The translations under genes were made by a program, and so were the position numbers. Positions 1 to 64,000 of a stretch of 64,000 bases of DNA are shown piece by piece (within the stretch, counting starts at the first letter, position 1; each line of letters starts with the position of its first letter). Below the pieces are notes generated by a model that saw only the letters and a list, made by a program, of their open reading frames with translations, ran no database searches and was not told where the DNA came from. Source of the DNA: SAR324 cluster bacterium (lineage in GTDB: Bacteria; SAR324; NAC60-12); the NCBI GenBank assembly GCA_015232315.1, contig JADFZZ010000020.1, positions 1 through 64,000 of the forward strand, written 5' to 3'.

Positions 1-46
1 CGACTTTCGCTTTAAAACTGGAACTATGCGTTTTTCGGGTTGTCAT
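1..46 (-). CDS. IS3-family transposase OrfA, N-terminal 15 codons (partial)
   Basis: The ATG at 44-46 follows AGGAGGTGGAAG, an excellent ribosome site. The translation begins MTTRKTHSSSFKAKV, which matches the typical start of IS3/IS911-type OrfA proteins (R-K-x-(Y/H)-(S/T)-x-x-F-K-A-K-V), the first helix of the DNA-binding domain. The gene runs off the window edge. OrfA normally binds the element ends and is joined to the DDE domain (OrfB) by programmed frameshifting; that part cannot be seen. The OrfA frame is the same frame as the interrupted lipoprotein gene, with no stop between them. Confidence 0.7.
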   Translation of the reverse strand, partial: MTTRKTHSSSFKAKV

Positions 47-127
47 CTTCCACCTCCTGCCATTTGAATCAGGGTTATTGTCGGGATGGTACCTTAACAC
101 ACTGTCCAAATTTTGGGGGGAATTATA
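1..127 (-). mobile_element. IS3-family insertion sequence, terminal fragment
   Basis: The FG-GAP coding repeat of the neighbouring lipoprotein gene loses similarity to its intact copy (around 330-345) exactly at 127. From there, reading the minus strand, comes a C-run terminus (TATAATTCCCCCCAAAATTT), a short leader, a strong AGGAGG ribosome site and the first codons of an IS3-type OrfA transposase. The other end of the element lies outside the window, so the family rests on the start of OrfA and the general look of the terminus. No target duplication can be tested here. Confidence 0.75.
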
Positions 128-1804
128 GATAGTCGTTTGATTGCTAGATTCATAGTCAGCACCAACAACTAACGTATCTCCGGATATAGCAACTGATTTA
201 CCAAAATGATCACTAACGTCATTATTGACGGCTTTGATATAAGCTTCCTGAACCCAAGAGGTTCCAGTCCGTTTATACACATAAACAGCACCTGATCCTG
301 AATTACTGTTATCACTACTGGCGGTAGTACCATTGGTGATAGTCGTTTGATTGCTACTTTCACCCTGAGCACCAACAACTAAAGTATCTCCTGATATAGC
401 AATTGATTCACTAAAATGATCAGGAGAATCATTATTGACAGCCTTAATATAGGCTTGTTGTGATATCTTATCGTCATCCGTGTTGGTCAATGAAACCGAG
501 GAAATGGCTATCCCTTGATAATTGGAATCAGAACTGCTGGCGGACAGGGTGACAGAATAGGCAATATTTCCATCCGCCACATAGTCATTCACGCCTGTAA
601 TTGTGACAGTTTGAGGTGCCGCATAGTTGGCGGAGGTGAAGGTTAATGTCGCAGGTGAAACCGTGCCTTCCGTGGTATCGCCACTTGTAATATTAATGGT
701 GACATCCGCGGTGGGTTGCGAATTCAGTTTGACGGTGAAAGTGCCAGTGTCTCCGGCTTCAGTGGTGGTGGCATCGGTAGTGACCACTGTCACACCGGCG
801 GTTTCATCATCGGTATTCACAACAATCACATCGTCTGGATCAAGCCCATTGTAAAGCAAGTCTAAACTGGATGCAGGAGAAATAATTACAGTGTAGGTAA
901 CATTTCCATCCTTGATATGATCATCCACTCCGGTAACTGTGATGAGGTTTTCAGCGTTAAAGTTGTTTGCTGTCAAGGTAAGTGTCGAAGGATTGACTGT
1001 GCCTTCAGACATATCGGAGCTGGTTATTTCAAGGGTCACATCATTCAATGGCTGACTTTTAAGTTTCACAGAGAAAATGGCTGTTCCTCCTGCTTCAGTG
1101 GTGTTTCCGCTGATTTTATTCACATCGAAACCAACCAGTTTGTCACGAATGGCTGCAATGGTATTATTCAAATGCGCAATGGCCTGTTCCGGCGGTACCA
1201 GATTTTGACGACCTCCTGTTGCCGCTGTCACATTGGCAACAGAGGCAACAACGGATTGAACTGAGGCGTTTTCGGAAAAAACGGAAGAATCAACATTGAA
1301 GTTGATGGATTGTCCGCTACTGACTATAGCTTGAACTACCTCTTTGGATATGTTGATACCATTTGTTGGATCACCATCACTATCCAGCGTTTGAAGAAAG
1401 GCGGAAATGTTGGCTACGGCTGGAGTGTCCGCTGTCCCATTCTCAACCAGATTGATAGGTGTTAATACCGCCCCGCCCTGTGTTTCACCCAATAAAATAT
1501 CACCTACTTTGAATTGTATGCGCTCACCGGAAACATAGGTGAACTTCCCGTTGTTGTCGGTGGTCCCGCTCGTACTGTTTGAAGAATATCCAATTCCTGC
1601 GGCTGGACTATCATGGAAAAAGCCTTCCAATGCACTTTCTGAAGTGTATTCAGGCTCTTGAGTGTATTCGTTATTTGAGGCGTTTTTAGCTCTTTTTAAT
1701 GTTGAGGCAGGATCTTCACCACAGGAAATAACCATTAAAAAGGACGCTGTGAGGGATATTATTGAAATTAAAATAATATTTCTATTAGCATTTTGGCTCA
1801 ACAT
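128..1804 (-). pseudogene. Calx-beta / FG-GAP surface lipoprotein, interrupted by IS
   Basis: An open frame reads from the ATG at 1804 (or 1810) down to the IS junction, about 559 codons. It starts with a hydrophobic signal and a lipobox-like V-I-S-C at about residue 25-28, so it is probably a lipoprotein. Residues about 60-130 resemble the N-terminal domain of large adhesin-like lipoproteins (GTTDNNGKFTYVSGE, then LDSDGDPTNGI). Two Calx-beta-like repeats follow (about 215-310 and 325-420), each with TEAGGT/TEAGDT, a GTV-P-TLT strand and VTGV-D. From about 440 come FG-GAP-type repeats (two copies of AISGDTLVVGA) that would form a beta-propeller. The IS cuts the second FG-GAP repeat, so the original C-terminus is lost. 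The frame stays open into the IS. Likely a cell-surface calcium-binding or adhesion protein before disruption. Confidence 0.75.
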
Positions 1805-1890
1805 AATCATTCCATCTATAAAAAGGTTTTCATCTACAATGGAATAAGTATATTTTATTTTGTGAAATGTTCAATTTTCAAGTTCGGAAA

Positions 1891-2000
1891 AGTTCGGAAA
1901 AACTATGACCCACCGGAGGTGGGTGCGAAGCAGAGCTTCGCTTGGTGGATAACGTGCCCCACGGGAGTAGGGTACGAGCAAAAAATCGTTTTTCCGAACT
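1891..2000. repeat. dispersed palindromic repeat bounded by 12-bp inverted repeats
   Basis: AGTTCGGAAAAA (1891-1902) and TTTTTCCGAACT (1989-2000) are perfect inverted repeats. Between them lie three stem-loop segments, including CCCACCGGAGGTGGG and a GTGCCCC..GTAGGGTACGAGC arm. The inner 1905-1982 block recurs in the opposite orientation at about 53467-53545, and its last third recurs at 48577-48610. A 10-bp AGTTCGGAAA is also doubled just upstream (1881-1900). It is a non-coding mobile or REP-like unit; no transposase is linked to it. Confidence 0.75.
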
Positions 2001-2322
2001 CCAGGCCACAAACTGGGTGACCCGAATCAACCGTGAATCTGATTTGCCCGGTGAAGCTTATCGAAAAGCCTTGGGAAAGGACTATCAGATTTCGCTGGGT
2101 TCCTATTCGGATAAACAGACCGCTGACCGCGTTTTGAAAGGAATCAATCAGAAATTCAAAGGGGAACTGGTGTTTGAAAAACATCGTGTCCGTCAGAAAA
2201 TTGCCCAGTTCAAGATCCGACTGGAAAATTATGACACACGGGAAGCCGCCAATCAGGTTAAAAAAGAACTCTCACGGAAGGATAAACGATTGCAGGATAT
2301 CTGGGTGGTAGAAACTCCATGA
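1990..2322 (+). pseudogene. SPOR-domain protein, 5'-truncated remnant
   Basis: The frame ending at 2322 encodes about 110 residues that look like the C-terminal part of a SPOR (peptidoglycan-binding) protein: YQISLGSYSDKQTADRVLKGI, then a second strand-helix half ending ENYDTREAANQVKKELS. The frame can be opened only from an ATG at 1942 inside the dispersed repeat, and no signal peptide or transmembrane segment precedes the domain. The start of the recognisable protein coincides with the right boundary of the repeat (about 1990-2000). The simplest reading is a gene fragment left by rearrangement. A short expressed protein starting at 1942 cannot be excluded. Confidence 0.55.
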
Positions 2323-2334
2323 ACAAAGGACAAA

Positions 2335-2362
2335 GGGAAAAGGGAAAAGGGAAAAGGGAAAA
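2335..2362. repeat. heptanucleotide tandem repeat (GGGAAAA)4
   Basis: Four perfect copies of GGGAAAA lie 12 bases after the SPOR-remnant stop, flanked by degenerate copies. Such a tract is prone to slippage. It sits between the convergent SPOR remnant and phosphatase genes, so it is not an obvious phase-variation switch. Confidence 0.85.
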
Positions 2363-2412
2363 GGAAAACTTCGTTGTCTGGTTGTTGGCGGAAAAATGCG
2401 GTTTTCGGTCAA

Positions 2413-3846
2413 TTACGGCGACGGGGTTTTCCATTGAATGGCCACAATGGTGGTATCATCAGCCATTTGCTGTCCCTCATAAAATTCATAGGCGTCCTTG
2501 ACCACTATATTCACAAACTCTTTCAAGGATTCCTCACCTTTTTCGGCTAATACGTTTCGCAAACGTCGTTCGCCCCACATTTCGCCTTCCTTATTTTCAT
2601 TTTCGATCAGCCCGTCGGTATACAGAAAAATAATATCGCCTGTTTGCAGTTGCAGGGCGGATTCTGTGAATTCAGAATCCATTTTGTCACCCAGTCGAAG
2701 ATTGCTGTTGAGGAGTTTGCTCACCTGTCCACCGCTTTTAATGACAAACGGGAAATTATGGCCAGCGTTGGAAAACGTCATGTATCCCGTCTGAATGTCA
2801 ATGGCCGCGACAAAAAATGTCATGAGATATTGGGACGAACCCGTGTCACGTACAATGTGGTTGAGATGGGACAGGATTTCTCCGGGGGATAATTTTTTTT
2901 GTTCCAGCAGATACAGTTTCTGGATCATGGCACAGGTCGCACTGGCTGTGGCGGTTACCAGCGCGGCCGGAGTTCCGTGGCCTGTGACATCCCCGATGAG
3001 ACTGTAGAGTGTGTTTTGAATCTGCATGAAACCATACCAGTCGCCCCCGGTTTCGGAGGCTGACTGAAAAAAACTGGCAAACTTGAGGTTTTCAAAATCT
3101 GGAAGATGTTTGGGAAACAGGGCCTGCTGCACCGCGGAGGCTGTTTTAAGTTCCGCGGCCATACGGATTTCACGCTGAATCTGACCAAGATTATTGATCA
3201 GCGTATGAATTTTTTCTGTAATGCCCTGAACAAACTCCACATCAAAATCAAGGAATTCTTCGCTACCGATGCGAATGAAGCACATGATGAATTCGAAGCC
3301 TTTCAGATGGACAAACATGAAGTGAGCGCCATCCAGAAACAGGGCATCTTCCTCATGAAAAAATTCATAAACCGGGTTTCCCGCGGCAAGATGGTTGAAA
3401 ATACCGACTTCTTTTTCAGGTGTATCAAAGATTACAGGCAGAATGGTCTCGTCCAGGGGCTTATTCAGAAAATCTGTGAACGATTCCTCAACAGGAACAT
3501 ATTTGTCAATTTGTCTGGCATAGAGAGTCGCGTCACTGTTGTCCAGATAGCGATTGAGCAGTGTGAACACATTTTTAACAATGGTCTGGTTGTCTTTGAT
3601 CGAGTTGAAGCTTTCAAAAAAATCAGAAAGGAAGAGCAGTTTTTCTTCTTTTTTCTTGGAATTGATTCTGAGCAGATGGAGTTCATGTGCCAGAACATTC
3701 ACCGCACTGTGGGGCGAGGTGAAGATCGTATCCGTTTTGAGTCGGGCCAGTGAAAAATTTTCAATTTTTTTGATCCATTCCAGCAAAGAACTCAATTCTT
3801 CCTTAATGGAGTCGGCCTCTGAAAGATGATTGTCTTCAGTGCTCAT
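2413..3846 (-). CDS. PP2C-type (SpoIIE/RsbU-like) serine phosphatase
   Basis: This 477-residue cytoplasmic protein ends in a complete SpoIIE-type PP2C domain (about residues 230-475). Visible motifs are ETGGDWYG, GDVTGHGTPAALVTA (metal-binding Asp), SNAGHNFPF, LYTDGLIE and DDTTIVAI. The N-terminal half has a helical stretch and a region resembling no domain I can name, probably a sensory module. Proteins of this type dephosphorylate STAS-domain anti-sigma antagonists. A STAS gene lies nearby at 4976-5323 on the other strand. The start at 3846 is chosen because GGAAGGA precedes it; a longer frame exists upstream but lacks a ribosome site. Confidence 0.88.
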   Translation of the reverse strand: MSTEDNHLSEADSIKEELSSLLEWIKKIENFSLARLKTDTIFTSPHSAVNVLAHELHLLRINSKKKEEKLLFLSDFFESFNSIKDNQTIVKNVFTLLNRYLDNSDATLYARQIDKYVPVEESFTDFLNKPLDETILPVIFDTPEKEVGIFNHLAAGNPVYEFFHEEDALFLDGAHFMFVHLKGFEFIMCFIRIGSEEFLDFDVEFVQGITEKIHTLINNLGQIQREIRMAAELKTASAVQQALFPKHLPDFENLKFASFFQSASETGGDWYGFMQIQNTLYSLIGDVTGHGTPAALVTATASATCAMIQKLYLLEQKKLSPGEILSHLNHIVRDTGSSQYLMTFFVAAIDIQTGYMTFSNAGHNFPFVIKSGGQVSKLLNSNLRLGDKMDSEFTESALQLQTGDIIFLYTDGLIENENKEGEMWGERRLRNVLAEKGEESLKEFVNIVVKDAYEFYEGQQMADDTTIVAIQWKTPSP

Positions 3847-3952
3847 TATTTTTCCTTCCGTAGTGTTGATTGTTGTGGGCGAATGGATCAATTCAAGGAT
3901 TATCAAGGTAATACAAATCAAAACTTTTACAGAAGGTCAACAGAGAATTATA

Positions 3953-4279
3953 TTACAGACCGGAATCCATGAAAAACGGGTCGCCACTGTCAAGGTTTTG
4001 CCATTCCAGATCAAAGGCGTCACAAAAGTTTGAAGCTTTTCTGACATCCCGGGCGGCTCTCCGGGATTCGCTGCGGAGACGTTCATGGAACGCTGAAAGA
4101 ATTTGTTTGTCTGATTTGCCTTTAAGTTGTTTTCGATAATATCCCAGCAGTTGCACATTATCTTCTTGCTGTTGTCGCCATGATTCACTTACAATTTTCA
4201 GCACATCTTCAGCGTAAGTCAGGTCTGATTCAGGTTGTTGTGCCCAAGACCGTTTTGATTTCTGGAAACTTGTGTTCAT
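3953..4279 (-). CDS. hypothetical protein, 108 aa
   Basis: A small, highly charged, probably helical soluble protein of 108 residues, rich in Gln, Ser, Lys and Arg, with no signal peptide, membrane segment or recognised motif. It is supported as a gene by a strong ribosome site (AGGAGG, 4 bases before the ATG). It stands upstream of, and in the same direction as, the SpoIIE phosphatase, with about 105 bases between them, so the two may be co-transcribed. Function unknown. Confidence 0.6.
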   Translation of the reverse strand: MNTSFQKSKRSWAQQPESDLTYAEDVLKIVSESWRQQQEDNVQLLGYYRKQLKGKSDKQILSAFHERLRSESRRAARDVRKASNFCDAFDLEWQNLDSGDPFFMDSGL

Positions 4280-4385
4280 GGTGCCTCCTGATCAAGCATA
4301 AAAAGTTATTGAAGGATGAATTTCCTGCTTTTTCATTCAAAAAACATACCAGCAGGATGCTGTAGAACAACTATTCACTGAGTCT

Positions 4386-4517
4386 CAGGGCTGTTCAGTT
4401 TTCCTTATTGTGAGCGTCAACTGGATGGTAGGCGGGAATTATAGGCCCCGCAAACGCCACAAATCGTATGTTTGACGGGCACGTAATCCCGTCCTACCAT
4501 AGAAGTGAACCGCCCTG
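4386..4517. repeat. MITE-like element, family A copy 1 (TIR CAGGGCTGTTCA)
   Basis: A 132-bp non-coding unit with near-perfect terminal inverted repeats (CAGGGCTGTTCA / TGAACCGCCCTG). Its interior matches, in reverse orientation and along its full length, the unit at 15711-15840. It carries an inner inverted pair, ATGGTAGGCGGGA / TCCCGTCCTACCAT. No open frame is present. It fills most of the 271-base gap before the HNH gene. Confidence 0.8.
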
Positions 4518-4550
4518 AGCGGAGTCTGGATCTTTTGGGGTAAAACTGAA

Positions 4551-4979
4551 ATGCCGTTGAAAACCGCTGAAATGAGTGAAAAAGAACTGTTTTTCCGGGT
4601 TAAATCCGCGTTTGGCTGGAAATGCGCGGCTTGCGGGTTGAGGTTGAGCCGGGAACGGGCTGCGGATTTAGTGATTCATTTCATTGATCTCAATTCTGTC
4701 AATCGACGAAAAGACAACCTGCTGGCCTTGTGTACGGCCTGTCACAAACAAATAGAGGATGAAGCACAGCATGTTTTTTCAAAACACTATTGCCAAGGCT
4801 GTTTATTTAAGGAATATGAATATATAGAAGTCATGAGACAATTGCTCTGGAAAGGCTTGCAACAAAATTTATTTGACGAGGCCATCGCTCCAGCGTTAAG
4901 AAAGAAACAGTCGTCCCATTCCAAATCAATGATCAGGCAGTTGTCGCTGTTTGAAAAACCTGTTATCCGAGATAAATGA
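4551..4979 (+). CDS. HNH-fold endonuclease-like protein
   Basis: A 142-residue protein with an HNH/zinc motif in the N-terminal half: a C25-x2-C28 knuckle, His43, Asn56 in KDNLLALC, and C61-x2-C64 followed by His65. These are the zinc cysteines and the H-N-H residues of the beta-beta-alpha-metal fold. A second pair C80-x2-C83 (YCQGC) follows, and the tail is basic. HNH proteins cut or nick DNA, but some small ones act in restriction, repair or RNA processing; the substrate here is unknown. The gene begins 33 bases after a MITE-like element and its stop overlaps the STAS start (ATGA), so the two are translationally coupled. Start alternatives are 4551 and 4572. Confidence 0.7.
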   Translation: MPLKTAEMSEKELFFRVKSAFGWKCAACGLRLSRERAADLVIHFIDLNSVNRRKDNLLALCTACHKQIEDEAQHVFSKHYCQGCLFKEYEYIEVMRQLLWKGLQQNLFDEAIAPALRKKQSSHSKSMIRQLSLFEKPVIRDK

Positions 4980-5323
4980 CTATGCCCGTATATCATCAAA
5001 CCACTGAATCTGCCTGTGTCTTGTTTCTGGAAGACAATGTGGACCTTGCTTCACCAGAGCGGATGCATCCGTACTTGTTGGAAATCAAACAGAATGACGC
5101 CATCAAAAGCGTGATCATCAACTTTGAAAAAATTGACTTTATTGACTCCTCCGGAATCGCGGTGATTGTGAAATTGTTCAAGGATCTTCAAAATCATGGA
5201 GTTCGCATGGTTCTGTGTCAGATGGAAAAACATGTTTTTGAATTGTTTTGTCTGACAGGTTTTGACCGTCACATTAAAGTCTATGCCACTGAGGCTGATG
5301 CCCGAAAAGCCCTGGAGGAGTGA
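4976..5323 (+). CDS. STAS-domain anti-sigma factor antagonist
   Basis: A 115-residue single-domain STAS protein of the SpoIIAA/RsbV type. The hallmark DSSG loop is at residues 57-60, where the regulatory serine is phosphorylated by an anti-sigma kinase and dephosphorylated by a PP2C phosphatase. The surrounding strand-helix pattern (SVIINFEKIDFIDSSGIAVIV, VRMVLCQ) fits the family. It overlaps the HNH gene by 4 bases and is followed 10 bases later by the EcsC gene. The SpoIIE phosphatase at 2413-3846 is a plausible partner. No dedicated anti-sigma kinase or sigma factor is seen in the window. Confidence 0.88.
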   Translation: MTMPVYHQTTESACVLFLEDNVDLASPERMHPYLLEIKQNDAIKSVIINFEKIDFIDSSGIAVIVKLFKDLQNHGVRMVLCQMEKHVFELFCLTGFDRHIKVYATEADARKALEE

Positions 5324-5333
5324 ATACTGAAAC

Positions 5334-6134
5334 ATGGTGAACACAATGAACATGACTCTGGAAGATAGAATAAAACTGAATGAAGCACAAACCCTGCTTG
5401 AAAGCCAGGGGCTTGCGTCTCATTTGAATCGGGTTCTGGGATCTCCAGTTGAAAAAGGCTTTCGCATGTTGCCTGACAGTTGGCAGGAAATTGTGGAGAA
5501 TGCCACAGAAAAAGCTCTCAAAAAAGCCCTGGAATTTTCCATTCACAGTTTGGATGGTACCCCAAAAGATGACCCGTCCAATCTGTTTCATAAAACCCTG
5601 GCGGCATCCAGTGGCGCGTTCGGGGGCGCGTTCGGAATTTTTTCACTTCCTGTGGAATTACCAGTATCCACCGTGATCATGTTGCGCTCCATTGCTGATA
5701 TTGCACGCAGTGAAAAAGCCAATATCCATCTGCCTGAAACAAAACTCTCCTGTCTGGAAGTGTTTGCGCTTGGAGCGGGAACAGCCAGTGATGGCAATAA
5801 ATCAAATTATTACATCACCCGCACTGCCTTGGCACAGGCTATTGGCGAAGCCGCTGAATATATCGCGACCAGAGGGTTGGTGGATGAAGCCGGTTCTGTG
5901 GTGGTTCGTCTGTTGGCCGCGATTGGCGCAAAATTCGGGGTGATGGTTTCGGAAAAAGTCGCGGCCAGTGCCATCCCGCTTGTGGGTGCGGCCAGTGGCG
6001 CATTGATCAATACCATTTTCATGGATTATTTTCAGACACTGGCCAAAGGGCATTTTATTATCAAACGCCTGGAACGCAAATATGGTCAGGAACACATACA
6101 AAACGCCTATCAACACTTATGTCTCGCCTCTTGA
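5334..6134 (+). CDS. EcsC family protein
   Basis: A 266-residue protein matching the EcsC family: a helical N-terminal third, then a Gly/Ala-rich central hydrophobic stretch (GAFGGAFGIFSLPVELPVSTVIMLRSIADIARS) and a C-terminal hydrophobic segment (AIPLVGAASGALINTIFMDYF). The LPVELPVSTVIMLRS block is the clearest family signature. In Bacillus, EcsC accompanies the EcsAB ABC transporter; no EcsA or EcsB is here, and the biochemical role of EcsC is unknown. The gene follows the STAS gene by 10 bases (GGAGGAG lies before it) and its 3' end overlaps the next gene by 16 bases, so it belongs to the HNH-STAS operon. Confidence 0.82.
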   Translation: MVNTMNMTLEDRIKLNEAQTLLESQGLASHLNRVLGSPVEKGFRMLPDSWQEIVENATEKALKKALEFSIHSLDGTPKDDPSNLFHKTLAASSGAFGGAFGIFSLPVELPVSTVIMLRSIADIARSEKANIHLPETKLSCLEVFALGAGTASDGNKSNYYITRTALAQAIGEAAEYIATRGLVDEAGSVVVRLLAAIGAKFGVMVSEKVAASAIPLVGAASGALINTIFMDYFQTLAKGHFIIKRLERKYGQEHIQNAYQHLCLAS

Positions 6135-6994
6135 TTACAGGTGCCAGCGGATTCCTTGGATGGAACCTGTGTCAGCAACTGAAGCATCAATTTGAAATCA
6201 TTGGCACATGCCATCAACATCCGATGAGGATGCATGGAATTTTTACTGTCCCCATCAATCTGGCACAGCTCGGGGATCTACAGCATTTTTTTGAAGACAT
6301 CCGTCCCGATGCAGTGATTCATACCGCCGCCTATTCCCAGCCGAATTTCTGTGAAACTCACCGGAATGAAACAGATCCGCTCAATGTCATGGTGCCCGGC
6401 CGTCTGGCTGATTTGTGTGCTCACAAGAAAATTCCACTTGTCTTCACCTCTTCAGATATGGTGTTTGACGGAAATCATCCGCCCTATGACGAAGCATCAA
6501 CGGTGAATCCGATCAATTATTATGGCACCCAGAAAGCGTTGGCCGAACAGAAAGTGATGGCACATTATCCAGAGGCGGTTATTTGCCGCATGCCCCTGAT
6601 GTTTGGCAACCCCGGACCGTTTGCGTCCAGCTTTATCCAGCCTTTTCTGCAGGCCCTGAAAGCTGGAAAACCCCTGGATTTGTTTGTGGATGAATATCGC
6701 AATCCCATCAGTGCGCGCGATGCTGTTTCAGGCATTTTGCTGGCCCTGAAATCATGGCACGGCATTTTGCATCTAGGGGGACAGGAGCACCTTTCACGGT
6801 ATGAATTTGTGAAGAAAATGGCCCGGATCTTTCAGTTTCCGGATGCCATCCTGAATCCCTGTCGTATTCAGGATGTCGTTATGCCAGCACCCAGACCCGG
6901 AGATTTGAAAATGATCAGTAACAAAGCTTACAAACTGGGTTTTAATCCCGGATCTGTTGAAACCGAACTCGAAGCTCTGTATCAACAATTGTAG
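6119..6994 (+). CDS. RmlD-like NAD(P)-dependent sugar-nucleotide reductase (SDR)
   Basis: A 291-residue extended SDR. The Rossmann glycine motif GASGFLG lies at residues 8-14, the catalytic pair is S(T)SSDMVFDG...YYGTQK (Tyr/Lys), and the overall pattern fits the RmlD/dTDP-4-dehydrorhamnose reductase branch (HTAAYSQPNFCE, FTSSDMVFDG, NYYGTQKALAE, FVDEYRNPISA). RmlD makes dTDP-rhamnose, but no other rml genes are near, so the real substrate is uncertain; a role in methionine adenosyltransferase-beta-like or other sugar-nucleotide chemistry is possible. The start lies inside the EcsC 3' end (16-base overlap). Confidence 0.8.
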   Translation: MSRLLITGASGFLGWNLCQQLKHQFEIIGTCHQHPMRMHGIFTVPINLAQLGDLQHFFEDIRPDAVIHTAAYSQPNFCETHRNETDPLNVMVPGRLADLCAHKKIPLVFTSSDMVFDGNHPPYDEASTVNPINYYGTQKALAEQKVMAHYPEAVICRMPLMFGNPGPFASSFIQPFLQALKAGKPLDLFVDEYRNPISARDAVSGILLALKSWHGILHLGGQEHLSRYEFVKKMARIFQFPDAILNPCRIQDVVMPAPRPGDLKMISNKAYKLGFNPGSVETELEALYQQL

Positions 6995-7288
6995 GGGCGA
7001 CCTGCCGGTCGCCCTTGTGTTTGCAAGGGCGGTGGGAACGTATTCCGCAGGAAAGGGCGACCCGCCGGTCGCCCCTACGATTTTTGTCATGAAAACAGAA
7101 CCGAAATCACCCACAATCATTTGTAGGGGCGACCCGCCGGTCGCCCAACGATGTGGTTTATGAAAACAGAACCAGGATTATCCGACATCAATTGTAGAGG
7201 CGACCCGCCGGTCGCCCAACGATGTGGTTTATGAGAAAAGACCCGAGACCACCCACAATCATTTGTAGGGGCGACCGGCGGGTCGCCC
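6995..7288. repeat. array of five GGGCGACC palindromes
   Basis: Five copies of the palindrome GGGCGACCCGCCGGTCGCCC (minor variants) start at 6995, 7055, 7127, 7198 and 7269. The last three steps are about 71 bases, and the spacers share a common sequence (AACGATGTGGTTTATGA, then a variable stretch and TTGTAGGGG), so the array grew by tandem duplication. It fills the whole gap between the RmlD-like and TrpD-like genes. It could act as a transcription terminator or bind a nucleoid or REP-associated protein. Confidence 0.85.
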
Positions 7289-7303
7289 CATTATAATTCT
7301 GCA

Positions 7304-8722
7304 ATGGCTATTACCATGACCAACGAAACACCCGCACAGTTATTACGTGAAGCCCTGAAAAACAAAGGCATTGGTCCCACAGGGAGCAAACATCTTGATC
7401 CGGAACTTCTGGAACAGGTTCTCCCTTTGTTGGGCCTGCCTGAAACCAATGTGGTCACTGCCGCGACTTTCTGGACAGCCTGTCTCATGCTGGATAACAA
7501 TGATGAAGAAGAGGCTTTGTTGCGTCCGTTGAAAGCGAATCCTCGGCAATATCTGACGAGGGAACTGCAATCACTCACCAAGCCTGAGATTGTCGAGCCT
7601 GAGTCACGAAGTTTTGCTGAATTGACGAACATCGTTATTCAAAAACAGAATCTGACGTTTGATCAGGCATCCTCTGCCGTGAGTTATCTCTGGCATCCGG
7701 AGATTCCTGTCTGGCTCAAGGCCTCATTTTTACAGGCCGAACGGCTGAAGCGTGAAACCCTGGCAGAAAATGTGGCGTTTCTTCAGCAGATGTGGAACCA
7801 GTCCCGTTCTGTGGATGTTCAGTTGCCTGTGCTGATTGATCTTTGTGATGCTTATGACGGCACTAAACGCAGTTATCATCTGACACCTTTTTTTGCGGCG
7901 GTTCTTGCTGCCATGGGGATTCCCTGTGTGGTGCATGGCCTGGAATCCGCGGCACCCAAACATGGCATCACAACCGCCCGGATATTGAAACATGCCGGTA
8001 AAAATCCGTATAGAGATTTAGCGTCGGTTCAAGCCGGTATTTGTGATTCTCAAACAGGTTGGGGATACTGTGATCAGTCTGTGTTTTTCCCTGAACTCCA
8101 TGCGTTGCTCCCGATGCGTCATGACATGGTCAAACGGCCTTTTCTGGCAACCTTTGAAAAATTGCTGAGTCCTGTGCGTAATCAGGGGGGAAACATTCAG
8201 ATTACCGGTTATGTGCACCCGCATTACCGTATTGAGATGGTCAAGGCCCTTGCCCTGCATAATCGTCAGCGGATGTTTTTTAATTTGAGAAGCATTGAGG
8301 GTTCAACCAATTGCTGGATTAAGAAAGAAACACCCTATGTGGGATATCAGCTTTCGGATCAGGTGAAGATTCCTCATGGATTAAAAGGGACACCGACCCC
8401 GCTGATGCTGGACGCGGATTGGACCACCCTGTTACATTCCCAGCAATCCCAACCTCTGGAAGGAACCTTGGCCCCTGAAACATTCGGAGTTTTCCGGGAG
8501 GATCAGGAAATCCTGAAAGACATCACACTGGAACAAACGGTTGAGGCCGGAATAGCCGCGTTGAAAGGCGATTCCGGACTGGTACGTGATTTGCTGATCT
8601 ATCATGCGGCGATGTACGCATGGCTTGGCGGTTGTGAAGCTTCTCCGGCCTCAGCGACAGCTCATGCCAGAACGGTGCTTCAATCCGGAAAAGCACTGGA
8701 TCACTGGAACGCACAGAATTAA
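7304..8722 (+). CDS. anthranilate phosphoribosyltransferase-like (TrpD paralogue) protein
   Basis: A 472-residue protein with the fold signature of the nucleoside-phosphorylase/TrpD superfamily: a helical N-terminal domain, then a PRPP-type domain with VLIDLCDAYDGTKRSYHLTPFFAAVLAAMG and HGLESAAPKHGITTARIL, matching the region where TrpD has its glycine loop and KHGN motif. The canonical GTGGD and NIST motifs are altered, so it is unlikely to be the tryptophan enzyme. RSIEGSTNCWI resembles the (G)xEGS.D segment of TrpD relatives. It is longer than TrpD (about 340). No trp genes are nearby. Translation may start at 7304 or 7316; neither has a good ribosome site, because the repeat array ends 15 bases upstream. 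Confidence 0.65.
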   Translation: MAITMTNETPAQLLREALKNKGIGPTGSKHLDPELLEQVLPLLGLPETNVVTAATFWTACLMLDNNDEEEALLRPLKANPRQYLTRELQSLTKPEIVEPESRSFAELTNIVIQKQNLTFDQASSAVSYLWHPEIPVWLKASFLQAERLKRETLAENVAFLQQMWNQSRSVDVQLPVLIDLCDAYDGTKRSYHLTPFFAAVLAAMGIPCVVHGLESAAPKHGITTARILKHAGKNPYRDLASVQAGICDSQTGWGYCDQSVFFPELHALLPMRHDMVKRPFLATFEKLLSPVRNQGGNIQITGYVHPHYRIEMVKALALHNRQRMFFNLRSIEGSTNCWIKKETPYVGYQLSDQVKIPHGLKGTPTPLMLDADWTTLLHSQQSQPLEGTLAPETFGVFREDQEILKDITLEQTVEAGIAALKGDSGLVRDLLIYHAAMYAWLGGCEASPASATAHARTVLQSGKALDHWNAQN

Positions 8723-8817
8723 CCTTGCCCTGAGCCATGGTTTTATGGCATATGCCGTGCTTCATGAGTTAAATGCTTGCAAAAAAATAAAATACCAAAG
8801 TCTCAGGAAGACAGTTA

Positions 8818-9041
8818 ACGGTAGCCCGGGGTTACGTCCCCGGGAATGAGCCCAATGTCGTCAACTTAAACATTCTGAATGGTGCTGTGTTTCAATTCCC
8901 CCTTGGTTCAAGGGGGTTAGGGGGATGTAATTCTGAGCTTTAAATCCCCCATGCCCCCTTTGAAAAGGGGGATTCCCCAGCGAAGAACGCCTTAAGTTGA
9001 TGACATTGGGGAATGAGCCGGGACGTAACCCGGCTCTACCA
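8818..9041. repeat. palindromic repeat split by a MITE-like element
   Basis: The outer unit is an imperfect palindrome (GTAGCCCGGGGTTACGTCCC ... GACGTAACCCGGCTCTAC) now separated into 8818-8852 and 9009-9041 by the inserted element at 8853-9008. A relative of the outer unit is found at 54642-54715. The remaining parts of this 437-base gap (8723-8817 and 9042-9159) show nothing recognisable except the DsbA-like ribosome site. Confidence 0.75.
8853..9008. mobile_element. MITE-like element, family B copy 1, with 11-bp target duplication
   Basis: A 156-bp unit with terminal inverted repeats (CAATGTCGTCAACTTAA / TTAAGTTGATGACATTG). GGGAATGAGCC occurs directly before and directly after it, as expected for a target-site duplication. 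The inside has no gene but contains C-run and G-run inverted segments. The reverse complement matches 32528-32682 over its full length. It has inserted within a palindromic repeat. Confidence 0.85.
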
Positions 9042-9159
9042 ATCATCCCGGAATGGTATCTTTGACGGGATACCTGAAAATTGGAGACGCACCAATTGTG
9101 TGTTTCCACGGACCATTGAACTGGAAATTTTTGTTAACCAAACAGCAGGAGAAACGCAG

Positions 9160-9774
9160 ATGCGACAAAATCTTAAACTTGGATTGATAATTTTCACCCT
9201 CATTCTTGGTCTTGGCACAATTGCCTGGGGTGCAGAAAAAAAAGCGCCGTATGAAGTGATTGGAACAGCGCCGGCGAAACACAGCCTGGACAAGGTTGTT
9301 GTTGAGGAATTTATGAATTTCGGCTGTCCCCATTGCAATCATTTTCATGAAATGAGTGAAAAAATTCGTCTGGATTATGCGTATCGTGTTGAATTTGTGA
9401 CTAGGCCCATTCTATTCCGTGGACAAAACGACGCGCCCCTTCGATTGTTTTACATCGCTCAATCTCTGGGGCAGGGGGAAAAAGTGAAGGCTGAAATTTT
9501 AAAGGTGAAATTCAAGCATGGTGTCGATGTGTTTGATCCCGGCGTCGTCAATTATATGGCCCGTTCGCTCGGGTTGTCTGAGCAATATCAGAAAGAAGCC
9601 AAACAGGACTGGGTGACCGAAAAAATCAAGGAAGCAGAACAGCGAGCCACCGGCTTTGGCATCAACAGCACTCCGACAATCGTGATCAGTGGCGCGTTGA
9701 AAATGCAGCCTCAACAAAGCATGGAAGCGTTTGTAGAATCTCTGCCGGCAGTGTTTGATGAGTTGCTGAAATAA
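9160..9774 (+). CDS. DsbA-like periplasmic thiol:disulfide oxidase
   Basis: A 204-residue exported thioredoxin-fold protein. A signal peptide covers residues 1-24 (LILGLGTIAWGA). The active site CPHC lies in FMNFGCPHCNHFH, the same dipeptide as in classical DsbA. The cis-proline loop is GINSTPTIVI near the C-terminus. Length fits DsbA (about 190 mature residues). It would oxidise cysteines of exported proteins, needing a DsbB-type partner not seen here. The start at 9160 is preferred because AGCAGGAG precedes it and the signal peptide begins there. uvrC follows about 20 bases later and may be co-transcribed. Confidence 0.88.
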   Translation: MRQNLKLGLIIFTLILGLGTIAWGAEKKAPYEVIGTAPAKHSLDKVVVEEFMNFGCPHCNHFHEMSEKIRLDYAYRVEFVTRPILFRGQNDAPLRLFYIAQSLGQGEKVKAEILKVKFKHGVDVFDPGVVNYMARSLGLSEQYQKEAKQDWVTEKIKEAEQRATGFGINSTPTIVISGALKMQPQQSMEAFVESLPAVFDELLK

Positions 9775-9794
9775 GCCTCCAGCCTGTGATAGCC

Positions 9795-11678
9795 ATGTCT
9801 GAGACACCTCTTCCACTGGATGAAAAACTGGCGCTTCTCCCTGAGGCGCCAGGGATTTACATGTATAAAAACCAGTCGGGAGATATTCTTTATATCGGCA
9901 AGGCGAAGTCTCTCAAAAAACGGGTTCGTTCCTATTTTTATCCTTCCGCCAAACATACCCTGCGCATCCAGGTCATGATCCGGCTGGCGTATGATATGTC
10001 GATCATTGTCACCGATACTGAAGCCGAAGCCCTGATCCTTGAAGAACAACTGATCAAAACCCACCAACCCCGCTACAATATCTTACTCAAGGATGACAAA
10101 TCCTATCCCTATTGCAAACTGACCGTGAATGAAATGTATCCGCGCCTGTTTCTTGTTCGTGAGAAACGGGATAAAAACGCGGAATATTACGGCCCTTACA
10201 CGTCGGTCCGTGATACGCGCCACATTGTTGAGGTGATCCAACGCTATTTTCCGTTGCGGACCAGCAAGATGGAGCTTGATGGCACCAAAACATATCGCCC
10301 CTGTCTGAATTTTCAGATGAAGCGTTGTCTGGCACCATGCACAGGACAGGTCAAGGTGGAAGACTATCAGGAGGCAGTCAATCAGGTCCGATTGTTTTTC
10401 AAGGGAAAGGATCAGGAACTGGCGCAGAGCCTCGAAACCAAAATGCAGGAAGCCGCGGCGGAATTGAAATTTGAAAAAGCCGCCCAGATTCGCGATCAAC
10501 TCAGAGCGATTCAACGCATCTGGGAACGGCAGAAAATCATCAGTCAGGACAAACACGATCAGGATGTGTTTAATTTCTACCGTGAATCGGACACGGCCGG
10601 GGTTCAAGTCATGTTTGTGCGCAATGGCCGGTTGATCGGCACTGATTTTTTCTTCATGGAACACACGGAATCCGTGTCTGATGACAATCTTCTGGGCCAG
10701 GCTCTGAACCGGATTTATACCGGTGATGCTCCTGTCATTCCCCACGAAGTTTTTCTGCCGTTCCATTATTCGGATCAGGAGGTTCTTGAACAGACGCTGA
10801 GTGATGTTTCCGGTCGAAAAATCAGCATTCTCGTTCCGCAGAAAGGTCAGAAAAAAGAACTGGTTTCCATGGCCTATAACAATGCCAAAATCAATTTGCA
10901 GGAAAAACGGCAACGGATCTATGATCAGAGCAAAATTCTGGAGCAGGTCAAATATGCCCTGCATCTCAGGAAAGAACCTCAGATGGTGGAAGCCTTTGAT
11001 ATCTCACATCTGGGCGGCAATCACACGGTGGCATCCCTGGTTTGCTGGAAAGACAATAAACCCTTCAAGGAACAGTACCGTAAATACAAGATTCAGAGTG
11101 TTCAGGGGCCGGATGATTTTGCCAGCATGAAAGAGGTTCTCAGTCGGCGTTATCAGCGTGCGGTTTCCGGTGAAATGCCTCTGCCTGATATGATTATGAT
11201 TGATGGCGGTCGCGGGCAATTGAATATCGCGGTGGAAGTGCTGAAGGAGCTGGGAATATCGCTGGATCAGGTGGATCTCATCGGGTTGGCCAAGGGACGT
11301 TCTGACAGACGTAAAAAAGTACAGCGTCCCAATCAGGAAGATTTTGAATATGTCATCAAACCCAATCAGAAAAATGAAATCCGTCTCCATCGCCATTCGG
11401 CCGTCCTGTTTTTTTTGCAAAACATCCGGGATGAATCACACCGGTTCGCGATTACCTTTCAACGCGAGCTGAAACGCAAACAAAACCTCCATTCCCTGCT
11501 GGACGAAATTCCCGGTATCGGACCTCATCGAAAAAAATCACTGCTGAAACATTTTGGCAGTCTCAAACGAGTCAGGGACGCTTCTGTCGAGGACCTTCAA
11601 CAGGTCCGGGGCGTTTCAGCGGAACTGGCTCAGTGCATCCGTGATTTCTTGTCACAGGCTCCTGAAGAGTCCGGTTGA
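9795..11678 (+). CDS. uvrC: excinuclease ABC subunit C
   Basis: Full-length UvrC (627 residues), which makes the two incisions around a lesion in nucleotide excision repair after UvrAB loading. Domains in order: GIY-YIG nuclease at the N-terminus (GIYMYKN...ILYIGKAKSLKKRV), a cysteine cluster (RPCLNFQMKRCLAPC), the UVR motif that contacts UvrB (KFEKAAQIRDQLRAIQ), the RNase H-like C-terminal nuclease (EAFDISHLGG, MIDGGRGQLN) and a helix-hairpin-helix end (IPGIGPHRKKSLLKHFGS). Key residues look intact. The start at 9795 (MSETP) fits the family better than 9786. uvrA and uvrB are not in the window. Confidence 0.97.
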   Translation: MSETPLPLDEKLALLPEAPGIYMYKNQSGDILYIGKAKSLKKRVRSYFYPSAKHTLRIQVMIRLAYDMSIIVTDTEAEALILEEQLIKTHQPRYNILLKDDKSYPYCKLTVNEMYPRLFLVREKRDKNAEYYGPYTSVRDTRHIVEVIQRYFPLRTSKMELDGTKTYRPCLNFQMKRCLAPCTGQVKVEDYQEAVNQVRLFFKGKDQELAQSLETKMQEAAAELKFEKAAQIRDQLRAIQRIWERQKIISQDKHDQDVFNFYRESDTAGVQVMFVRNGRLIGTDFFFMEHTESVSDDNLLGQALNRIYTGDAPVIPHEVFLPFHYSDQEVLEQTLSDVSGRKISILVPQKGQKKELVSMAYNNAKINLQEKRQRIYDQSKILEQVKYALHLRKEPQMVEAFDISHLGGNHTVASLVCWKDNKPFKEQYRKYKIQSVQGPDDFASMKEVLSRRYQRAVSGEMPLPDMIMIDGGRGQLNIAVEVLKELGISLDQVDLIGLAKGRSDRRKKVQRPNQEDFEYVIKPNQKNEIRLHRHSAVLFFLQNIRDESHRFAITFQRELKRKQNLHSLLDEIPGIGPHRKKSLLKHFGSLKRVRDASVEDLQQVRGVSAELAQCIRDFLSQAPEESG

Positions 11679-11880
11679 AAACGGATTGGATGATTGCTCA
11701 GGGGATTATGATCGGCTGTAAAGTTCACTGAATCCAAAACCACAAAAAGTATCTTGTACTTTATATATATTAACGTTAGTGGGGGTCTCAGGTGAGGCGA
11801 TGTGTTCCAAAATCTGAATCTTGAGTTATTCAGTGCATTGAACTCACATATCGGGATATCAAACACAACAAAGAGGGATT

Positions 11881-12282
11881 ATGAAATCAAAACTTTTCGG
11901 AAAAATAACCAGGGTGATTGTGATCGGGTTGCTGGCAACAGGGTTGTATGGCTGTAAAAAAGCCGAACAACCACCCGCCAACGAACCTGTTACCATGGAA
12001 CAGCCCGTCATGAAACCGACTGAAGCCACAATGCCTGAAGAAAAAATGGCACCAGCTCAGGAAGAAAAAATGATGTCTCAGGAAGAGGGCTATGAGCAAC
12101 CGTTACCTGAAGACAATGGCACGGAAGAAGGCGATATGAATGATGAAATGTCGCCTTCTGAAGGAGACACCCTTTATCCCTCTGATGAAATGATGGAAGA
12201 TCCCATGGATGCTCCGCCCCCCATCGAAGAATGCGCCAACCCTGACGATTGTCCTGAAGACGAACCTACTGAGGTTCAGTAA
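11881..12282 (+). CDS. small acidic Met/Pro/Glu-rich lipoprotein
   Basis: A 133-residue protein with a basic N-terminus, a hydrophobic stretch and the lipobox L-Y-G-C at residues 22-25, so it should be lipid-anchored. The mature part is low complexity, very acidic and rich in Met, Pro and Glu (repeated PEEKMAPAQEEKMM-type segments), with two cysteines near the end (CANPDDC). Such tails are usually disordered and may bind cations. It has a good ribosome site (AAAGAGGGATT). It is monocistronic: a 202-base gap lies before it and a hairpin terminator follows. Function unknown. Confidence 0.75.
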   Translation: MKSKLFGKITRVIVIGLLATGLYGCKKAEQPPANEPVTMEQPVMKPTEATMPEEKMAPAQEEKMMSQEEGYEQPLPEDNGTEEGDMNDEMSPSEGDTLYPSDEMMEDPMDAPPPIEECANPDDCPEDEPTEVQ

Positions 12283-12317
12283 GATTTAAATTTCCTGCTT
12301 TTCCTCTATAAAGCTGG

Positions 12318-12360
12318 ATCATTCCTGACACGGATTATGCCGTGTTCAGGAATGATTTTC
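12318..12360 (+). terminator. rho-independent terminator after the acidic lipoprotein
   Basis: A long stem (ATCATTCCTGACACGG paired with CCGTGTTCAGGAATGAT, one bulged base, six-base loop) ends at 12356 and is followed by a short T-run. It lies 36 bases after the lipoprotein stop. Confidence 0.75.
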
Positions 12361-12395
12361 AACACAGGTTTCATCATTTTATTTGAAAGTGATAC

Positions 12396-13907
12396 ATGGA
12401 AACATTGATTGTTGTTAATGAACCTGACGACTGGGTTCTGGATATCCCGGATATCAAGGTGGTTGCGGCACGGGACTATCTGATGGATCCCTCTTATACG
12501 GAAATACGGGCCAGGGTTTATAACCTGTGCCGCAGTTACGAATATCAGCGTACGGGTTATTATGTCTCGCTGCTGGCTGAGGCCAGAAAACATAAACCCA
12601 TTCCCAACGTTTCCACCATTGAAGACCTGAAATCTCCCACACTGATCAGTGAAGCGGCTGATGATCTGAATGAACTGATTCAGAAAGTCTTCCGACATTT
12701 GCAATCGGACACCTACACTCTCAGCATCTATTTCGGACGAAATCCCGCAAAACGCTATAACGTCTTATGCTCCAGATTGTTCCGTCTGTTTCAGGCCCCG
12801 TTTGTCAGAGCCTATTTCATACGTCAGGATGAAAAGTGGTATATGGAATACATCGGTCCGATTTCAGCAAATGATATCCCTGTGGAACATCTGGAGTATG
12901 TCCATGAATTCACCCGGGAATATTTTGATGGCCGACGTGCCTATTCCAAACCAAGAGAACAATCCCGGTATGATCTGGCCATTCTGCTGAATCCCAATGA
13001 TCCCCATGCTCCGTCTAATGAAAAATCCATCAAGCGCTTCGTGAAAGCCGCGGAAACAGTTGGCTTTTCAACAGAATTGATCACGGTTGATGATTTCCAG
13101 CGACTTCCGGAGTTTGATGCGCTGTTTATCAGGGAAACAACCAATGTGCATCATCACACCTATCAATTTTCCCGAAAAGCTGTGGCCGACGGGTTGGTTG
13201 TGATTGATGATCCCGATTCTATTCTGAAATGCACCAACAAGGTGTTTCTTGCGGAAATGTTACGCAGACATAAAATCAAGGCTCCCAAAACATTCATCCT
13301 GCATCATGACAACCTGGAACAATGTCTTCAGGAAATTGGACTCCCCTGCGTGTTGAAACGTCCGGATGGTTCTTTTTCTGATGGTGTGATCAAAGTTCAG
13401 ACACGTGAAGAGTTTGAAAAAGAAGCCGAGCATTTTATGGAAACGTCCGATCTGGTGATTGTCCAGGAATATCTGCCTACCACCTTTGACTGGCGGGTGG
13501 GCGTTCTGGATCAGAAACCCCTGTATGTCTGCAAATACCATATGGCCCGAAAACACTGGCAGATTGTGTTGCGTGATGAGGATGGCAAAACCAAGGATCA
13601 GGGACGAGTGAACACGTTTGAAATTGATGATGTCAACCCGTTGCTGATTTCAACCGCGGTCAAAGCCGCCAATCTGATCGGAAACGGTTTGTATGGTGTG
13701 GATGTCAAACAGGTTGATAAAAAATATTATGTGATTGAGGTCAACGACAATCCCAGTATTGACGCCGGCATTGAGGATATGGTTCTCAAAGATGAACTTT
13801 ATCTGACGATCATGCGAAGTTTTGCCCAGAGAATTGAGCGAAAACGGCTGGAAGTCTTGTCTGATTCAACCCCTGCCGTTAAAGAACAACCAAAAGCTTC
13901 ACAATGA
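12396..13907 (+). CDS. RimK-family ATP-grasp ligase with RLAN N-terminal domain
   Basis: A 503-residue two-domain protein. Residues about 1-190 match the RLAN domain found at the N-terminus of some RimK-like ligases (VVAARDYLMDP, CRSYEYQRTGYYVSLLAEARKHKPIP). Residues about 280-480 are an ATP-grasp domain: CVLKRPDGSFSDGV binds ATP and VIEVNDNPSID supplies metal ligands. RimK relatives add glutamate or other amino acids to proteins, peptides or cofactors through an acyl phosphate. The substrate cannot be predicted from sequence. It stands alone: a terminator lies upstream and the AmrS gene converges on it 10 bases downstream. The start follows a weak ribosome site. Confidence 0.85.
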   Translation: METLIVVNEPDDWVLDIPDIKVVAARDYLMDPSYTEIRARVYNLCRSYEYQRTGYYVSLLAEARKHKPIPNVSTIEDLKSPTLISEAADDLNELIQKVFRHLQSDTYTLSIYFGRNPAKRYNVLCSRLFRLFQAPFVRAYFIRQDEKWYMEYIGPISANDIPVEHLEYVHEFTREYFDGRRAYSKPREQSRYDLAILLNPNDPHAPSNEKSIKRFVKAAETVGFSTELITVDDFQRLPEFDALFIRETTNVHHHTYQFSRKAVADGLVVIDDPDSILKCTNKVFLAEMLRRHKIKAPKTFILHHDNLEQCLQEIGLPCVLKRPDGSFSDGVIKVQTREEFEKEAEHFMETSDLVIVQEYLPTTFDWRVGVLDQKPLYVCKYHMARKHWQIVLRDEDGKTKDQGRVNTFEIDDVNPLLISTAVKAANLIGNGLYGVDVKQVDKKYYVIEVNDNPSIDAGIEDMVLKDELYLTIMRSFAQRIERKRLEVLSDSTPAVKEQPKASQ

Positions 13908-13917
13908 CAGACATTTT

Positions 13918-14988
13918 TTAATAGCCCTGAAGAACAACTGGTTGACGGCGGGCGCCCCAGTTTCCCGGTTGTTCCTCAAACAATCCCGCACAAAGGGTGC
14001 CGCAAAATCCGCAATGGCCGCCACGATCCAGATTCCAATCACTCAATTCATACCAGTCTCTGCCAATCAGCATTTTGCCACAATGATAACAGAAGGTGCT
14101 TGAGCCTGATTTGTCATGCACATTCCCGGTATAGGCGTATCGCACACCATTGCTGAGGGCAATAGTTCTGGCCTTGGTCAGGGTTGTTGCGGGCGTTCGT
14201 GAAACATTGGTCATTTTCCAGTCCGGATGAAAGGCTGAAAAATGCATCGGCACCTCAGGTCCCAGATGTTCCACCACCCATTGTGTCATGGCATGCAGTT
14301 CCCTGTCCGAATCGTTGTGTCCGGGAATCAGCAGAGTCGTGAGTTCCATCCAGACCCGGGTTTCCTGTTTGAGGTATTCCAGGGTTTCCAGAACAGGCTG
14401 AAGCGAACCGCCGCAAATTTCACGGTAAAACGACTCGGTGAAGCCCTTGAGATCAACGTTCGCGGCATCCATGTAGCGAAAAAATTCATTGCGGGGTTCG
14501 GGTTTGATATACCCTGCGGTCACGGCCACTGAATAAATTCCCAGTTCTCTACAGGCCTGTGCGATGTCCACCGCATATTCCAGAAATATGACAGGATCGT
14601 TATAGGTATAGGCCACACTCCGGCAACCTTTGGAATGGGCCGCGCGGGCAATTTGTGACGGTGATGCCCTGTCGGCCAGAATATCGGTTTCACGGGATTT
14701 GCTGATGCCCCAGTTCTGGCAGAATTTGCAGGTGAGATTGCATCCGGCTGTGCCGAAAGACAGGATCGAGGTTCCCGGGAAAAAATGATTCAGTGGCTTT
14801 TTTTCGACCGGATCAATGCAAAATCCACTGGATCGGCCATAGGTTGTGAGCAGGATCTGTTGATTGACGCATTGTCTGACAAAGCAAAGTCCCCGTTGAC
14901 CTTCGTGCAGTTTGCATTCCCGGGGACATATATCACACTGGATTCGGGAATCCTCGAGAACCTGCCAGTAACGTCCTGGAGCACTCAT
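13918..14988 (-). CDS. amrS: AmmeMemoRadiSam system radical SAM enzyme
   Basis: A 356-residue radical SAM protein of the AmrS type. The [4Fe-4S] cluster motif is CNLTCKFC in AGCNLTCKFCQNW, preceded by a Cys-rich N-terminus (CDICPRECKLHEGQRGLC) and followed by a C-terminal zinc-type cluster (FCYHCGKML, HCGFCGTLC). GYIKPEPRNEFF and NVDLKGF are typical of this group and of its relatives, the pyruvate formate-lyase activases. The natural reaction is not established. The ribosome site AGGAGG overlaps the end of amrA upstream, so the two are coupled. The usual third partner, a Memo-like protein, is not adjacent. Confidence 0.92.
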   Translation of the reverse strand: MSAPGRYWQVLEDSRIQCDICPRECKLHEGQRGLCFVRQCVNQQILLTTYGRSSGFCIDPVEKKPLNHFFPGTSILSFGTAGCNLTCKFCQNWGISKSRETDILADRASPSQIARAAHSKGCRSVAYTYNDPVIFLEYAVDIAQACRELGIYSVAVTAGYIKPEPRNEFFRYMDAANVDLKGFTESFYREICGGSLQPVLETLEYLKQETRVWMELTTLLIPGHNDSDRELHAMTQWVVEHLGPEVPMHFSAFHPDWKMTNVSRTPATTLTKARTIALSNGVRYAYTGNVHDKSGSSTFCYHCGKMLIGRDWYELSDWNLDRGGHCGFCGTLCAGLFEEQPGNWGARRQPVVLQGY

Positions 14989-14996
14989 GGCGCCTC

Positions 14997-15557
14997 CTAA
15001 AATTCATCGGTGGTGTAGCGTGTGATTTCAAGGGTGTTTGACCAGTAATGGGCCGACAAACCGGCCTTTTGTTTTAAATGACGCAGAAACTGTACTGGCT
15101 CTGGGAGTTGCTCCCATACGCTGGGCAAAAATGTTCCTCGATACCGTCCCTCGGTGAGCACCAGTCCATCAATTCCAGGCCGGATCTGTTGGAGCAGATC
15201 TTCTTCTGATACAAACACAATAGGAGTCTCCGGACTCAACACAGAAATTTTAATAACGAGTTCAGGAAATTCTCTGTCGGTCAGTGGAGAGAACCTGTAA
15301 TCACGAAAGGCCGCGGAATAAGCATTGGACATGACATCTGCGGCCAACGGCTGGTGGGCCTGCAAGGAACCAATGCAACCACGGAGTTGTTTGTGTTTCA
15401 TCAACGTGACAAAGGATGCTCCGGGCTGTCCCAAGGCCCCCTCAAGATCTTTCGTCGTTGCCGTGGCTGGTTTGCCTGAATTTAATCCGGTTTCAATGGA
15501 TTTTCCTGCAAGGATTTTCAGGTGTTGCTTGTGCGATAATGATAACATTGTTTCCAT
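14997..15557 (-). CDS. amrA: AmmeMemoRadiSam system protein A (AMMECR1 domain)
   Basis: A 186-residue AMMECR1-domain protein. The conserved signature is LRGCIGSLQAHQPL, followed by NAYSAAFRDYRFSPL and ELPELVIKISVLS, as in AMMECR1/AmrA. It ends 8 bases before amrS and forms a two-gene operon with it. The family is widespread in bacteria, archaea and eukaryotes but its biochemical role is unknown. The start could be 15557 or 15548 (MLSLSH). Confidence 0.93.
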   Translation of the reverse strand: METMLSLSHKQHLKILAGKSIETGLNSGKPATATTKDLEGALGQPGASFVTLMKHKQLRGCIGSLQAHQPLAADVMSNAYSAAFRDYRFSPLTDREFPELVIKISVLSPETPIVFVSEEDLLQQIRPGIDGLVLTEGRYRGTFLPSVWEQLPEPVQFLRHLKQKAGLSAHYWSNTLEITRYTTDEF

Positions 15558-15602
15558 TCAAACCTTCTTACATTTTAGGGATTGATCCTGTTTTTGGCCA
15601 CA

Positions 15603-15674
15603 AATTGTAGGAGCGAACCTGTGTGTTCGACCTGAGCCCACTGTTGTCAGTTTAGGAACGTTCAAAAAATAACA
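15603..15674. repeat. fragments of dispersed repeats
   Basis: TTGTAGGAGCGAACCTGTGTGTTCG at 15604-15628 is a palindromic relative of the GGGCGAACACACAGG unit at 32684-32716. ACGTTCAAAAAATAACA (15658-15674) is identical to 54513-54529, and AAACTTTC follows in both. Together with the MITE-like unit at 15711 these fill the 292-base gap between amrA and the ammonium transporter gene. Confidence 0.6.
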
Positions 15675-15710
15675 TAGGAAACTTTCTGGTTACGAACGTC
15701 CCGTTTGTAA

Positions 15711-15840
15711 CAGGGCTGTTCACTTCTCGGTAGGACGGAACTACGTGCCCGTCAAAAATACGATTTTTGGCGTTTGTGGGGCATGTAATCCCCGCCTACC
15801 ATCAGGTTGACGTTCAAAATAAGGAGAAATGAACAGCCCT
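15711..15840. repeat. MITE-like element, family A copy 2
   Basis: A 130-bp unit with terminal inverted repeats AGGGCTGTTCA / TGAACAGCCCT (perfect). It aligns end to end with the reverse complement of 4386-4517, including the TAGGACGG and CCGCCTACCAT inner arms, with scattered differences. It ends 10 bases beyond the 3' end of the ammonium transporter gene. Confidence 0.8.
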
Positions 15841-15849
15841 AATCCCCGA

Positions 15850-17178
15850 TCAAATCAGATCTGAATTGACCATTCCATAACCACGTTCGCTATGCAGTGA
15901 ATAGTCGAGTCCCATCACCTCAGATTGTTCATCAATCCTGAAGCCGATAGTTTTATCAATCACCAGACAGATCAGATACGTTCCCACACTTGCCAGCGCA
16001 ATGGTGGTTGCCATTCCAAGCAACTGAATTCCAAACTGATCCCAGACAGTCCAGCCACCGGCACCCGCTTTTTGGGCGGCCTGTTCCATCCAACTGTCAC
16101 GGATAAAAAATGACAGCATCAACACGCCCAGTCCACTGCCAACACCATGAATTCCAAAACAATCCAGACTGTCGTCATAACCCAGTTTGATTTTCATTTT
16201 AAGTGCGTAATAACAGGCGAGGCTGGAGAGGGCACCCAGAATAAGCGCGCCTCCAGGTTGGACGACGCCCGCGGCGGGTGTGATCACAACAAGACCGGCC
16301 AAAATACCTGATACAAAACCCAGGGATGTTACCTTTCTGAATTGGATCGCTTCGACCAGCATCCACATCAAGGCGCCACTGGCCGCGGATATCTGGGTCA
16401 TGGTGAGTGCCTGTGCGGTGGCAAGTCCGCTTTGAAAGGTAGATCCCGCATTGAAGCCATACCAGCCAACCCATAAAAATCCTGCTCCCATCAGGGTCAT
16501 GACCAGGTTGTTGGGATGCATCGCTGTTTTAGGATAGCCTTTTCTGGCACCCAGATATACTGCCACCACGAGGGCGCTGGTTCCCGCGGAAACGTGAATC
16601 ACCAGACCGCCAGCCAGATCAATCACTCCGGATGCTCCAGCATTGAACAACCAGCCATCAGCCGCCCAGACCCAATGGCAAAGAGGGCTGTAAACCACCA
16701 GAAACCACAAAGTAATAAACGCGCAGTAACTGCGGAAATATACACGCTCGGCGAGGGCTCCACTGATAAGTGCCGGTGTGATGATGGCAAACTTGCCCTG
16801 AAACATGGCAATGACATATTCCGGAACACCATTGGTGATGACATCGTCAATGCCCTTGAGAAAGAAAAAATCACTGTTCCAGCCATAAATCCCACCCAGA
16901 ATATTATGTCCGAAGGTCAGGGAATATCCGACAATCACCCATAACACACCGATAATGGCCATTGAAACAAAACTGTGCATCATGGTTCCCAGCACATTTT
17001 TGGTACGTACAAGACCGCCATAAAACATGGCCAAGCCCGGAATCATGAACAGCACCAAGGCGGTTGAAATCATCATCCATGCGGTCGTCCCGCTATCAAC
17101 GGGGTCCGCGGCGAAAATAATTTGTGGAAACAAGATCATTGAAATGCCGACATACAACTGTTTTGCTCGTTTGCTCAT
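15850..17178 (-). CDS. amt: ammonium transporter (Amt family)
   Basis: A 442-residue inner-membrane channel with a probable signal peptide and 11 predicted membrane helices. Amt hallmarks are visible: MIPGLAMFYGGLVRTKNVL, the pore region AERVYFRSYCAF and DLAGGLVIHVSAGTSALV (pore His), GWYGFNAGS and CFGIHGVGSGLGVL (second pore His). It imports ammonia/ammonium. No glnK is adjacent, which is unusual since the two are often paired. The start at 17178 is set by a very strong ribosome site (GGAGGAGG); the frame extends further upstream but without one. The C-terminal tail ends GMVNSDLI. Confidence 0.95.
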   Translation of the reverse strand: MSKRAKQLYVGISMILFPQIIFAADPVDSGTTAWMMISTALVLFMIPGLAMFYGGLVRTKNVLGTMMHSFVSMAIIGVLWVIVGYSLTFGHNILGGIYGWNSDFFFLKGIDDVITNGVPEYVIAMFQGKFAIITPALISGALAERVYFRSYCAFITLWFLVVYSPLCHWVWAADGWLFNAGASGVIDLAGGLVIHVSAGTSALVVAVYLGARKGYPKTAMHPNNLVMTLMGAGFLWVGWYGFNAGSTFQSGLATAQALTMTQISAASGALMWMLVEAIQFRKVTSLGFVSGILAGLVVITPAAGVVQPGGALILGALSSLACYYALKMKIKLGYDDSLDCFGIHGVGSGLGVLMLSFFIRDSWMEQAAQKAGAGGWTVWDQFGIQLLGMATTIALASVGTYLICLVIDKTIGFRIDEQSEVMGLDYSLHSERGYGMVNSDLI

Positions 17179-17320
17179 TCCTCCTCCATTGCCAAAAAGT
17201 ATTAGGTGAAACTCAGGGAACCTGAAAACCCGACCGAATACCACCATTCAAAATAATCTGACAGTAGTAAATAGGATTTTTTTTGAGATTCGGAATTGAG
17301 GAGGTGCTGTAGGCTGGAGA

Positions 17321-17370
17321 AGTACCCGACCATAAATCTTTAACCCTTTTTTCTGGTTCCCTGCCTCTGG
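17321..17370. repeat. 50-bp dispersed repeat, copy 1
   Basis: AGTACCCGACCATAAATC.. to CCCTGCCTCTGG matches the reverse complement of 41589-41638 with few differences. Non-coding in both places. It directly abuts the inverted-repeat block that starts at 17371. Confidence 0.75.
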
Positions 17371-17557
17371 GGCAATACCCGTGAGTGAATTTGGGCTGAT
17401 AGTTAATAAGCTATCTAATTACAATGAGTTATATGCTTATTTCGGTTTTCCATTAAATCATGGAGAAAAGTTCGTAGTTCCGCCTTCAGTCGGCTTTTCC
17501 GCAGGGCTTTCAACCTGAAGGCGGGACTACGAACCTGATTTCACTCACGGGTATTGG
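17371..17557. repeat. nested inverted-repeat block
   Basis: Outer arms GGCAATACCCGTGAGTGA (17371-17388) and TCACTCACGGGTATTGG (17541-17557) enclose a second pair, TTCGTAGTTCCGCCTTCAG (17471-17489) with CTGAAGGCGGGACTACGAA (17515-17533). No coding frame is evident. With its neighbours this fills most of the 717-base gap between the ammonium transporter gene and the tRNAs. Confidence 0.75.
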
Positions 17558-17567
17558 CCCTGAGCCC

Positions 17568-17718
17568 AGGGTGCATTCCAATAGTGTGACATGTAGATAA
17601 ATTTGAGCTCCAATACCAGAAATTGCAGTCAAATACTGCATAAAATTTATTAAAATCCCTGTATATTGTGTGATTTTTTGTCGAATAATTAGAAAATCAC
17701 ATTATTGGAATGCACCCT
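17568..17718. mobile_element. MITE-like element, family C (TIR AGGGTGCATTCCAATA)
   Basis: A 151-bp AT-rich unit with 22-base terminal inverted repeats differing at one position (17568-17589 and 17697-17718, beginning AGGGTGCATTCCAATA). There is no gene inside. Only one copy is in this window. No clear target duplication flanks it. The ends could belong to a full-length IS elsewhere in the genome. Confidence 0.65.
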
Positions 17719-17773
17719 TTAAATGGTCTATTTGGCATAGAGTATCAAAAAAAAATTAAATGGTCTATTTGGC
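17719..17773. repeat. 18-bp direct repeat pair
   Basis: TTAAATGGTCTATTTGGC occurs at 17719-17736 and again at 17756-17773, starting directly after the family C element. The copy next to the element suggests duplication on insertion or excision, but 18 bp is long for a target duplication. Confidence 0.7.
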
Positions 17774-17895
17774 TCTGAATTTTCATCAAAAAACAGGTTC
17801 GGTATTTATCGTGAATTGTTTTGAGTTAGTGGAGCAAAATTGGAGCAAAAGCTATTTTTGAAAAGTGCCTGAATCTGTGGAAGCTTTGAGGAATG

Positions 17896-17972
17896 TGGCG
17901 CGCCTGGAAGGGTTCGAACCTCCGACCCTTGGAATCGAAATCCAGTACTCTATCCAGCTGAGCTACAGGCGC
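17896..17972 (-). tRNA. tRNA-Arg (anticodon TCG)
   Basis: Read on the minus strand from 17972, the sequence folds into a cloverleaf: acceptor GCGCCTG/CAGGCGC, D-arm AGCTCAGCTGGATAGAG, anticodon loop TTTCGAT (anticodon TCG, reads CGA), and T-arm with GGTTCGAACC. CCA is encoded at the 3' end (17896-17898). The anticodon stem has one mismatch at its outer pair. Confidence 0.92.
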
Positions 17973-18044
17973 ATAAAAAAGAACTTCCAGCAGAGAGTGG
18001 AGGAGGGAAATATTACTTTCCATTGGAAGTCAATAAGGAAGATC

Positions 18045-18121
18045 TGGGGCGAGCGAAGGGACTCGAACCCTCGGCCACTGGAATCACAATCCAGCGCTCT
18101 ACCAACTGAGCTACGCTCGCC
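18045..18121 (-). tRNA. tRNA-His (anticodon GTG)
   Basis: Read on the minus strand from 18121: an extra 5' G (G-1) opposite C73, typical of tRNA-His, acceptor GCGAGCG/CGCTCGC, D-arm AGCTCAGTTGGTAGAG, anticodon stem-loop CTGGATTGTGATTCCAG (GTG), T-loop GGTTCGAGTCC, and an encoded CCA (18045-18047). It lies 72 bases upstream of tRNA-Arg on the same strand, so the two are probably transcribed together. Confidence 0.95.
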
Positions 18122-18247
18122 ATTAAAAATCGTTAGAGATGTATTGGTTTATTAAATCATTTACAATATAAAAATTGAACATTATCTGAATTTGATGTTT
18201 TTGATGGGTTTATCCCTCCTTTTGTATTTTGGAAATTGAAGGAATGT

Positions 18248-19087
18248 ATGGTCTGGTGGCAATTATTTCCGGGTCGTTTGAGGCTCTCGATCTTGTTGCT
18301 GTGTTTTTTTTGGGGGTTGGGCGGATTGCTGTTATGGAATTTGTCTCAATGGGTTGACATCGCTGAGAAAATGCATAGAACATTTATCATTATATTGGAT
18401 TCATCCGTGGAAGAAACCAGGCTCCGGCAGTTTATTCTGGAGCTAAAAGCCAAGGGCTTTGGCCAAATTTTCGCCATGGGACAGAATAACCTGAATTCAC
18501 AGCTTTCGGATGAACTTGCTGTGGAAGCCGCCTCTGAATCTGAAAAATCCATGAATTCAGCAATCATTTTTGAATTCATCCCCTTCACCAGGGATTCGTC
18601 AGAATTACTTCGTCTCGAAAAACAACTGAAAGAATATCATCAAATTAGGTATGTCACGCAAGCTCATGACTTATGGAAAAAATTTCAGCAATGGCAGAAT
18701 CTGCTATGGTGGGTACTTGTAGTTTGGTTTGGTGCCATGTATAGTCTGGCCCTGTCACAAGTATTGAGGGTATTGGGCGTTGAATTACAGGTCCATCAAC
18801 AAAACATCCGTTTGATGCAAAAATCCGGGGAAGCCCTGTGGAAGATCCGTGGATGGTTCTGCCTCAAAAATCTGGGGGAAACATGGCTTATGGCCGTGAG
18901 TGCCCTGGGGCTGATCTATGTGATTTATCTTGGCTGGGGAACCAGTCCCACGGTGCGGGAGTTCCTGCCCTTTACTCAAAGCTCTGTAGAATTTTTTGCC
19001 GTGGAAGATATCCTGGCAAGCATAGCTGTCATGGTAGTCAGTCACGTAGTGTGTCTCTCTTTCATGACTTCTTCGATCATCAAGTGA
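18248..19087 (+). CDS. FtsX-like membrane protein
   Basis: A 279-residue protein with FtsX topology: one membrane helix near the N-terminus (about 8-32), an extracytoplasmic domain (about 35-145), then three helices near 150-175, 210-235 and 255-278. The extracytoplasmic part follows the FtsX pattern (FIIILDSSVEETRLRQFILEL ... LLRLEKQLKEYHQIRYVTQAHDLWKKF). FtsX works with the ATPase FtsE to control periplasmic cell-wall hydrolases during division. No ftsE is adjacent, and similarity is weak, so the name is tentative. The ATG at 18248 is preferred over the TTG at 18236 because GAAGGA sits just before it. The zinc-ribbon gene starts 16 bases later. Confidence 0.6.
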   Translation: MVWWQLFPGRLRLSILLLCFFWGLGGLLLWNLSQWVDIAEKMHRTFIIILDSSVEETRLRQFILELKAKGFGQIFAMGQNNLNSQLSDELAVEAASESEKSMNSAIIFEFIPFTRDSSELLRLEKQLKEYHQIRYVTQAHDLWKKFQQWQNLLWWVLVVWFGAMYSLALSQVLRVLGVELQVHQQNIRLMQKSGEALWKIRGWFCLKNLGETWLMAVSALGLIYVIYLGWGTSPTVREFLPFTQSSVEFFAVEDILASIAVMVVSHVVCLSFMTSSIIK

Positions 19088-19103
19088 TCTATCTGAGGAC
19101 AAT

Positions 19104-20321
19104 ATGTCATTAATAGATTCGGTAGAACCTCAAGCGATTCCCTGTAAAGTTCCAGGATGCAAACGAACCTGGCTGCTCGATGCTCATAAAGTGGTTGAAA
19201 GCTGGAGTAATCCACAATTCAATGTTCCCAAACGAATGTGTGATGAATGCAAGGCCCAGTTTGACAAACTTCAGACACAGAAGGTGAAATGCTCCACGCT
19301 GGATTGCGAAGAATTTTTGGAAATTGCGCCATACCAGCAACTGATTTTAATTCGGAAGCATAAAACCATTGAGAAAGAAAAGTTCTTTTGTGATTCCTGT
19401 AAAGTGTTATTGAAGTCGGTTGGCGATCTGGAAGTTCCCTGTAGAATGAAGGCCTGTCACAACTCCTGGAAATGGTATGCCTCTTCACGCCTGCAAATGG
19501 GTGGAAAAGCACTGACAGCCCAACCGGAATCACGCTTGTGTGATCAATGTTTCTCAATTCTGAAGAATCTGAGCATTGAGAAACATCCCTGCAAAGTCAA
19601 GGATTGCAACCGGGAATACACTGTTGATCGAATGACACAACTGGAAGTTCAGTTGACAGGACACAAGGAGAAAAAACGCATGTGTCCGGATTGTTCTCAT
19701 CTTTTAAAAAACCTTTCCACCCGAAAAATGCCCTGCAAGGTCGCCGAATGCACCAATACGTGGAATTGGGCCGCATTTGCCCAACTTGAATTTCAACGTC
19801 AGCAAGAGATTAATCCTGAACTGAAAGAACCTGAGAGATATTGTGACCACTGCTTTGGTTTTTTGAAAAGACTAAAACCGCTCCATATCAAATGTGCCAG
19901 ACATGGCTGTTCCCATCACATTGATTATTCTGTGGAATTGCAGTTTGAAGATTATATTAAACATCTCAAACCCAACCAGCGTGACCTGTTATGTGATTCC
20001 TGTATCAAAATTCGTGAAGGCCTCAAAGACCAGTCCTTCACATGCAAGGAAGAAGGCTGTGGCAAAAAATGGGTTTGGACCGCAGTCCAGCAATTTGAGA
20101 CGGGACACTTTGAACATGGGAATTTTGTAACAGGCCCACACCATGACCGCTATTGTGATTCCTGCCGTGATTTTGTAAATAGCCATTCAGATTGTCATGT
20201 GGATTGCCAGCAATGTGGATCTCCCATTTTGTGGACGGTTCATCAACAGTTAAAAACACATCTGGGACAATGGGTCGCCCCCAGCGTATGTCCTTCATGC
20301 CTTAAACCGCATGATTCTTGA
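19104..20321 (+). CDS. tandem zinc-ribbon repeat protein (eight units), unknown function
   Basis: A 405-residue soluble protein made almost wholly of eight repeats of about 48 residues. The unit is P-C-K-V-x2-C...W-x-W...Q-L...R-x-C-D-x-C...L-K-x-L, giving one Cys pair (Cx4C) and a second pair (CxxC) per unit, suitable for one zinc each. Units begin near residues 13, 61, 111, 162, 209, 261, 312 and 367. Unit 8 is degenerate, with CQQC in place of Cx4C. Aromatic Trp and basic residues between the pairs could contact nucleic acid or protein. No catalytic motif is visible. It lies 16 bases after the FtsX-like gene and 24 before thpR, so they probably form an operon. I know no named family with this exact repeat. 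Confidence 0.8.
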   Translation: MSLIDSVEPQAIPCKVPGCKRTWLLDAHKVVESWSNPQFNVPKRMCDECKAQFDKLQTQKVKCSTLDCEEFLEIAPYQQLILIRKHKTIEKEKFFCDSCKVLLKSVGDLEVPCRMKACHNSWKWYASSRLQMGGKALTAQPESRLCDQCFSILKNLSIEKHPCKVKDCNREYTVDRMTQLEVQLTGHKEKKRMCPDCSHLLKNLSTRKMPCKVAECTNTWNWAAFAQLEFQRQQEINPELKEPERYCDHCFGFLKRLKPLHIKCARHGCSHHIDYSVELQFEDYIKHLKPNQRDLLCDSCIKIREGLKDQSFTCKEEGCGKKWVWTAVQQFETGHFEHGNFVTGPHHDRYCDSCRDFVNSHSDCHVDCQQCGSPILWTVHQQLKTHLGQWVAPSVCPSCLKPHDS

Positions 20322-20345
20322 GAACGCAAGAACTGATCACTGAGT

Positions 20346-20924
20346 ATGTATCGATTATTCGTCGCTCTTGACCTTCCGCCGGAAATCAGACAACAACTTC
20401 AGGAAATTTCCGGCTATGGAATTCAGGGAGCCTCCTGGGTTGTTCCTGAAAACATTCATTTGACATTAAAGTTTATTGGTGAAGTCGATGGTGGGCAACT
20501 GGAAGACATTTCAGGATCACTGTCAGAGATTCGTTTCACCGCATTTGAGATGAAACTGAAGGGAACAGGTTGCTTTCCACCAAAGGGGGAACCCCGAAGT
20601 TTGTGGGCTGGCGTTGAGGATGACTCCGCCCTGGCTCATCTGGCCCGGAAAATTGACCAGCGGTTGGTTCGTCAGGGCATTCCCCGTGAAGCCAGAAAAT
20701 TTTCTCCACATGTGACTTTGGCCCGTCTGAAAGCATCCCGTGAGGAGCATCTGGTATCATTTCTCACGTACCACAGTCTGTTTCAGTCTTCCACCTTCAC
20801 AGTCAATGAATTTGTGTTGTTTGCCAGCGTGCGGACTCCTCGTGGATCTGTTTATCAGAAACTCAGAACCTATCGCTCTGATCAGGCAGATCTCAGTTCA
20901 GCACCCCGGGAACAGCCAGCGTGA
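20346..20924 (+). CDS. thpR: RNA 2',3'-cyclic 3'-phosphodiesterase
   Basis: A 192-residue 2H-phosphoesterase. Two HxTx motifs are present: HLTL (in ENIHLTLKFIGEV) and HVTL (in FSPHVTLARLK), spaced as in ThpR/LigT. The start MYRLFVALDLPPEIRQQL is typical. The enzyme opens 2',3'-cyclic phosphates on RNA; older name 2'-5' RNA ligase. It follows the zinc-ribbon gene by 24 bases. Its last 32 bases overlap the end of apaG, which converges on it. Confidence 0.95.
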   Translation: MYRLFVALDLPPEIRQQLQEISGYGIQGASWVVPENIHLTLKFIGEVDGGQLEDISGSLSEIRFTAFEMKLKGTGCFPPKGEPRSLWAGVEDDSALAHLARKIDQRLVRQGIPREARKFSPHVTLARLKASREEHLVSFLTYHSLFQSSTFTVNEFVLFASVRTPRGSVYQKLRTYRSDQADLSSAPREQPA

Positions 20925-21276
20925 AACAAGGGATTTCCACATCAAAAATCACTCCGTCCGAAGAACGCATCCTGTAGGTGCCCTGCATGGTTCCAAATTC
21001 TGATTCAAGCTGTGATCCGCTCATGTATTCATAGGATTCGCCCGGATTGATCAGGGGTTGTTCACCGACAACACCATCACCCCGTACTTCCCTGATTTCA
21101 CCAGTGCTGTCCGTGATGATCCAGTGCCGACTGATCAGTTGAACCTGTCGATAACCGAGGTTGTTCATACGGATTCGATAGGCAAACACAAAAAGATTGT
21201 CTTCAGGGTTCGAACGATCGTCCAGATAAAACGATTCAACAGATATTTTGATATTGTGAGTAATCGCGGTTTCCAT
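20893..21276 (-). CDS. apaG: ApaG protein
   Basis: A 127-residue protein covering the whole ApaG (DUF525) domain, an immunoglobulin-like fold: FVFAYRIRMNNLGYRQVQLISRHWIITDSTGE, GDGVVGEQPLINPGESYEYMSGSQL, and GTMQGTYRM at the C-terminal strand. ApaG is linked to Co2+/Mg2+ handling and Ap4A metabolism in enterobacteria, but its molecular role is unsettled. The start METAITHN at 21276 follows AGGATG; a longer frame upstream lacks a ribosome site. The 3' end overlaps thpR in the opposite direction. Confidence 0.95.
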   Translation of the reverse strand: METAITHNIKISVESFYLDDRSNPEDNLFVFAYRIRMNNLGYRQVQLISRHWIITDSTGEIREVRGDGVVGEQPLINPGESYEYMSGSQLESEFGTMQGTYRMRSSDGVIFDVEIPCFTLAVPGVLN

Positions 21277-21427
21277 AAAACATCCTGTGATCATGAAAAA
21301 AGTCAATGATTCTCATACAGTGTTTATGAGAGGCATATGTTTTGCTGTAAGATTGTCTTAACATTAATTCTGTATGGACTACAGACGTATCAAGCAATGT
21401 TACTTCTCATATTGATGGTAAAACGCA

Positions 21428-22555
21428 ATGCTGAACATTCCTGATGAACAATTGAAATTGACCATTCGTCCCGGCAGATCCCAACTGGGCGAAATTGGCA
21501 TCCATCTTGATATTGCACAGGATTTAAGAACCCAGGCTCAACTTCAGGCTAGAGAATTCAAATCCCTGAAACAATTCAAACCGGAAAACAGCAATGTTTC
21601 CACTGCTCTGCGAATTCTTCAGGCCAACCTGGTCAATCGGTTGTACAGGGGAGTTCAGCAAGATCTTCAGAAGATGAATATTCTGGAAGGTCCCAACCAC
21701 AGTCAAATGGCTTATGAAGTGTTTCAGGATTATCCGGCCCTGGTGTGTGATGACGACAGCTTCTGCCGGCGCAGTTCCCTGAAAATTCAAAGAACACTGC
21801 TCAATATCGGGCAACTACGACAAGCGTATCCTGTGACAGCGGAACTTTCAGAACTTGAAGCGGTACTTCAGGAACTCGATCAGGACGCTGATGCTCGTGT
21901 TCTTCGAAAGACCTTGCTGCAATTGGGGCGGTCTGTTTCATTTGCTTCATATCTGAAAATGAAGCAGCAATTTGTGGAGGAATGGGTTGATACTCAGAAA
22001 AAACAACATTGCAACGCAGATTTTAATCCCTTGAATGACGATGAACTTTCGGGGATGATGAAAGCCTTGATCCAGCAGAAAAAACAATTGGTGGCAAATC
22101 ATGAAGTGATGCGATATAAGGATCAGCAGTTTTTCCGGTATTTCAACTCTGTGTCCCATGATGTTCTGAACACACAGTCCATTCAATTCTGGAAAACAGA
22201 GGAAAACAGGGAAAGTTTTCTAAGGTTTATCATGGCAATTCGGAGTTCATTTCAGGAAACAACACCATTTTTCGTGTTCCGCTTTGAAAATTCCTTCACT
22301 TATTTGTTGTGCGGATTCTCAGATGAGGATATTCTGAGTGCGTTGGAGGGCAACCGGGATGTCGTGATGCCTCACGCAAAAATCATTCTGCGTCAGTCCA
22401 ATCAGGTTTACCGCGAATTGACCGTCAAAGATTCCGGAAATCAAACCCTGTATTTTAACTGCCTTAAAGAAGCGATGAAATTGTTCGTCCTTCAATTGAA
22501 CCATCATTTACAAATAGATCTTCCTCCGGCTTTTCTCCGTCTGTTTGAAATCTGA
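21428..22555 (+). CDS. hypothetical protein, 375 aa
   Basis: A 375-residue soluble, mostly helical protein with no signal peptide or membrane segment and no motif I recognise. Runs rich in Leu, Gln and charged residues (QLQAREFKSLKQFK, LQELDQDADARVLRKTLLQLGR) suggest coiled-coil or helical bundles. A more mixed segment (FFVFRFENSFTYLLCGFSDEDIL) lies in the last third. It is followed 18 bases later by obgE and may be co-transcribed with it. The ribosome site is weak. Codon use and composition resemble its neighbours. Confidence 0.7.
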   Translation: MLNIPDEQLKLTIRPGRSQLGEIGIHLDIAQDLRTQAQLQAREFKSLKQFKPENSNVSTALRILQANLVNRLYRGVQQDLQKMNILEGPNHSQMAYEVFQDYPALVCDDDSFCRRSSLKIQRTLLNIGQLRQAYPVTAELSELEAVLQELDQDADARVLRKTLLQLGRSVSFASYLKMKQQFVEEWVDTQKKQHCNADFNPLNDDELSGMMKALIQQKKQLVANHEVMRYKDQQFFRYFNSVSHDVLNTQSIQFWKTEENRESFLRFIMAIRSSFQETTPFFVFRFENSFTYLLCGFSDEDILSALEGNRDVVMPHAKIILRQSNQVYRELTVKDSGNQTLYFNCLKEAMKLFVLQLNHHLQIDLPPAFLRLFEI

Positions 22556-22573
22556 CTTTAAAGTTGATTCCCC

Positions 22574-23641
22574 ATGAAATTTATAGATTCTGTAAAAATC
22601 CATGTCAAATCTGGCAATGGAGGCGCTGGATGCACCGCATTCCGGCGTGAAAAATATATTCCCAAAGGTGGTCCCAACGGTGGCGATGGTGGCCATGGGG
22701 GTGCCGTTATTTTCAAAGGTCACACCGGTAAGTCAACGTTGCTTGATCTTTCCTTTCAACAACACCAGCATGCCGAAAACGGTATTCCCGGTGGTGGACA
22801 AAACATGCACGGTCGCAGCGGACAAGATATTGTGATACCTGTGCCCTTGGGAACTGTGATCAAAGACATCGAAACGAATGAAATTCTGTTGGAGATCCTG
22901 GATGAACAGGAATATCTCTTTCTTGAAGGTGGACGGGGAGGACGCGGAAACGCCCGATTCAAGACTTCAACCAACCGCACCCCGAGGTTTCACCAACCGG
23001 GAGAAGACGGGAAGGAAATGTGGGTTCGTATGGAACTCAAACTCATGGCCGATGTCGGACTGGTCGGGTTTCCCAATGCGGGCAAATCGACTCTCATCAG
23101 TTCCATTTCACACGCTCACCCCAAAATCGCGGATTATCCGTTCACCACCCTTGTTCCTAATCTGGGCGTGGTCCAACTGGATAATTATGACAGCTTTGTT
23201 GTGGCTGATATTCCGGGTATCATTGAAAATGCGCATTTGGGCGCAGGACTTGGTATTCAGTTTTTAAAGCATATCGAACGGACCGCTATTTTACTGCTGA
23301 TGCTTGATGTTTCGGGTTTTTCAGAACATCCTCCGTTTGAAGAATATGAAATTCTGAAACAGGAGATGGCCTTGTTTTCTCCAACGCTCATGGAAAAACG
23401 GCGCATCGTCGCATTGACAAAAACGGATTCCATCGCTGATGAAGATTCAGTGCGAACCCTGACAAAAAAATTGGAACAACAGGGTGAAACCGTATTTCGG
23501 ATTTCCTCAGTTTCCCGCGATGGGTTGCCTGAGTTGATCCATTTTCTGGCTCAGGTTGTACGTGAACGACGAACCGCAAGGTTGGCTGAAACAGTCCCGG
23601 AGGAAACTTCTCAGGAATCACTGCAACTTCAACAGAATTAA
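22574..23641 (+). CDS. obgE: GTPase Obg (ribosome assembly)
   Basis: A 355-residue Obg GTPase. The glycine-rich Obg fold fills residues 1-158 (KSGNGGAGCTAFRREK, GPNGGDGGHGG, GRGGRGNARFKTSTNRTP). The GTPase domain shows G1 GFPNAGKST, switch I YPFTTLVPNLG, G3 DIPGI and G4 TKTD. The C-terminus is short and lacks the OCT extension. Obg binds the 50S subunit and links ribosome maturation, ppGpp and stress. It often sits beside rpmA and rplU, but not here. Confidence 0.97.
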   Translation: MKFIDSVKIHVKSGNGGAGCTAFRREKYIPKGGPNGGDGGHGGAVIFKGHTGKSTLLDLSFQQHQHAENGIPGGGQNMHGRSGQDIVIPVPLGTVIKDIETNEILLEILDEQEYLFLEGGRGGRGNARFKTSTNRTPRFHQPGEDGKEMWVRMELKLMADVGLVGFPNAGKSTLISSISHAHPKIADYPFTTLVPNLGVVQLDNYDSFVVADIPGIIENAHLGAGLGIQFLKHIERTAILLLMLDVSGFSEHPPFEEYEILKQEMALFSPTLMEKRRIVALTKTDSIADEDSVRTLTKKLEQQGETVFRISSVSRDGLPELIHFLAQVVRERRTARLAETVPEETSQESLQLQQN

Positions 23642-23683
23642 TTGTAAAAGTTTTTTAAACAATTGATCTCGATTCTAAGGTCT

Positions 23684-23712
23684 GTAGAGACGTGCGAATC
23701 GCGCGTCTCTAC
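23684..23712. repeat. 29-bp palindromic hairpin
   Basis: GTAGAGACG ... CGTCTCTAC forms a nearly perfect hairpin between obgE and rlmN. A related hairpin (GTGGAGACGC..GCGTCTCTCAC) lies at 30935-30963. It may act as a terminator or REP-like unit, although no T-run follows directly. Confidence 0.6.
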
Positions 23713-23782
23713 GCATGCCTGCGGGAGCGATTTTCCAAATAGTTTTCTATTTTTTTCATCTATTTTACTATTATCCAGGTCC

Positions 23783-24838
23783 ATGCTTCCCAATATCAAA
23801 AATTATTCCCATGACGATCTGAAACAATGGTTTCAAGAGCATGAGGAACCCGCGTTTCGGGCCGATCAGGTTTATCACTGGCTGTATAAAAAACGGGTCC
23901 AGACTTTCAATGACATGCGCAATGTGTCCAAATCGGCCATTCGCTTGCTCGAATCTTCATTTTCATTGGGGCCTATTGAACGGGGACCTGTCCGGAAATC
24001 AGTGGATGGTTCGATCAAATATGGATTTTTAATGTCCGATCAGAAAATGGTGGAATCTGTCCTGATGCCTCATCGTGACCATCATACGGTTTGTGTGTCA
24101 TCCCAGGTTGGTTGCGCCATGGCCTGTGATTTCTGCATGACGGGAAAAATGGGCTTCATCCGCAATCTGGAGCCCGGCGAAATTGTGGAACAGGTGCTTG
24201 AAGCATGGAAAGATCTTTCGGCAGAGGATTCCATTAGAAATGTTGTCTTCATGGGGATGGGAGAGCCGTTTCACAATTATGAAAATGTCATGAAGGCGCT
24301 GGAAATTCTAACCAGCAGCAAAGGGCTCAATTTTTCTTCAAGGCGTGTGACCGTTTCCACGTCTGGATTGTTGCCGCAAATTCAGCGGTTTGGTCAGGAA
24401 TCGGTCAGGGCCAGCCTGGCCATTTCCCTCAATGGTGTGACCGATGAAGTACGCTCACGCCTGATGCCGGTGAACAAAACTTACAATCTGGAAAAACTGG
24501 TGGAAACCTGTAAGGCCTTTCCGCTGGAATCCAGAAAACGCATTACCTTTGAATATATTCTGATACGGGATGTGACCGATTCCCTGAGTGATGCCAAGGC
24601 CTTGATCCGTTTGCTTCATGGGCTGAAATTCAAGGTCAATCTGATCCCCTTCAATGAAACCGGAGGCAGTCCCTACAAACGACCGGATCCTGATACAATT
24701 GAGGAATTTCAGCGGTATCTGCTGAACCATGGGGTGGTGGCTACACAAAGAATTTCCAAAGGACAGGATATTCAAGGGGCGTGTGGGCAACTGATCACGG
24801 CTTCCCGGCGTGAGCCTTCCCTCAAGTCAGTTGGATGA
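23783..24838 (+). CDS. rlmN: dual-specificity 23S rRNA/tRNA adenine-C2 methyltransferase
   Basis: A 351-residue RlmN-type radical SAM methyltransferase. The cluster motif is CAMACDFC in SSQVGCAMACDFCMTGKMG. The methyl-carrying cysteine is in the C-terminal GACGQL. Supporting blocks are NVVFMGMGEPFHNYENV, SSRRVTVSTSGL, ASLAISLN and RKRITFEYILI. It methylates A2503 of 23S rRNA and A37 of some tRNAs. The start at 23783 (MLPNIKNYS) fits the family length; 40 extra upstream codons in the same frame cover the hairpin and read as non-coding. Confidence 0.95.
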   Translation: MLPNIKNYSHDDLKQWFQEHEEPAFRADQVYHWLYKKRVQTFNDMRNVSKSAIRLLESSFSLGPIERGPVRKSVDGSIKYGFLMSDQKMVESVLMPHRDHHTVCVSSQVGCAMACDFCMTGKMGFIRNLEPGEIVEQVLEAWKDLSAEDSIRNVVFMGMGEPFHNYENVMKALEILTSSKGLNFSSRRVTVSTSGLLPQIQRFGQESVRASLAISLNGVTDEVRSRLMPVNKTYNLEKLVETCKAFPLESRKRITFEYILIRDVTDSLSDAKALIRLLHGLKFKVNLIPFNETGGSPYKRPDPDTIEEFQRYLLNHGVVATQRISKGQDIQGACGQLITASRREPSLKSVG

Positions 24839-24846
24839 CATACGAA

Positions 24847-26277
24847 TTATTCGGTTTTTTCCCAGACTGTTCCCCGGCGGTTGGCATCGGTGAAGCGGGT
24901 GCCCTGATAGTTGACACCAATCATGATTGCCTGTTGCAGGTTGGTTTTGGTAAAATTCGCGTTTTTAAGATTGGCATGACTTAAATCAGCCTTGACCAGT
25001 GATGCGCCCTCAAGATTGGCACCTTCCAAAGAGCTGTGTATTAGATTGGCCCCCTCCAGGTTTCCTCCCGTCAGATTACTTTGATCCAGTAACGCGTTCT
25101 CCAGATTGGCTTTTTTTAAATTCACATGATTCATTTCCACGTTGGAGAGGTTTGCGCCTTTCAAACTGGTTTGTTCCAGATTGGTTTCTACCAGTTTTCC
25201 TTGTGAGAAATCCAGACCATCAAGTATCAGATTGGGCATGACAGCGTTTGAAAGATCAGTCTGCGCAAAGTTTACGCCTGTGATTCTGGCCTGAGAAAAA
25301 TCCGCGTTAGACAACTTTGCGCTTTGAAAATTCGCGTTTTCAAGATTGGCTTTGCGAAATCTGGACTGTGACACTTTGGCGCCTGAAAAATTAACATCTT
25401 CAAGAAACGCCTTTTCAAAATCAGTATTTTCAAGTTGCGCGTTTTCAAAATTGGCCCGTTCGAGTTCAGCCTGAAAAAATATGGCATTATTCAAGGATGC
25501 GTCCTTAAATGTGGCACCGACCATCAACGCCTTGGTAAAAATAGCCCCATCCAGGATGGCACCTTCAAAATTGGCATGATCATAAATAATTCCAGCAAAA
25601 TTTGCGCCCAGCAAATTTGCGCCCATGATGGTCGCCCCCTCCAGGGCGGCACCCCGCAAATCTGCTTTTCCCAGATCCGCATCCTGAAAATCAACGCCTT
25701 TGAGAATACTTTTGCGTAAATCAGCACCGACCATATCCGAATAATGGAGATCCGCATCGGTCAGATCCGCCTGTGAAAGTTGTGCTCCCGTCCATTGACT
25801 TCTCACCATTCTGGTCAGATTCAGGTGGGCTCTGTTGAGCCTGGCCCCATTGAAATTGGTGCGATACAACATGCTGGCAGTGAGATCCGCATCATCCAGC
25901 AGAGTGTTCTCCAGATTGGCCCCGGATAATTGTGAATTGGGTAAAATGCTGTTTTGCATTTGAGCTCCCTGGAGCTGGGCATCTTCCATCAGGACACTGG
26001 TCAGGTTCGCACCATTCAATCGGGCTGATTTCAGATTAACGCCCACCAGATAGGATTCCTGAAGATTGGCTGAATCAAGGTTGCACCCCTCAAGATTGGC
26101 ACCATACAAATCACTTCCAGCCAAATCCGCACCTTTCAGGTTGGCACCGGAAAGATCGCATTTCACACAACTCCGGGTCTCTTTCAGACGAATCAATGCC
26201 TGTTCGTCATATCCCATGGCTGACGTTGAGAACCCAATAATTCCCATAAGCATCCAGAAGGTTCTTCTGTTTTTCAT
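24847..26277 (-). CDS. exported pentapeptide-repeat protein
   Basis: A 476-residue protein with a signal peptide (residues 1-22) and then about 80 uninterrupted pentapeptide units of the A(D/N)LxX type, which form a right-handed quadrilateral beta-helix. The first part (ALIRLKETRSCVKCDLSGANLKGADL) is a common N-cap with a CVKC cysteine pair. Many such proteins are exported, but their roles are mostly unknown; the DNA-gyrase-protecting Qnr subgroup is much shorter and cytoplasmic. No other domain is visible. It converges on rlmN, 8 bases away. The repeats vary enough at the DNA level to keep a single open frame. Confidence 0.88.
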   Translation of the reverse strand: MKNRRTFWMLMGIIGFSTSAMGYDEQALIRLKETRSCVKCDLSGANLKGADLAGSDLYGANLEGCNLDSANLQESYLVGVNLKSARLNGANLTSVLMEDAQLQGAQMQNSILPNSQLSGANLENTLLDDADLTASMLYRTNFNGARLNRAHLNLTRMVRSQWTGAQLSQADLTDADLHYSDMVGADLRKSILKGVDFQDADLGKADLRGAALEGATIMGANLLGANFAGIIYDHANFEGAILDGAIFTKALMVGATFKDASLNNAIFFQAELERANFENAQLENTDFEKAFLEDVNFSGAKVSQSRFRKANLENANFQSAKLSNADFSQARITGVNFAQTDLSNAVMPNLILDGLDFSQGKLVETNLEQTSLKGANLSNVEMNHVNLKKANLENALLDQSNLTGGNLEGANLIHSSLEGANLEGASLVKADLSHANLKNANFTKTNLQQAIMIGVNYQGTRFTDANRRGTVWEKTE

Positions 26278-26554
26278 TGTGATCCTATCAGTCGCTGTGC
26301 GAGATTGTGTGTTTGTGTCAGTACGCCTCCGAAGGCTCTTGAACTGCTTAATCTGCTGATTTTACAATATTCAAGAATGCGCTCATCAGTCAAGATGACA
26401 CCACTTCTGAATTACGCGACAACGGCTAATTAATGGTTGATTTTATATGAGTGAAAGCGTTACTCTGTTTACGTAGAGTTTTATTTGTGTGAAGGTCAAG
26501 TCGCATATAATCAGATAATGCCATAAACAGGTTGTTTCCTGTCATTTTTTTGTT

Positions 26555-26568
26555 TTGATGTATATCAA
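26555..26568. promoter_or_regulatory. FNR-like operator TTGAT-N4-ATCAA
   Basis: TTGATGTATATCAA is an exact match to the FNR half-site arrangement (TTGATnnnnATCAA). It lies 95 bases before the DtxR-family start, in a 385-base AT-rich gap shared with the divergent pentapeptide gene. The rest of that gap shows nothing else recognisable. An FNR/CRP-type regulator is inferred, not shown. Confidence 0.5.
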
Positions 26569-26662
26569 AACTTTGCATATATGAATAAAATCAATGTAAA
26601 TCAAAAATGATCGTTTGATTTAGCTTTCCTGGTTTTTCCAATGTAACGCAAGAAGGGCCGCT

Positions 26663-27334
26663 ATGAAAAATATTGCCTCCACAGTCATTGAAGAATATCT
26701 CCAGATCATTTATCAATTTCAGATAAGGGATGAAACCCTGAAAAGTATTGCTCTTGCTGAACATCTGGATACAAGCCCCTCCACAGTTCATGCCACTTTG
26801 CAGAGAATGATGAGGGATTCATTGATTCGGATGGATGACAAAAAACAAATTTTCCTGACAGAAGAAGGTCGAAAAGTGGCTGAAAATATTAAATTCAGAC
26901 ATAATCTGGCTGAATATTTTCTCTGCAATACACTGGGAATTCCCTGGTATGACGTTCATGTGCACGCCCATCGACTGGAACATGCCATGACGTCCCTGGT
27001 CACTGAAAAACTGGCTGAATTTCTGGGATTTCCCCACGCTTGCCCCCATGGGTCGCCAATGCCTGAATTCCGCAAGGATTTCTTGAAAGACGCAGAAACA
27101 CTGGACATGGCCCAGGAAAACGCTGAGATTAAAATTGTGATGATTGATGAGAAGCTTGAAGAATCCAGAGACATGTTGAAACATCTGCATGAGAAAAACA
27201 TGTTGCCGGGAGTACGCTATCGGATCAAGGAACGTTCTGATGTGACTCATTCTTTGTTGCTGGAAGCTTCAGATCACCAGGTCATGGTCCCTTTTGATCT
27301 TGCCAAAAGCATCTGGGTTAGATTCGTCGAGTAA
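26663..27334 (+). CDS. DtxR/MntR-family metal-dependent transcriptional regulator
   Basis: A 223-residue regulator. Residues 1-62 are a winged helix (YLQIIYQF, SPSTVHATLQRMMRDSLIRM). The dimerisation and metal-binding domain carries candidate ligands in HVHAHRLEHAMTSLV, and CPHGSPMPEF matches the usual C-x-HG-x-P-I-P segment. The C-terminus (GVRYRIKERS ... VPFDLAKSIWVRF) fits a FeoA/SH3-like domain. Such proteins repress iron or manganese uptake genes when metal is bound. The phosphatase gene follows 19 bases later. An FNR-like site lies upstream. The first residues of the DNA-reading helix are conserved. Confidence 0.88.
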   Translation: MKNIASTVIEEYLQIIYQFQIRDETLKSIALAEHLDTSPSTVHATLQRMMRDSLIRMDDKKQIFLTEEGRKVAENIKFRHNLAEYFLCNTLGIPWYDVHVHAHRLEHAMTSLVTEKLAEFLGFPHACPHGSPMPEFRKDFLKDAETLDMAQENAEIKIVMIDEKLEESRDMLKHLHEKNMLPGVRYRIKERSDVTHSLLLEASDHQVMVPFDLAKSIWVRFVE

Positions 27335-27353
27335 CAAATAAAGAGACTATTCT

Positions 27354-28241
27354 ATGATGCTCATCTGGTGGTTGGTGATTCTCGCCGCAGGGACAGGGGT
27401 TGTCTTGCTGGCGAGAAAAACCATGATTCAAAAGGCCTGTTTCCAGCAAAAGATTACGCTCAAGAAAACTGTCGAGCCTTCCCTGAAAAACCCTGAAGAA
27501 GTCCGGATTCTTGTGTTGGGAGATACTGGTTCCGCCTTGCCCGAACAGCATCAGGTTGCCAGGGCCTGTGCAAGAACCTGTGAGGATCTGGGCTGTGATC
27601 TGGTTTTATTGCTGGGAGATAATTTCATTCAACAGGGCGTTTCCGGCATTGATGATCCCCAGTTCAAAAATAAATTTGAAAAAATTTATCCACAGCAACT
27701 CCCGTTTTATGCGGTGTTGGGCAACCATGATATCCGTGGAAACTGGCGAGCACAGATTGAGTATACAAATCACAGTTCCCGCTGGTTCATGCCGGATGTC
27801 AATTATTCTTTTGAAGCCGGTCCCGTATTGTTTCAGGCCATCAACACGACTTGTACCATTTGTTCCTTGTGGAGCCTTTTCCGGAAAAGCAATAAGGACT
27901 GGCGCGTTGTGTTCGGGCATCGTCCCATGTTGACCACAGGCAGGCATCCGGGAATGACCTGGCTGGAACGCTGGCTTATCCGGCGTTCAGGAGCGAAATT
28001 TGTGCTTTCCGGGCACAATCCGGGACTGGAACATCTTGAAGATCATGGATTGCATCAAATTGTCTCTGGCGGTGGTGGAACGCCGCTTCCTCCATTGCAG
28101 GAACGGGATTCCCCCGCCAAAAAATTTTCCGCACACACCCTGGGATATGTCTGGTTGCATCTCACAACGGGAAGTGTGAAGGCCAGATATTTCAATGCTG
28201 AGGGAAAATTTCTGTATTCGTTTGAAGACCACAAAAAATAG
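27354..28241 (+). CDS. membrane-anchored calcineurin-like (purple acid) phosphatase
   Basis: A 295-residue metallophosphoesterase. A single N-terminal membrane segment (residues about 2-20) should anchor it with the enzyme outside the cytoplasm. Metal-binding motifs follow in order: GDTG, GDNF, GNHD, GHRP and GHNP, as in purple acid phosphatase-like enzymes. It would release phosphate from esters. It follows the DtxR regulator by 19 bases, which suggests co-transcription and possibly metal control. The substrate is unknown. Acid phosphatases of this class use Fe or Mn, consistent with the regulator. Confidence 0.82.
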   Translation: MMLIWWLVILAAGTGVVLLARKTMIQKACFQQKITLKKTVEPSLKNPEEVRILVLGDTGSALPEQHQVARACARTCEDLGCDLVLLLGDNFIQQGVSGIDDPQFKNKFEKIYPQQLPFYAVLGNHDIRGNWRAQIEYTNHSSRWFMPDVNYSFEAGPVLFQAINTTCTICSLWSLFRKSNKDWRVVFGHRPMLTTGRHPGMTWLERWLIRRSGAKFVLSGHNPGLEHLEDHGLHQIVSGGGGTPLPPLQERDSPAKKFSAHTLGYVWLHLTTGSVKARYFNAEGKFLYSFEDHKK

Positions 28242-28340
28242 CATTTCCAACGAAATAATATTGTGCTCTTGTCAAGCTCCTCAGAGGATGTTACATAAAG
28301 TCAGATGCTTCTTTTGATAACTTAATCTTGCAGGGATTTT

Positions 28341-29225
28341 ATGAGTAAAAATATTATTGTTCCCATCGATTATACGCTGATAAGTGAAGATGTGGCCTAT
28401 GTTGCTGATGTCTGGGCCTCACATCTGGGGGATGGCATTCTTCATTTTTTGCATGTCAACCCTCCGTTGCGTCATTTTGTGAATCCTGAGTTATATGAAT
28501 CAGCCAAACAGGATGTCAGCCAGAAAGCATTGAACAAATTAACAGGGTTTGTCGAAACACTGGGATTGAATAATCCTGTTGAATTTCATCATGTGATTGG
28601 GGAGCCAAGCTATGAAATTGTCCAGTTGGCAAATCAGCTTCACCCTGATCTGATTGTGATGGGGGCTCACGCCCATACAGAAGAAGACCGCTTTTTTCTG
28701 GGCAGCAATACTGACTTTGTAGTCCATCATTGCCAGTATCCAACGCTGGTTTACAAAGGTCATGAAGAAAGTTATGCGCGGGTGATTATTATTCCTACTG
28801 ATTTTCAGGCAAACAACATCCCTGTCATTCAACTGGCTGACAAACGGGCCCAACAGACTGGTGAAGAGTTATGTTTTGTGCATGTGGAACGCAGTTCAAA
28901 ATTTCATTTTTTACAACTTGAAGATGGTTCCTGGGATTATGACCGTCTGGATGAATCTCAACTACAGCAGGAACATACAGAGATCGAAACCCGGATGAAA
29001 GAATTTCTCAACACTCTGAATATCAAATCAAAATACCAGTTCAGAATTTTGTTTGGCAATAAAGTTTATCTCAAAATTCTGGATCTCCAGCAGGAACTGC
29101 ATGCTGGAATGATCATGATGGCATCCCATTCAAGCACCTTCAAAAAACTGTTTCATGGAAGCAACGCGGGATATCTGATGCATCATGTCCAGTGTCCCAT
29201 GTATGTCCATAAAACAAACTCCTGA
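28341..29225 (+). CDS. tandem universal stress protein (two Usp domains)
   Basis: A 294-residue cytoplasmic protein built of two UspA domains (about 1-140 and 148-292). Each has the strand-helix order of the fold. The ATP-loop-like G-x-x-G-x9-G-S/T segment is best kept in the first copy (MGAHAHTEEDRFFLGSNTDFVV); the second has MASHSSTFKKLFHGSNAGYLM. Length matches E. coli UspE-type tandem proteins. Monocistronic by spacing, with about 100 bases before it. Confidence 0.9.
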   Translation: MSKNIIVPIDYTLISEDVAYVADVWASHLGDGILHFLHVNPPLRHFVNPELYESAKQDVSQKALNKLTGFVETLGLNNPVEFHHVIGEPSYEIVQLANQLHPDLIVMGAHAHTEEDRFFLGSNTDFVVHHCQYPTLVYKGHEESYARVIIIPTDFQANNIPVIQLADKRAQQTGEELCFVHVERSSKFHFLQLEDGSWDYDRLDESQLQQEHTEIETRMKEFLNTLNIKSKYQFRILFGNKVYLKILDLQQELHAGMIMMASHSSTFKKLFHGSNAGYLMHHVQCPMYVHKTNS

Positions 29226-29443
29226 TTTGATTCCCTTCAACGGAGAATTTGGCTGGTAACTATCCTTCCAACGGAGTACCACCCGTTCTCCATTCCTGTT
29301 TTTTGAATTAACCAGTATCCTGTGATTCTCTGGTCGCTGTCTTGAGACTGGTTTGAAACTCGTCTCCACACCTCTGGATTTCGTGTCAGGCACGAAATGA
29401 CAAAAACAGAAAATCACACCATACTAACTACCGGATTAGATTC

Positions 29444-30004
29444 ATGGTTGCGATTCCATCAAAAATGATCCCCCTGGGAACAACGGCTGTTCCATTTTCC
29501 CTGCCAGATACGGTTTCTGGGAAAATGATGTCCCTGGAAAATTTGAAGTCTTCCAGGGCCACAGTGCTCATGTTCCTCTGCAATCACTGCCCCTTTGTCA
29601 AGCACATACAAACGCAACTGGTGCAACTCGCAAAGGATTACCAGTCACGGGGTGTGGCTTTTATCGCAATCAATTCCAATGATGTTGAAAATTACCCTGA
29701 AGACTCGCCTGAAAAGATGAAGGCGGTTGCACTGGAAAAAGGTTATTCTTTCCCCTATCTGTATGATGAATCACAGTCGGTGGCCAAAGCCTACCAGGCA
29801 GAGTGCACACCTGACTTTTTTATTTATGACTCCAGTTTGAAGTGTGTGTATCGCGGTCAACTGGATAATTCCCGTCCGGGAAATAACCTGCCAGTCACAG
29901 GTAAAGACATGCGCCAGGCTCTGGATGCCATGCTTGATGGGAACCCGGTTTCTTCTGATCAAAAGCCAAGTGTTGGCTGTAATATCAAATGGAAAAAACA
30001 GTAA
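29444..30004 (+). CDS. thioredoxin-like (redoxin) family protein
   Basis: A 186-residue thioredoxin-fold protein of the AhpC/TSA-redoxin branch. The active region reads FLCNHCPFVKH, a C-x2-C-P site typical of a widespread family of unknown redox partner. AIN-S-N-D and TPDFFIYD (cis-Pro) mark the fold. No signal peptide is visible, so it is likely cytoplasmic. The TIGR01777 SDR gene starts 31 bases after it. About 218 bases before it carry no gene; a TTTCGTG..CACGAAA hairpin lies at 29379-29397. Confidence 0.85.
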   Translation: MVAIPSKMIPLGTTAVPFSLPDTVSGKMMSLENLKSSRATVLMFLCNHCPFVKHIQTQLVQLAKDYQSRGVAFIAINSNDVENYPEDSPEKMKAVALEKGYSFPYLYDESQSVAKAYQAECTPDFFIYDSSLKCVYRGQLDNSRPGNNLPVTGKDMRQALDAMLDGNPVSSDQKPSVGCNIKWKKQ

Positions 30005-30035
30005 CCTTCTCCAGACTCAGAAAAAGGAATGACTT

Positions 30036-30920
30036 ATGAAAATTTTGATTACAGGTGCTTCAGGCTTGGTAGGTAAGGCTCTTGTTCACGAGCTGGAACA
30101 ACGTCATGAAATTGTTCCGCTATCGAGGACTCAATCTTCAGGTAAACCGTTCTGGAATCCGGAACACGGGGTGATCAACCCGAAAGATTTTGAAGGCGTG
30201 GAAGCGGTCATTCATCTTGCCGGCGAAAGCATTGTGGAGGGGCGCTGGAGTGAAGAAATTAAAGATAAAATTTTGAATAGCCGTGTTCACAGCACCAGAT
30301 TGCTGGTCGATACCCTCGCGCAGATGCCACAAAAACCTGCGGTGCTGATTTCTGCTTCAGCCGTCGGCTACTATGGAAATCGAGGAGACGCATGGCTGGA
30401 TGAAAACAGTTCTTCGGGCACAGGCTTTCTGCCTGAAGTTTGCAGACATTGGGAAAATGCGTCACAACCGGCAACCGCCGCGGGAATCAGATTGGTCAAC
30501 ACCAGAATTGGACTGGTACTCAGTAAGCATGGCGGCGCCCTCAAACGGATGCTCCTGCCGTTCAAACTCGGAGTTGGCGGACAACTTGGCTCAGGACATC
30601 AATATATGAGCTGGATTGCCATCAATGAACTGACCCGAATTTTTGAGTTCCTCATCAATCATCGGGAAATCAAGGGGCCTGTCAATGTCACAGCTCCCAA
30701 TCCCGTGACAAACGCAGAATTCACCTCAGCTCTCGGGAAGGCGTTGTTTCGTCCGGCAATCTTGAAACTTCCTGCGTTTCTACCCAAAATGGCGATAGGC
30801 GAAGTGGCAGATGAACTTCTGTTTGCCAGCGCCAGAGTCAGACCACAGAAATTGCTGGATGCCGGTTATTCCTTTCAATATGATACCATTCTGCCGGCTC
30901 TCAAAGCTGTTACAAGCTGA
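30036..30920 (+). CDS. TIGR01777-family (YfcH-like) SDR epimerase
   Basis: A 294-residue atypical SDR. The NAD(P) loop GASGLVG is at residues 7-13, and family marks follow: AVIHLAGESIVEGRW, SRVHSTRLLVDTL, SASAVGYYGNRGD, ENASQPA, MSWIAINEL and the C-terminal DUF1731 region (LPAFLPKMAIGEVADELLFASARVRPQKLLDAGYSF). Its substrate is unknown; relatives occur from bacteria to plants. It is probably co-transcribed with the redoxin 31 bases upstream. A GTGGAGACGC hairpin lies between its stop and the converging patatin gene. Confidence 0.92.
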   Translation: MKILITGASGLVGKALVHELEQRHEIVPLSRTQSSGKPFWNPEHGVINPKDFEGVEAVIHLAGESIVEGRWSEEIKDKILNSRVHSTRLLVDTLAQMPQKPAVLISASAVGYYGNRGDAWLDENSSSGTGFLPEVCRHWENASQPATAAGIRLVNTRIGLVLSKHGGALKRMLLPFKLGVGGQLGSGHQYMSWIAINELTRIFEFLINHREIKGPVNVTAPNPVTNAEFTSALGKALFRPAILKLPAFLPKMAIGEVADELLFASARVRPQKLLDAGYSFQYDTILPALKAVTS

Positions 30921-30934
30921 AGGTTCCCCTCAAA

Positions 30935-30963
30935 GTGGAGACGCGATAACCTGCGTCTCTCAC
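30935..30963. terminator. hairpin between convergent genes
   Basis: GTGGAGACGC and GCGTCTCTCAC pair across an 8-base loop in the 39-base gap between the SDR and patatin stop codons. It resembles the palindrome at 23684-23712, so it may be a repeat unit that also serves as a bidirectional terminator. Confidence 0.5.
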
Positions 30964-32393
30964 TCCATTCCCCGCAATTTTTCCAGACATTCTTCAAAGA
31001 CCTTGTAGAGAAAAATCTGATCTTCGATTTCGGCGATTTTAGGCCAGGTAGCCTGTTCCCCCAGGCGAATGTAAAGTTTGAGCCCCTTCATATCAGGATT
31101 GATTGCGACCTTTCGATAGAGCAATGGCTGGAACGGAAACTGGATGTTGATATCTCCCAGATAGGTCTGCTTGGTCATGGCATAACCTTTGTCAAACAGA
31201 GGACGCCACAGGGAATTTTCCATCATGCTACTGGAAACCTCGAAGATTTCCGCAAGCTGGGAATGGAGCATGGAAGATCCCAGATGCTTGACAAACGGGA
31301 TCACACCTTTTTTGCGACGGTGAGTGATGAACGGCAACACATGAGGGTTGGCCTGACTGACAATGGTGTGATTCACATTGTGCAGACGTGCGATTCTCAA
31401 TTTGGGCAAATCACTGTGAACTGAACCATCAATCCATTCTTCGGTTGCCATGTATGGAACGGGTTCACCGGAGTTGTTTTTCGAATGCAGTTTTACCGGA
31501 CGGAACACCCCCGGAATGGCACATGACGCAAGTGCGCTGTGGGCAATCATCACATCCGGTGCGGTCAGGTAACACAACACACGAGGCTTTTGTCTGGATC
31601 GAGTCGGCGAAACGGTGATGTTGAGAATTCTTCCGGAATGTTCATACGCTTCAAGAAAAGTCGCGGGTCCTACGTTGGACATGATATGTTCCAACAGGTT
31701 TGATGAATCCATGAGGAATTTTTCTTCCCGGATTTTTTGGGGAGATAACCATTTGAGAGCCTGCCTGTGTATCCGTTCAGGATGTGCGAAAAACTCATCC
31801 AGCTCCGTGTCATTTCTGGAACAGATTCCAGCCGCGACAATAGAACCCATGCTGGAACCCGAAATCACTTTGGGCAGTAGTTTCTGTTCCCAGAGTGCCT
31901 TGACCACGCCCAGATGGTAGATTCCAAAGGCTCCGCCACCGCTCAGCATCAGAGCCGTCTGACCAAAATTATGTGACGCCTGCTCAAACATTTCCCGTTT
32001 GGTTTTCCGGGAAAGTCCCTCAATTTCATGATCACATAAAAATCTCATGGCGGCGGCGGCTTCTTCCAGAAATTCCCGGACAATCAAATGTGTGCCGGTC
32101 AGTGCGTTATGATAGAGAGACGGATTGCTGATTTCGCCCAGATGCCGGTAAAGACTTTCCTGAAGAACCCCGGCCAATTGCAGTTCAAAACCGGGCTTCC
32201 TGAGCGTTCTCATTTTATGCAGATGGCTTCCAAGCAAAGCCGCGTCATAGTGATGTGAATCATGGGTTTGACGCCATTCCAGTTTTCCTTCCATCCTGTC
32301 CAGTTGGGTGGCGATTTCTTTCCACTGGGAATAGCTGGTTGCCTGGGACAGTTCTTTTTTTAATTTGATGATCCTGGGGTCTATAAACTTCAT
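30960..32393 (-). CDS. patatin-like phospholipase with DUF3336 domain
   Basis: A 477-residue protein. The N-terminal part (about 1-140) fits DUF3336 (ATSYSQWKEIATQLDRMEGKLEWR). The patatin domain follows: oxyanion loop SGGGAFGIYHLGVV, nucleophile GSSMGS and catalytic Asp in EWIDGSVHSDLP. The three together define a Ser-Asp dyad lipase acting on glycerolipids. Bacterial and fungal triacylglycerol lipases share this layout. The start at 32393 (MKFIDPRI) follows AGGACC. No signal peptide is seen, so it probably acts on the inner face of membranes or lipid droplets. Confidence 0.9.
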   Translation of the reverse strand: MKFIDPRIIKLKKELSQATSYSQWKEIATQLDRMEGKLEWRQTHDSHHYDAALLGSHLHKMRTLRKPGFELQLAGVLQESLYRHLGEISNPSLYHNALTGTHLIVREFLEEAAAAMRFLCDHEIEGLSRKTKREMFEQASHNFGQTALMLSGGGAFGIYHLGVVKALWEQKLLPKVISGSSMGSIVAAGICSRNDTELDEFFAHPERIHRQALKWLSPQKIREEKFLMDSSNLLEHIMSNVGPATFLEAYEHSGRILNITVSPTRSRQKPRVLCYLTAPDVMIAHSALASCAIPGVFRPVKLHSKNNSGEPVPYMATEEWIDGSVHSDLPKLRIARLHNVNHTIVSQANPHVLPFITHRRKKGVIPFVKHLGSSMLHSQLAEIFEVSSSMMENSLWRPLFDKGYAMTKQTYLGDINIQFPFQPLLYRKVAINPDMKGLKLYIRLGEQATWPKIAEIEDQIFLYKVFEECLEKLRGME

Positions 32394-32487
32394 AGGTGGT
32401 CCTGTGTAAAAAAAAGAGAGAGGTCGATCATATTTTCGGCCATGTATCAAAACCGGGTCTTTGATTTGTTTCCCGATTTTGGTTTTG

Positions 32488-32716
32488 TACTGTAGGGGCG
32501 ACCTGTGTGTCTGCCCGGGAGCAGGGCCAATGTCATCAATTTAAGCAATTACCTCCGAGAAAATCCCCCTTTTCAAAGGGGGCATGGGGGATTTAACGAT
32601 CAGAATTACATCCCCCAACCCCCTTAAACTAAGGGGGAATTGATACACAGTACCATCCAGAAAGGTTAAGTTGAGGACATTGTGAGCAGGGCGAACACAC
32701 AGGTTCGCCCCTACAT
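32488..32716. repeat. palindromic repeat split by MITE-like element
   Basis: GTAGGGGCGACCTGTGTG.. (32491-32527) and ..GGGCGAACACACAGGTTCGCCCCTAC (32683-32716) are the two halves of a palindromic unit like that at 15604-15628. The element at 32528-32682 interrupts it. These fill most of the 390-base gap between the patatin and aldehyde dehydrogenase genes; 32394-32487 and 32717-32783 show nothing else. Confidence 0.75.
32528..32682. mobile_element. MITE-like element, family B copy 2, with 9-bp target duplication
   Basis: A 155-bp unit with ends CAATGTCATCAA / TTGAGGACATTG and the same interior as the reverse complement of 8853-9008. GAGCAGGGC is found on both sides (32519-32527 and 32684-32692), consistent with a target-site duplication after one extra base. 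It has no gene and, like copy 1, has inserted into a palindromic repeat. Confidence 0.8.
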
Positions 32717-32783
32717 TTTGTGGCATAAAATATTACCAACCCCAAAAAAGAGATATAAAATTGAATACTATCAGTTACCCTTG

Positions 32784-34220
32784 CTAAAAAACAAGCAGTT
32801 GCGGTTCAGTCATATCACGAATGGCATACCGCAGTCCTTCTCGTCCCAGCCCTGAATCCTTGAGGCCCCCATACGGCATGGAATCAATCCTGAACCCCGG
32901 AATCTGGTTGACAATGACAGCGCCAACTTCCAGACGTTCTGTCGCGGTTCGCATGGAATCCAGATGGTTGGTGAAGATCGAGGCCTGCAATCCATAGCGG
33001 GATTGATTGACGGCCTCAATGCCCGCCTCAAGATTTTTGAAGGATTCGATGATGACCACCGGTCCAAACACTTCTTCACAGACAACTTTCATTTCAGGAG
33101 TGGTTCGGGTCAGCACGGTGGGTTGATACAGGTTGTGGGATTCATCCGCGATTTTTCCTCCGGCAAGGATTGTTGCGCCCTGTTTTGTGGCGTCTGTCAC
33201 CCACTGATCAACGCGCAGGAGATGATTCCGGTCAATGAGGGGGCCAACGACCGTTTCCGGCAAGTGCGGATCACCCATTGCCACATTGCTGGTATGCAGA
33301 AGAAACTGTTCCACAAACTCATCAAATCTGTTTTCATGGACGTAAATGCGTTGGGTCGAAATACAGATTTGGCCGGCAAACAAAAAACTGCCCTGGACCA
33401 GTGCTTTGGCTGCAAAGGGCACGTCTGCCGATTCATCAATGAGCGCGGCCGCGTTTCCACCAAGTTCAAGAATTATTTTTTTTGTGCCGCAAATACTTTT
33501 GAGATACCAGCCCGTGGCGGCACTTCCTGTAAAAGACAACAGTTTGAAAGTTGCCTCACGTACCAGTTTTTCCGCAAAGGGAACATCACATTGAAGGACA
33601 TTCACACTTCCTTCTGGACAACCAGCCTGTTCGCACAGTTTGGCAAAGGCCAGACAGGTCAAGGGGGCATACGGTGAGGGTTTAAGGACAATGGGACATC
33701 CTGCCGCCAAAGCCGGAGCAATTTTATGCAACGCCAGATTGAGTGGGAAATTGAAGGGCGAAATTCCCAGAACAGGTCCAATGGGAAACAGGCGGGTGAA
33801 GGCTGTTTTTCCAGTGCCATTGGCAAAATCCATGGGAATTGTTTCTCCCGTGAGTTGTAAGGCTTCCCGGGCCGCAATGTTGAGGGTGCTGATACAACGT
33901 TCGGTTTCAGCTCTGGCATAACTCAGTGGTTTGCCTGATTCCGCTGTGATCAGTCTGGCGAACCATTCTTTCTGACTGGTCAGATCTTGAGCAAGTCTGG
34001 ATAACAGATCCGATTTTTGACCGGCTGACCAGGATTTTAAGGCTTGAAATCCCCGGTTTACCGCCGCTGTCACCAGCCCCAACTGTGACTCGTTCATCAA
34101 GTTCAGTTTGCTGAGGAGGTTGCCGTGAAATTTGTCACGAACTTCAAGAGCGGCACCGTTGCCGTCGATCCATTCACCACCAAGGTAATTCTGTGTCTGT
34201 AACAAGGATAAATCGTTCAT
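32784..34220 (-). CDS. NAD(P)-dependent aldehyde dehydrogenase
   Basis: A 478-residue aldehyde dehydrogenase. Family motifs: GISPFNFPLNL (cofactor site), KPSPYAPL, FTGSAATGW, the general base in ILELGGNAA, the catalytic cysteine in FAGQICISTQRIYVH, and CEEVFGPVV. QICIS with a Gln-Ile pair is like the subgroup near glyceraldehyde/lactaldehyde and succinate-semialdehyde enzymes. The exact substrate is unknown. The start MNDLSLL at 34220 is preferred to the longer frame because AGGTTTGT lies before it. Its start lies 23 bases beyond the 3' end of the hybrid cyclase gene, on the same strand, so they may be transcribed together. Confidence 0.92.
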   Translation of the reverse strand: MNDLSLLQTQNYLGGEWIDGNGAALEVRDKFHGNLLSKLNLMNESQLGLVTAAVNRGFQALKSWSAGQKSDLLSRLAQDLTSQKEWFARLITAESGKPLSYARAETERCISTLNIAAREALQLTGETIPMDFANGTGKTAFTRLFPIGPVLGISPFNFPLNLALHKIAPALAAGCPIVLKPSPYAPLTCLAFAKLCEQAGCPEGSVNVLQCDVPFAEKLVREATFKLLSFTGSAATGWYLKSICGTKKIILELGGNAAALIDESADVPFAAKALVQGSFLFAGQICISTQRIYVHENRFDEFVEQFLLHTSNVAMGDPHLPETVVGPLIDRNHLLRVDQWVTDATKQGATILAGGKIADESHNLYQPTVLTRTTPEMKVVCEEVFGPVVIIESFKNLEAGIEAVNQSRYGLQASIFTNHLDSMRTATERLEVGAVIVNQIPGFRIDSMPYGGLKDSGLGREGLRYAIRDMTEPQLLVF

Positions 34221-34243
34221 ACAAACCTGATCAATTCGGGAAT

Positions 34244-37200
34244 TCAAAAATGTTTCTGTTGAAGTCGGATGGTGCCATTCCAATTGGCATCCGGAGGATT
34301 TTTTCGATAATAATCACAGCGTTCCACAAACTGTTGACTGACCGTATCTTCCGGGAAGATTTTAAGACATTCCCGAAATTGATCAACGGCGTCAGTCCAG
34401 TTTCTTGAAAAATAAAGCATTAGTCCCTGATGATAGGGATTCAGAATTTGTTGTTTCAGATCCCGTATGCGTTCCTCATTGGCATCAAACACTTCAAAAA
34501 TGCTTTCAGGCCGGTCTTTGCCTTTCACACTGACAAAATCAAGCTCTCTCCACAGGAACGGAGTTGTTGTTTCCGCCATTCGCCAGGTCTGGGAGGAAAT
34601 AATAATTTGCGCGTTATACAGTTTGGTTAAACCTTCCAGTCGTGAAGCCAGATTGACCACATCGCCCAACACGGTAGAATCCATGCGATCGCGTGTTCCA
34701 ACGGTTCCAATGATGACATTGCCACTGTGAATTCCGATCCCGGTCTGAATGGGCACATAACCGGATTTTTTTCGATAGACATTATATTCCTTGAGCGTCT
34801 TCTGCATTCCTATGGCTGTTTTTATGGCAGCCGTTGCTTCATGAGCATCACTGGATTCAGGGAAATCAAACAGGACCATCATGGCATCACCAATGAATTT
34901 ATCAATGAATCCGTCATTTTCATGGACGGGTTGGCTCATCCGCTTGAAGTAGGCATTAAGAAAATTGAGCAGTTCCTGAGGTGAAAGTGTTTCTGAAAGA
35001 TGGGTGAAATCTCTGATATCGGAAAAAAGAACGGTGATGATATCGCTCTCAGCCTTGCCCAGTTCAATGGATTCCAGCCCGTGATCGGCAATTCTGTTGA
35101 GAAACTGGCGGGGAACAAATTTCTCAAAGGTCTGGGTCATCGACGCGATTTTTTCTGTCACCTCAAGTATCGTCCGGGTTTGATCCAGTTCCCGCGTGCG
35201 TTCCCTGACCCTGTCTTCCAAATGTTCCACAGAACTTTTCAGTTGCATGTGCAGGCGGATGCGGGCCAGCAACTCAGCTTTATTGAACGGTTTTTCCAGA
35301 TAGTCACTTGCGCCGGATTCATAGCCATGAATCAAGTCCTGGACCTTGCTTTTGGCTGTTAAAATTATAATGGGCAACTGGGATGAATCATATTTCTGCC
35401 GAACCCTTGACGCGACTTCATAACCACTTATGCCCGGCATCATCAAATCCAGCAACATCAGATCAGGCTTGTGATGTTCCAGGATTTCAAGCGCCTTGAA
35501 ACCATCTGCCGCCGTCAGCACACGAAAATGATTTAGATGAAGTTGTTGTCTCAACACTTCCAGATTGACCGGTTCATCATCCACCACCAGAATCAGCCGA
35601 TCCTGAAGATTCTCTATGATTTGTTCATCGGGTATGATGGCAATATTCGGCTCCAGAGCGGGCAAGGGTGTTTTTTCCGTTGACCTGAGGTCACGTTTTG
35701 TTTTTCCTGACGTGTTGGTGGATACCGGCAGGGTGAAAAAAAAGCTGGATCCTTCCCCTGGAACACTTTCTACCCACAGATCGCCATCGTGCAGTTCAAC
35801 CAGTTGCCGGGTTACTGATAAGCCAAGTCCTGTGCCGCCAAACTCACGGGACACAGAACCATCAACCTGTTCGAAGGATTCAAAAATCTTTGACTGATGT
35901 TCCGGGGCGATACCGATTCCGGTATCCTGAACACTGATTTGAATGACGGCAGGCAGGTGTTCGGCGGTGATACGCACCATTCCGCTGTGAGTGAATTTGA
36001 TGGCGTTGCCCACGAGATTGAACAGAATCTGTTGCAAACGGTTTTCATCAGCGTCAACCAAAGGCAAATTTTGCGGAATCGCATGAATCAATTGCAGATT
36101 TTTTTGACGGGCAGACTGTTCCGATAAATGGACAACAATGTCCACGACACTGCGGATATCAACGGGAGTGATCTGCAAGTGCAGGTCATGATTTTTCATT
36201 TTGGCAAAATCAAGAATATCATTGACCAGATTGGACAGTCTTTTTCCACTTTGCGCAATCATGATGAGATTGTTGTTTGCCAATTGGGGCAACTTCCCGG
36301 CACTTCCGTCCAGCAACGATTCAGCCAGTCCAATGATCCCGTTGAGGGGAGTGCGCAGTTCATGGGAGGTGTTGGCCAGAAATTCATCTTTGAGCCTATC
36401 AACGTTTTTCAGGTTTTCCACGATCTGTCTTTCTGCTTCAAGAGCTTCCTGATGTGCCTGCGCCGCCGCTTGCTGGGCCACGTATTTTTCTTTTCGTTCC
36501 TGATTGATCCGGTCCGCCAGGCCAAGAGACAGCAGCACCACTTCAATGGCAGAACCGATTTGTACCGAGTTTTCAATCAGAATGCTGGAGGTCAGAATTC
36601 CAGCGATTTTCAGGAAAAACAGTATCGTACCGAGAATCAGGCTCCCCCACGCCAGCAGGAAATACCATGCAGAGCGGTTGCCTTTGAGCCAGCATCGGAT
36701 TCCCGCTGTGATGATGAGGATCGCTCCAATGAACACCAGCACGGTGAGACCGAAGAAAAACCATGAATATTTTGACAGTGAAAGCGTGATGATTGCTGTG
36801 AATAAAATGCTGACAGCCCAGACAAACAGAAATTTGTGTATTTGAGGAGTGTACTGCGAGGTTTTTAGAAACGATCGTGAAAATAACGCGACAAACAGCG
36901 CAATGCTGGTGGTTGACCAGATCAGTACATTGTTGAACCAATCCGGTGAATCAGGCCAAAACAGTGGAAACGCATACCCGTGAAAGGAAAATGTCCAGAG
37001 GATCAGGCTCAGGATATACAGCACATAATACAGATAACTGAGGTCTCGGACAGAAAAGAAAATAAACAGATTGTACAGTGCCATCACCCCCATGAGACCA
37101 TAATACAATCCGAGGATGAAATTCTGCCACATATTGTTCTGAATATATTTTTCAGGATTCCACAAAATCAGTGGAATGGCTTCATGCAGTCCATCATAGG

Positions 37201-37714
37201 TTTGAAAACGGAGGTAGATCGTGCTTTTCTCCTGTGGCGGAAAATGAAGCAGAAACAGAAAATTTCTGTGAAAAATCCCCCGGTTTGCGAAGGGACGGCG
37301 GTCGCCCGTTTGAATGAGCCTGTAGGTGTGGTCCTTTTCGGGAATCCAGGCATCCAGATAGTCATGTAACGGAAAGGCCAGTTCCAGGTAACGTTCTACT
37401 TCTTCGGAATCCGGATTTTCAATAGTAAGTCTCATCCAATAGACAGACTTTGAGTAGGCAAAATTGGGAATCGAAACAGTATTGAGGATAAATTTGTCTT
37501 GAAATGCAGAACTTCGCAGTTGATCAATCGTAAGCGTTCCGTCTGGATCTTCCATAAACTCCAGCCAGGGCCCAAGCTCATATTTGCCTGTCAGCGGATC
37601 GATTGCCAGGACCGTTTCAGCCTGTGAAAATCTTTCCAGAAAGATTACAAGCAGAAGTAGCATGATTGTTTTCATTAATACTGTTTTGTATGACATTGCT
37701 CGCATCCAATTCAT
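34244..37714 (-). CDS. 7TMR-DISM hybrid histidine kinase - receiver - class III cyclase
   Basis: A 1156-residue signalling protein. Order of parts: signal peptide (about 1-33); DISM extracellular domain (about 35-190); seven membrane helices (about 200-405); short coiled coil; HisKA with the phospho-His in NTSHELRTPLNG (about 448); HATPase with DTGIGIAP and GGTGLGLSV; receiver with phospho-Asp in MLLDLMMPG (about 755) and ILTAKS; class III cyclase (about 890-1075); and a tail with a TPR-like helix pair. The cyclase has FSDIRDF and DKFIGDAMM (metal Asp and purine-contacting Lys) and VLGDVVNLASR (purine Asp, transition-state Asn and Arg), so it should make cAMP. It joins sensor, phosphorelay and second-messenger output in one chain. 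A cyclic-nucleotide-binding gene diverges from it. The start may be 37714, 37705 or 37696. Confidence 0.92.
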   Translation of the reverse strand: MNWMRAMSYKTVLMKTIMLLLLVIFLERFSQAETVLAIDPLTGKYELGPWLEFMEDPDGTLTIDQLRSSAFQDKFILNTVSIPNFAYSKSVYWMRLTIENPDSEEVERYLELAFPLHDYLDAWIPEKDHTYRLIQTGDRRPFANRGIFHRNFLFLLHFPPQEKSTIYLRFQTYDGLHEAIPLILWNPEKYIQNNMWQNFILGLYYGLMGVMALYNLFIFFSVRDLSYLYYVLYILSLILWTFSFHGYAFPLFWPDSPDWFNNVLIWSTTSIALFVALFSRSFLKTSQYTPQIHKFLFVWAVSILFTAIITLSLSKYSWFFFGLTVLVFIGAILIITAGIRCWLKGNRSAWYFLLAWGSLILGTILFFLKIAGILTSSILIENSVQIGSAIEVVLLSLGLADRINQERKEKYVAQQAAAQAHQEALEAERQIVENLKNVDRLKDEFLANTSHELRTPLNGIIGLAESLLDGSAGKLPQLANNNLIMIAQSGKRLSNLVNDILDFAKMKNHDLHLQITPVDIRSVVDIVVHLSEQSARQKNLQLIHAIPQNLPLVDADENRLQQILFNLVGNAIKFTHSGMVRITAEHLPAVIQISVQDTGIGIAPEHQSKIFESFEQVDGSVSREFGGTGLGLSVTRQLVELHDGDLWVESVPGEGSSFFFTLPVSTNTSGKTKRDLRSTEKTPLPALEPNIAIIPDEQIIENLQDRLILVVDDEPVNLEVLRQQLHLNHFRVLTAADGFKALEILEHHKPDLMLLDLMMPGISGYEVASRVRQKYDSSQLPIIILTAKSKVQDLIHGYESGASDYLEKPFNKAELLARIRLHMQLKSSVEHLEDRVRERTRELDQTRTILEVTEKIASMTQTFEKFVPRQFLNRIADHGLESIELGKAESDIITVLFSDIRDFTHLSETLSPQELLNFLNAYFKRMSQPVHENDGFIDKFIGDAMMVLFDFPESSDAHEATAAIKTAIGMQKTLKEYNVYRKKSGYVPIQTGIGIHSGNVIIGTVGTRDRMDSTVLGDVVNLASRLEGLTKLYNAQIIISSQTWRMAETTTPFLWRELDFVSVKGKDRPESIFEVFDANEERIRDLKQQILNPYHQGLMLYFSRNWTDAVDQFRECLKIFPEDTVSQQFVERCDYYRKNPPDANWNGTIRLQQKHF

Positions 37715-37916
37715 TGTTTCATTAGCTCCCTATAACTTTTGCAGTAAAGCCCTGCGTGTAATCAAGGGAAATCATGTTTTCAGGGTCCGAAACGATATAT
37801 TTTTTAAATTATGAATGAATTTATCCATTTTGCTGTTACCCAGGCTTGATCTTGTTTATGTATTTATGGGATAGAAAAAGAGTTATGTATCAGTTTCAAA
37901 TTGTTTTCCGGATGAT

Positions 37917-39272
37917 ATGTCTGTTCCTCACGCAAATTACCTTAAAAACACCATACCGCAATGTGAACAGGAATTTGTGGATGTTGTTGGACAAATTCCG
38001 GTTTTTTCAAGCCTTCCATCTGAACTCCTGTCCCAGTTATTCTGTTATTCAAAATTTGTGGCGTTGGTTGATGATCAGCGCGTGATTGAACAGGGAATGT
38101 TTGATCAGGAAATTTTTGTACTGCTCAAAGGCGCTCTCAGTGTATTGCTCAAAGATGAAAGCGGATCTGAAGAACTAATTGATATGATGCAGGAAACATT
38201 CACCCTGTTTGGTGAACGCAGTCTGCTGGGCGAACCACGGGGTGCGACAATCAAGGCTGATGGCAATGTTTTTCTGCTGGGAATTGATCTGTCCTCACTG
38301 CCGGATATGCTGGATGGCATTGATCATCCCGAAAATCGGGCCGCTGATGAAGAGTATCTGCGCAACATCCAGATGTATATTGTTTTTTCCATCGTGCTGA
38401 CCCAGCGCCTGGATCGCCTGATCCGGGATCAGTATAAACTCCGTCAGCGGTTGCTCGGATTTCAGGAACGCCAGTCCACATGGACCCTTAATTTTCTGAA
38501 AGCCAGACTGTTCAACCAGTTTTACAGTGATGAAATTCCTCAAAACCTGAAAGTTCGTGAAATCATCACTAAAAGTCTTAAAAAATTTGGAATGGTCAAT
38601 CCCGCGATTCGTAATGTGCTCACCAGCCGCAGAATCAATACCCGTCTGTTGTACACAGAGTTGATGAAGCAGGATGCGTTAGGGAAAATCACGGACCTGA
38701 ACGGTCTGATCATGTCGCTGATAGGTGAATTGACTGATTATCTGAAACATGAACCCGATTACAGCATCCTGTTTGAAATCGATTTATTCACGATTCATGA
38801 AGAATTGAAAGAGAGCAGTTCACTGGGAGATTATTTGAATGGCCTGTACAAAAATATCCGCGATTCCGGCGCTTTATGCAAAAAAATGAGCAAAGAGGCT
38901 TTTCTGGATGTTTTTATGCGGGATATGTCACTGAACCCACCGGCGCTGGCAGAATATTTACGTGACAATCAAATGGTCAGGACTCATTTTGATCTGGCTC
39001 ATATTATGTTTCTTGTCTGCCAGCAAACAATCTATGGCGTTTCACAGGCCAACCGGCATATCCGGGATTATGTGAAATTTTTTCATACCTATGACGCCCC
39101 GCATCAGGATAAGCGGCACATTGAGAACCGTTCCACTTCCATTGTGGAAAAACTCTTGCAGATGCAAACACAGCAGGACGCTTCCTGGAATGATAATTCA
39201 GGCACGAATGATGAATCAGAAGATCAGTCTCAGGAAAATGTGGAGGATCTGCTTAAAAGCCTGGGAATGTGA
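37917..39272 (+). CDS. cyclic-nucleotide-binding domain protein
   Basis: A 451-residue protein with an N-terminal cNMP-binding domain (about residues 22-135): IPVFSSLPSELLSQL, IEQGMFDQEIFVLLKGALSV and the phosphate-binding cassette FGERSLLGEPRGATIKADG with its Glu and Arg. There is no helix-turn-helix and no membrane segment. The remaining 300 residues are helical and unfamiliar (RQRLLGFQERQSTWTLNFLKARLF ... AHIMFLVCQQTIYGVSQ), with an acidic, low-complexity C-terminus. It probably acts as a cAMP- or cGMP-responsive protein. It diverges from the hybrid cyclase gene across 202 bases and precedes the MBL gene. CGGATG lies before the ATG. Confidence 0.82.
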   Translation: MSVPHANYLKNTIPQCEQEFVDVVGQIPVFSSLPSELLSQLFCYSKFVALVDDQRVIEQGMFDQEIFVLLKGALSVLLKDESGSEELIDMMQETFTLFGERSLLGEPRGATIKADGNVFLLGIDLSSLPDMLDGIDHPENRAADEEYLRNIQMYIVFSIVLTQRLDRLIRDQYKLRQRLLGFQERQSTWTLNFLKARLFNQFYSDEIPQNLKVREIITKSLKKFGMVNPAIRNVLTSRRINTRLLYTELMKQDALGKITDLNGLIMSLIGELTDYLKHEPDYSILFEIDLFTIHEELKESSSLGDYLNGLYKNIRDSGALCKKMSKEAFLDVFMRDMSLNPPALAEYLRDNQMVRTHFDLAHIMFLVCQQTIYGVSQANRHIRDYVKFFHTYDAPHQDKRHIENRSTSIVEKLLQMQTQQDASWNDNSGTNDESEDQSQENVEDLLKSLGM

Positions 39273-39350
39273 TTTATTTTTATAATGAAAGTACTTTTTT
39301 TGTCAGTTTTCACAGAAAAGCACTTTAGACGATACCTTCAGGAAACATCC

Positions 39351-40136
39351 ATGAAAATCACTTTTCTAGGCGTGGGCTCAGCCTTTTCCAAGATGAATTC
39401 CCGCAGTAACATTCTGGTCGAAAGCGACAAGATTAAGCTGCTGGTTGATTGTGGCTGGACTGCCTCTTCCTCCATATTGCGTTACGGATTGCAACTCGAT
39501 GAAATCACGCATCTGTTTATCACGCATTTGCATGCGGACCATATTGGCGGTATGGAAGAATTCTGCCGGGTTTCTTTAGATAAACATCACCAGACTGTGT
39601 TTTTGAGTACAACCACCCTGGAAGAACGACTCTGGGATGCCAGTTTACGCAATGGACTTGAATACCTTGACTGGAATCCAGCCAGTGAGCCCAAAACCCT
39701 GTCATCTTATCTGACGACGAAACACATCCAACCCGAGCAGTGGTTTCATCCGCTGGCAGGCGATCCCCTGGAGATGTATCTCCATAAGACCCGTCATGTT
39801 AAAAATCTGGAAAGCTATTCCATTGAATTTCGTTACACCGCTGGTGGAAAAACGCGTCAGGCCTTATTTTCAGGCGATCTTAAATTCACTCCGGAATTAC
39901 TGGAGGAATGCGCGGATCGTTGTGACTGGATTTTTCATGATTGTCAGTTGTTTGACACGGGTGAGAACAATTATTTAGGGGTTCATACGTCCTACAATCA
40001 GTTAAAAAAACTTCCCCCGCATATTCGAAATAAAATCTGGATTTATCATTATGGCGATACATCTTTGCCGGATGCCGTCAAAGATGGTTTCCAGGGATTT
40101 CTTCCACACCTCAGTCAATTTATCTTATCTCCCTGA
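39351..40136 (+). CDS. MBL-fold hydrolase (RNase Z/phosphodiesterase-like)
   Basis: A 261-residue metallo-beta-lactamase-fold protein. The metal signature is THLHADHIGGMEEF (H-x-H-x-D-H), followed by downstream ligands in HKTRHVKN, LFSGDLKF and IYHYGD. The opening MKITFLGVGSAFS..SRSNILVES is typical of RNase Z-like and cyclic-nucleotide phosphodiesterase-like members. Its place beside a cNMP-binding gene makes a cyclic-nucleotide phosphodiesterase conceivable, but sequence alone does not decide. The start at 39351 is set by CAGGAAAC; the frame opens earlier at 39285 without a clear site. The glycosyltransferase gene follows by 6 bases. Confidence 0.8.
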   Translation: MKITFLGVGSAFSKMNSRSNILVESDKIKLLVDCGWTASSSILRYGLQLDEITHLFITHLHADHIGGMEEFCRVSLDKHHQTVFLSTTTLEERLWDASLRNGLEYLDWNPASEPKTLSSYLTTKHIQPEQWFHPLAGDPLEMYLHKTRHVKNLESYSIEFRYTAGGKTRQALFSGDLKFTPELLEECADRCDWIFHDCQLFDTGENNYLGVHTSYNQLKKLPPHIRNKIWIYHYGDTSLPDAVKDGFQGFLPHLSQFILSP

Positions 40137-40142
40137 GCCCTT

Positions 40143-41294
40143 ATGTCTGTATTATTTCCTGATAAAAAAATCGCGATTGTTCATGATTGGCTCAATGGCA
40201 TGCGCGGAGGCGAAAAATGCCTGGAAGTTTTTTGTGAAATTTTTCCTCAGGCCCATCTGTATACCCTGATCCATGAACAGGGAAAACTGTCAGACGTGAT
40301 TGAAGCCATGGACATTCGTACTTCCGCTCTTCAAAAAATTCCCGGTGGTCTGACACATTACAGGCATTTCCTTCCCCTAATGCCCAAACTTGTGGAGCAG
40401 TTCAAACTGGATGATTATGACATCATCCTGAGTTCCAGTCACTGTGTGGCCAAAGGCATTTCCTATGCGGATCATCCCTTCCACATTTCCTATGTCCATG
40501 CGCCAATGCGTTACATGTGGCATTTGTTTGATACCTATTTTTCTCAGGAAAAAGTGGGCTGGGGAGTGCGTCTGGCCGCGTTGACCGCAAGACCCATGCT
40601 TCAGAAATGGGATGTTGAAACCTCTTCGAGAGTCCATGCGTTACTGAGCAACAGCCAGAATGTCAGAAAACAGATACAGAAATATTATTATCGAGACGCA
40701 CAAGTGATTTATCCGCCTGTCGATCTGGAACAGTATTACCCGGGCGGAACTAAACAGCGGTATTACCTGATGGTCGGGGCCTTTGCTCCCAATAAACGTA
40801 CAGATCTGGCAATCAAGGCCTTCAACCGTGCAGGGTATCCACTTCGTATCGCCGGGACGGGTCAGGAAGAAGCCTATTGCCGGTCAATCGCTTCAGCCAA
40901 TATCGAGTTTCTGGGGAATGTGAGTGATGATGAACTAAGAATTCTGTATCAGGAAGCCCGGGCGTTTATTTTTCCCGGAGAAGATGATTTCGGCATCACA
41001 CCGCTGGAAGCCCAGGCCTGCGGGACACCTGTTATCGCCTTTGGTGCAGGCGGTGCTCTGGAAACCGTGACTGAACAGACCGGGATCTTTTTCTATGAGA
41101 CCAACGATTCCGCCTTGTATGAGGCCATTGAGCAAATGGAAGACAACTGGAAAAACTTTGATCCACACGCTTGTGTTCTGAACGCGACACGTTTTGGACG
41201 TGAGCGCTTCAAAATGCAGATGTCTCATGCTGTAGAGTTTGGCTACCAGCAGTGGAAACAACGTTCAGGCAAGTCAAAATCTCCCCTGCCGTAA
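40143..41294 (+). CDS. GT4-family glycosyltransferase
   Basis: A 383-residue GT-B glycosyltransferase. The N-terminal domain starts IAIVHDWLNGMRGGEKCLE, and the C-terminal donor-binding domain has VGAFAPNKRTDLAIKAF, IEFLGNVSDDELRILYQEARAFIFPGEDDFGITPLEAQACGTPVIAFGAGGALETV. The E-x7-E motif (EDDFGITPLE) binds the nucleotide sugar. The pattern resembles WbaZ-type mannosyltransferases of O-antigen or exopolysaccharide synthesis. It lies 6 bases after the MBL gene. No other polysaccharide genes are nearby. A hairpin terminator follows. Confidence 0.9.
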   Translation: MSVLFPDKKIAIVHDWLNGMRGGEKCLEVFCEIFPQAHLYTLIHEQGKLSDVIEAMDIRTSALQKIPGGLTHYRHFLPLMPKLVEQFKLDDYDIILSSSHCVAKGISYADHPFHISYVHAPMRYMWHLFDTYFSQEKVGWGVRLAALTARPMLQKWDVETSSRVHALLSNSQNVRKQIQKYYYRDAQVIYPPVDLEQYYPGGTKQRYYLMVGAFAPNKRTDLAIKAFNRAGYPLRIAGTGQEEAYCRSIASANIEFLGNVSDDELRILYQEARAFIFPGEDDFGITPLEAQACGTPVIAFGAGGALETVTEQTGIFFYETNDSALYEAIEQMEDNWKNFDPHACVLNATRFGRERFKMQMSHAVEFGYQQWKQRSGKSKSPLP

Positions 41295-41325
41295 ATTTTC
41301 CGGTGTCGGCAACCGGTTAGCCGTC

Positions 41326-41344
41326 GCACGGTGTCATGCCGTGC
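41326..41344 (+). terminator. hairpin terminator after the glycosyltransferase
   Basis: GCACGG TGTCATG CCGTGC forms a compact stem followed by TTTC, 32 bases after the stop. The U-run is short, so efficiency is uncertain. Confidence 0.5.
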
Positions 41345-41402
41345 TTTCAATCCCCCCCTTTCTGATTATGGCAAGATGCCTTCCCTCCGACCAAATTATT
41401 TT

Positions 41403-41540
41403 GTAAGCGTTCAGCTTTCAGTATTCAGCTTTCAGTGTTTATGCGCTTCAGAAGCATTATAACTCAATAGCAGAAAATATCGTTTGGCTTCCAGGCCTTG
41501 AGAATTCCTGAAAACTGATAACTGACGGCTGAACGCTTAC
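41403..41540. repeat. 138-bp inverted-repeat unit
   Basis: GTAAGCGTTCAGC (41403-41415) and GCTGAACGCTTAC (41528-41540) are perfect inverted arms, with further TTCAGCTTTCAGT and ACTGATAACTGA segments inside. Similar words (CTGATAACTGAAAACTTAC) occur upstream of the TolC-family gene near 51740-51760. No gene is present in the 437-base gap 41295-41731. Confidence 0.65.
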
Positions 41541-41588
41541 ATTATTTTTTTGGAATATATATGCCAGGCTCACAAGGAGGATTCTCCA

Positions 41589-41638
41589 CCAGAGGTAGGG
41601 AACCAGAAAAAATGGTTAAAGATTTATGTTCGGGTACT
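41589..41638. repeat. 50-bp dispersed repeat, copy 2
   Basis: CCAGAGGTAGGGAACCAG.. to ..TTCGGGTACT matches the reverse complement of 17321-17370. Downstream bases to 41731 show nothing recognisable. Confidence 0.75.
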
Positions 41639-41731
41639 TAACATCGCCCTTACCGTCTTGAACCAAAGAGGACTTGTGCCACTACCGTCAGAGGGCTTAA
41701 CAGCCTTGTGCAGGAGCAGATGGTGTGTCAA

Positions 41732-42730
41732 TCAAAGATGATTCCTGAAGTTTCCACGGATTGCCTGCGGCATTTGAAATGTTGGTCCATGAATGATTCG
41801 ATTGAAATATGATTGATGACCGGGAGATCCTTCCGGCCAGTTTTGGAGAAAGGACGTCACCCATTGATTCCTGTTGAAATGGACTGGAACAGCATCACAA
41901 TACACACCATCCATTTTCAAGCCATACAAGGATGAATTGGAGACATGAATAGAAATACGTGTAATCACTCCGAAGGCTGTGTTCGCGAAATTTGGCATAC
42001 CGGCCGAGCCATTATTGATGATCACATGAGAACGACCATTGATCTGAAAATCTTGCGCGACAGGGAGACAGGTGTGCGTTGAAGCAAACACCCTGACTCC
42101 GGACTCAATAAAATATCGGGTGATCTGTTCATAAGAGGTGGGGACAGAAGGCGATGACGTTCCACAACCTGATGAAGTTTCACCGGGCAGACATTCTGCC
42201 GCAAAAGCCCATCCCGCAAGCGATTGCGCATCACCATGAACAATTCCGATGACGTGATCCCCAACTTTAACACGAAGATAACGAGGAAGATTACGCAACC
42301 CGATAGAAATTTCAGGATAATCTTCCGCTCTGCTCTGAAGTTGCTGTATGATCTGATTGGAGCGTTCCACGATGCCCTCAGCCACCCATTCCGGATAATT
42401 GCAACCACAACCCGTATCCTCTGAGGGATCTGCCATTTCCATTTCTACGTTACCCTGAATGGCTGAGTGCCGTAAAACCTCATAATTTATTTGTTCAAAG
42501 GTCTCGTGGTCTACATTGAACCAGTTGAAATCCCCATTGAAAACCAATAACACAGGCCTTCCCTGTTGCTCCTCATCGGCTTTCATTTTCAGAATGGATT
42601 TCAAGGCTTCATGGTTTCCATAAAGCCCACCAATGACATACAGCGTTTCTGCCTGATATTCAGGAATCTCACAAAAAACAGATGGTGAATAACGATAGCG
42701 CAGTGAGCAATTGCGTCCGGCAGGAGGCAT
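41732..42730 (-). CDS. calcineurin-like metallophosphoesterase
   Basis: A 332-residue phosphoesterase. Motifs: VIGGLYGNHEAL in place of the usual GD-x-HG, then FNGDFNWF, QGNVE, HGDAQSLAGW and STHTCLP, which together can build the di-metal centre; the first Asp of the canonical motif is replaced, so activity may differ. Cys-rich stretches (TGCGCNYPEW, SSGCGTSS) lie between. It is the last gene of a four-gene operon (oxidoreductase, radical SAM, symporter) and starts 15 bases after the symporter gene, with AGGAGA before the ATG. The substrate may be the compound handled by that operon. Confidence 0.72.
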   Translation of the reverse strand: MPPAGRNCSLRYRYSPSVFCEIPEYQAETLYVIGGLYGNHEALKSILKMKADEEQQGRPVLLVFNGDFNWFNVDHETFEQINYEVLRHSAIQGNVEMEMADPSEDTGCGCNYPEWVAEGIVERSNQIIQQLQSRAEDYPEISIGLRNLPRYLRVKVGDHVIGIVHGDAQSLAGWAFAAECLPGETSSGCGTSSPSVPTSYEQITRYFIESGVRVFASTHTCLPVAQDFQINGRSHVIINNGSAGMPNFANTAFGVITRISIHVSNSSLYGLKMDGVYCDAVPVHFNRNQWVTSFLQNWPEGSPGHQSYFNRIIHGPTFQMPQAIRGNFRNHL

Positions 42731-42745
42731 TTGATTCTCCTATGG

Positions 42746-44146
42746 TCAGGATGGTCGTTTTTCAGAGGCTAACGCATTCATCGGGAAGGCTAACGGAATG
42801 ACATACCCCATGGTGCATAGCAACAGTCCATAAACATTGGTTCCCAGCAACAGGGCATATTTTCCTGTACCAATGGCCAGGGCTTCAGGAATATTCCCGG
42901 AGGCCAGCAGAATTCCCAAAATCACGCCAGGCCAGAAACTGAAATGAAAACTCATGGGTGAATAACGAACCAGTCCCTGCATTAAAAACACGGGTGCCAA
43001 ACCGATCACCATGGTTCCACTGATAGTGGTCGCCTGCAAAATTTCTGTACCGGCAAACAGCGGCAGATTTCCCAATACCGCAAAGGCAATCATGACCCAA
43101 ACGCCTGTTTTGATGGAAGGTACATAATCCTTCTTTCCTCGTAGCATGGGGAATTCCAGGGCAATTGTTTTTGAAATGGAACTGAAGGTGGAATCAAGGG
43201 TGGACCCGGCAGAAGTCATCATGATCACATTCATCACAAAAAAAGTGACCATTCCCAACGATTGTCCAACGGCGACAGGAGCGTTCCCACTCACCGCAAG
43301 GTCACTCAATTTGGCGTGAATTCCAACCAGGCTGAACAACAGAATGCAGACGAACCCCAAGGCTCCCGCAATCAAAAATGAACGAAGCATGATTTTTTCA
43401 TCATTCAAAAAGCCACGGTCTGTCAATACCGGATCATGGAAGGGATAACTCAACACCTGTAACAGGGCAACCAGCAACAAATCCACGCCGCCACTCATTT
43501 CAAAGGTTCCAGATTGCAACAAGGCAACCGGACCATGAATCGGCACAATAGTGAACAGGACGATCCCCAGAAAAAACACAAAAATGACGGTTTGAATGGC
43601 ATCGGTCACAATGGAACTGCGTAGTCCGCCCTTGATACTGTAAACCAACGTAAAAAAAGTGAAGATGACTGCGCCAAGATAATAGGGTTGACTGCCCGTT
43701 GGTCCAAAATATCCGCCGACCACCGCGGTATTGCTCCAGACTTCATTATAAAGCCGGATCAGAATCGCCAGAGAAAACGCTACCGCGGCTCCTCGTCCAT
43801 ATTTTTGAATCAGGAACGGAACCAGTCCTGTCGCGCTTTCACGGGTTCTCAGCCAGTAAATGACCAGTCCGGCAACAGGAATTGACAACCAGTATGCCGC
43901 ATAGGCCACGCCGCCGACAATGCCGAAGGAACTTCCAAGATTAGCGGCATTGGTGACTGATTTGGCGAAAATCCAACTGATAAAAATACTGCTCGTCAGC
44001 CACCATTGCGACACTGGTTTACCGGCTCCATCAGAACCGCTGAAAAATGCCTGAAGCGATACGGATCTGGGAGAAACCAGATACATGACAACCCCATAAA
44101 CCAATAAAAAAAACCAAAAATATAAACTTCCGCCTGTTTCCAACAT
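42746..44146 (-). CDS. sodium:solute symporter family transporter
   Basis: A 466-residue inner-membrane protein with about 12-13 hydrophobic helices and the SSS fold. The loop SIKGGLRSSIVTDAIQTVIFV is the most characteristic segment, and MMTSAGSTLDSTFSSISKTIA matches the TM8 sodium-site region. It lacks clear ties to known substrate subgroups (proline, glucose, pantothenate). AGGAGA lies before the start. It sits between the radical SAM gene (87 bases) and the phosphoesterase gene (15 bases), so it probably carries a substrate or product of that operon across the inner membrane. Confidence 0.87.
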   Translation of the reverse strand: MLETGGSLYFWFFLLVYGVVMYLVSPRSVSLQAFFSGSDGAGKPVSQWWLTSSIFISWIFAKSVTNAANLGSSFGIVGGVAYAAYWLSIPVAGLVIYWLRTRESATGLVPFLIQKYGRGAAVAFSLAILIRLYNEVWSNTAVVGGYFGPTGSQPYYLGAVIFTFFTLVYSIKGGLRSSIVTDAIQTVIFVFFLGIVLFTIVPIHGPVALLQSGTFEMSGGVDLLLVALLQVLSYPFHDPVLTDRGFLNDEKIMLRSFLIAGALGFVCILLFSLVGIHAKLSDLAVSGNAPVAVGQSLGMVTFFVMNVIMMTSAGSTLDSTFSSISKTIALEFPMLRGKKDYVPSIKTGVWVMIAFAVLGNLPLFAGTEILQATTISGTMVIGLAPVFLMQGLVRYSPMSFHFSFWPGVILGILLASGNIPEALAIGTGKYALLLGTNVYGLLLCTMGYVIPLAFPMNALASEKRPS

Positions 44147-44233
44147 ATTCTCCTTTCTTCATGAATCAATGGTTCAAAATCGTTTTAACAATGGCTCAGT
44201 TGCGCCAATCTTCAAAAACCCGCACTCTGTTTC

Positions 44234-45235
44234 TCAATCAAGCTGGCTACAGGATGCGCCATAGGCAAAACAGGAATAGCAACGATGATGTTTCAGCATG
44301 ACCCGGATTTTCATGGCCTCTGTCAATGTTTCTCCAAGATCATAATCCGGGTCATCATCCACCAGGGTGCAGGCGTAAACTTTCATTTTTTCCTGTTTTT
44401 TCAATACCATTTTACTGGAATAGCACATAAACCGGGCACGACTGCTTTCTTCTTTTTTGTAGGTTCGGATACAATTTTCGCTGATCGGGGGAACTTCCGC
44501 GAAGGAACTGGGCGTGAGAAAATCAGGAAAAGCGACTATTGGAACGTCGGTTGGTAATCCCGCTTCAATGAATAAATGTTGATAAGCAGCATGGATTTCC
44601 CGGGGATTCTCCCCGCGTGAGGATTGTCGTGCCACGGAAACATGAAAGCCACTTTGAAACAGGTTCGTCAGCGTCTTCAATGATTTATGAAAATTCCCTT
44701 TCCCCCGTCCCGCGTCATGTCGCTCCTGATCAGGAAAATCGAGGCTGATTCTGAATGATAACTCATGAGGTTTATCGCGGAGAGGAAGAATTTGTTTGAA
44801 GCGTCTCAGTAACGGATCTGTGCCATTGGTCAGAACCAGACAAGGACGGTGATCCAGCGCATAATTGAGAATTTCAACAATATCCTTGATGACAAAAGGT
44901 TCTCCTCCTGTGAACGAAAATTGTTCGACGCCCATGGTCAACGCTTCATCCATAAATGGCACGGCGTCTTCTAATCTCAGACTTGCCAGTCGGGTATCCC
45001 CCGGCTTGGAGCCTTCCAGACAGAAGGGACACTGTAAATTACAGATCGTGCCCGTATGAAACCACAATTCTTTCAGGAGTCGCGGTTGAATATATCCGCG
45101 AGGTTCTCCCGTCGGGGTGTAGAACCAATCCTGTTTATGCGCTGATGGAACTTCTGCATCGGCGACGATCCGCACGGTTGTTTTTAAACGGGATGAATCT
45201 GATTGAATTCCTGTCTGTTCAGAAAGTGTTTGCAT
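44234..45235 (-). CDS. radical SAM enzyme of unassigned subfamily
   Basis: A 333-residue radical SAM protein. The [4Fe-4S] motif is CNLQCPFC in TGTICNLQCPFCLEGSKPG, with FTGGEPF as the SAM-binding GGE motif and VLTNGT next. The C-terminal third has extra cysteines (CIRTYK, FMCYSS, YACTLVDDD, HHRCYSCFAYGASC) that could hold auxiliary clusters, as in SPASM-like enzymes. The reaction is unknown. The start ATG lies 9 bases after the end of the VTT-oxidoreductase gene, and AAGGAAAA overlaps that stop, so the two are coupled. I do not recognise a named family. Confidence 0.85.
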   Translation of the reverse strand: MQTLSEQTGIQSDSSRLKTTVRIVADAEVPSAHKQDWFYTPTGEPRGYIQPRLLKELWFHTGTICNLQCPFCLEGSKPGDTRLASLRLEDAVPFMDEALTMGVEQFSFTGGEPFVIKDIVEILNYALDHRPCLVLTNGTDPLLRRFKQILPLRDKPHELSFRISLDFPDQERHDAGRGKGNFHKSLKTLTNLFQSGFHVSVARQSSRGENPREIHAAYQHLFIEAGLPTDVPIVAFPDFLTPSSFAEVPPISENCIRTYKKEESSRARFMCYSSKMVLKKQEKMKVYACTLVDDDPDYDLGETLTEAMKIRVMLKHHRCYSCFAYGASCSQLD

Positions 45236-45244
45236 AAATTTTCC

Positions 45245-47395
45245 TTAGCGTAATTGCCATTGATGAAATTTTTCGACCCAACGCAAAAGCTTTTCGGGAG
45301 CATGAGCGCGTTTCCATTGTCCGGCCGCGTATTTATTCGCTTCCGCAAGCGTCGGATAAATGTGAATCGTTCCCAGAATTTTGTTCAATCCCAGTCCGTG
45401 TTTCATCGCTAGAATGTATTCAGCGATCAAGTCACCGGCATGTTCTCCCACAATGGTCACACCCAGAATTCTGTCTTTCCCGGGCACCGTCAAGACTTTG
45501 ACCAGGCCATGCGCCTCCCCATCGGCAATGGCACGGTCCAGATCATCCAGCCCGTAAACGGTCACTTCATAGGGAATATTTTTTTGTTTTGCGTCCTGTT
45601 CATTGAGTCCGACACGGGCCACCTCAGGATCCGTGAATGTGGACCACGGAATGACGGAATAATCCGTTCTGAATTTTTTCAAGGATCCAAACAGGGCATT
45701 GACTGCGGCATACCAGGCCTGATGAGCGGCGGTATGGGTGAACTGGAACGGCCCGGCGACATCTCCGCAGGCGTAAATATTGGGATACAGGGTTTGCAGA
45801 TATTCATTGGTTTCGATGGTTTTCGCAGGGGTCAGCGGAATCCCGAGTTCTTCCAGACCATAACCTTTGGTGTTGGCGACACGCCCCAACGCGCACAGAA
45901 TTTCATCACACTCAATCCGTACCTCACGTCCTTCATGCTGGCAATAGATTATTTTAACATCACCGTTCCGTTCAAAACGGCTGGCTTTATGGTTTACCAG
46001 AACATGAACGCCTTCCTTCCTGAAACGGTTCATGACCATCTCAGAAATTTCAGGATCTTCACGAATCATCAGGCGCGGAGCCATTTCAAGCTGAAACACT
46101 TCACTTCCCAGTCGTCTGAAACTTTGCGCCAGTTCACAGCCAATCGGCCCACCTCCCAGCACCACGAGGCGTTGCGGCAGTTTGCGCAGGTTCCACACAT
46201 TGTCGGAGGTCAGCACGTCCATTTGATCAAGGCCGGGAATGGGGGGAACAAGAGGTCTGGCACCGGCGGCAATAATGATGTTGCGGGTGGTCAATGTTTG
46301 TGTCGCTCCCGTGTGGGTCCGTATTTCCACATGATACGGCGATTTGAGGGTGGCCGTGCCCTGAACGCATTCCACGCCCAGTTGTGTGTATCGTTCAATG
46401 GAATCATGCGGCGCCACCTGCCCGATCACATTCCGGACACGTTCCATCACATCCGCGAAATCAAACCGGGCATCAGCGGACTTGATGCCGAACTCAGAGG
46501 CACGTTGAATGTGAGACAGAAATTTGGCTGAACGAATCAAAGCCTTGGAGGGAACACATCCGGTATTCAGACAATCCCCACCCATCAGATGTTTTTCTAC
46601 CAGCGTGACTCTGGCTTTGCTCACCGCGGCAATATAAGCAGAGACCAGCCCCCCGGAGCCTGCGCCGATAACGATTAGATTCCTGTCAAATTTTGCAGGT
46701 TTGGGCCAGTCCGCCAGAATTTTCCGGGACTTGATGAATCTCAAAACCTTGCGCGCAATCCATGGAAAAAGGCCCAGCAAGGTGAAGGAAAAGATCAGCC
46801 CCGGAGAGAGAATATCACGGATATTTTCCAGTTTTGCCAATTCGGTTCCCGCATTGACAAAAACCAGGGTTCCCGCCAGCATTCCGACCTGACTCACCCA
46901 GAAAAAAGTCTGTGTTTTTATGGGTGTCAGTCCCATCACCAGATTAATCACAAAAAATGGAACGGCTGGAACCAGTCTTAATGTAAAGAGGTAAAACGCG
47001 CCTTCCCTGGTGATAGCGTCATTGATAGCTCGTGCTTGCGACACGAATCGTTGCTGAACAAAATCTCTCAACAGAAAGCGCGAGATCAGAAACGCCAGGG
47101 TCGCTCCCAGCGTGGAGGCGAAGGATACAATGATGGTCCCTTTGATCAATCCGAAAACAGCTCCTGAGGCCAAAGTCAGTACCGTGGCTCCTGGAACAGA
47201 TAAGGCTGTGATTATGGTGTAGATCAAAAAGAAAGTGGCGATGGTTTGAAGGGTGTGAGCTTCATAATACAGTAAAATTTGCTGATACTGGCTTTTGAAA
47301 TAACTCAACCGGAGATACTGATCGAGATCGAAAATAAAAAATAATCCGACCAGCATTACAATAACAAGGGCAATGACAGTTTTTTGCTTGTTCAT
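45245..47395 (-). CDS. VTT-domain membrane protein fused to a flavin disulfide oxidoreductase
   Basis: A 716-residue fusion. The N-terminal about 230 residues form a TVP38/TMEM64 (VTT, SNARE-associated) membrane domain (SVPGATVLTLASGAVFGLIKG, LRLVPAVPFFVINLVMGL). The rest is a pyridine-nucleotide:disulfide oxidoreductase like mercuric or dihydrolipoamide reductase: FAD site GAGSGGLVSAYIAA, redox pair in GGDCLNTGCVPSKAL, NAD site VLGGGPIGCELAQ, FAD-binding YACGDV, and the C-terminal dimer domain with HIYPTLAE. Such fusions are known in bacteria, but their electron acceptors are unclear. It heads a four-gene operon. The start at 47395 follows AGGAATTTT; a longer open frame upstream has no ribosome site and would bury the first membrane helix. 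Confidence 0.88.
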   Translation of the reverse strand: MNKQKTVIALVIVMLVGLFFIFDLDQYLRLSYFKSQYQQILLYYEAHTLQTIATFFLIYTIITALSVPGATVLTLASGAVFGLIKGTIIVSFASTLGATLAFLISRFLLRDFVQQRFVSQARAINDAITREGAFYLFTLRLVPAVPFFVINLVMGLTPIKTQTFFWVSQVGMLAGTLVFVNAGTELAKLENIRDILSPGLIFSFTLLGLFPWIARKVLRFIKSRKILADWPKPAKFDRNLIVIGAGSGGLVSAYIAAVSKARVTLVEKHLMGGDCLNTGCVPSKALIRSAKFLSHIQRASEFGIKSADARFDFADVMERVRNVIGQVAPHDSIERYTQLGVECVQGTATLKSPYHVEIRTHTGATQTLTTRNIIIAAGARPLVPPIPGLDQMDVLTSDNVWNLRKLPQRLVVLGGGPIGCELAQSFRRLGSEVFQLEMAPRLMIREDPEISEMVMNRFRKEGVHVLVNHKASRFERNGDVKIIYCQHEGREVRIECDEILCALGRVANTKGYGLEELGIPLTPAKTIETNEYLQTLYPNIYACGDVAGPFQFTHTAAHQAWYAAVNALFGSLKKFRTDYSVIPWSTFTDPEVARVGLNEQDAKQKNIPYEVTVYGLDDLDRAIADGEAHGLVKVLTVPGKDRILGVTIVGEHAGDLIAEYILAMKHGLGLNKILGTIHIYPTLAEANKYAAGQWKRAHAPEKLLRWVEKFHQWQLR

Positions 47396-47590
47396 AAAAT
47401 TCCTGTTAATAGTTTGAAATTGCGACGATCCGCCTAAAGCGGGACAACGAAAGGTTGGGAAGAGCCTCAACGAAACACTAAAACCCCGATTTTTTACTCT
47501 GGAATCAAGAATAAGTCGTCCCTGAACAAAAATTCTTACAGAGAACATGAAGATTGATAAAGATTTACGCAAGTTGGAATGAAATCCGAT

Positions 47591-47604
47591 ATTCACATGT
47601 GAAT
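47591..47604. promoter_or_regulatory. 14-bp palindromic operator candidate
   Basis: ATTCACATGTGAAT is a perfect palindrome in the 363-base gap between the divergent oxidoreductase operon and the dioxygenase gene. CCG/CGG triplets flank it. It could bind a dimeric regulator controlling both directions. The rest of the gap shows no gene. Confidence 0.4.
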
Positions 47605-47758
47605 CCGGAGTTGAGTTTGTGTCATTTCAACGATAGAAGAACTTCAGGATTTGAACGTTGGCCAAACGATGACTATAGCTGGAAAACACATATTCTTGTC
47701 CTTTAACCTGACAGATCCTGAACCAGTCAGATGAAAAAAACCTGAATGAGGCGCATCA

Positions 47759-48547
47759 ATGCACAACACACATAAAATGCCGGTAATTTTTGTTTCTCAT
47801 GGCGCTCCGGATTTGCCCTTAACACGGATCCCCGCCTATCATTTTTTTTGTACATTGAGTCAGAAAATTCCTGAACCAAAGGGCATTGTGGCCATATCCG
47901 CACACTGGCTTGAAAAAAGACCGACCGTTGGTACCAGTTCCAGACTGGAAACAATTCATGATTTTTACGGATTTCCTCCGGCACTGTATGAAATGGAATA
48001 TCCTGCAAAAAATAACGATTCACTGGTTGAAACGGTGTGTGATTCCTTAACACAGGGAGGTATCGCTTATGAGTTGAATTCAATCCGTGGACTGGATCAT
48101 GGTGCCTGGTGCCCGTTGCGTCTGATGTATCCTGAAGCGGATATTCCTGTCATTCCCGTCAGTCTGATTGGCAGAGGAACCCCTGAACAACATCTGAAAA
48201 CCGGACAGGCTCTGGCAACTTTGAGAGAACAGGGAATTCTGATTCTGGCCTCAGGAGCCATGACCCATAATCTGGCTGGCATGAAACCAGAGGGGAGTTT
48301 ACCGGATCCATGGGCGATTAATTTTGTAGCCTGGATTGAGGATAAATTAATGACACAAAATCAGGAATCGTTGCTTCGTTATCGGGAAAGGGCGCCTCAA
48401 GCAGGTTATGTCCATCCTTCCACAGAACATTTTGATCCGTTGCTGGTCGCCGTTGGTGCTGCGGGGGACGATACCTGCTCAAAACTCCATGCCAGTTTCA
48501 GTTATGGCAATCTTTCCATGGCGTCCTATGGCTTTGGTATGGTCTAA
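47759..48547 (+). CDS. DODA-type (LigB-fold) extradiol ring-cleavage dioxygenase family protein
   Basis: A 262-residue protein of the class III extradiol/DODA family, which is related to Memo. Likely metal ligands are His14 in VSHGAPDLP, His in AISAHWLE, and His in MTHNL; RGLDHGAWCPLRLMYP and STEHFDPLLVAVGAA are strongly conserved. Related enzymes include E. coli YgiD and plant DOPA dioxygenase. Members use non-heme iron or zinc to open catechol-type rings, but the substrate here is not known. It is transcribed away from the VTT-oxidoreductase operon. Confidence 0.9.
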   Translation: MHNTHKMPVIFVSHGAPDLPLTRIPAYHFFCTLSQKIPEPKGIVAISAHWLEKRPTVGTSSRLETIHDFYGFPPALYEMEYPAKNNDSLVETVCDSLTQGGIAYELNSIRGLDHGAWCPLRLMYPEADIPVIPVSLIGRGTPEQHLKTGQALATLREQGILILASGAMTHNLAGMKPEGSLPDPWAINFVAWIEDKLMTQNQESLLRYRERAPQAGYVHPSTEHFDPLLVAVGAAGDDTCSKLHASFSYGNLSMASYGFGMV

Positions 48548-48576
48548 GGAACGGCAAAAGAATATGTTGTAAAGTT

Positions 48577-48610
48577 TGCTCGTGCTCTACGTCCCGTGGG
48601 GCACGCTATG
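48577..48610. repeat. partial copy of dispersed palindromic repeat
   Basis: TTGCTCGTGCTCTACGTCCC..GGGGCACGCTATG matches one end of the repeats at 1905-1982 and 53467-53545. The 10-15 bases upstream (TTGTAAAGT) are also shared with 53456-53467. It sits in the 149-base gap before the aminopeptidase gene. Confidence 0.7.
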
Positions 48611-48696
48611 AGTTAAATGTGTCTTGAGAAACATGAATTTCCTCTTTATGTTCAAAAAACATGATTCTGCACTTTCTTTCATTCTGATTTAAAAAT

Positions 48697-50523
48697 ATGG
48701 CATCCGCAAAGATCACTCAAACCCTTCAGAATTTACGCAAACAATTAAGGAAGCAACAGTTACAGATGTATTGGGTGCCTGCATCCGATGAACATCTCAA
48801 TGAATATGTTCCGCCCAACAAGCGTCGCCTTGAGGCACTCACCGGATTTACCGGGTCTGCCGGCACCGGTATTTTTTGTCTGGACGGCAAGCATCATTTA
48901 TTTGTGGATTCCCGCTATCATTTGCAGGCGGAACAGGAAGTGGATGAAAATCTGTTTGAAATTCATAAATTGGGAAAACAAGGGGTGCTTGAACCTGAAA
49001 ACTGGATGGCAAATCTTCAGCAAAACAAACAGGGACAGACACTGCGAGTCGGGATTGATCCATTCATCATCAGTGTGTTCCAATTCAATCGGACCCTGAA
49101 AAAAATTGCGGAGGGGGGCGTGATTTTGATGGCGGTGTCTCCCAATCTGGTTGATTTGTCTCTTGAGGGCAAACGCCCCCTCGCACCGGCACAGGTCATT
49201 TTCCCCCTGGATCTGAACAAGGCTGGAGTACGCTCGGATGAAAAACTCCGAAAAGTCAGGGAAAGCATGAAAAAACAGAACGTTGATGTTTTATGCCTGA
49301 CAGAACTGGATGAGATTGCCTGGATCACCAATCTGAGGGGAAGTGATATTCCGCATAATCCTGTGTTTGAAAGCTTTGCGCTGGTGACAAAAAATAAGGC
49401 TTATTGTTTCTGCCATGCGGAATCCAATGGCGTAGAATTGAAAACACGGCGAACCTGCTGGGAATTTTATCCCTATGACGCCTTTCTTCCCTTTCTCAAA
49501 AAAATTGTTGAACAGGAATCCGGGCAAATATGGATGGATGCCAAACACACCACCATGGGGATCTACACCACCATCCCTGATAGTTCACGCATCTACAACC
49601 GAACCAATCCGGTAGCGGAACTCAAAGCCTTAAAAAATCCTGTGGAAATCGCCTGTAGTGAACAAGCTCATCGTCATTCAGGAAAAGCAAAAATTCGCAG
49701 TTTTGTTCATCTGGAACAGCAAATCGCACAGGCTCAGCATATTTCGGAAGCGTCTTATGCCCTGGATTTGTATGAATTTTACGCGTCAGAACCCGGATTT
49801 ACAGATCTGAGTTTTCCAACCATTGCGGCCTATGGTCCCAATTCCGCGATGGTACATTATTCCACACCGGATCCCCGACAATTTTTGAAAGCGGGTGGTT
49901 TGTTGCTGGTGGATTCAGGGATTCAGGGAAATGGTGGTACGACTGATGACACCAGAACCATTGTCATCGGGACACCTGATGACAGGCAACGTGAAATTTA
50001 TACCCATGTGCTGAAAGCGCATATCCGGCTTGCCAGCCAGATTTTTCCGGAAGGCACCACAGGCTCAGGACTGGATGCGATCACACGTGCCGATTTATGG
50101 AATTCAGGCATGGATTTCGGGCATGGCACCGGTCATGGTGTGGGGGCCTTCCTGAATGTTCATGAAGGCCCGTTCAGAATTTCACCAATGGCACATGACA
50201 GTGGAATTCCCGCAGGTGTTATTTTGTCCAATGAGCCTGGCTATTATGAAACAGGCTGGAGCGGCATCCGACTGGAAAATTTGTATGTGGTGGTGGTTCT
50301 GGACCATCTTGAACCTCATCCCTCCGGTAAAAAATGGCTGGGATTCAGACCCTTGACCATGATTCCCTTTGAGCGGAAACTCATTTGTCCTGAAATGCTG
50401 GGAAGTCATGAAAAAAAATGGCTGAATCAATACCATGAAGAGGTTCTCAGGCAGATCGGCCCCATGCTGGAAAATCCTGTCGAACAGGCATGGTTGGAAC
50501 ACGCCTGTAAAATTTTTGCATAA
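48697..50523 (+). CDS. Xaa-Pro aminopeptidase (M24B)
   Basis: A 608-residue three-domain aminopeptidase P of the long, eukaryote-like type: two creatinase N-terminal-like domains (about 1-310), then the pita-bread catalytic domain. Metal ligands are visible: LLVDSGIQGNGGTTDDTRT (two Asp), GHGTGHGVG (His), NEPGYYE (Glu) and RLENL (Glu). It removes N-terminal residues before proline. The C-terminal segment has the extension of this subfamily (WLGFRPLTMIPFERKL). No signal peptide, so cytoplasmic. Single gene by spacing. Confidence 0.92.
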   Translation: MASAKITQTLQNLRKQLRKQQLQMYWVPASDEHLNEYVPPNKRRLEALTGFTGSAGTGIFCLDGKHHLFVDSRYHLQAEQEVDENLFEIHKLGKQGVLEPENWMANLQQNKQGQTLRVGIDPFIISVFQFNRTLKKIAEGGVILMAVSPNLVDLSLEGKRPLAPAQVIFPLDLNKAGVRSDEKLRKVRESMKKQNVDVLCLTELDEIAWITNLRGSDIPHNPVFESFALVTKNKAYCFCHAESNGVELKTRRTCWEFYPYDAFLPFLKKIVEQESGQIWMDAKHTTMGIYTTIPDSSRIYNRTNPVAELKALKNPVEIACSEQAHRHSGKAKIRSFVHLEQQIAQAQHISEASYALDLYEFYASEPGFTDLSFPTIAAYGPNSAMVHYSTPDPRQFLKAGGLLLVDSGIQGNGGTTDDTRTIVIGTPDDRQREIYTHVLKAHIRLASQIFPEGTTGSGLDAITRADLWNSGMDFGHGTGHGVGAFLNVHEGPFRISPMAHDSGIPAGVILSNEPGYYETGWSGIRLENLYVVVVLDHLEPHPSGKKWLGFRPLTMIPFERKLICPEMLGSHEKKWLNQYHEEVLRQIGPMLENPVEQAWLEHACKIFA

Positions 50524-50745
50524 ATTCTTTGTGTTCAATCTTCTGATGCGTTAATAAGTATCAGAATGATGCATAAACTAGTCGTTGTTGCGAAATTCCA
50601 AACTCGTGTCATCTCGACCCAAGGGAGAGCTCTTGAATATTTTGAAATCAGTAGCCTGAAAGGTTCAAGACCCCTCACATACATTCCGGATGACACACAA
50701 AAACACAATTTCGTGCCAGCGACAGACTAACCGGGGAGTTGTCTG

Positions 50746-51594
50746 ATGAATCGTGGAAAAATAAAATTCACCTGCGAAAAAGATGTGTTCGATTTTCTGG
50801 ATTCGTCCAGAGAATGGATGAAAACGATGTTTCCTGATACATGGGTTTCAGTCAATGATCCCAAAGGCGCATCACGCAAAGTTTCCATGGACACTCTGAT
50901 CAATTTTAAAATATTACGCTGCAAGAAGTGGCTGACGGATGTGCTTGAACGTGCGATTGAGATCAGTATCAGCGGACAATATGATGAAATCCCCCCCACG
51001 GCGATTGATGTTCCCCCCAGGGTTGCCAGAATCATCATCCATGCCTGTCTGGATATTCTGGCCTGTGAACGTGACCTGACCGATGATGGACTTTTATATG
51101 CCAGTGATGTCGCCAGTGTCCTGAATATTGACGCTCATGCGGTGGATACCCTGATCGAACAGGTTCAATATGTTAAACGAAAAAGATTCACCCAGATGTT
51201 GCTTGAATGCCTCAATGACCAGCAACGATACTGGGTTGCCGCAATGCTGTGGCAGGCCATTCATATTGATGACAAAGTACATACGCAGGAATATAAATAC
51301 TTCGAAAATATTTCTCATTTACTGAATTATGATCAGGTAAAATTCCATCAACTGGAACAGGATCATGACCTGCCACACCACCTTCCCATTCAGCATTTTG
51401 ACGAAACCATGCGCTCATCAATCTATAAATATATTGTGGAAATTGTAATGATTGATGGCGAATATGATCCCAAGGAAGCAGAGTTTATCCAGTTTATCGG
51501 GGAAACATTCAATTTTGATAAATCCCAACAGGATGAAATCATTCAACCTGTTGCTTCGGCCCTGATGCTGCGCAGATCGTTGTTTTCCTATTAA
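50746..51594 (+). CDS. TerB-like helical protein
   Basis: A 282-residue soluble, helical protein. Two segments look like TerB/DjlA-N repeats: WQAIHIDDKVHTQEYKYFENISHLL (about 165-190) and EIVMIDGEYDPKEAEFIQFIGETF (about 228-252), each with the Asp-rich MIDGEYD-type loop that binds metal in this fold. The first 120 residues are unfamiliar. A strong site (GGGGAG) precedes the start. TerB domains occur in tellurite-resistance, phage-stress and other surveillance modules, but no ter genes are here. Its stop lies 5 bases from an inverted repeat that begins at 51599. Confidence 0.6.
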   Translation: MNRGKIKFTCEKDVFDFLDSSREWMKTMFPDTWVSVNDPKGASRKVSMDTLINFKILRCKKWLTDVLERAIEISISGQYDEIPPTAIDVPPRVARIIIHACLDILACERDLTDDGLLYASDVASVLNIDAHAVDTLIEQVQYVKRKRFTQMLLECLNDQQRYWVAAMLWQAIHIDDKVHTQEYKYFENISHLLNYDQVKFHQLEQDHDLPHHLPIQHFDETMRSSIYKYIVEIVMIDGEYDPKEAEFIQFIGETFNFDKSQQDEIIQPVASALMLRRSLFSY

Positions 51595-51598
51595 CATT

Positions 51599-51657
51599 TC
51601 GACAGTGGTAAGTTCTCAGCGTTCAGTTCTGAGTTTTTTGAACTGATTGAAATTATT
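51599..51657. repeat. left arm of inverted repeat flanking the TolC-family gene
   Basis: TCGACAGTGGTAAGTTC (51599-51615) and TTTGAACTGATTGAAATTA (from about 51637) recur in inverted order at 53588-53647, on the other side of the TolC-family gene. The middle 18 bases differ. An additional CTTTGAAAGTTTGAT..ATCAAACTTTCAA hairpin lies between this arm and the gene. Confidence 0.75.
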
Positions 51658-51791
51658 TTTTTTACATAAGCCTAAAAGTTTCTTTGAAAGTTTGATATTC
51701 ATCAAACTTTCAATTTCAATGACTTACAAAAAGCTGAAGGCTGATAACTGAAAACTTACAACTCTTGAGTTAACATACAAAAAAGAGAGAT

Positions 51792-53420
51792 ATGACTGGA
51801 AATCATGTACGTTTTTTATTGATCCAAGTGCTGATGGTCATCGGTTTGGTTTTTGCCGCATCGGTCATCAGAGCCCAAGACTTAAGCCAATGGATTCCAG
51901 AGGGAAGCATGACCCCTGAGGAAATTCAGTCGTTGATGTCCAAAGTAGAGTTATTCATGCTGGATAATGAACCTTATGCGAAGGTAACGCTGAAGGATAT
52001 TCTTCAATATGGATTGGAACGAAGTATCGACCTCAAGGCTCTCAAACTGGCAGAACAAATTGCGCGAAAATCGCTGGCATTAGCCCAGAACAAGGATTTT
52101 CCGGTTTTGATCAGCAGTCTGGGTTGGAACAATCAGATCAGTTCAGGCTCGAGCTCGGCCACAAGTTTCATGACAGCGTCCGGTTCTGAAATTCTTGGAT
52201 TTTCTTCAACATGGACAGAGAAGCTCAGCAATGGCATCGAATACAGCATGACCTATCAGGAAAGCCGCGCCCATGCGCGAGCCCTTGTCATCGCCAAGGA
52301 GGGTGACAATTCAGAACCTTCTGCTTATTCCGACTGGCTGGATAAAAGTTCTTTCAGTGGTTCGATCACTGTGCCGCTCAGCAAGGATAGCGGCGAAATC
52401 AACCAGTTGTCTGAACGAATCGCGGAGGTAAGTGTCCAGCAGTCAGAATTGGATACTGAACAGAGTGAGCTTTCACTGTTGCAGGAAATTGGTACGACTT
52501 ATTGGGATATGGTGGGCGTTGTGGAAGCGATCGAAGTGCAAAAAGCCGCGGTTCAGCTTTCTGAAAACCTGCTGGCAGACAACAAAGCACGATTGCAGGC
52601 TGGCGTTGTGAATGAAACGGATGTGCAGATTTCAGAAACTCAACTGGTCCGTGAAAAGCAGGCGTTATTCAGCCAACAGGCTAATGCTAAACGCATTGAA
52701 GATGTGGTGAAAGTGGCCCTGGACCTTGATCAGGTCAATGTGGGACTTTACCCCAAAGACAAACCACAGATCAAATCTTATGAAAATGACCAGCAAAAGT
52801 TAGTACAAAAAGTTTATGAAAAAGATATCACGCTGAAAAAACTCAATGCCGCCATGCTGATCTATCAATACAACATGCTGGATGTGGACAATCAACAAAA
52901 GTCAGATATTGATCTGGTCTTTGGTTATGCCATGAATGGTTACAGTAGTGATCCCCTCAAACCTGTCCAGTATTATGGTGACACCAACCTGCATGGTCCA
53001 AGCATTAATCTGGTCTGGACGGTCCCATTCAATGGAACGTTGCTTTCTGAAAAGCAACAGCAAATCATTCAGGAACGTGAGCAACTTCAATTGCGGATTG
53101 AAAGTCAGAAAAGCCGCCTGAGGATACAACTCCATTCTGTGTTGAGATCTCTGGCATTATCTACCAGGGAAATTGAATTCGCAAATACGACAGTTCGTCT
53201 GGCCAAACGTCAGCTTCAGGATGAAATTCAGAAAATGAAACTCGGGAAAAGTACCACATTTCAGGTTTCTCAATTCCAGCAACAGGCGTTGACGGCCATC
53301 CAGCAGGAATCCGCGGCACGTATTAATTTTGAAAAAACCTATCTGTCGCTACTGGTTTTGACCCATGATCTCTATGAAGTTTTTGCACTGGAGTCCCCAT
53401 ACCATCACCAGCCAAAATGA
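51792..53420 (+). CDS. TolC-family outer-membrane protein
   Basis: A 542-residue protein with a signal peptide (residues 1-28, VFAASVIRA) and the helical TolC/OEP fold: VTLKDILQYGLERSIDLKALKLAEQIARKSLALAQ, then LQEIGTTYWDMVGVVEAIEVQKAAVQLSENLLADNKARLQAGVVNETDVQISETQLVREKQ, and the equivalent second repeat near the C-terminus (LRIQLHSVLRSLALSTREIEFANTTVRLAKRQLQDEIQKMKLGKSTTFQVSQFQQQ). Family members form outer-membrane exit ducts for type I secretion or RND pumps. No inner-membrane pump or adaptor gene is adjacent. AAGAGAGAT lies before the ATG. About 60-bp inverted repeats flank the gene. Confidence 0.88.
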   Translation: MTGNHVRFLLIQVLMVIGLVFAASVIRAQDLSQWIPEGSMTPEEIQSLMSKVELFMLDNEPYAKVTLKDILQYGLERSIDLKALKLAEQIARKSLALAQNKDFPVLISSLGWNNQISSGSSSATSFMTASGSEILGFSSTWTEKLSNGIEYSMTYQESRAHARALVIAKEGDNSEPSAYSDWLDKSSFSGSITVPLSKDSGEINQLSERIAEVSVQQSELDTEQSELSLLQEIGTTYWDMVGVVEAIEVQKAAVQLSENLLADNKARLQAGVVNETDVQISETQLVREKQALFSQQANAKRIEDVVKVALDLDQVNVGLYPKDKPQIKSYENDQQKLVQKVYEKDITLKKLNAAMLIYQYNMLDVDNQQKSDIDLVFGYAMNGYSSDPLKPVQYYGDTNLHGPSINLVWTVPFNGTLLSEKQQQIIQEREQLQLRIESQKSRLRIQLHSVLRSLALSTREIEFANTTVRLAKRQLQDEIQKMKLGKSTTFQVSQFQQQALTAIQQESAARINFEKTYLSLLVLTHDLYEVFALESPYHHQPK

Positions 53421-53466
53421 TTATTCGAAAAGTCCTTTGGAACGATAAAAGAATAAGTTGTAAAAG

Positions 53467-53545
53467 TTTGCTCGTGCCCTACGTTCCGGGGGGCACGCTA
53501 TCCCTCAGGCGAAACTCGGCTTCGCACCCACCGGAGGTGGGTCAT
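53467..53545. repeat. dispersed palindromic repeat, reverse copy
   Basis: TTGCTCGTGCCCTACGTTCC..CACCCACCGGAGGTGGG is the reverse-orientation match of 1905-1982. The 416-base gap 53421-53836 holds this unit and the right arm at 53588-53647; the remaining bases show no gene. Confidence 0.75.
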
Positions 53546-53587
53546 GGAACGGTTACGAACAGGACGTTCGCAACCAGATAAAATTAT

Positions 53588-53647
53588 AATAATTTCAATC
53601 AGTTCAAAAAAAATGAAAAATAAAAGCAGTGAACTTACCACTGTCGA
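53588..53647. repeat. right arm of inverted repeat flanking the TolC-family gene
   Basis: The reverse complement starts TCGACAGTGGTAAGTTC and ends TTTGAACTGATTGAAATTA, matching the left arm at 51599-51657. The two arms are 59 and 60 bases long. Confidence 0.75.
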
Positions 53648-53836
53648 GTTATCAAAGAACTGGGTTGGTTTATCAGTGCTGTTAACAATGTGTGATTTTT
53701 CACTTTATATTGCCAACCGGATCCCCTATATAGGTTAGAGTTGTATTAGATATTTCTGAGTGGACGATAAGGATCTTGTGTGCCTGAAAGATCGTAAGGA
53801 TATGAACTCAGAGTTGACAATAAATTCTAAAGATTT

Positions 53837-54496
53837 ATGCAATCGAAAGAACTGATCAATCCATACACGCAGGCAATGGCTGATTGTCTGTTGAAAATTC
53901 AGCATCCGCCAGAACACAATTTAACTGATGATATGGTCATTTATTTTTTGACCAACATGATTCAGGGAAGGATGCTTGAGCATCTGATCGCGAGAATTGA
54001 TGAATTCTATCAAATCCGTGATGCTCATTTTCGCACGGAACTGGCAATGGTTTTGGTGGACGTGTTCAATGAATCCATTTTCGGGGCCTTCCGCAAAAAA
54101 GTCGAGAGCAAGCCAGACATCGTCTTCACGGTAGCTCGACATATTGTTGAGGTGGAATGTCACACAGGTCTGGGACATCAGTCCAGGGTCAACCATCTGT
54201 ACTTGTGTATTTTCAGGAAATATCTGGATTACCAGAATCTTGAAAGCATCATCCAGACCCTCCAATCCAATCCCCAAATTCAAAAACTCATCCTCACCTT
54301 CCTGTTGAAAAAAAATCTCAATAAAACAAGTTATAATGCCTGTCAGTATATGCTGGATCAAGACAGCCAGAACGTGATGACAAATGTCTTTATCCTGTGT
54401 GTAAAAAATTATTACCCCCTCCGCAACAAGCTTCACAAAGCCAGTCATAAATTCAAATCAAGGTTTCTCCATCTAAATCGGTTTTTTAATCATTAG
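53837..54496 (+). CDS. hypothetical protein, 219 aa
   Basis: A 219-residue soluble, helical protein of no recognised family. It is rich in Leu, Ile, His, Asn and Phe, with a basic C-terminus (LHKASHKFKSRFLHLNRFFNH). There is no signal peptide. The ribosome site (AAAGATTT) is weak. Base composition is more AT-rich than that of several neighbours. It stands alone between two repeat-bearing gaps, so it may be a mobile or recently acquired gene; this is a weak inference. Confidence 0.6.
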   Translation: MQSKELINPYTQAMADCLLKIQHPPEHNLTDDMVIYFLTNMIQGRMLEHLIARIDEFYQIRDAHFRTELAMVLVDVFNESIFGAFRKKVESKPDIVFTVARHIVEVECHTGLGHQSRVNHLYLCIFRKYLDYQNLESIIQTLQSNPQIQKLILTFLLKKNLNKTSYNACQYMLDQDSQNVMTNVFILCVKNYYPLRNKLHKASHKFKSRFLHLNRFFNH

Positions 54497-54641
54497 CCGC
54501 TGTCGCTTAGGCACGTTCAAAAAATAACAGGGAAAACTTTCCACCTGTGCAGTTGGTTTGAAAATTTACCACCAAGAACACTGAAGCGATCGCCGGAAAT
54601 AAACATACCCGAATTGTTGCTGTAACATATTATTCCGAAAA

Positions 54642-54715
54642 CGGTAGCATCGGGTTACGTCCCGATGTAATTCCACGGTTTGTCGCCCTTCCCGAGACGT
54701 AACCCGGGGCTACCG
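54642..54715. repeat. palindromic repeat related to 8818-9041
   Basis: GGTAGCATCGGGTTACGTCC.. and ..GACGTAACCCGGGGCTACC form an imperfect palindrome like the outer unit near 8818. With the 17-base ACGTTCAAAAAATAACA fragment at 54513-54529 it accounts for most of the 397-base gap before the next gene. Confidence 0.7.
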
Positions 54716-54893
54716 TTCCCGGCATCGCTCTGCCCGGCTTGCACCACTCACTGGCGAAACGATGACTGTGCCGTAAAAAGTAATAATTTTGCCGGAATCA
54801 GTTCCTTTCTTGCAATATCCGCAATTTAAGTATGATTACAGGCACTTGATTTGCACAGGCAACAGGGCTTTTTGACAATTTTTAGAGACACCG

Positions 54894-55640
54894 ATGGATC
54901 AAACCCAATTTTTACAGACCATTTCAAACTACACACTGGTCAATTACAGTCTGTTGAAGCGCCTCTTTCATGAAGAAAACCTGAAGGATATCAAGACTCT
55001 GCTGAAGCACACTGAACAAGCACGATTGGTGAATCGTCATGTGTTTCAGGGGTTTGATTGCTTTTCACTGACCAGTTTGGGCTTTCAGACAATTGGTGTG
55101 GATCATGCCCCCCAATACCATCGTTTTACCCGGAATCAGGCCAATCAGATTTGTCGTGTGAATCATTTACGGATCGGCTTTGAACGGGAACTTGCACGCT
55201 TTAATAATCTCCATCTCAAACGGTGGTTCACTGGCGGAAGCTTTTCCAAACGTCCTCTTTCCACGCGATTCAACAATGCGGAACAGTTTCTCAAGCCTCA
55301 TGGTTTGGCAATGGTCTCGTTTCCGAACGACATTGATCGTTTGTATTTCATTCATTACTGGCAAAGTATGGAGCAGATTGATCGTGATCTGTTTTTTTAT
55401 TTTCTTTACCAGACCCGTAATGAGCATGCTTATCGTTTCAGGGTTTCTCCGGAAACCGGATTGAGAGTTTTGTGTCTTGTGCCTAGTTATAAAACTGTAT
55501 ACGAAGTACTTCCCCGACTGGAAAATATTAAGGGTGAAGCCATCACATTGTTTATTCCGGAATCAAAGGTCCATGTGGATCATCCGTTGGAATCACAGAT
55601 ATGGTTGACCTGTCATGGTCGGAAACGCAGTGTCCTTTAA
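54894..55640 (+). CDS. winged-helix-like protein (replication-relaxation-like?), unknown
   Basis: A 248-residue soluble protein. The first half reads as a helical DNA-binding region: LVNYSLLKRLFHEENLKDIKTLLKHTEQARLVNRHV, then CFSLTSLGFQTIG, and an RVNHLRIGFERELA segment. This order (helices, a turn, T-x-x-G) resembles replication-relaxation type winged-helix proteins of plasmids, but the match is by eye and weak. The rest is mixed. Its last 22 codons lie in a 68-bp segment that is duplicated directly downstream. The DUF2804 gene follows 81 bases later. No strong ribosome site precedes the ATG. Confidence 0.6.
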   Translation: MDQTQFLQTISNYTLVNYSLLKRLFHEENLKDIKTLLKHTEQARLVNRHVFQGFDCFSLTSLGFQTIGVDHAPQYHRFTRNQANQICRVNHLRIGFERELARFNNLHLKRWFTGGSFSKRPLSTRFNNAEQFLKPHGLAMVSFPNDIDRLYFIHYWQSMEQIDRDLFFYFLYQTRNEHAYRFRVSPETGLRVLCLVPSYKTVYEVLPRLENIKGEAITLFIPESKVHVDHPLESQIWLTCHGRKRSVL

Positions 55641-55709
55641 CTGTGGATCATCCGTTGGAATCACAGATATGGTTGACCTGTCATGGTCGGAAACGCAGTG
55701 TCCTTTAAC
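55574..55709 (+). repeat. perfect 68-bp tandem duplication at a gene end
   Basis: 55574-55641 and 55642-55709 are identical, base for base. The first copy holds the last 22 codons and stop of the upstream gene; the second repeats them as non-coding DNA just before the DUF2804 ribosome site. Perfect identity implies a recent event. Confidence 0.95.
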
Positions 55710-55721
55710 TTCGGGAGTCCC

Positions 55722-56750
55722 ATGAAATCCTATGAATCATCGCTTGTCCTGCCAGATGGAACCATTCGTTTTGGCATTTATGACAAACCCATTTCCCGGA
55801 TCAATTATCTGGATTATGATTTCCGTACTCCGATGGGACGAAAAATATCCCTTGCGGAAAAATGGGCCGGTTTCAATCAGTTCCAGTATTTCGGTATCAT
55901 CAGCGATGACCTTCTGTTTGGTTGCGCGATCAGCAATATCAGGTTTATAGGGGTTGCCTTCATGTACCTCTATCAGCCTTCAACCCAACGTCTGATAGAA
56001 TATTCCTACAAACAGCTATTGGCCTTGGGTACCAGCTTCAGTCAGTCGGCCACACATGGCACCAGCCGATTCAGCGGGAAAAATGTTAAGGTTGAAATGA
56101 CCAGCGTGTTGAGTCCTGCTGAGAAGCATCTCAAAGTTCAGCTTGGCGAGGAACTTCAGGCGGATGTCTTTTTTTCTGAAGCGGATCCGCCGTTTCATCC
56201 CATGTCTATCTGCACGCGTGCGGGATACAATGGGTGGGTTTACGCACAGAAAGTCGCGGGTGTCGCTGTGCAGGGAAAATTGAGTTGCGCCTTGGGCGAA
56301 TATGACTTTGCGGAAACAGAAGCTTATGCCCACCATGATTTTTCCGCGGGTTTCATGCGTCGCGAAACATTTTGGAATTGGGCCTGTTTTTCCGGAGCGC
56401 TGAGTGATGGAACCAGACTGGGGCTCAATGTGTCCTGTGGTGTCAATGAAACCAGCTATACAGAAAATTGTCTGTGGGTGAATGGGGAATTGATCAAGGT
56501 CGATCTGGTCCGTTTCGATTTTGATCGTAATGACATCCACTCCTTGTGGAACATTCATTCCAACGATGGTCAGGTGGACCTGATATTTTATCCGGAAGGA
56601 TTCCATGCGGAAAAAGTCAACGCGGTCCTGGCCGCCAGCAATTTCAAACAGTTTTTTGGCAGATTCTCCGGTGAATTGAATTTGCGCAATCAAACCTTTG
56701 AAATTACTGATATGCCCGGTTTTGTGGAAGACCACTACGCCAAGTGGTGA
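55722..56750 (+). CDS. DUF2804 family protein
   Basis: A 342-residue protein with the DUF2804 pattern: ISRINYLDYDFRTPMGRKISLAEKWAGFNQFQYFGIIS, then THGTSRFSGKN, CTRAGYNGWVYAQK, HHDFSAGFMRRETFWNWACFSG and GLNVSCGVNETSYTENCLWVNG. The conserved Trp, Asp and Gly pattern suggests a beta-rich, possibly lipocalin-like fold. Function is unknown. The start at 55722 follows GGGAG; earlier in-frame starts lie inside the 68-bp duplication and are unlikely. It ends 3 bases before the end of the converging cyclase gene. Confidence 0.85.
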   Translation: MKSYESSLVLPDGTIRFGIYDKPISRINYLDYDFRTPMGRKISLAEKWAGFNQFQYFGIISDDLLFGCAISNIRFIGVAFMYLYQPSTQRLIEYSYKQLLALGTSFSQSATHGTSRFSGKNVKVEMTSVLSPAEKHLKVQLGEELQADVFFSEADPPFHPMSICTRAGYNGWVYAQKVAGVAVQGKLSCALGEYDFAETEAYAHHDFSAGFMRRETFWNWACFSGALSDGTRLGLNVSCGVNETSYTENCLWVNGELIKVDLVRFDFDRNDIHSLWNIHSNDGQVDLIFYPEGFHAEKVNAVLAASNFKQFFGRFSGELNLRNQTFEITDMPGFVEDHYAKW

Positions 56751-56753
56751 GTT

Positions 56754-58886
56754 TCACTTCTCCCTCAATTCCGTCACTTCCTGCCAGGTGGCTTTGCCGT
56801 CAAGCAGTGCCTGGCAACGTTCAAGGTAAATTTGGCAGACTTTGTCCTTGGGGTAGGTTTTGAGGCAAACCTCAAACTGGCGCATGGCTGAACGGAAACG
56901 TTTCATGTAATACAGCGCAACGGCGTTTTCGTAGGTTTTGAGGTATTGCGTCTTGAGTTCGCATATTTCCGGGGGTTCTCCATTGAACACTTCATAGATC
57001 GTGACAGGTTCTGACTTTCCTTTGGCAATGACGTTATCAATCAGGCGCACTTTATAATCAGTGGGATTTTTAAGATTATAGAATGTGTTTTCGCTGATCA
57101 GAATCGTGGTTCCATACTGTTTGGTCATGCCTTCGACCCGGGCCGCAATGTTCACGGCGTTGCTGATCACAGTCTCTTCCATCCTGTAACTTCCGCCAAT
57201 GGTGCCCAGCATCAATTCCCCTGAATTGATTCCAATGCCGATTGCCACTGGACGGTATCCTGCTTTTTCCCGAAACTCGTTGTATTCATGGAGTTTGAGA
57301 TGCATTCCGATCGCGGCTTTTACGCCATTTTCCGGGTCATCAAAGATCGCCATGTTGGAATCACCGATGTATTTATCAATGACACCACCATGCTCATGAA
57401 TTATGGGTTCCATGTGCCGAAGATAGGAATTGAGAAACCTGAAGTTTTCTTCGGGTGTCATGGTTTCTGAAAGCGTGGTGAAATCACGGATGTCAGAAAA
57501 CAGGATCGTCATGTTCAGTTGTATACAATCCCCCAGATTGATATCCACAATACTGGATTTTCCAAGACGCTGGATCAACTGGTTTGGCACAAACCGGTTG
57601 GCGGCCCGGTTCAGCAGAAATAAATCATCGGCTTGACGTTCTACGAGATTGAAGGCCTGTGAAAATTTGATGGACAGCAGAAGAGCCTGGCAGAAAATAA
57701 AAATCAACAGACCAATAGAGGCATAATTTCCAGTGTGAATGATCTGGTTGGCATGCAGAATATCATTCACAGAGGCCCCGAAGAAAACAGAAAACCCTGT
57801 CAGAAAAATGAAAGATCCTTCCCGTCTTCGCCATAAGGCGAATATCATGGAATAAATGAAGTAGAGTCCGCACAGCATCGCAAACACCTGATAGGTATGA
57901 ACGGTGTAAGTATAAATCGCTGGTGGGGTTAGAATCACGACACCGGAAAACACAACCCCCATGAACACCATAAAAAACATTATTTTTCTGGAAAATTCCC
58001 GGGGAAACAGGGAGTGGATGAACAAACCCATGGCTGTCACGGTGAGATAAAAACTGAGATATTCAACTTTGAACAACAGTCCGAATTCCAGTGAGGGCAG
58101 CAACTGACGGACATAACGTTCACCGACCAGGATGGTTCTCAATCCGATCAGAAGACAAATCATGGAAAAATAAAACGCGGACCGGTCTTTGGGACGTAAT
58201 GAATACAGACCTATATGGTACAAACCAATAATCAGAAAGCCGCCGAACAGAAACAGGTCGAGCACCAGATTGCGTTCACGGCGTTCGCGGATGTCTTTGG
58301 CATGACCAATCAGAACTGCATCCCAGATGCCGCCCTGCCAATCTTCATAATTTGAAACCTGAACAACAATTCCAAGGTTGTCGGTGTGGGGAAGCTCAAA
58401 CATGAGTGGTTCAAGTTGCGGAATCGCTTCTTCAATCGTTTTTCCTGGTTTTCCCTGACCGCCGACATAATTGCCGTTGACATAGAGTCGATAGGCTGTT
58501 CCAACGCTCGTAAATACAATCATCAGGAGTTCCTGCGGATTGACCTTAATCTCCAGAAAGTAGGTCCCGTAACCAATACCGCCAACATCTTTTCCTTGCC
58601 ATTGATGACGGTTCCATCCTCCCGGTGCTGAGATAATCCCCCGGTGTTCCTCAAACTGACCGCTAAGGATCTCTTCTTTTGTGAGAAAAACCGACCAGAA
58701 AAACTGCCAGCCTCCGTGAAGTTTCACTATGCCATCATCCGAAAAATTCCAGTTGGACAAGTCTATTTTCCCCGATTCAACAACAGGTGAGGTCACGTCA
58801 ATGAGCGCCTCAGCCACGGCAGGTTGCCAGCAGAGTAACCATAGCAGTGCCGAAATGCTGATAAACCTTAAACAATATTGAATCAT
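56754..58886 (-). CDS. 7TMR-DISM membrane class III nucleotidyl cyclase
   Basis: A 710-residue protein: signal peptide (about 1-25), a jelly-roll DISM extracellular domain (about 30-200, with GWNRHQWQG and GIGYGTYFLEIKV), seven membrane helices (about 205-410), a short linker, a cyclase domain (about 450-635) and a TPR-like tail. Metal-binding FSDIRDF and DKYIGDSNM are intact, as are the transition-state Asn and Arg in NAVNIAAR. The purine-specifying Asp of the usual GD-x-x-N is replaced: the sequence is VISNAVN, so an Asn stands there. This may change substrate preference or lower activity. It is smaller than the hybrid at 34244-37714 and has no kinase or receiver. Confidence 0.9.
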   Translation of the reverse strand: MIQYCLRFISISALLWLLCWQPAVAEALIDVTSPVVESGKIDLSNWNFSDDGIVKLHGGWQFFWSVFLTKEEILSGQFEEHRGIISAPGGWNRHQWQGKDVGGIGYGTYFLEIKVNPQELLMIVFTSVGTAYRLYVNGNYVGGQGKPGKTIEEAIPQLEPLMFELPHTDNLGIVVQVSNYEDWQGGIWDAVLIGHAKDIRERRERNLVLDLFLFGGFLIIGLYHIGLYSLRPKDRSAFYFSMICLLIGLRTILVGERYVRQLLPSLEFGLLFKVEYLSFYLTVTAMGLFIHSLFPREFSRKIMFFMVFMGVVFSGVVILTPPAIYTYTVHTYQVFAMLCGLYFIYSMIFALWRRREGSFIFLTGFSVFFGASVNDILHANQIIHTGNYASIGLLIFIFCQALLLSIKFSQAFNLVERQADDLFLLNRAANRFVPNQLIQRLGKSSIVDINLGDCIQLNMTILFSDIRDFTTLSETMTPEENFRFLNSYLRHMEPIIHEHGGVIDKYIGDSNMAIFDDPENGVKAAIGMHLKLHEYNEFREKAGYRPVAIGIGINSGELMLGTIGGSYRMEETVISNAVNIAARVEGMTKQYGTTILISENTFYNLKNPTDYKVRLIDNVIAKGKSEPVTIYEVFNGEPPEICELKTQYLKTYENAVALYYMKRFRSAMRQFEVCLKTYPKDKVCQIYLERCQALLDGKATWQEVTELREK

Positions 58887-58968
58887 ATCTCCATGATTGG
58901 AACGATGTTTTATTCGTAAAGGTTTAAATCTGGAATTATGAGGAATATCATTCCATGCCTTACCGGGA

Positions 58969-59949
58969 TTATTCGCACATCGGTGATGGTGGTATTTCTG
59001 TGTTAAAGCTCAGGCGCGCATGATGGATAATAACCTGAATATGCCCATGAAACCCATTGACGTAGACCGGGATATGGTGATTTTTATGCCAGTTGCGGGC
59101 TTGGTCGGCACGTTCATCACACCACAGCCACGCAGGTGCCGGAACCAGAGAATATTCCGGACTGACTTTATCAAAAAACACATTGGGCACCAAAGATCGG
59201 CCGCCATGATGCGGAACCTTGAGAATTTCTGATTTCAATTGATCCGAAGTTTCCGCGACGTATTGTCCCATTTTTTCACCAAGATCGCCGGTGAACAGAA
59301 TCTTGTGTCCTGCAAATTCCAGTTGCAGAACCATCGACATGTCATTGATTTTATTGGTGGGTCCTATTGGAGTGTGGATCGCGTCAGAAACATTCAAAAC
59401 ACGCATCAGCGCCCCTCCGCCAAGATCGAGTTCCTGTCCGTTTTCAACCTCAAGGAGCGGAATCTTCCGGTTTTCCAGCAGAGCTTTCATGTCAAGAACA
59501 CTCTGGTAAACACAACGGGGGCTTTCAGCGTCACACAAAGCACGGTCTGGAACATGAAAATACACTTCCTTGACGCGTATTCCGGATTTCACAATCTGAA
59601 ACAAACCTTCATAGTGATCCCGGTGCGGATGAGAAATGAATACACGATCAATCTGTTTTACATAATTTTGTTTGAGCCAGGGCATCAGTTTTTCTTTGGC
59701 AGGTTGCTCGTATCCGGCATCAATGAGAATTGTTTGACCATCACGGATCTGAATCAGGTGAGCATCCCCCTGTAGCGTCGTATGGTTGACATTGACCATT
59801 GTCCAGCGGAAATCCGGCATAGACCACCACATAACTCCTCGAGCCACATAGTCCTTCAACAAATCCTGATTGTTATGTATTGCCGCTCCTGTGATAACCC
59901 CGAGAATAAAGAATGACAGGGTCTTGAATGAGGGTAAAAATTTTTTCAT
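58969..59949 (-). CDS. membrane-anchored MBL-fold hydrolase (ComEC C-terminal-like)
   Basis: A 326-residue metallo-beta-lactamase-fold protein with one N-terminal membrane helix (about 9-27), so the domain probably faces the periplasm. Motifs: ILIDAGY, ISHPHRDHYEG (H-x-H-x-D-H), LFTGDLGE and KVPHHGG. This is the layout of the ComEC/Rec2 C-terminal nuclease-like domain, without the competence membrane channel. Such proteins are nucleases or phosphodiesterases. Its ATG is 3 bases after the DUF4435 stop, so it is translated from the same operon as the ATPase-DUF4435 pair. It could be part of that system or only share its transcript. Confidence 0.82.
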   Translation of the reverse strand: MKKFLPSFKTLSFFILGVITGAAIHNNQDLLKDYVARGVMWWSMPDFRWTMVNVNHTTLQGDAHLIQIRDGQTILIDAGYEQPAKEKLMPWLKQNYVKQIDRVFISHPHRDHYEGLFQIVKSGIRVKEVYFHVPDRALCDAESPRCVYQSVLDMKALLENRKIPLLEVENGQELDLGGGALMRVLNVSDAIHTPIGPTNKINDMSMVLQLEFAGHKILFTGDLGEKMGQYVAETSDQLKSEILKVPHHGGRSLVPNVFFDKVSPEYSLVPAPAWLWCDERADQARNWHKNHHIPVYVNGFHGHIQVIIHHARLSFNTEIPPSPMCE

Positions 59950-59952
59950 AAA

Positions 59953-60801
59953 TTATTCAAAAACAGTGAATGGTTTATGTTCCTGTTCCCAGTTTTTCAA
60001 GGACTGATAAACAGCGGTTTTCCTGAAATTTTCTTCAGAATAGGCCAGACGCAGATCACTTTCCAGCGAGGCACGGCCCAGTTTGTCAGCATTTTGAGAT
60101 CCAAATGTGAATTTCAGTCCCATCAACAACACGGAAACCAGATCATGTCCGCATGACATCTGCCAGGCGTTTTCCAACTCAACCTTTAAATGGTTCAGAT
60201 ATTTTCGGATAGCCCCGACAGGCGCACCCACAGAAGAATTAAGACGGAGTGATTTCAGCAACTGATCCCTGTTGATTTTCAGGGTTTGCGGCTCAACAAA
60301 GTGTTCAAAATTCAAATGACTGAACCGGATGTTCAGATGTTGATTGAGAGAAAACCAGCGGCAACCCCCCAGAATATAGCCAGCGTCAATCAAGGTGTCC
60401 AGTATTGATTTTTTCACACGTCGTTCAAATTGTTCGATTCTGTCATCATCCCCATATTCCGCCAGCACTTTGGCCAGTGCTGAAGAGGATAAAATCATGC
60501 TTTCCAGATCATGGCAATCGGTCATTATCACATTGGGCGAAGGGGACACAATGTGATCCACACGCCAGAAATCCGCATCCACAATACCCACAATTCCGTC
60601 CAGATCTTGTTCCAGGGTCGTGACCATTTTGAGGACAGATTCCTTGCTGAACGCTGGAACAACCCTGCAATGCTCATTGTTGACAAACATTTTATAAAAT
60701 CGGGCATCCGAATCACCTTCCACCACGATAAACACGCCCTTGTGCCGGACACGTTTCATCCGAATCGAGTTTACCAGAGCATGGGGCGAGCGTTCCATCA
60801 T
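59953..60801 (-). CDS. DUF4435 TOPRIM-like nuclease (PARIS AriB-like)
   Basis: A 282-residue protein with a TOPRIM-type core: FIVVEGDSDARFY (catalytic Glu28 and Asp30), then GIVGIVDADFW (Asp75, Asp77) and TDCHDLESMIL (Asp98, Glu100). This is the DUF4435 pattern. In PARIS anti-phage systems the DUF4435 protein AriB is released from its ATPase partner on phage anti-restriction proteins and then cuts tRNA; here the role is inferred. The ATG overlaps the ATPase stop by 4 bases, and GAAGGAG precedes it. The MBL gene follows after 3 bases. A DNA- or RNA-cleaving repair role with an OLD-like ATPase is the main alternative. Confidence 0.78.
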   Translation of the reverse strand: MMERSPHALVNSIRMKRVRHKGVFIVVEGDSDARFYKMFVNNEHCRVVPAFSKESVLKMVTTLEQDLDGIVGIVDADFWRVDHIVSPSPNVIMTDCHDLESMILSSSALAKVLAEYGDDDRIEQFERRVKKSILDTLIDAGYILGGCRWFSLNQHLNIRFSHLNFEHFVEPQTLKINRDQLLKSLRLNSSVGAPVGAIRKYLNHLKVELENAWQMSCGHDLVSVLLMGLKFTFGSQNADKLGRASLESDLRLAYSEENFRKTAVYQSLKNWEQEHKPFTVFE

Positions 60802-62099
60802 GCGTTGTCTCCTTCAAGCGCGATGGTCAGATCCCAGCGGTCATTGATGATTTCAGGCGAATGGGTCGCAACCAGCACATCGCATTCATTGATTTTTATA
60901 ATTTTCTGCAATTGCTGTAAAAATTCTTCCTGCCACAGAACATGGAGCGACAATTCGGGTTCATCAATGAGAATCAGGGACCCTTTGGGGGTTTTGAACA
61001 ACAATTCATACAGCAGCACCATTTCATGTTTTTCACCGGAAGACAAAACATCAGGTGACAGAATATGCCCTTGTGTGGACTGAAACAGGAAGCCTCGCTG
61101 TTTATCAATTTTCAGTCGTTTATGACTGAAAAGTTTGTTGACAATGGCGGTGAATAATTCAATCCGGTTGGCCAGTTCAGACAGCAGACTCAGTTTGTTC
61201 CAGGTATCTTCAACATAGAGAGAAAAAGCCAGACGCAGGTGTTTTTCCAGACGGGACGGCATTTCAAATTCGGTTTGTTCATCCATGCTCAGCAATCCGG
61301 TTTGAAGCAGTCGAATCCGGTTTTTCTCAAGATCCTGAAACTTTTTTTTGAGTTGAGCCTCATCCAGAATATCTGTTTTGCCTGACAGCAGTCTTGACGG
61401 ATAACTGATATCCAAAGATTGGGCCAGGGCCGCATAACGGGCCAGTTCTGCCTGGATCAAGCGTACCAGTTCCCGTGAATAGAAGTTGACTGAATCCATC
61501 ATGGAAGAAACCAGGCTGGAAGGTTCGGACAGCGTGTGCCGCAGAAACAGACGCTGAGCATCAATTAACCGGATATCACAACGGTCCTGCAACTGCTTCA
61601 GCCATTCAGGTCGCATTTCCTCAAGGTAGTATTTCAGCGAAGGAATGGATTGCCCAAAGGTGTCAATGACATCTTCCAGCGACCAGATTTCCTGTGTTGG
61701 CAGATATTGCCACGAGTTATTCCCTGTTCGTTTGAGCGAGGGAACACTGCGCTCTATGTCATGGAGAACGCCCATCAAATCCTGATTTTTGGAAACAGGC
61801 TCCAGTCGATATTGCTGATTCTGATAGCTGATCGTGAGTGCGGAATTCGCTGACATCACCTGATCCTTGTGCAACATAATCCTGCTTTGGTCTTCCAGCA
61901 GAATCTCACATTCCTGAAAGGGAATTTTTGCCAGAGCAATTTCCTGATGATTGAAAAAATAATGCAGGATCCTCAGAATGGTTGTTTTTCCAAACCCGTT
62001 GGGACCGTGCAGGATGGTGATGTGGTCTTTGTGGTTGAGGGCCAGACTATAATCCAGTGTCCCGAACAATTTTGTAATAACCAGTTGTCTGACTTGCAT
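60798..62099 (-). CDS. AAA/ABC-type ATPase of a DUF4435 pair (PARIS AriA-like)
   Basis: A 433-residue SMC/ABC-like ATPase. The N-terminal lobe has Walker A GPNGFGKTT (residues 32-40). The central helical insert (about 100-320) replaces a long coiled coil. The C-terminal lobe has the ABC signature LSSGEKHEM, Walker B LILIDEPELSLH and the switch VLVATHSPEII. This matches the AAA15/AAA21 ATPases that pair with DUF4435 proteins. In PARIS, AriA forms a cage that holds AriB and senses phage proteins. Size and layout fit, but the sensor surface cannot be judged. GGAAGGA precedes the ATG. It diverges from the amidase gene across 108 bases. Confidence 0.8.
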   Translation of the reverse strand: MQVRQLVITKLFGTLDYSLALNHKDHITILHGPNGFGKTTILRILHYFFNHQEIALAKIPFQECEILLEDQSRIMLHKDQVMSANSALTISYQNQQYRLEPVSKNQDLMGVLHDIERSVPSLKRTGNNSWQYLPTQEIWSLEDVIDTFGQSIPSLKYYLEEMRPEWLKQLQDRCDIRLIDAQRLFLRHTLSEPSSLVSSMMDSVNFYSRELVRLIQAELARYAALAQSLDISYPSRLLSGKTDILDEAQLKKKFQDLEKNRIRLLQTGLLSMDEQTEFEMPSRLEKHLRLAFSLYVEDTWNKLSLLSELANRIELFTAIVNKLFSHKRLKIDKQRGFLFQSTQGHILSPDVLSSGEKHEMVLLYELLFKTPKGSLILIDEPELSLHVLWQEEFLQQLQKIIKINECDVLVATHSPEIINDRWDLTIALEGDNA

Positions 62100-62207
62100 A
62101 AGGTCCTTCCGAATATTCCTGTTGCGTTATGTTATTGGCATGGTTCTTGTTATTTCGATAACCATCTCTTAATATTTTTTTCTCAATAACTTTTCATTCA
62201 TGAAATT

Positions 62208-63959
62208 ATGCGATTTATCAATCTGATTATTTGTTTTCTGGCGATCTTTATCGGAATTACCGGTTGGAGCAACACTGCGGAAGCCGGAAAACGGCAGACT
62301 GTCGCAACCAAAGAGTTTGTTTACAGGCAGGACTATAAGATACAGGTAGGCTTTGATGGCAGGAACATCATCACCCGCCTGATGCCTCAGAATGGTGAAG
62401 GTACCTACAGTTTTGCCGTGCGAACGTTGAAAGATCCCGGCAATAATTTTAAAAATATTAAAAAATACAACAACAACCGTCCCCTCTATAAAAACCGTTA
62501 TGTCCGCATTCCTTTTGAAATACTGAATGATAATCTGCAAAGTCTGGCACTCAAGGCGTTGTTTCCAAATGACACCAGTGAAGCTGAAGGTTGGGCGCAT
62601 CGTGTCACTTACAGGGGTGAAACATTGAGTTTGATTGCGATGACTTTCATGCGTGACGGCTTCGGCTCATCCCAACTGGCAACGTTCAATCACCTGAGAA
62701 AAGGTGGCAGGTATCTCAAAAAAGGAGATACGGTGGTGATTCCCTGGAAGTGGATGCGTGAAGGGCTTGAATTGCGCCCCATGAAAGTGCAACCTCCCTT
62801 GACGGCAAAAGCGGATTCAACGGGCAAGACCTGGGCGTATTATCAGATGAAACGGGGCGACGCGATTTATTCCTCGGTCATTGTGCGGTTCACCGGACGA
62901 ATGCTGGCGGACGATGTCAGTAAAATGGCCGGGGATCTGTTGAAACTGAATCAAATCTCTGACCCCAAACGTATTACTCCGGGAACAGAAATCAAAATCC
63001 CACTGGAGTGGTTGAGCGAGGAATTTTTAGTACAAGACACGCCACGCCCATCACCAACCCCTGGGAAATCTTTAGCCAGAAAAGCACGTCAAGTGGCGAA
63101 AACCAGGCCAGTGGTTGAACAGCAGGAACAAATTCATGTCATTCTGGACGCAGGGCACGGTGGCAAAGATCCCGGTGCCACTTTCAAACATCCAACGCAA
63201 CGGGGTCATGTTTTTGAAGATGAAGTGGTGTTTGATATCAGCCTGCGAATGCTTCCCCTGCTGACCAAAAGCGGTTATGTGGTTCATCCCACACGCTATG
63301 ACATCAATAATAAACAGCCTGTTGAAAACTTATTGAGCAGAAAAGACGAAGATGAAGTCCTGATGGTTCACCCCAATTACCAAATAAGCGATACCAGAGC
63401 AGGTATCAACATGCGGGTCTATCTGATCAACTATCAATACAAGCAACTGGTCAAAGCTGGTGTGAAACCTGAAAATATACTGCTCATGAGCCTTCATGGA
63501 GATGCGTTGCACGCGTCTTTACGGGGTGCGATGGTTTATTATCCTGATGCGCGTTTGCGGCGTTCCAGTTTCCAGCTTGGCGGCAGAATTTACCGGAATA
63601 TTCAGGAGTTTCAACGGGTCCTCCAATTTGATGACGACGACAATCGTGAAGCCGCCAGTGTCAGTTCGGCCTTTGGAAAAACCGTGATTGATTCCTTCAA
63701 AAAATCAGGACTTGCGGTCCATCCCTCTTCTCCTGTAAGAGGTTATCATTACCGTGGCGGAAAACGCACGTTACCGGCCATTCTGCGCTATAGCAAAATT
63801 CCCACCTCTGTGCTGGTGGAAATCGCCAATCTTGGCAATATGAGAGACCGAACCGATGTGTTGAAAGCAGAAATCAGACAAAAAATGGCGGAGTCCCTGG
63901 TGTCATCGATTGACACGCATTACAGCACCAGCAAAACTATCACGATCGCGAAAAATTGA
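62208..63959 (+). CDS. N-acetylmuramoyl-L-alanine amidase with LysM-like repeats
   Basis: A 583-residue exported cell-wall hydrolase. A signal peptide covers residues 1-26 (GWSNTAEA). Two LysM-like units follow (HRVTYRGETLSLIAMTFMRDG and YYQMKRGDAIYSSVIVRFTG ... GTEIKIPLEWL), then a Pro-rich linker, then an Amidase_3 domain: zinc ligands in HVILDAGHGGKDPGA (His), EDEVVFDI (Glu) and SLHGDAL (His), and the catalytic Glu in LVEIANLGN. It cleaves the amide bond between MurNAc and L-Ala. The insertion RLRRSS..FQRVLQFDDDD is longer than usual. No clear ribosome site precedes the ATG. The 41 bases after the stop contain no further feature. Confidence 0.92.
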   Translation: MRFINLIICFLAIFIGITGWSNTAEAGKRQTVATKEFVYRQDYKIQVGFDGRNIITRLMPQNGEGTYSFAVRTLKDPGNNFKNIKKYNNNRPLYKNRYVRIPFEILNDNLQSLALKALFPNDTSEAEGWAHRVTYRGETLSLIAMTFMRDGFGSSQLATFNHLRKGGRYLKKGDTVVIPWKWMREGLELRPMKVQPPLTAKADSTGKTWAYYQMKRGDAIYSSVIVRFTGRMLADDVSKMAGDLLKLNQISDPKRITPGTEIKIPLEWLSEEFLVQDTPRPSPTPGKSLARKARQVAKTRPVVEQQEQIHVILDAGHGGKDPGATFKHPTQRGHVFEDEVVFDISLRMLPLLTKSGYVVHPTRYDINNKQPVENLLSRKDEDEVLMVHPNYQISDTRAGINMRVYLINYQYKQLVKAGVKPENILLMSLHGDALHASLRGAMVYYPDARLRRSSFQLGGRIYRNIQEFQRVLQFDDDDNREAASVSSAFGKTVIDSFKKSGLAVHPSSPVRGYHYRGGKRTLPAILRYSKIPTSVLVEIANLGNMRDRTDVLKAEIRQKMAESLVSSIDTHYSTSKTITIAKN

Positions 63960-64000
63960 TTTCATGGAATTTATTGTTGCTGTAAATTTTCTGGTGACGG

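What the first reader, a model, noticed from the sequence alone, without database searches (positions are those of the whole stretch)
58969..62099. PARIS-like ATPase - DUF4435 pair extended by a coupled MBL-fold gene
Seen: an ABC-type ATPase (Walker A GPNGFGKTT, LSSGEKH, IDEPELSLH), a DUF4435 gene with TOPRIM-type acidic motifs overlapping it by 4 bases, and a membrane-anchored MBL hydrolase starting 3 bases after the DUF4435 stop. Established: ATPase plus DUF4435 is the layout of the PARIS anti-phage system (AriA/AriB). Inferred: the third gene may be part of the system, for example a membrane-side nuclease or phosphodiesterase acting with or after AriB. A conserved MBL partner would make this an undescribed variant.
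Basis: partly seen in the sequence, partly recalled or inferred. Interest (0 to 1): 0.8.

Follow-up and report, generated by a model that had tools for sequence, protein, structure and literature searches.

The report
Ordinary PARIS pair, unrelated MBL neighbour
This is a standard two-gene PARIS anti-phage defence module (a sensor ATPase plus a nuclease that probably cuts tRNA); the third gene behind it, a secreted-type hydrolase, is a neighbour found elsewhere without PARIS and is absent from all other PARIS loci examined, so this is a new but ordinary member of a known system.

Summary
On the minus strand lie a 433-aa ABC ATPase (60798-62099), a 282-aa DUF4435/Toprim protein overlapping it by 4 bases (59953-60801), and a 326-aa metallo-beta-lactamase (MBL) fold protein starting 3 bases later (58969-59949). 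The pair is PARIS (AriA/AriB). It meets the published detection rule. The ATPase family profile matches solved AriA full-length (5e-35) far better than PtuA or OLD. The predicted DUF4435 structure (pLDDT 95.7) has only two significant PDB matches, both solved AriB. The Toprim acidic residues are kept. The "MBL-extended variant" reading is not supported. All 80 closest AriA relatives from other genomes carry AriB directly downstream, and none has an MBL gene right after it; nor do 19 virus-derived loci or the nine plasmid and phage loci read. Conversely, the MBL's nearest orthologues (about 47% identical), in two genomes of the same family, sit among glycosyltransferase and membrane-protein genes, and those genomes have no detectable AriA or AriB. 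The MBL is the ComEC type with an N-terminal membrane anchor, so it probably acts outside the cytoplasm, away from PARIS. It is most likely an operon passenger. Novelty: new member of a known kind.

The parts
60798..62099 (-). AriA-like ABC/AAA_15/21 ATPase, 433 aa, predicted PARIS sensor
   Evidence: Pfam AAA_21 81.4 bits and AAA_15 68.6 bits; PADLOC AriA 7.9e-30; family profile vs PDB AriA 5e-35 full length against PtuA 7.8e-17 partial; model pLDDT 88.9, top 16 Foldseek hits all PARIS structures
59953..60801 (-). AriB-like DUF4435 Toprim nuclease, 282 aa, predicted PARIS effector; overlaps ariA by 4 bases
   Evidence: Pfam DUF4435 61.9 bits; PADLOC AriB 2.3e-26; Toprim residues E28 G29 D32 D75 D77 D98 E100 conserved across 47 homologues; model pLDDT 95.7, only PDB hits at E<=0.001 are AriB chains 8ux9_A and 8v46_D
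58969..59949 (-). ComEC-type MBL-fold hydrolase, 326 aa, N-terminal membrane anchor; adjacent gene, probably not part of PARIS
   Evidence: Lactamase_B 5.1e-13; TIGR00361 ComEC_Rec2 2.5e-20; best PDB match is a ComEC-family MBL protein 2.5e-13; orthologues at 46-47% without PARIS

Best explanation
The locus is a two-gene PARIS anti-phage module (ariA-ariB) with an unrelated gene for a membrane-anchored, probably extracytoplasmic MBL-fold hydrolase directly downstream. By analogy with E. coli PARIS, AriA would form an ATP-bound assembly that holds AriB inactive; a phage protein binding AriA would release the AriB dimer, whose two-metal Toprim site would cleave host tRNA and stop translation, aborting infection. 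Shown here: family, fold, catalytic residues and gene order. Inferred: oligomer, trigger, tRNA substrate. The MBL gene shares the strand and perhaps the transcript, but most likely not the function.
For: Published PARIS rule (AAA_15 >=32 or AAA_21 >=27 bits next to DUF4435 >=27 bits; PMC9122126) is met at 68.6/81.4 and 61.9 bits. PADLOC AriA and AriB. ATPase family profile: AriA 5e-35 full length, PtuA 7.8e-17, OLD 2e-11. Foldseek: AriB 2.6e-6 and AriA 1.2e-18 as top hits. Toprim residues invariant or nearly so. All 80 nearest AriA homologues have AriB directly downstream (one with a fragmented frame), 36 with the same 4-base overlap; none with an MBL gene directly after AriB, 72 of them with at least 1.5 kb of downstream sequence. 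Nineteen virus-derived loci and the plasmid and P2-like phage loci read are two-gene units without MBL. In the phylum, pair and MBL co-occur in no genome but this one. MBL orthologues in G028 and G030 stand beside YfhO-like or glycosyltransferase genes.
Against: The 3-base gap suggests co-transcription, and the lack of an obvious Shine-Dalgarno before the MBL would fit translational coupling to ariB. No second genome of the same genus was available, so lineage-specific recruitment cannot be excluded. AriB is too divergent for sequence search to reach the solved AriB; the link rests on profiles and fold (TM about 0.55-0.59).
Confidence: 0.92

Rival explanations
1. A three-gene PARIS variant: the MBL is a lineage-specific third component, for example a membrane-side nuclease or phosphodiesterase acting after AriB or limiting it.
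For: Tight spacing (3 bases) and same strand; no obvious own Shine-Dalgarno, so translation may be coupled; MBL proteins of related type occur in other defence systems (weak PADLOC matches to LmuA and PDC-M48B).
Against: No MBL directly after AriB in 80 of 80 closest loci nor in the viral, plasmid and phage loci read. Orthologues occur without the pair. Best matches are ComEC-type, and a conserved N-terminal hydrophobic segment points outside the cytoplasm.
Confidence: 0.05
2. The ATPase-Toprim pair is not PARIS but another OLD/Septu/retron-type ATPase-nuclease, for defence or repair.
For: The ATPase alone scores almost as well against PADLOC PtuA models (2.3e-27) as against AriA (7.9e-30).
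Against: Partner is DUF4435, not an HNH PtuB or a fused OLD Toprim; profile and fold comparisons rank AriA and AriB first by many orders of magnitude.
Confidence: 0.03

Closest known systems
PARIS (AriA/AriB), E. coli B185-type, structures 8ux9, 8v45-8v49
   Same: Two-gene ATPase plus DUF4435-Toprim cassette, same order, same folds, same Toprim acidic motifs
   Different: Sequence divergent (AriB about 13% identity to solved AriB by structural alignment); here followed by an MBL gene that other PARIS loci lack
ComEC/Rec2 C-terminal MBL domain and stand-alone ComEC-type MBL proteins
   Same: MBL fold, HxHxDH motif, best sequence match of the third gene
   Different: Here a stand-alone 326-aa protein with one N-terminal hydrophobic segment and no ComEC channel domain
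Septu (PtuA/PtuB) and retron PtuA ATPases
   Same: Related ABC ATPase
   Different: Weaker, partial profile match; partner is an HNH protein, absent here

Membership tests
PARIS | AAA_15 (>=32 bits) or AAA_21 (>=27 bits) ATPase adjacent to DUF4435 (>=27 bits) | tested here: met
   AAA_21 81.4, AAA_15 68.6, DUF4435 61.9 bits, genes overlapping by 4 bases; rule from PMC9122126
PARIS | ATPase closer to AriA than to PtuA/OLD | tested here: met
   Profile vs PDB: AriA 5e-35, PtuA 7.8e-17, OLD 2e-11; Foldseek top 16 all PARIS structures
PARIS | Effector has AriB fold with intact Toprim acidic residues | tested here: met
   Foldseek only significant hits 8ux9_A and 8v46_D; E28 G29 D32 D75 D77 D98 E100
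PARIS | Hexameric AriA sequesters AriB and releases it on a phage trigger such as Ocr | not testable with these tools
   Needs biochemistry; described in PMC12409363
PARIS | AriB cleaves tRNA (tRNA-Lys in E. coli) | not testable with these tools
   No assay possible; position equivalents of AriB K60/K64 were not mapped
   0 of 80 closest loci, 0 of 19 virus-derived loci, 0 of the nine plasmid and phage loci read have an MBL directly after AriB
Septu / retron PtuAB | HNH partner PtuB next to the ATPase | tested here: not met
   Downstream gene is DUF4435, then MBL; no HNH family matched
ComEC-type MBL | MBL domain resembling the ComEC C-terminal domain | tested here: met
   TIGR00361 2.5e-20 restricted to profile positions 450-634 of 663, below that model's whole-protein cut-off because the channel part is absent; PDB ComEC-family MBL 2.5e-13

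The most novel reading that the evidence does not exclude
In this genus the MBL has been recruited as a third, membrane-side component of PARIS, translated by coupling to ariB.
Probability: 0.05. Interest if true: 0.5.

Novelty: new member of a known kind. Interest (0 to 1): 0.13.

Why it matters
It adds a PARIS locus in a poorly sampled bacterial phylum and shows that adjacency with a 3-base gap is not by itself evidence of a new defence component: the nearest relatives keep the pair without exception and never show this MBL. The AriB fold match across about 13% identity supports treating divergent DUF4435 proteins as AriB-type nucleases.

Tried and rejected
Viral-contig scan with AriB alone found nothing and with the MBL alignment found no relatives. 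The AriB alignment was not conserved enough for a genome scan; the ATPase alignment was used instead. Four loci contain an HxHxDH protein somewhere in the fetched stretch (L091 3.5 kb downstream; L093 1.1 kb downstream with another gene between; L104 about 180 bp upstream of the ATPase; L105 1.7 kb downstream); none directly follows AriB and none resembles the window MBL beyond general MBL level. The empty-site comparison was uninformative: the flanking LysM-amidase gene is conserved in the family but the genes around it differ from those in the window. No promoter or terminator signal clearly above the shuffled background between the genes. PDB sequence searches with two other AriB homologues also failed to reach solved AriB.

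Full report
Observation. The quoted motifs are present. Pfam matches are far above cut-off for all three.

What the pair is. The published PARIS rule asks for AAA_15 (32 bits) or AAA_21 (27 bits) next to DUF4435 (27 bits) (PMC9122126); the window gives 68.6, 81.4 and 61.9. PADLOC names AriA (7.9e-30) and AriB (2.3e-26). PADLOC alone does not separate AriA from Septu PtuA (2.3e-27), so two further tests were made. A profile of 42 ATPase homologues finds solved AriA over its full length at 5e-35, against 7.8e-17 for PtuA and 2e-11 for an OLD protein, both partial. AlphaFold2 models built on homologue alignments (AriB pLDDT 95.7; AriA 88.9) were compared with the PDB: the only matches at E<=0.001 for the DUF4435 protein are the AriB chains 8ux9_A and 8v46_D (TM 0.51-0.59, 12-13% identity), and the first 16 matches of the ATPase are PARIS structures. 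Sequence search alone does not reach solved AriB. The Toprim residues E28, G29, D32, D75, D77, D98 and E100 are invariant or nearly so in 47 homologues. The E26A mutant of E. coli AriB is inactive (PMC12409363), and E28 in the E-G-x-x-D motif is its likely counterpart (inference; no residue-level superposition was made).

Relatives. A genome-wide scan with the ATPase alignment kept the 80 best relatives, 32-42% identical, from cyanobacteria, KSB1, Campylobacterota, archaea and others. All 80 have an AriB-profile match directly downstream (one, L084, as a fragment 328 bases on), 36 with the same 4-base overlap. Nineteen virus-derived loci show the same pair. Plasmids of Vibrionaceae, Enterobacterales and Streptomyces, and a P2-like Yersinia phage with the pair between repressor and integrase genes, carry it as a two-gene unit. 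In gammaproteobacterial genomes DUF4435 over cut-off was found in 7 of 274.

The MBL gene. No homologue of the window MBL lies directly after AriB in any of the 80 loci, of which 72 have at least 1.5 kb of sequence downstream of AriB; none occurs in the viral, plasmid or phage loci read. In 52 genomes of the phylum, DUF4435 homologues occur in four genomes and full-length MBL orthologues in three; only the window's genome has both. The orthologues in G028 and G030 (45-47% identical, each with an N-terminal hydrophobic segment) lie beside a glycosyltransferase (G030), a YfhO-like membrane protein (G028) and, in both, a large protein that in G030 carries FG-GAP repeats and a weak MBL match. The pair in G035-G037, and its remnant in G033, has HesB/IscA-like and other housekeeping-type genes downstream, not an MBL (the naming is by inspection of the translations). 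Sequence relatives of the MBL are ComEC-type, and most hits in PARIS-bearing genomes are ComEC-sized frames elsewhere in the genome.

How it likely works. In E. coli, AriA senses phage proteins such as Ocr and releases AriB, a two-metal Toprim tRNase (PMC12409363). The same is inferred here; trigger and tRNA target are unknown. The MBL, with a basic N-terminus and one hydrophobic segment, is predicted to face outwards (inference), where it would not meet AriB or its RNA substrate. There is a precedent for operon company without shared function: the Salmonella StySA BREX locus carries an ATPase-DUF4435 pair that does not affect BREX methylation (PMC9009780).

Limits. MBL genes at PARIS loci were sought by BLAST with the window MBL and by the HxHxDH motif, so a very divergent MBL could be missed. 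The relatives were chosen by similarity to this ATPase, which is the right set for this question but not a census of PARIS. No genome of the same genus was available.

Verdict. An ordinary PARIS locus in an under-sampled phylum with a passenger MBL gene. New member of a known kind; low interest.

Noticed in passing
L035:3-1283 (G037, contig start): The AriA frame begins with a DnaA-like stretch (FVVGPNSRMAHAAALAVAES...GFGKTHLLHMI, recognised by eye) joined at the Walker A motif to AriA sequence; probably an assembly chimera at the contig end.
   Followed up: no
L037 and L038 (G036, G033): The AriA gene of two relatives is interrupted by in-frame stops or frame changes, suggesting decaying PARIS copies or sequencing error.
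   Followed up: no
L093:3737-6756: A Planctomycetota PARIS locus is followed by an RNase III-like gene (named by eye) and then a secreted MBL protein about 1.1 kb downstream of AriB.
   Followed up: partly
L104:4462-5817: A cytosolic-looking 451-aa MBL protein lies about 180 bp upstream of AriA on the same strand in a Riflebacteria genome.
   Followed up: partly
L048:4643-6792: ariAB pair in the P2-like Yersinia phage vB_YenM_31.17 between repressor and integrase genes, annotated only as ATPase and hypothetical protein.
   Followed up: yes
window 62208-63959 and 40143-41294: In three relatives (G028, G030, G031) the LysM-amidase gene is followed directly by a gene about 57-63% identical to window 40143-41294; in this window the two are 21 kb apart, indicating a rearrangement.
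   Followed up: partly
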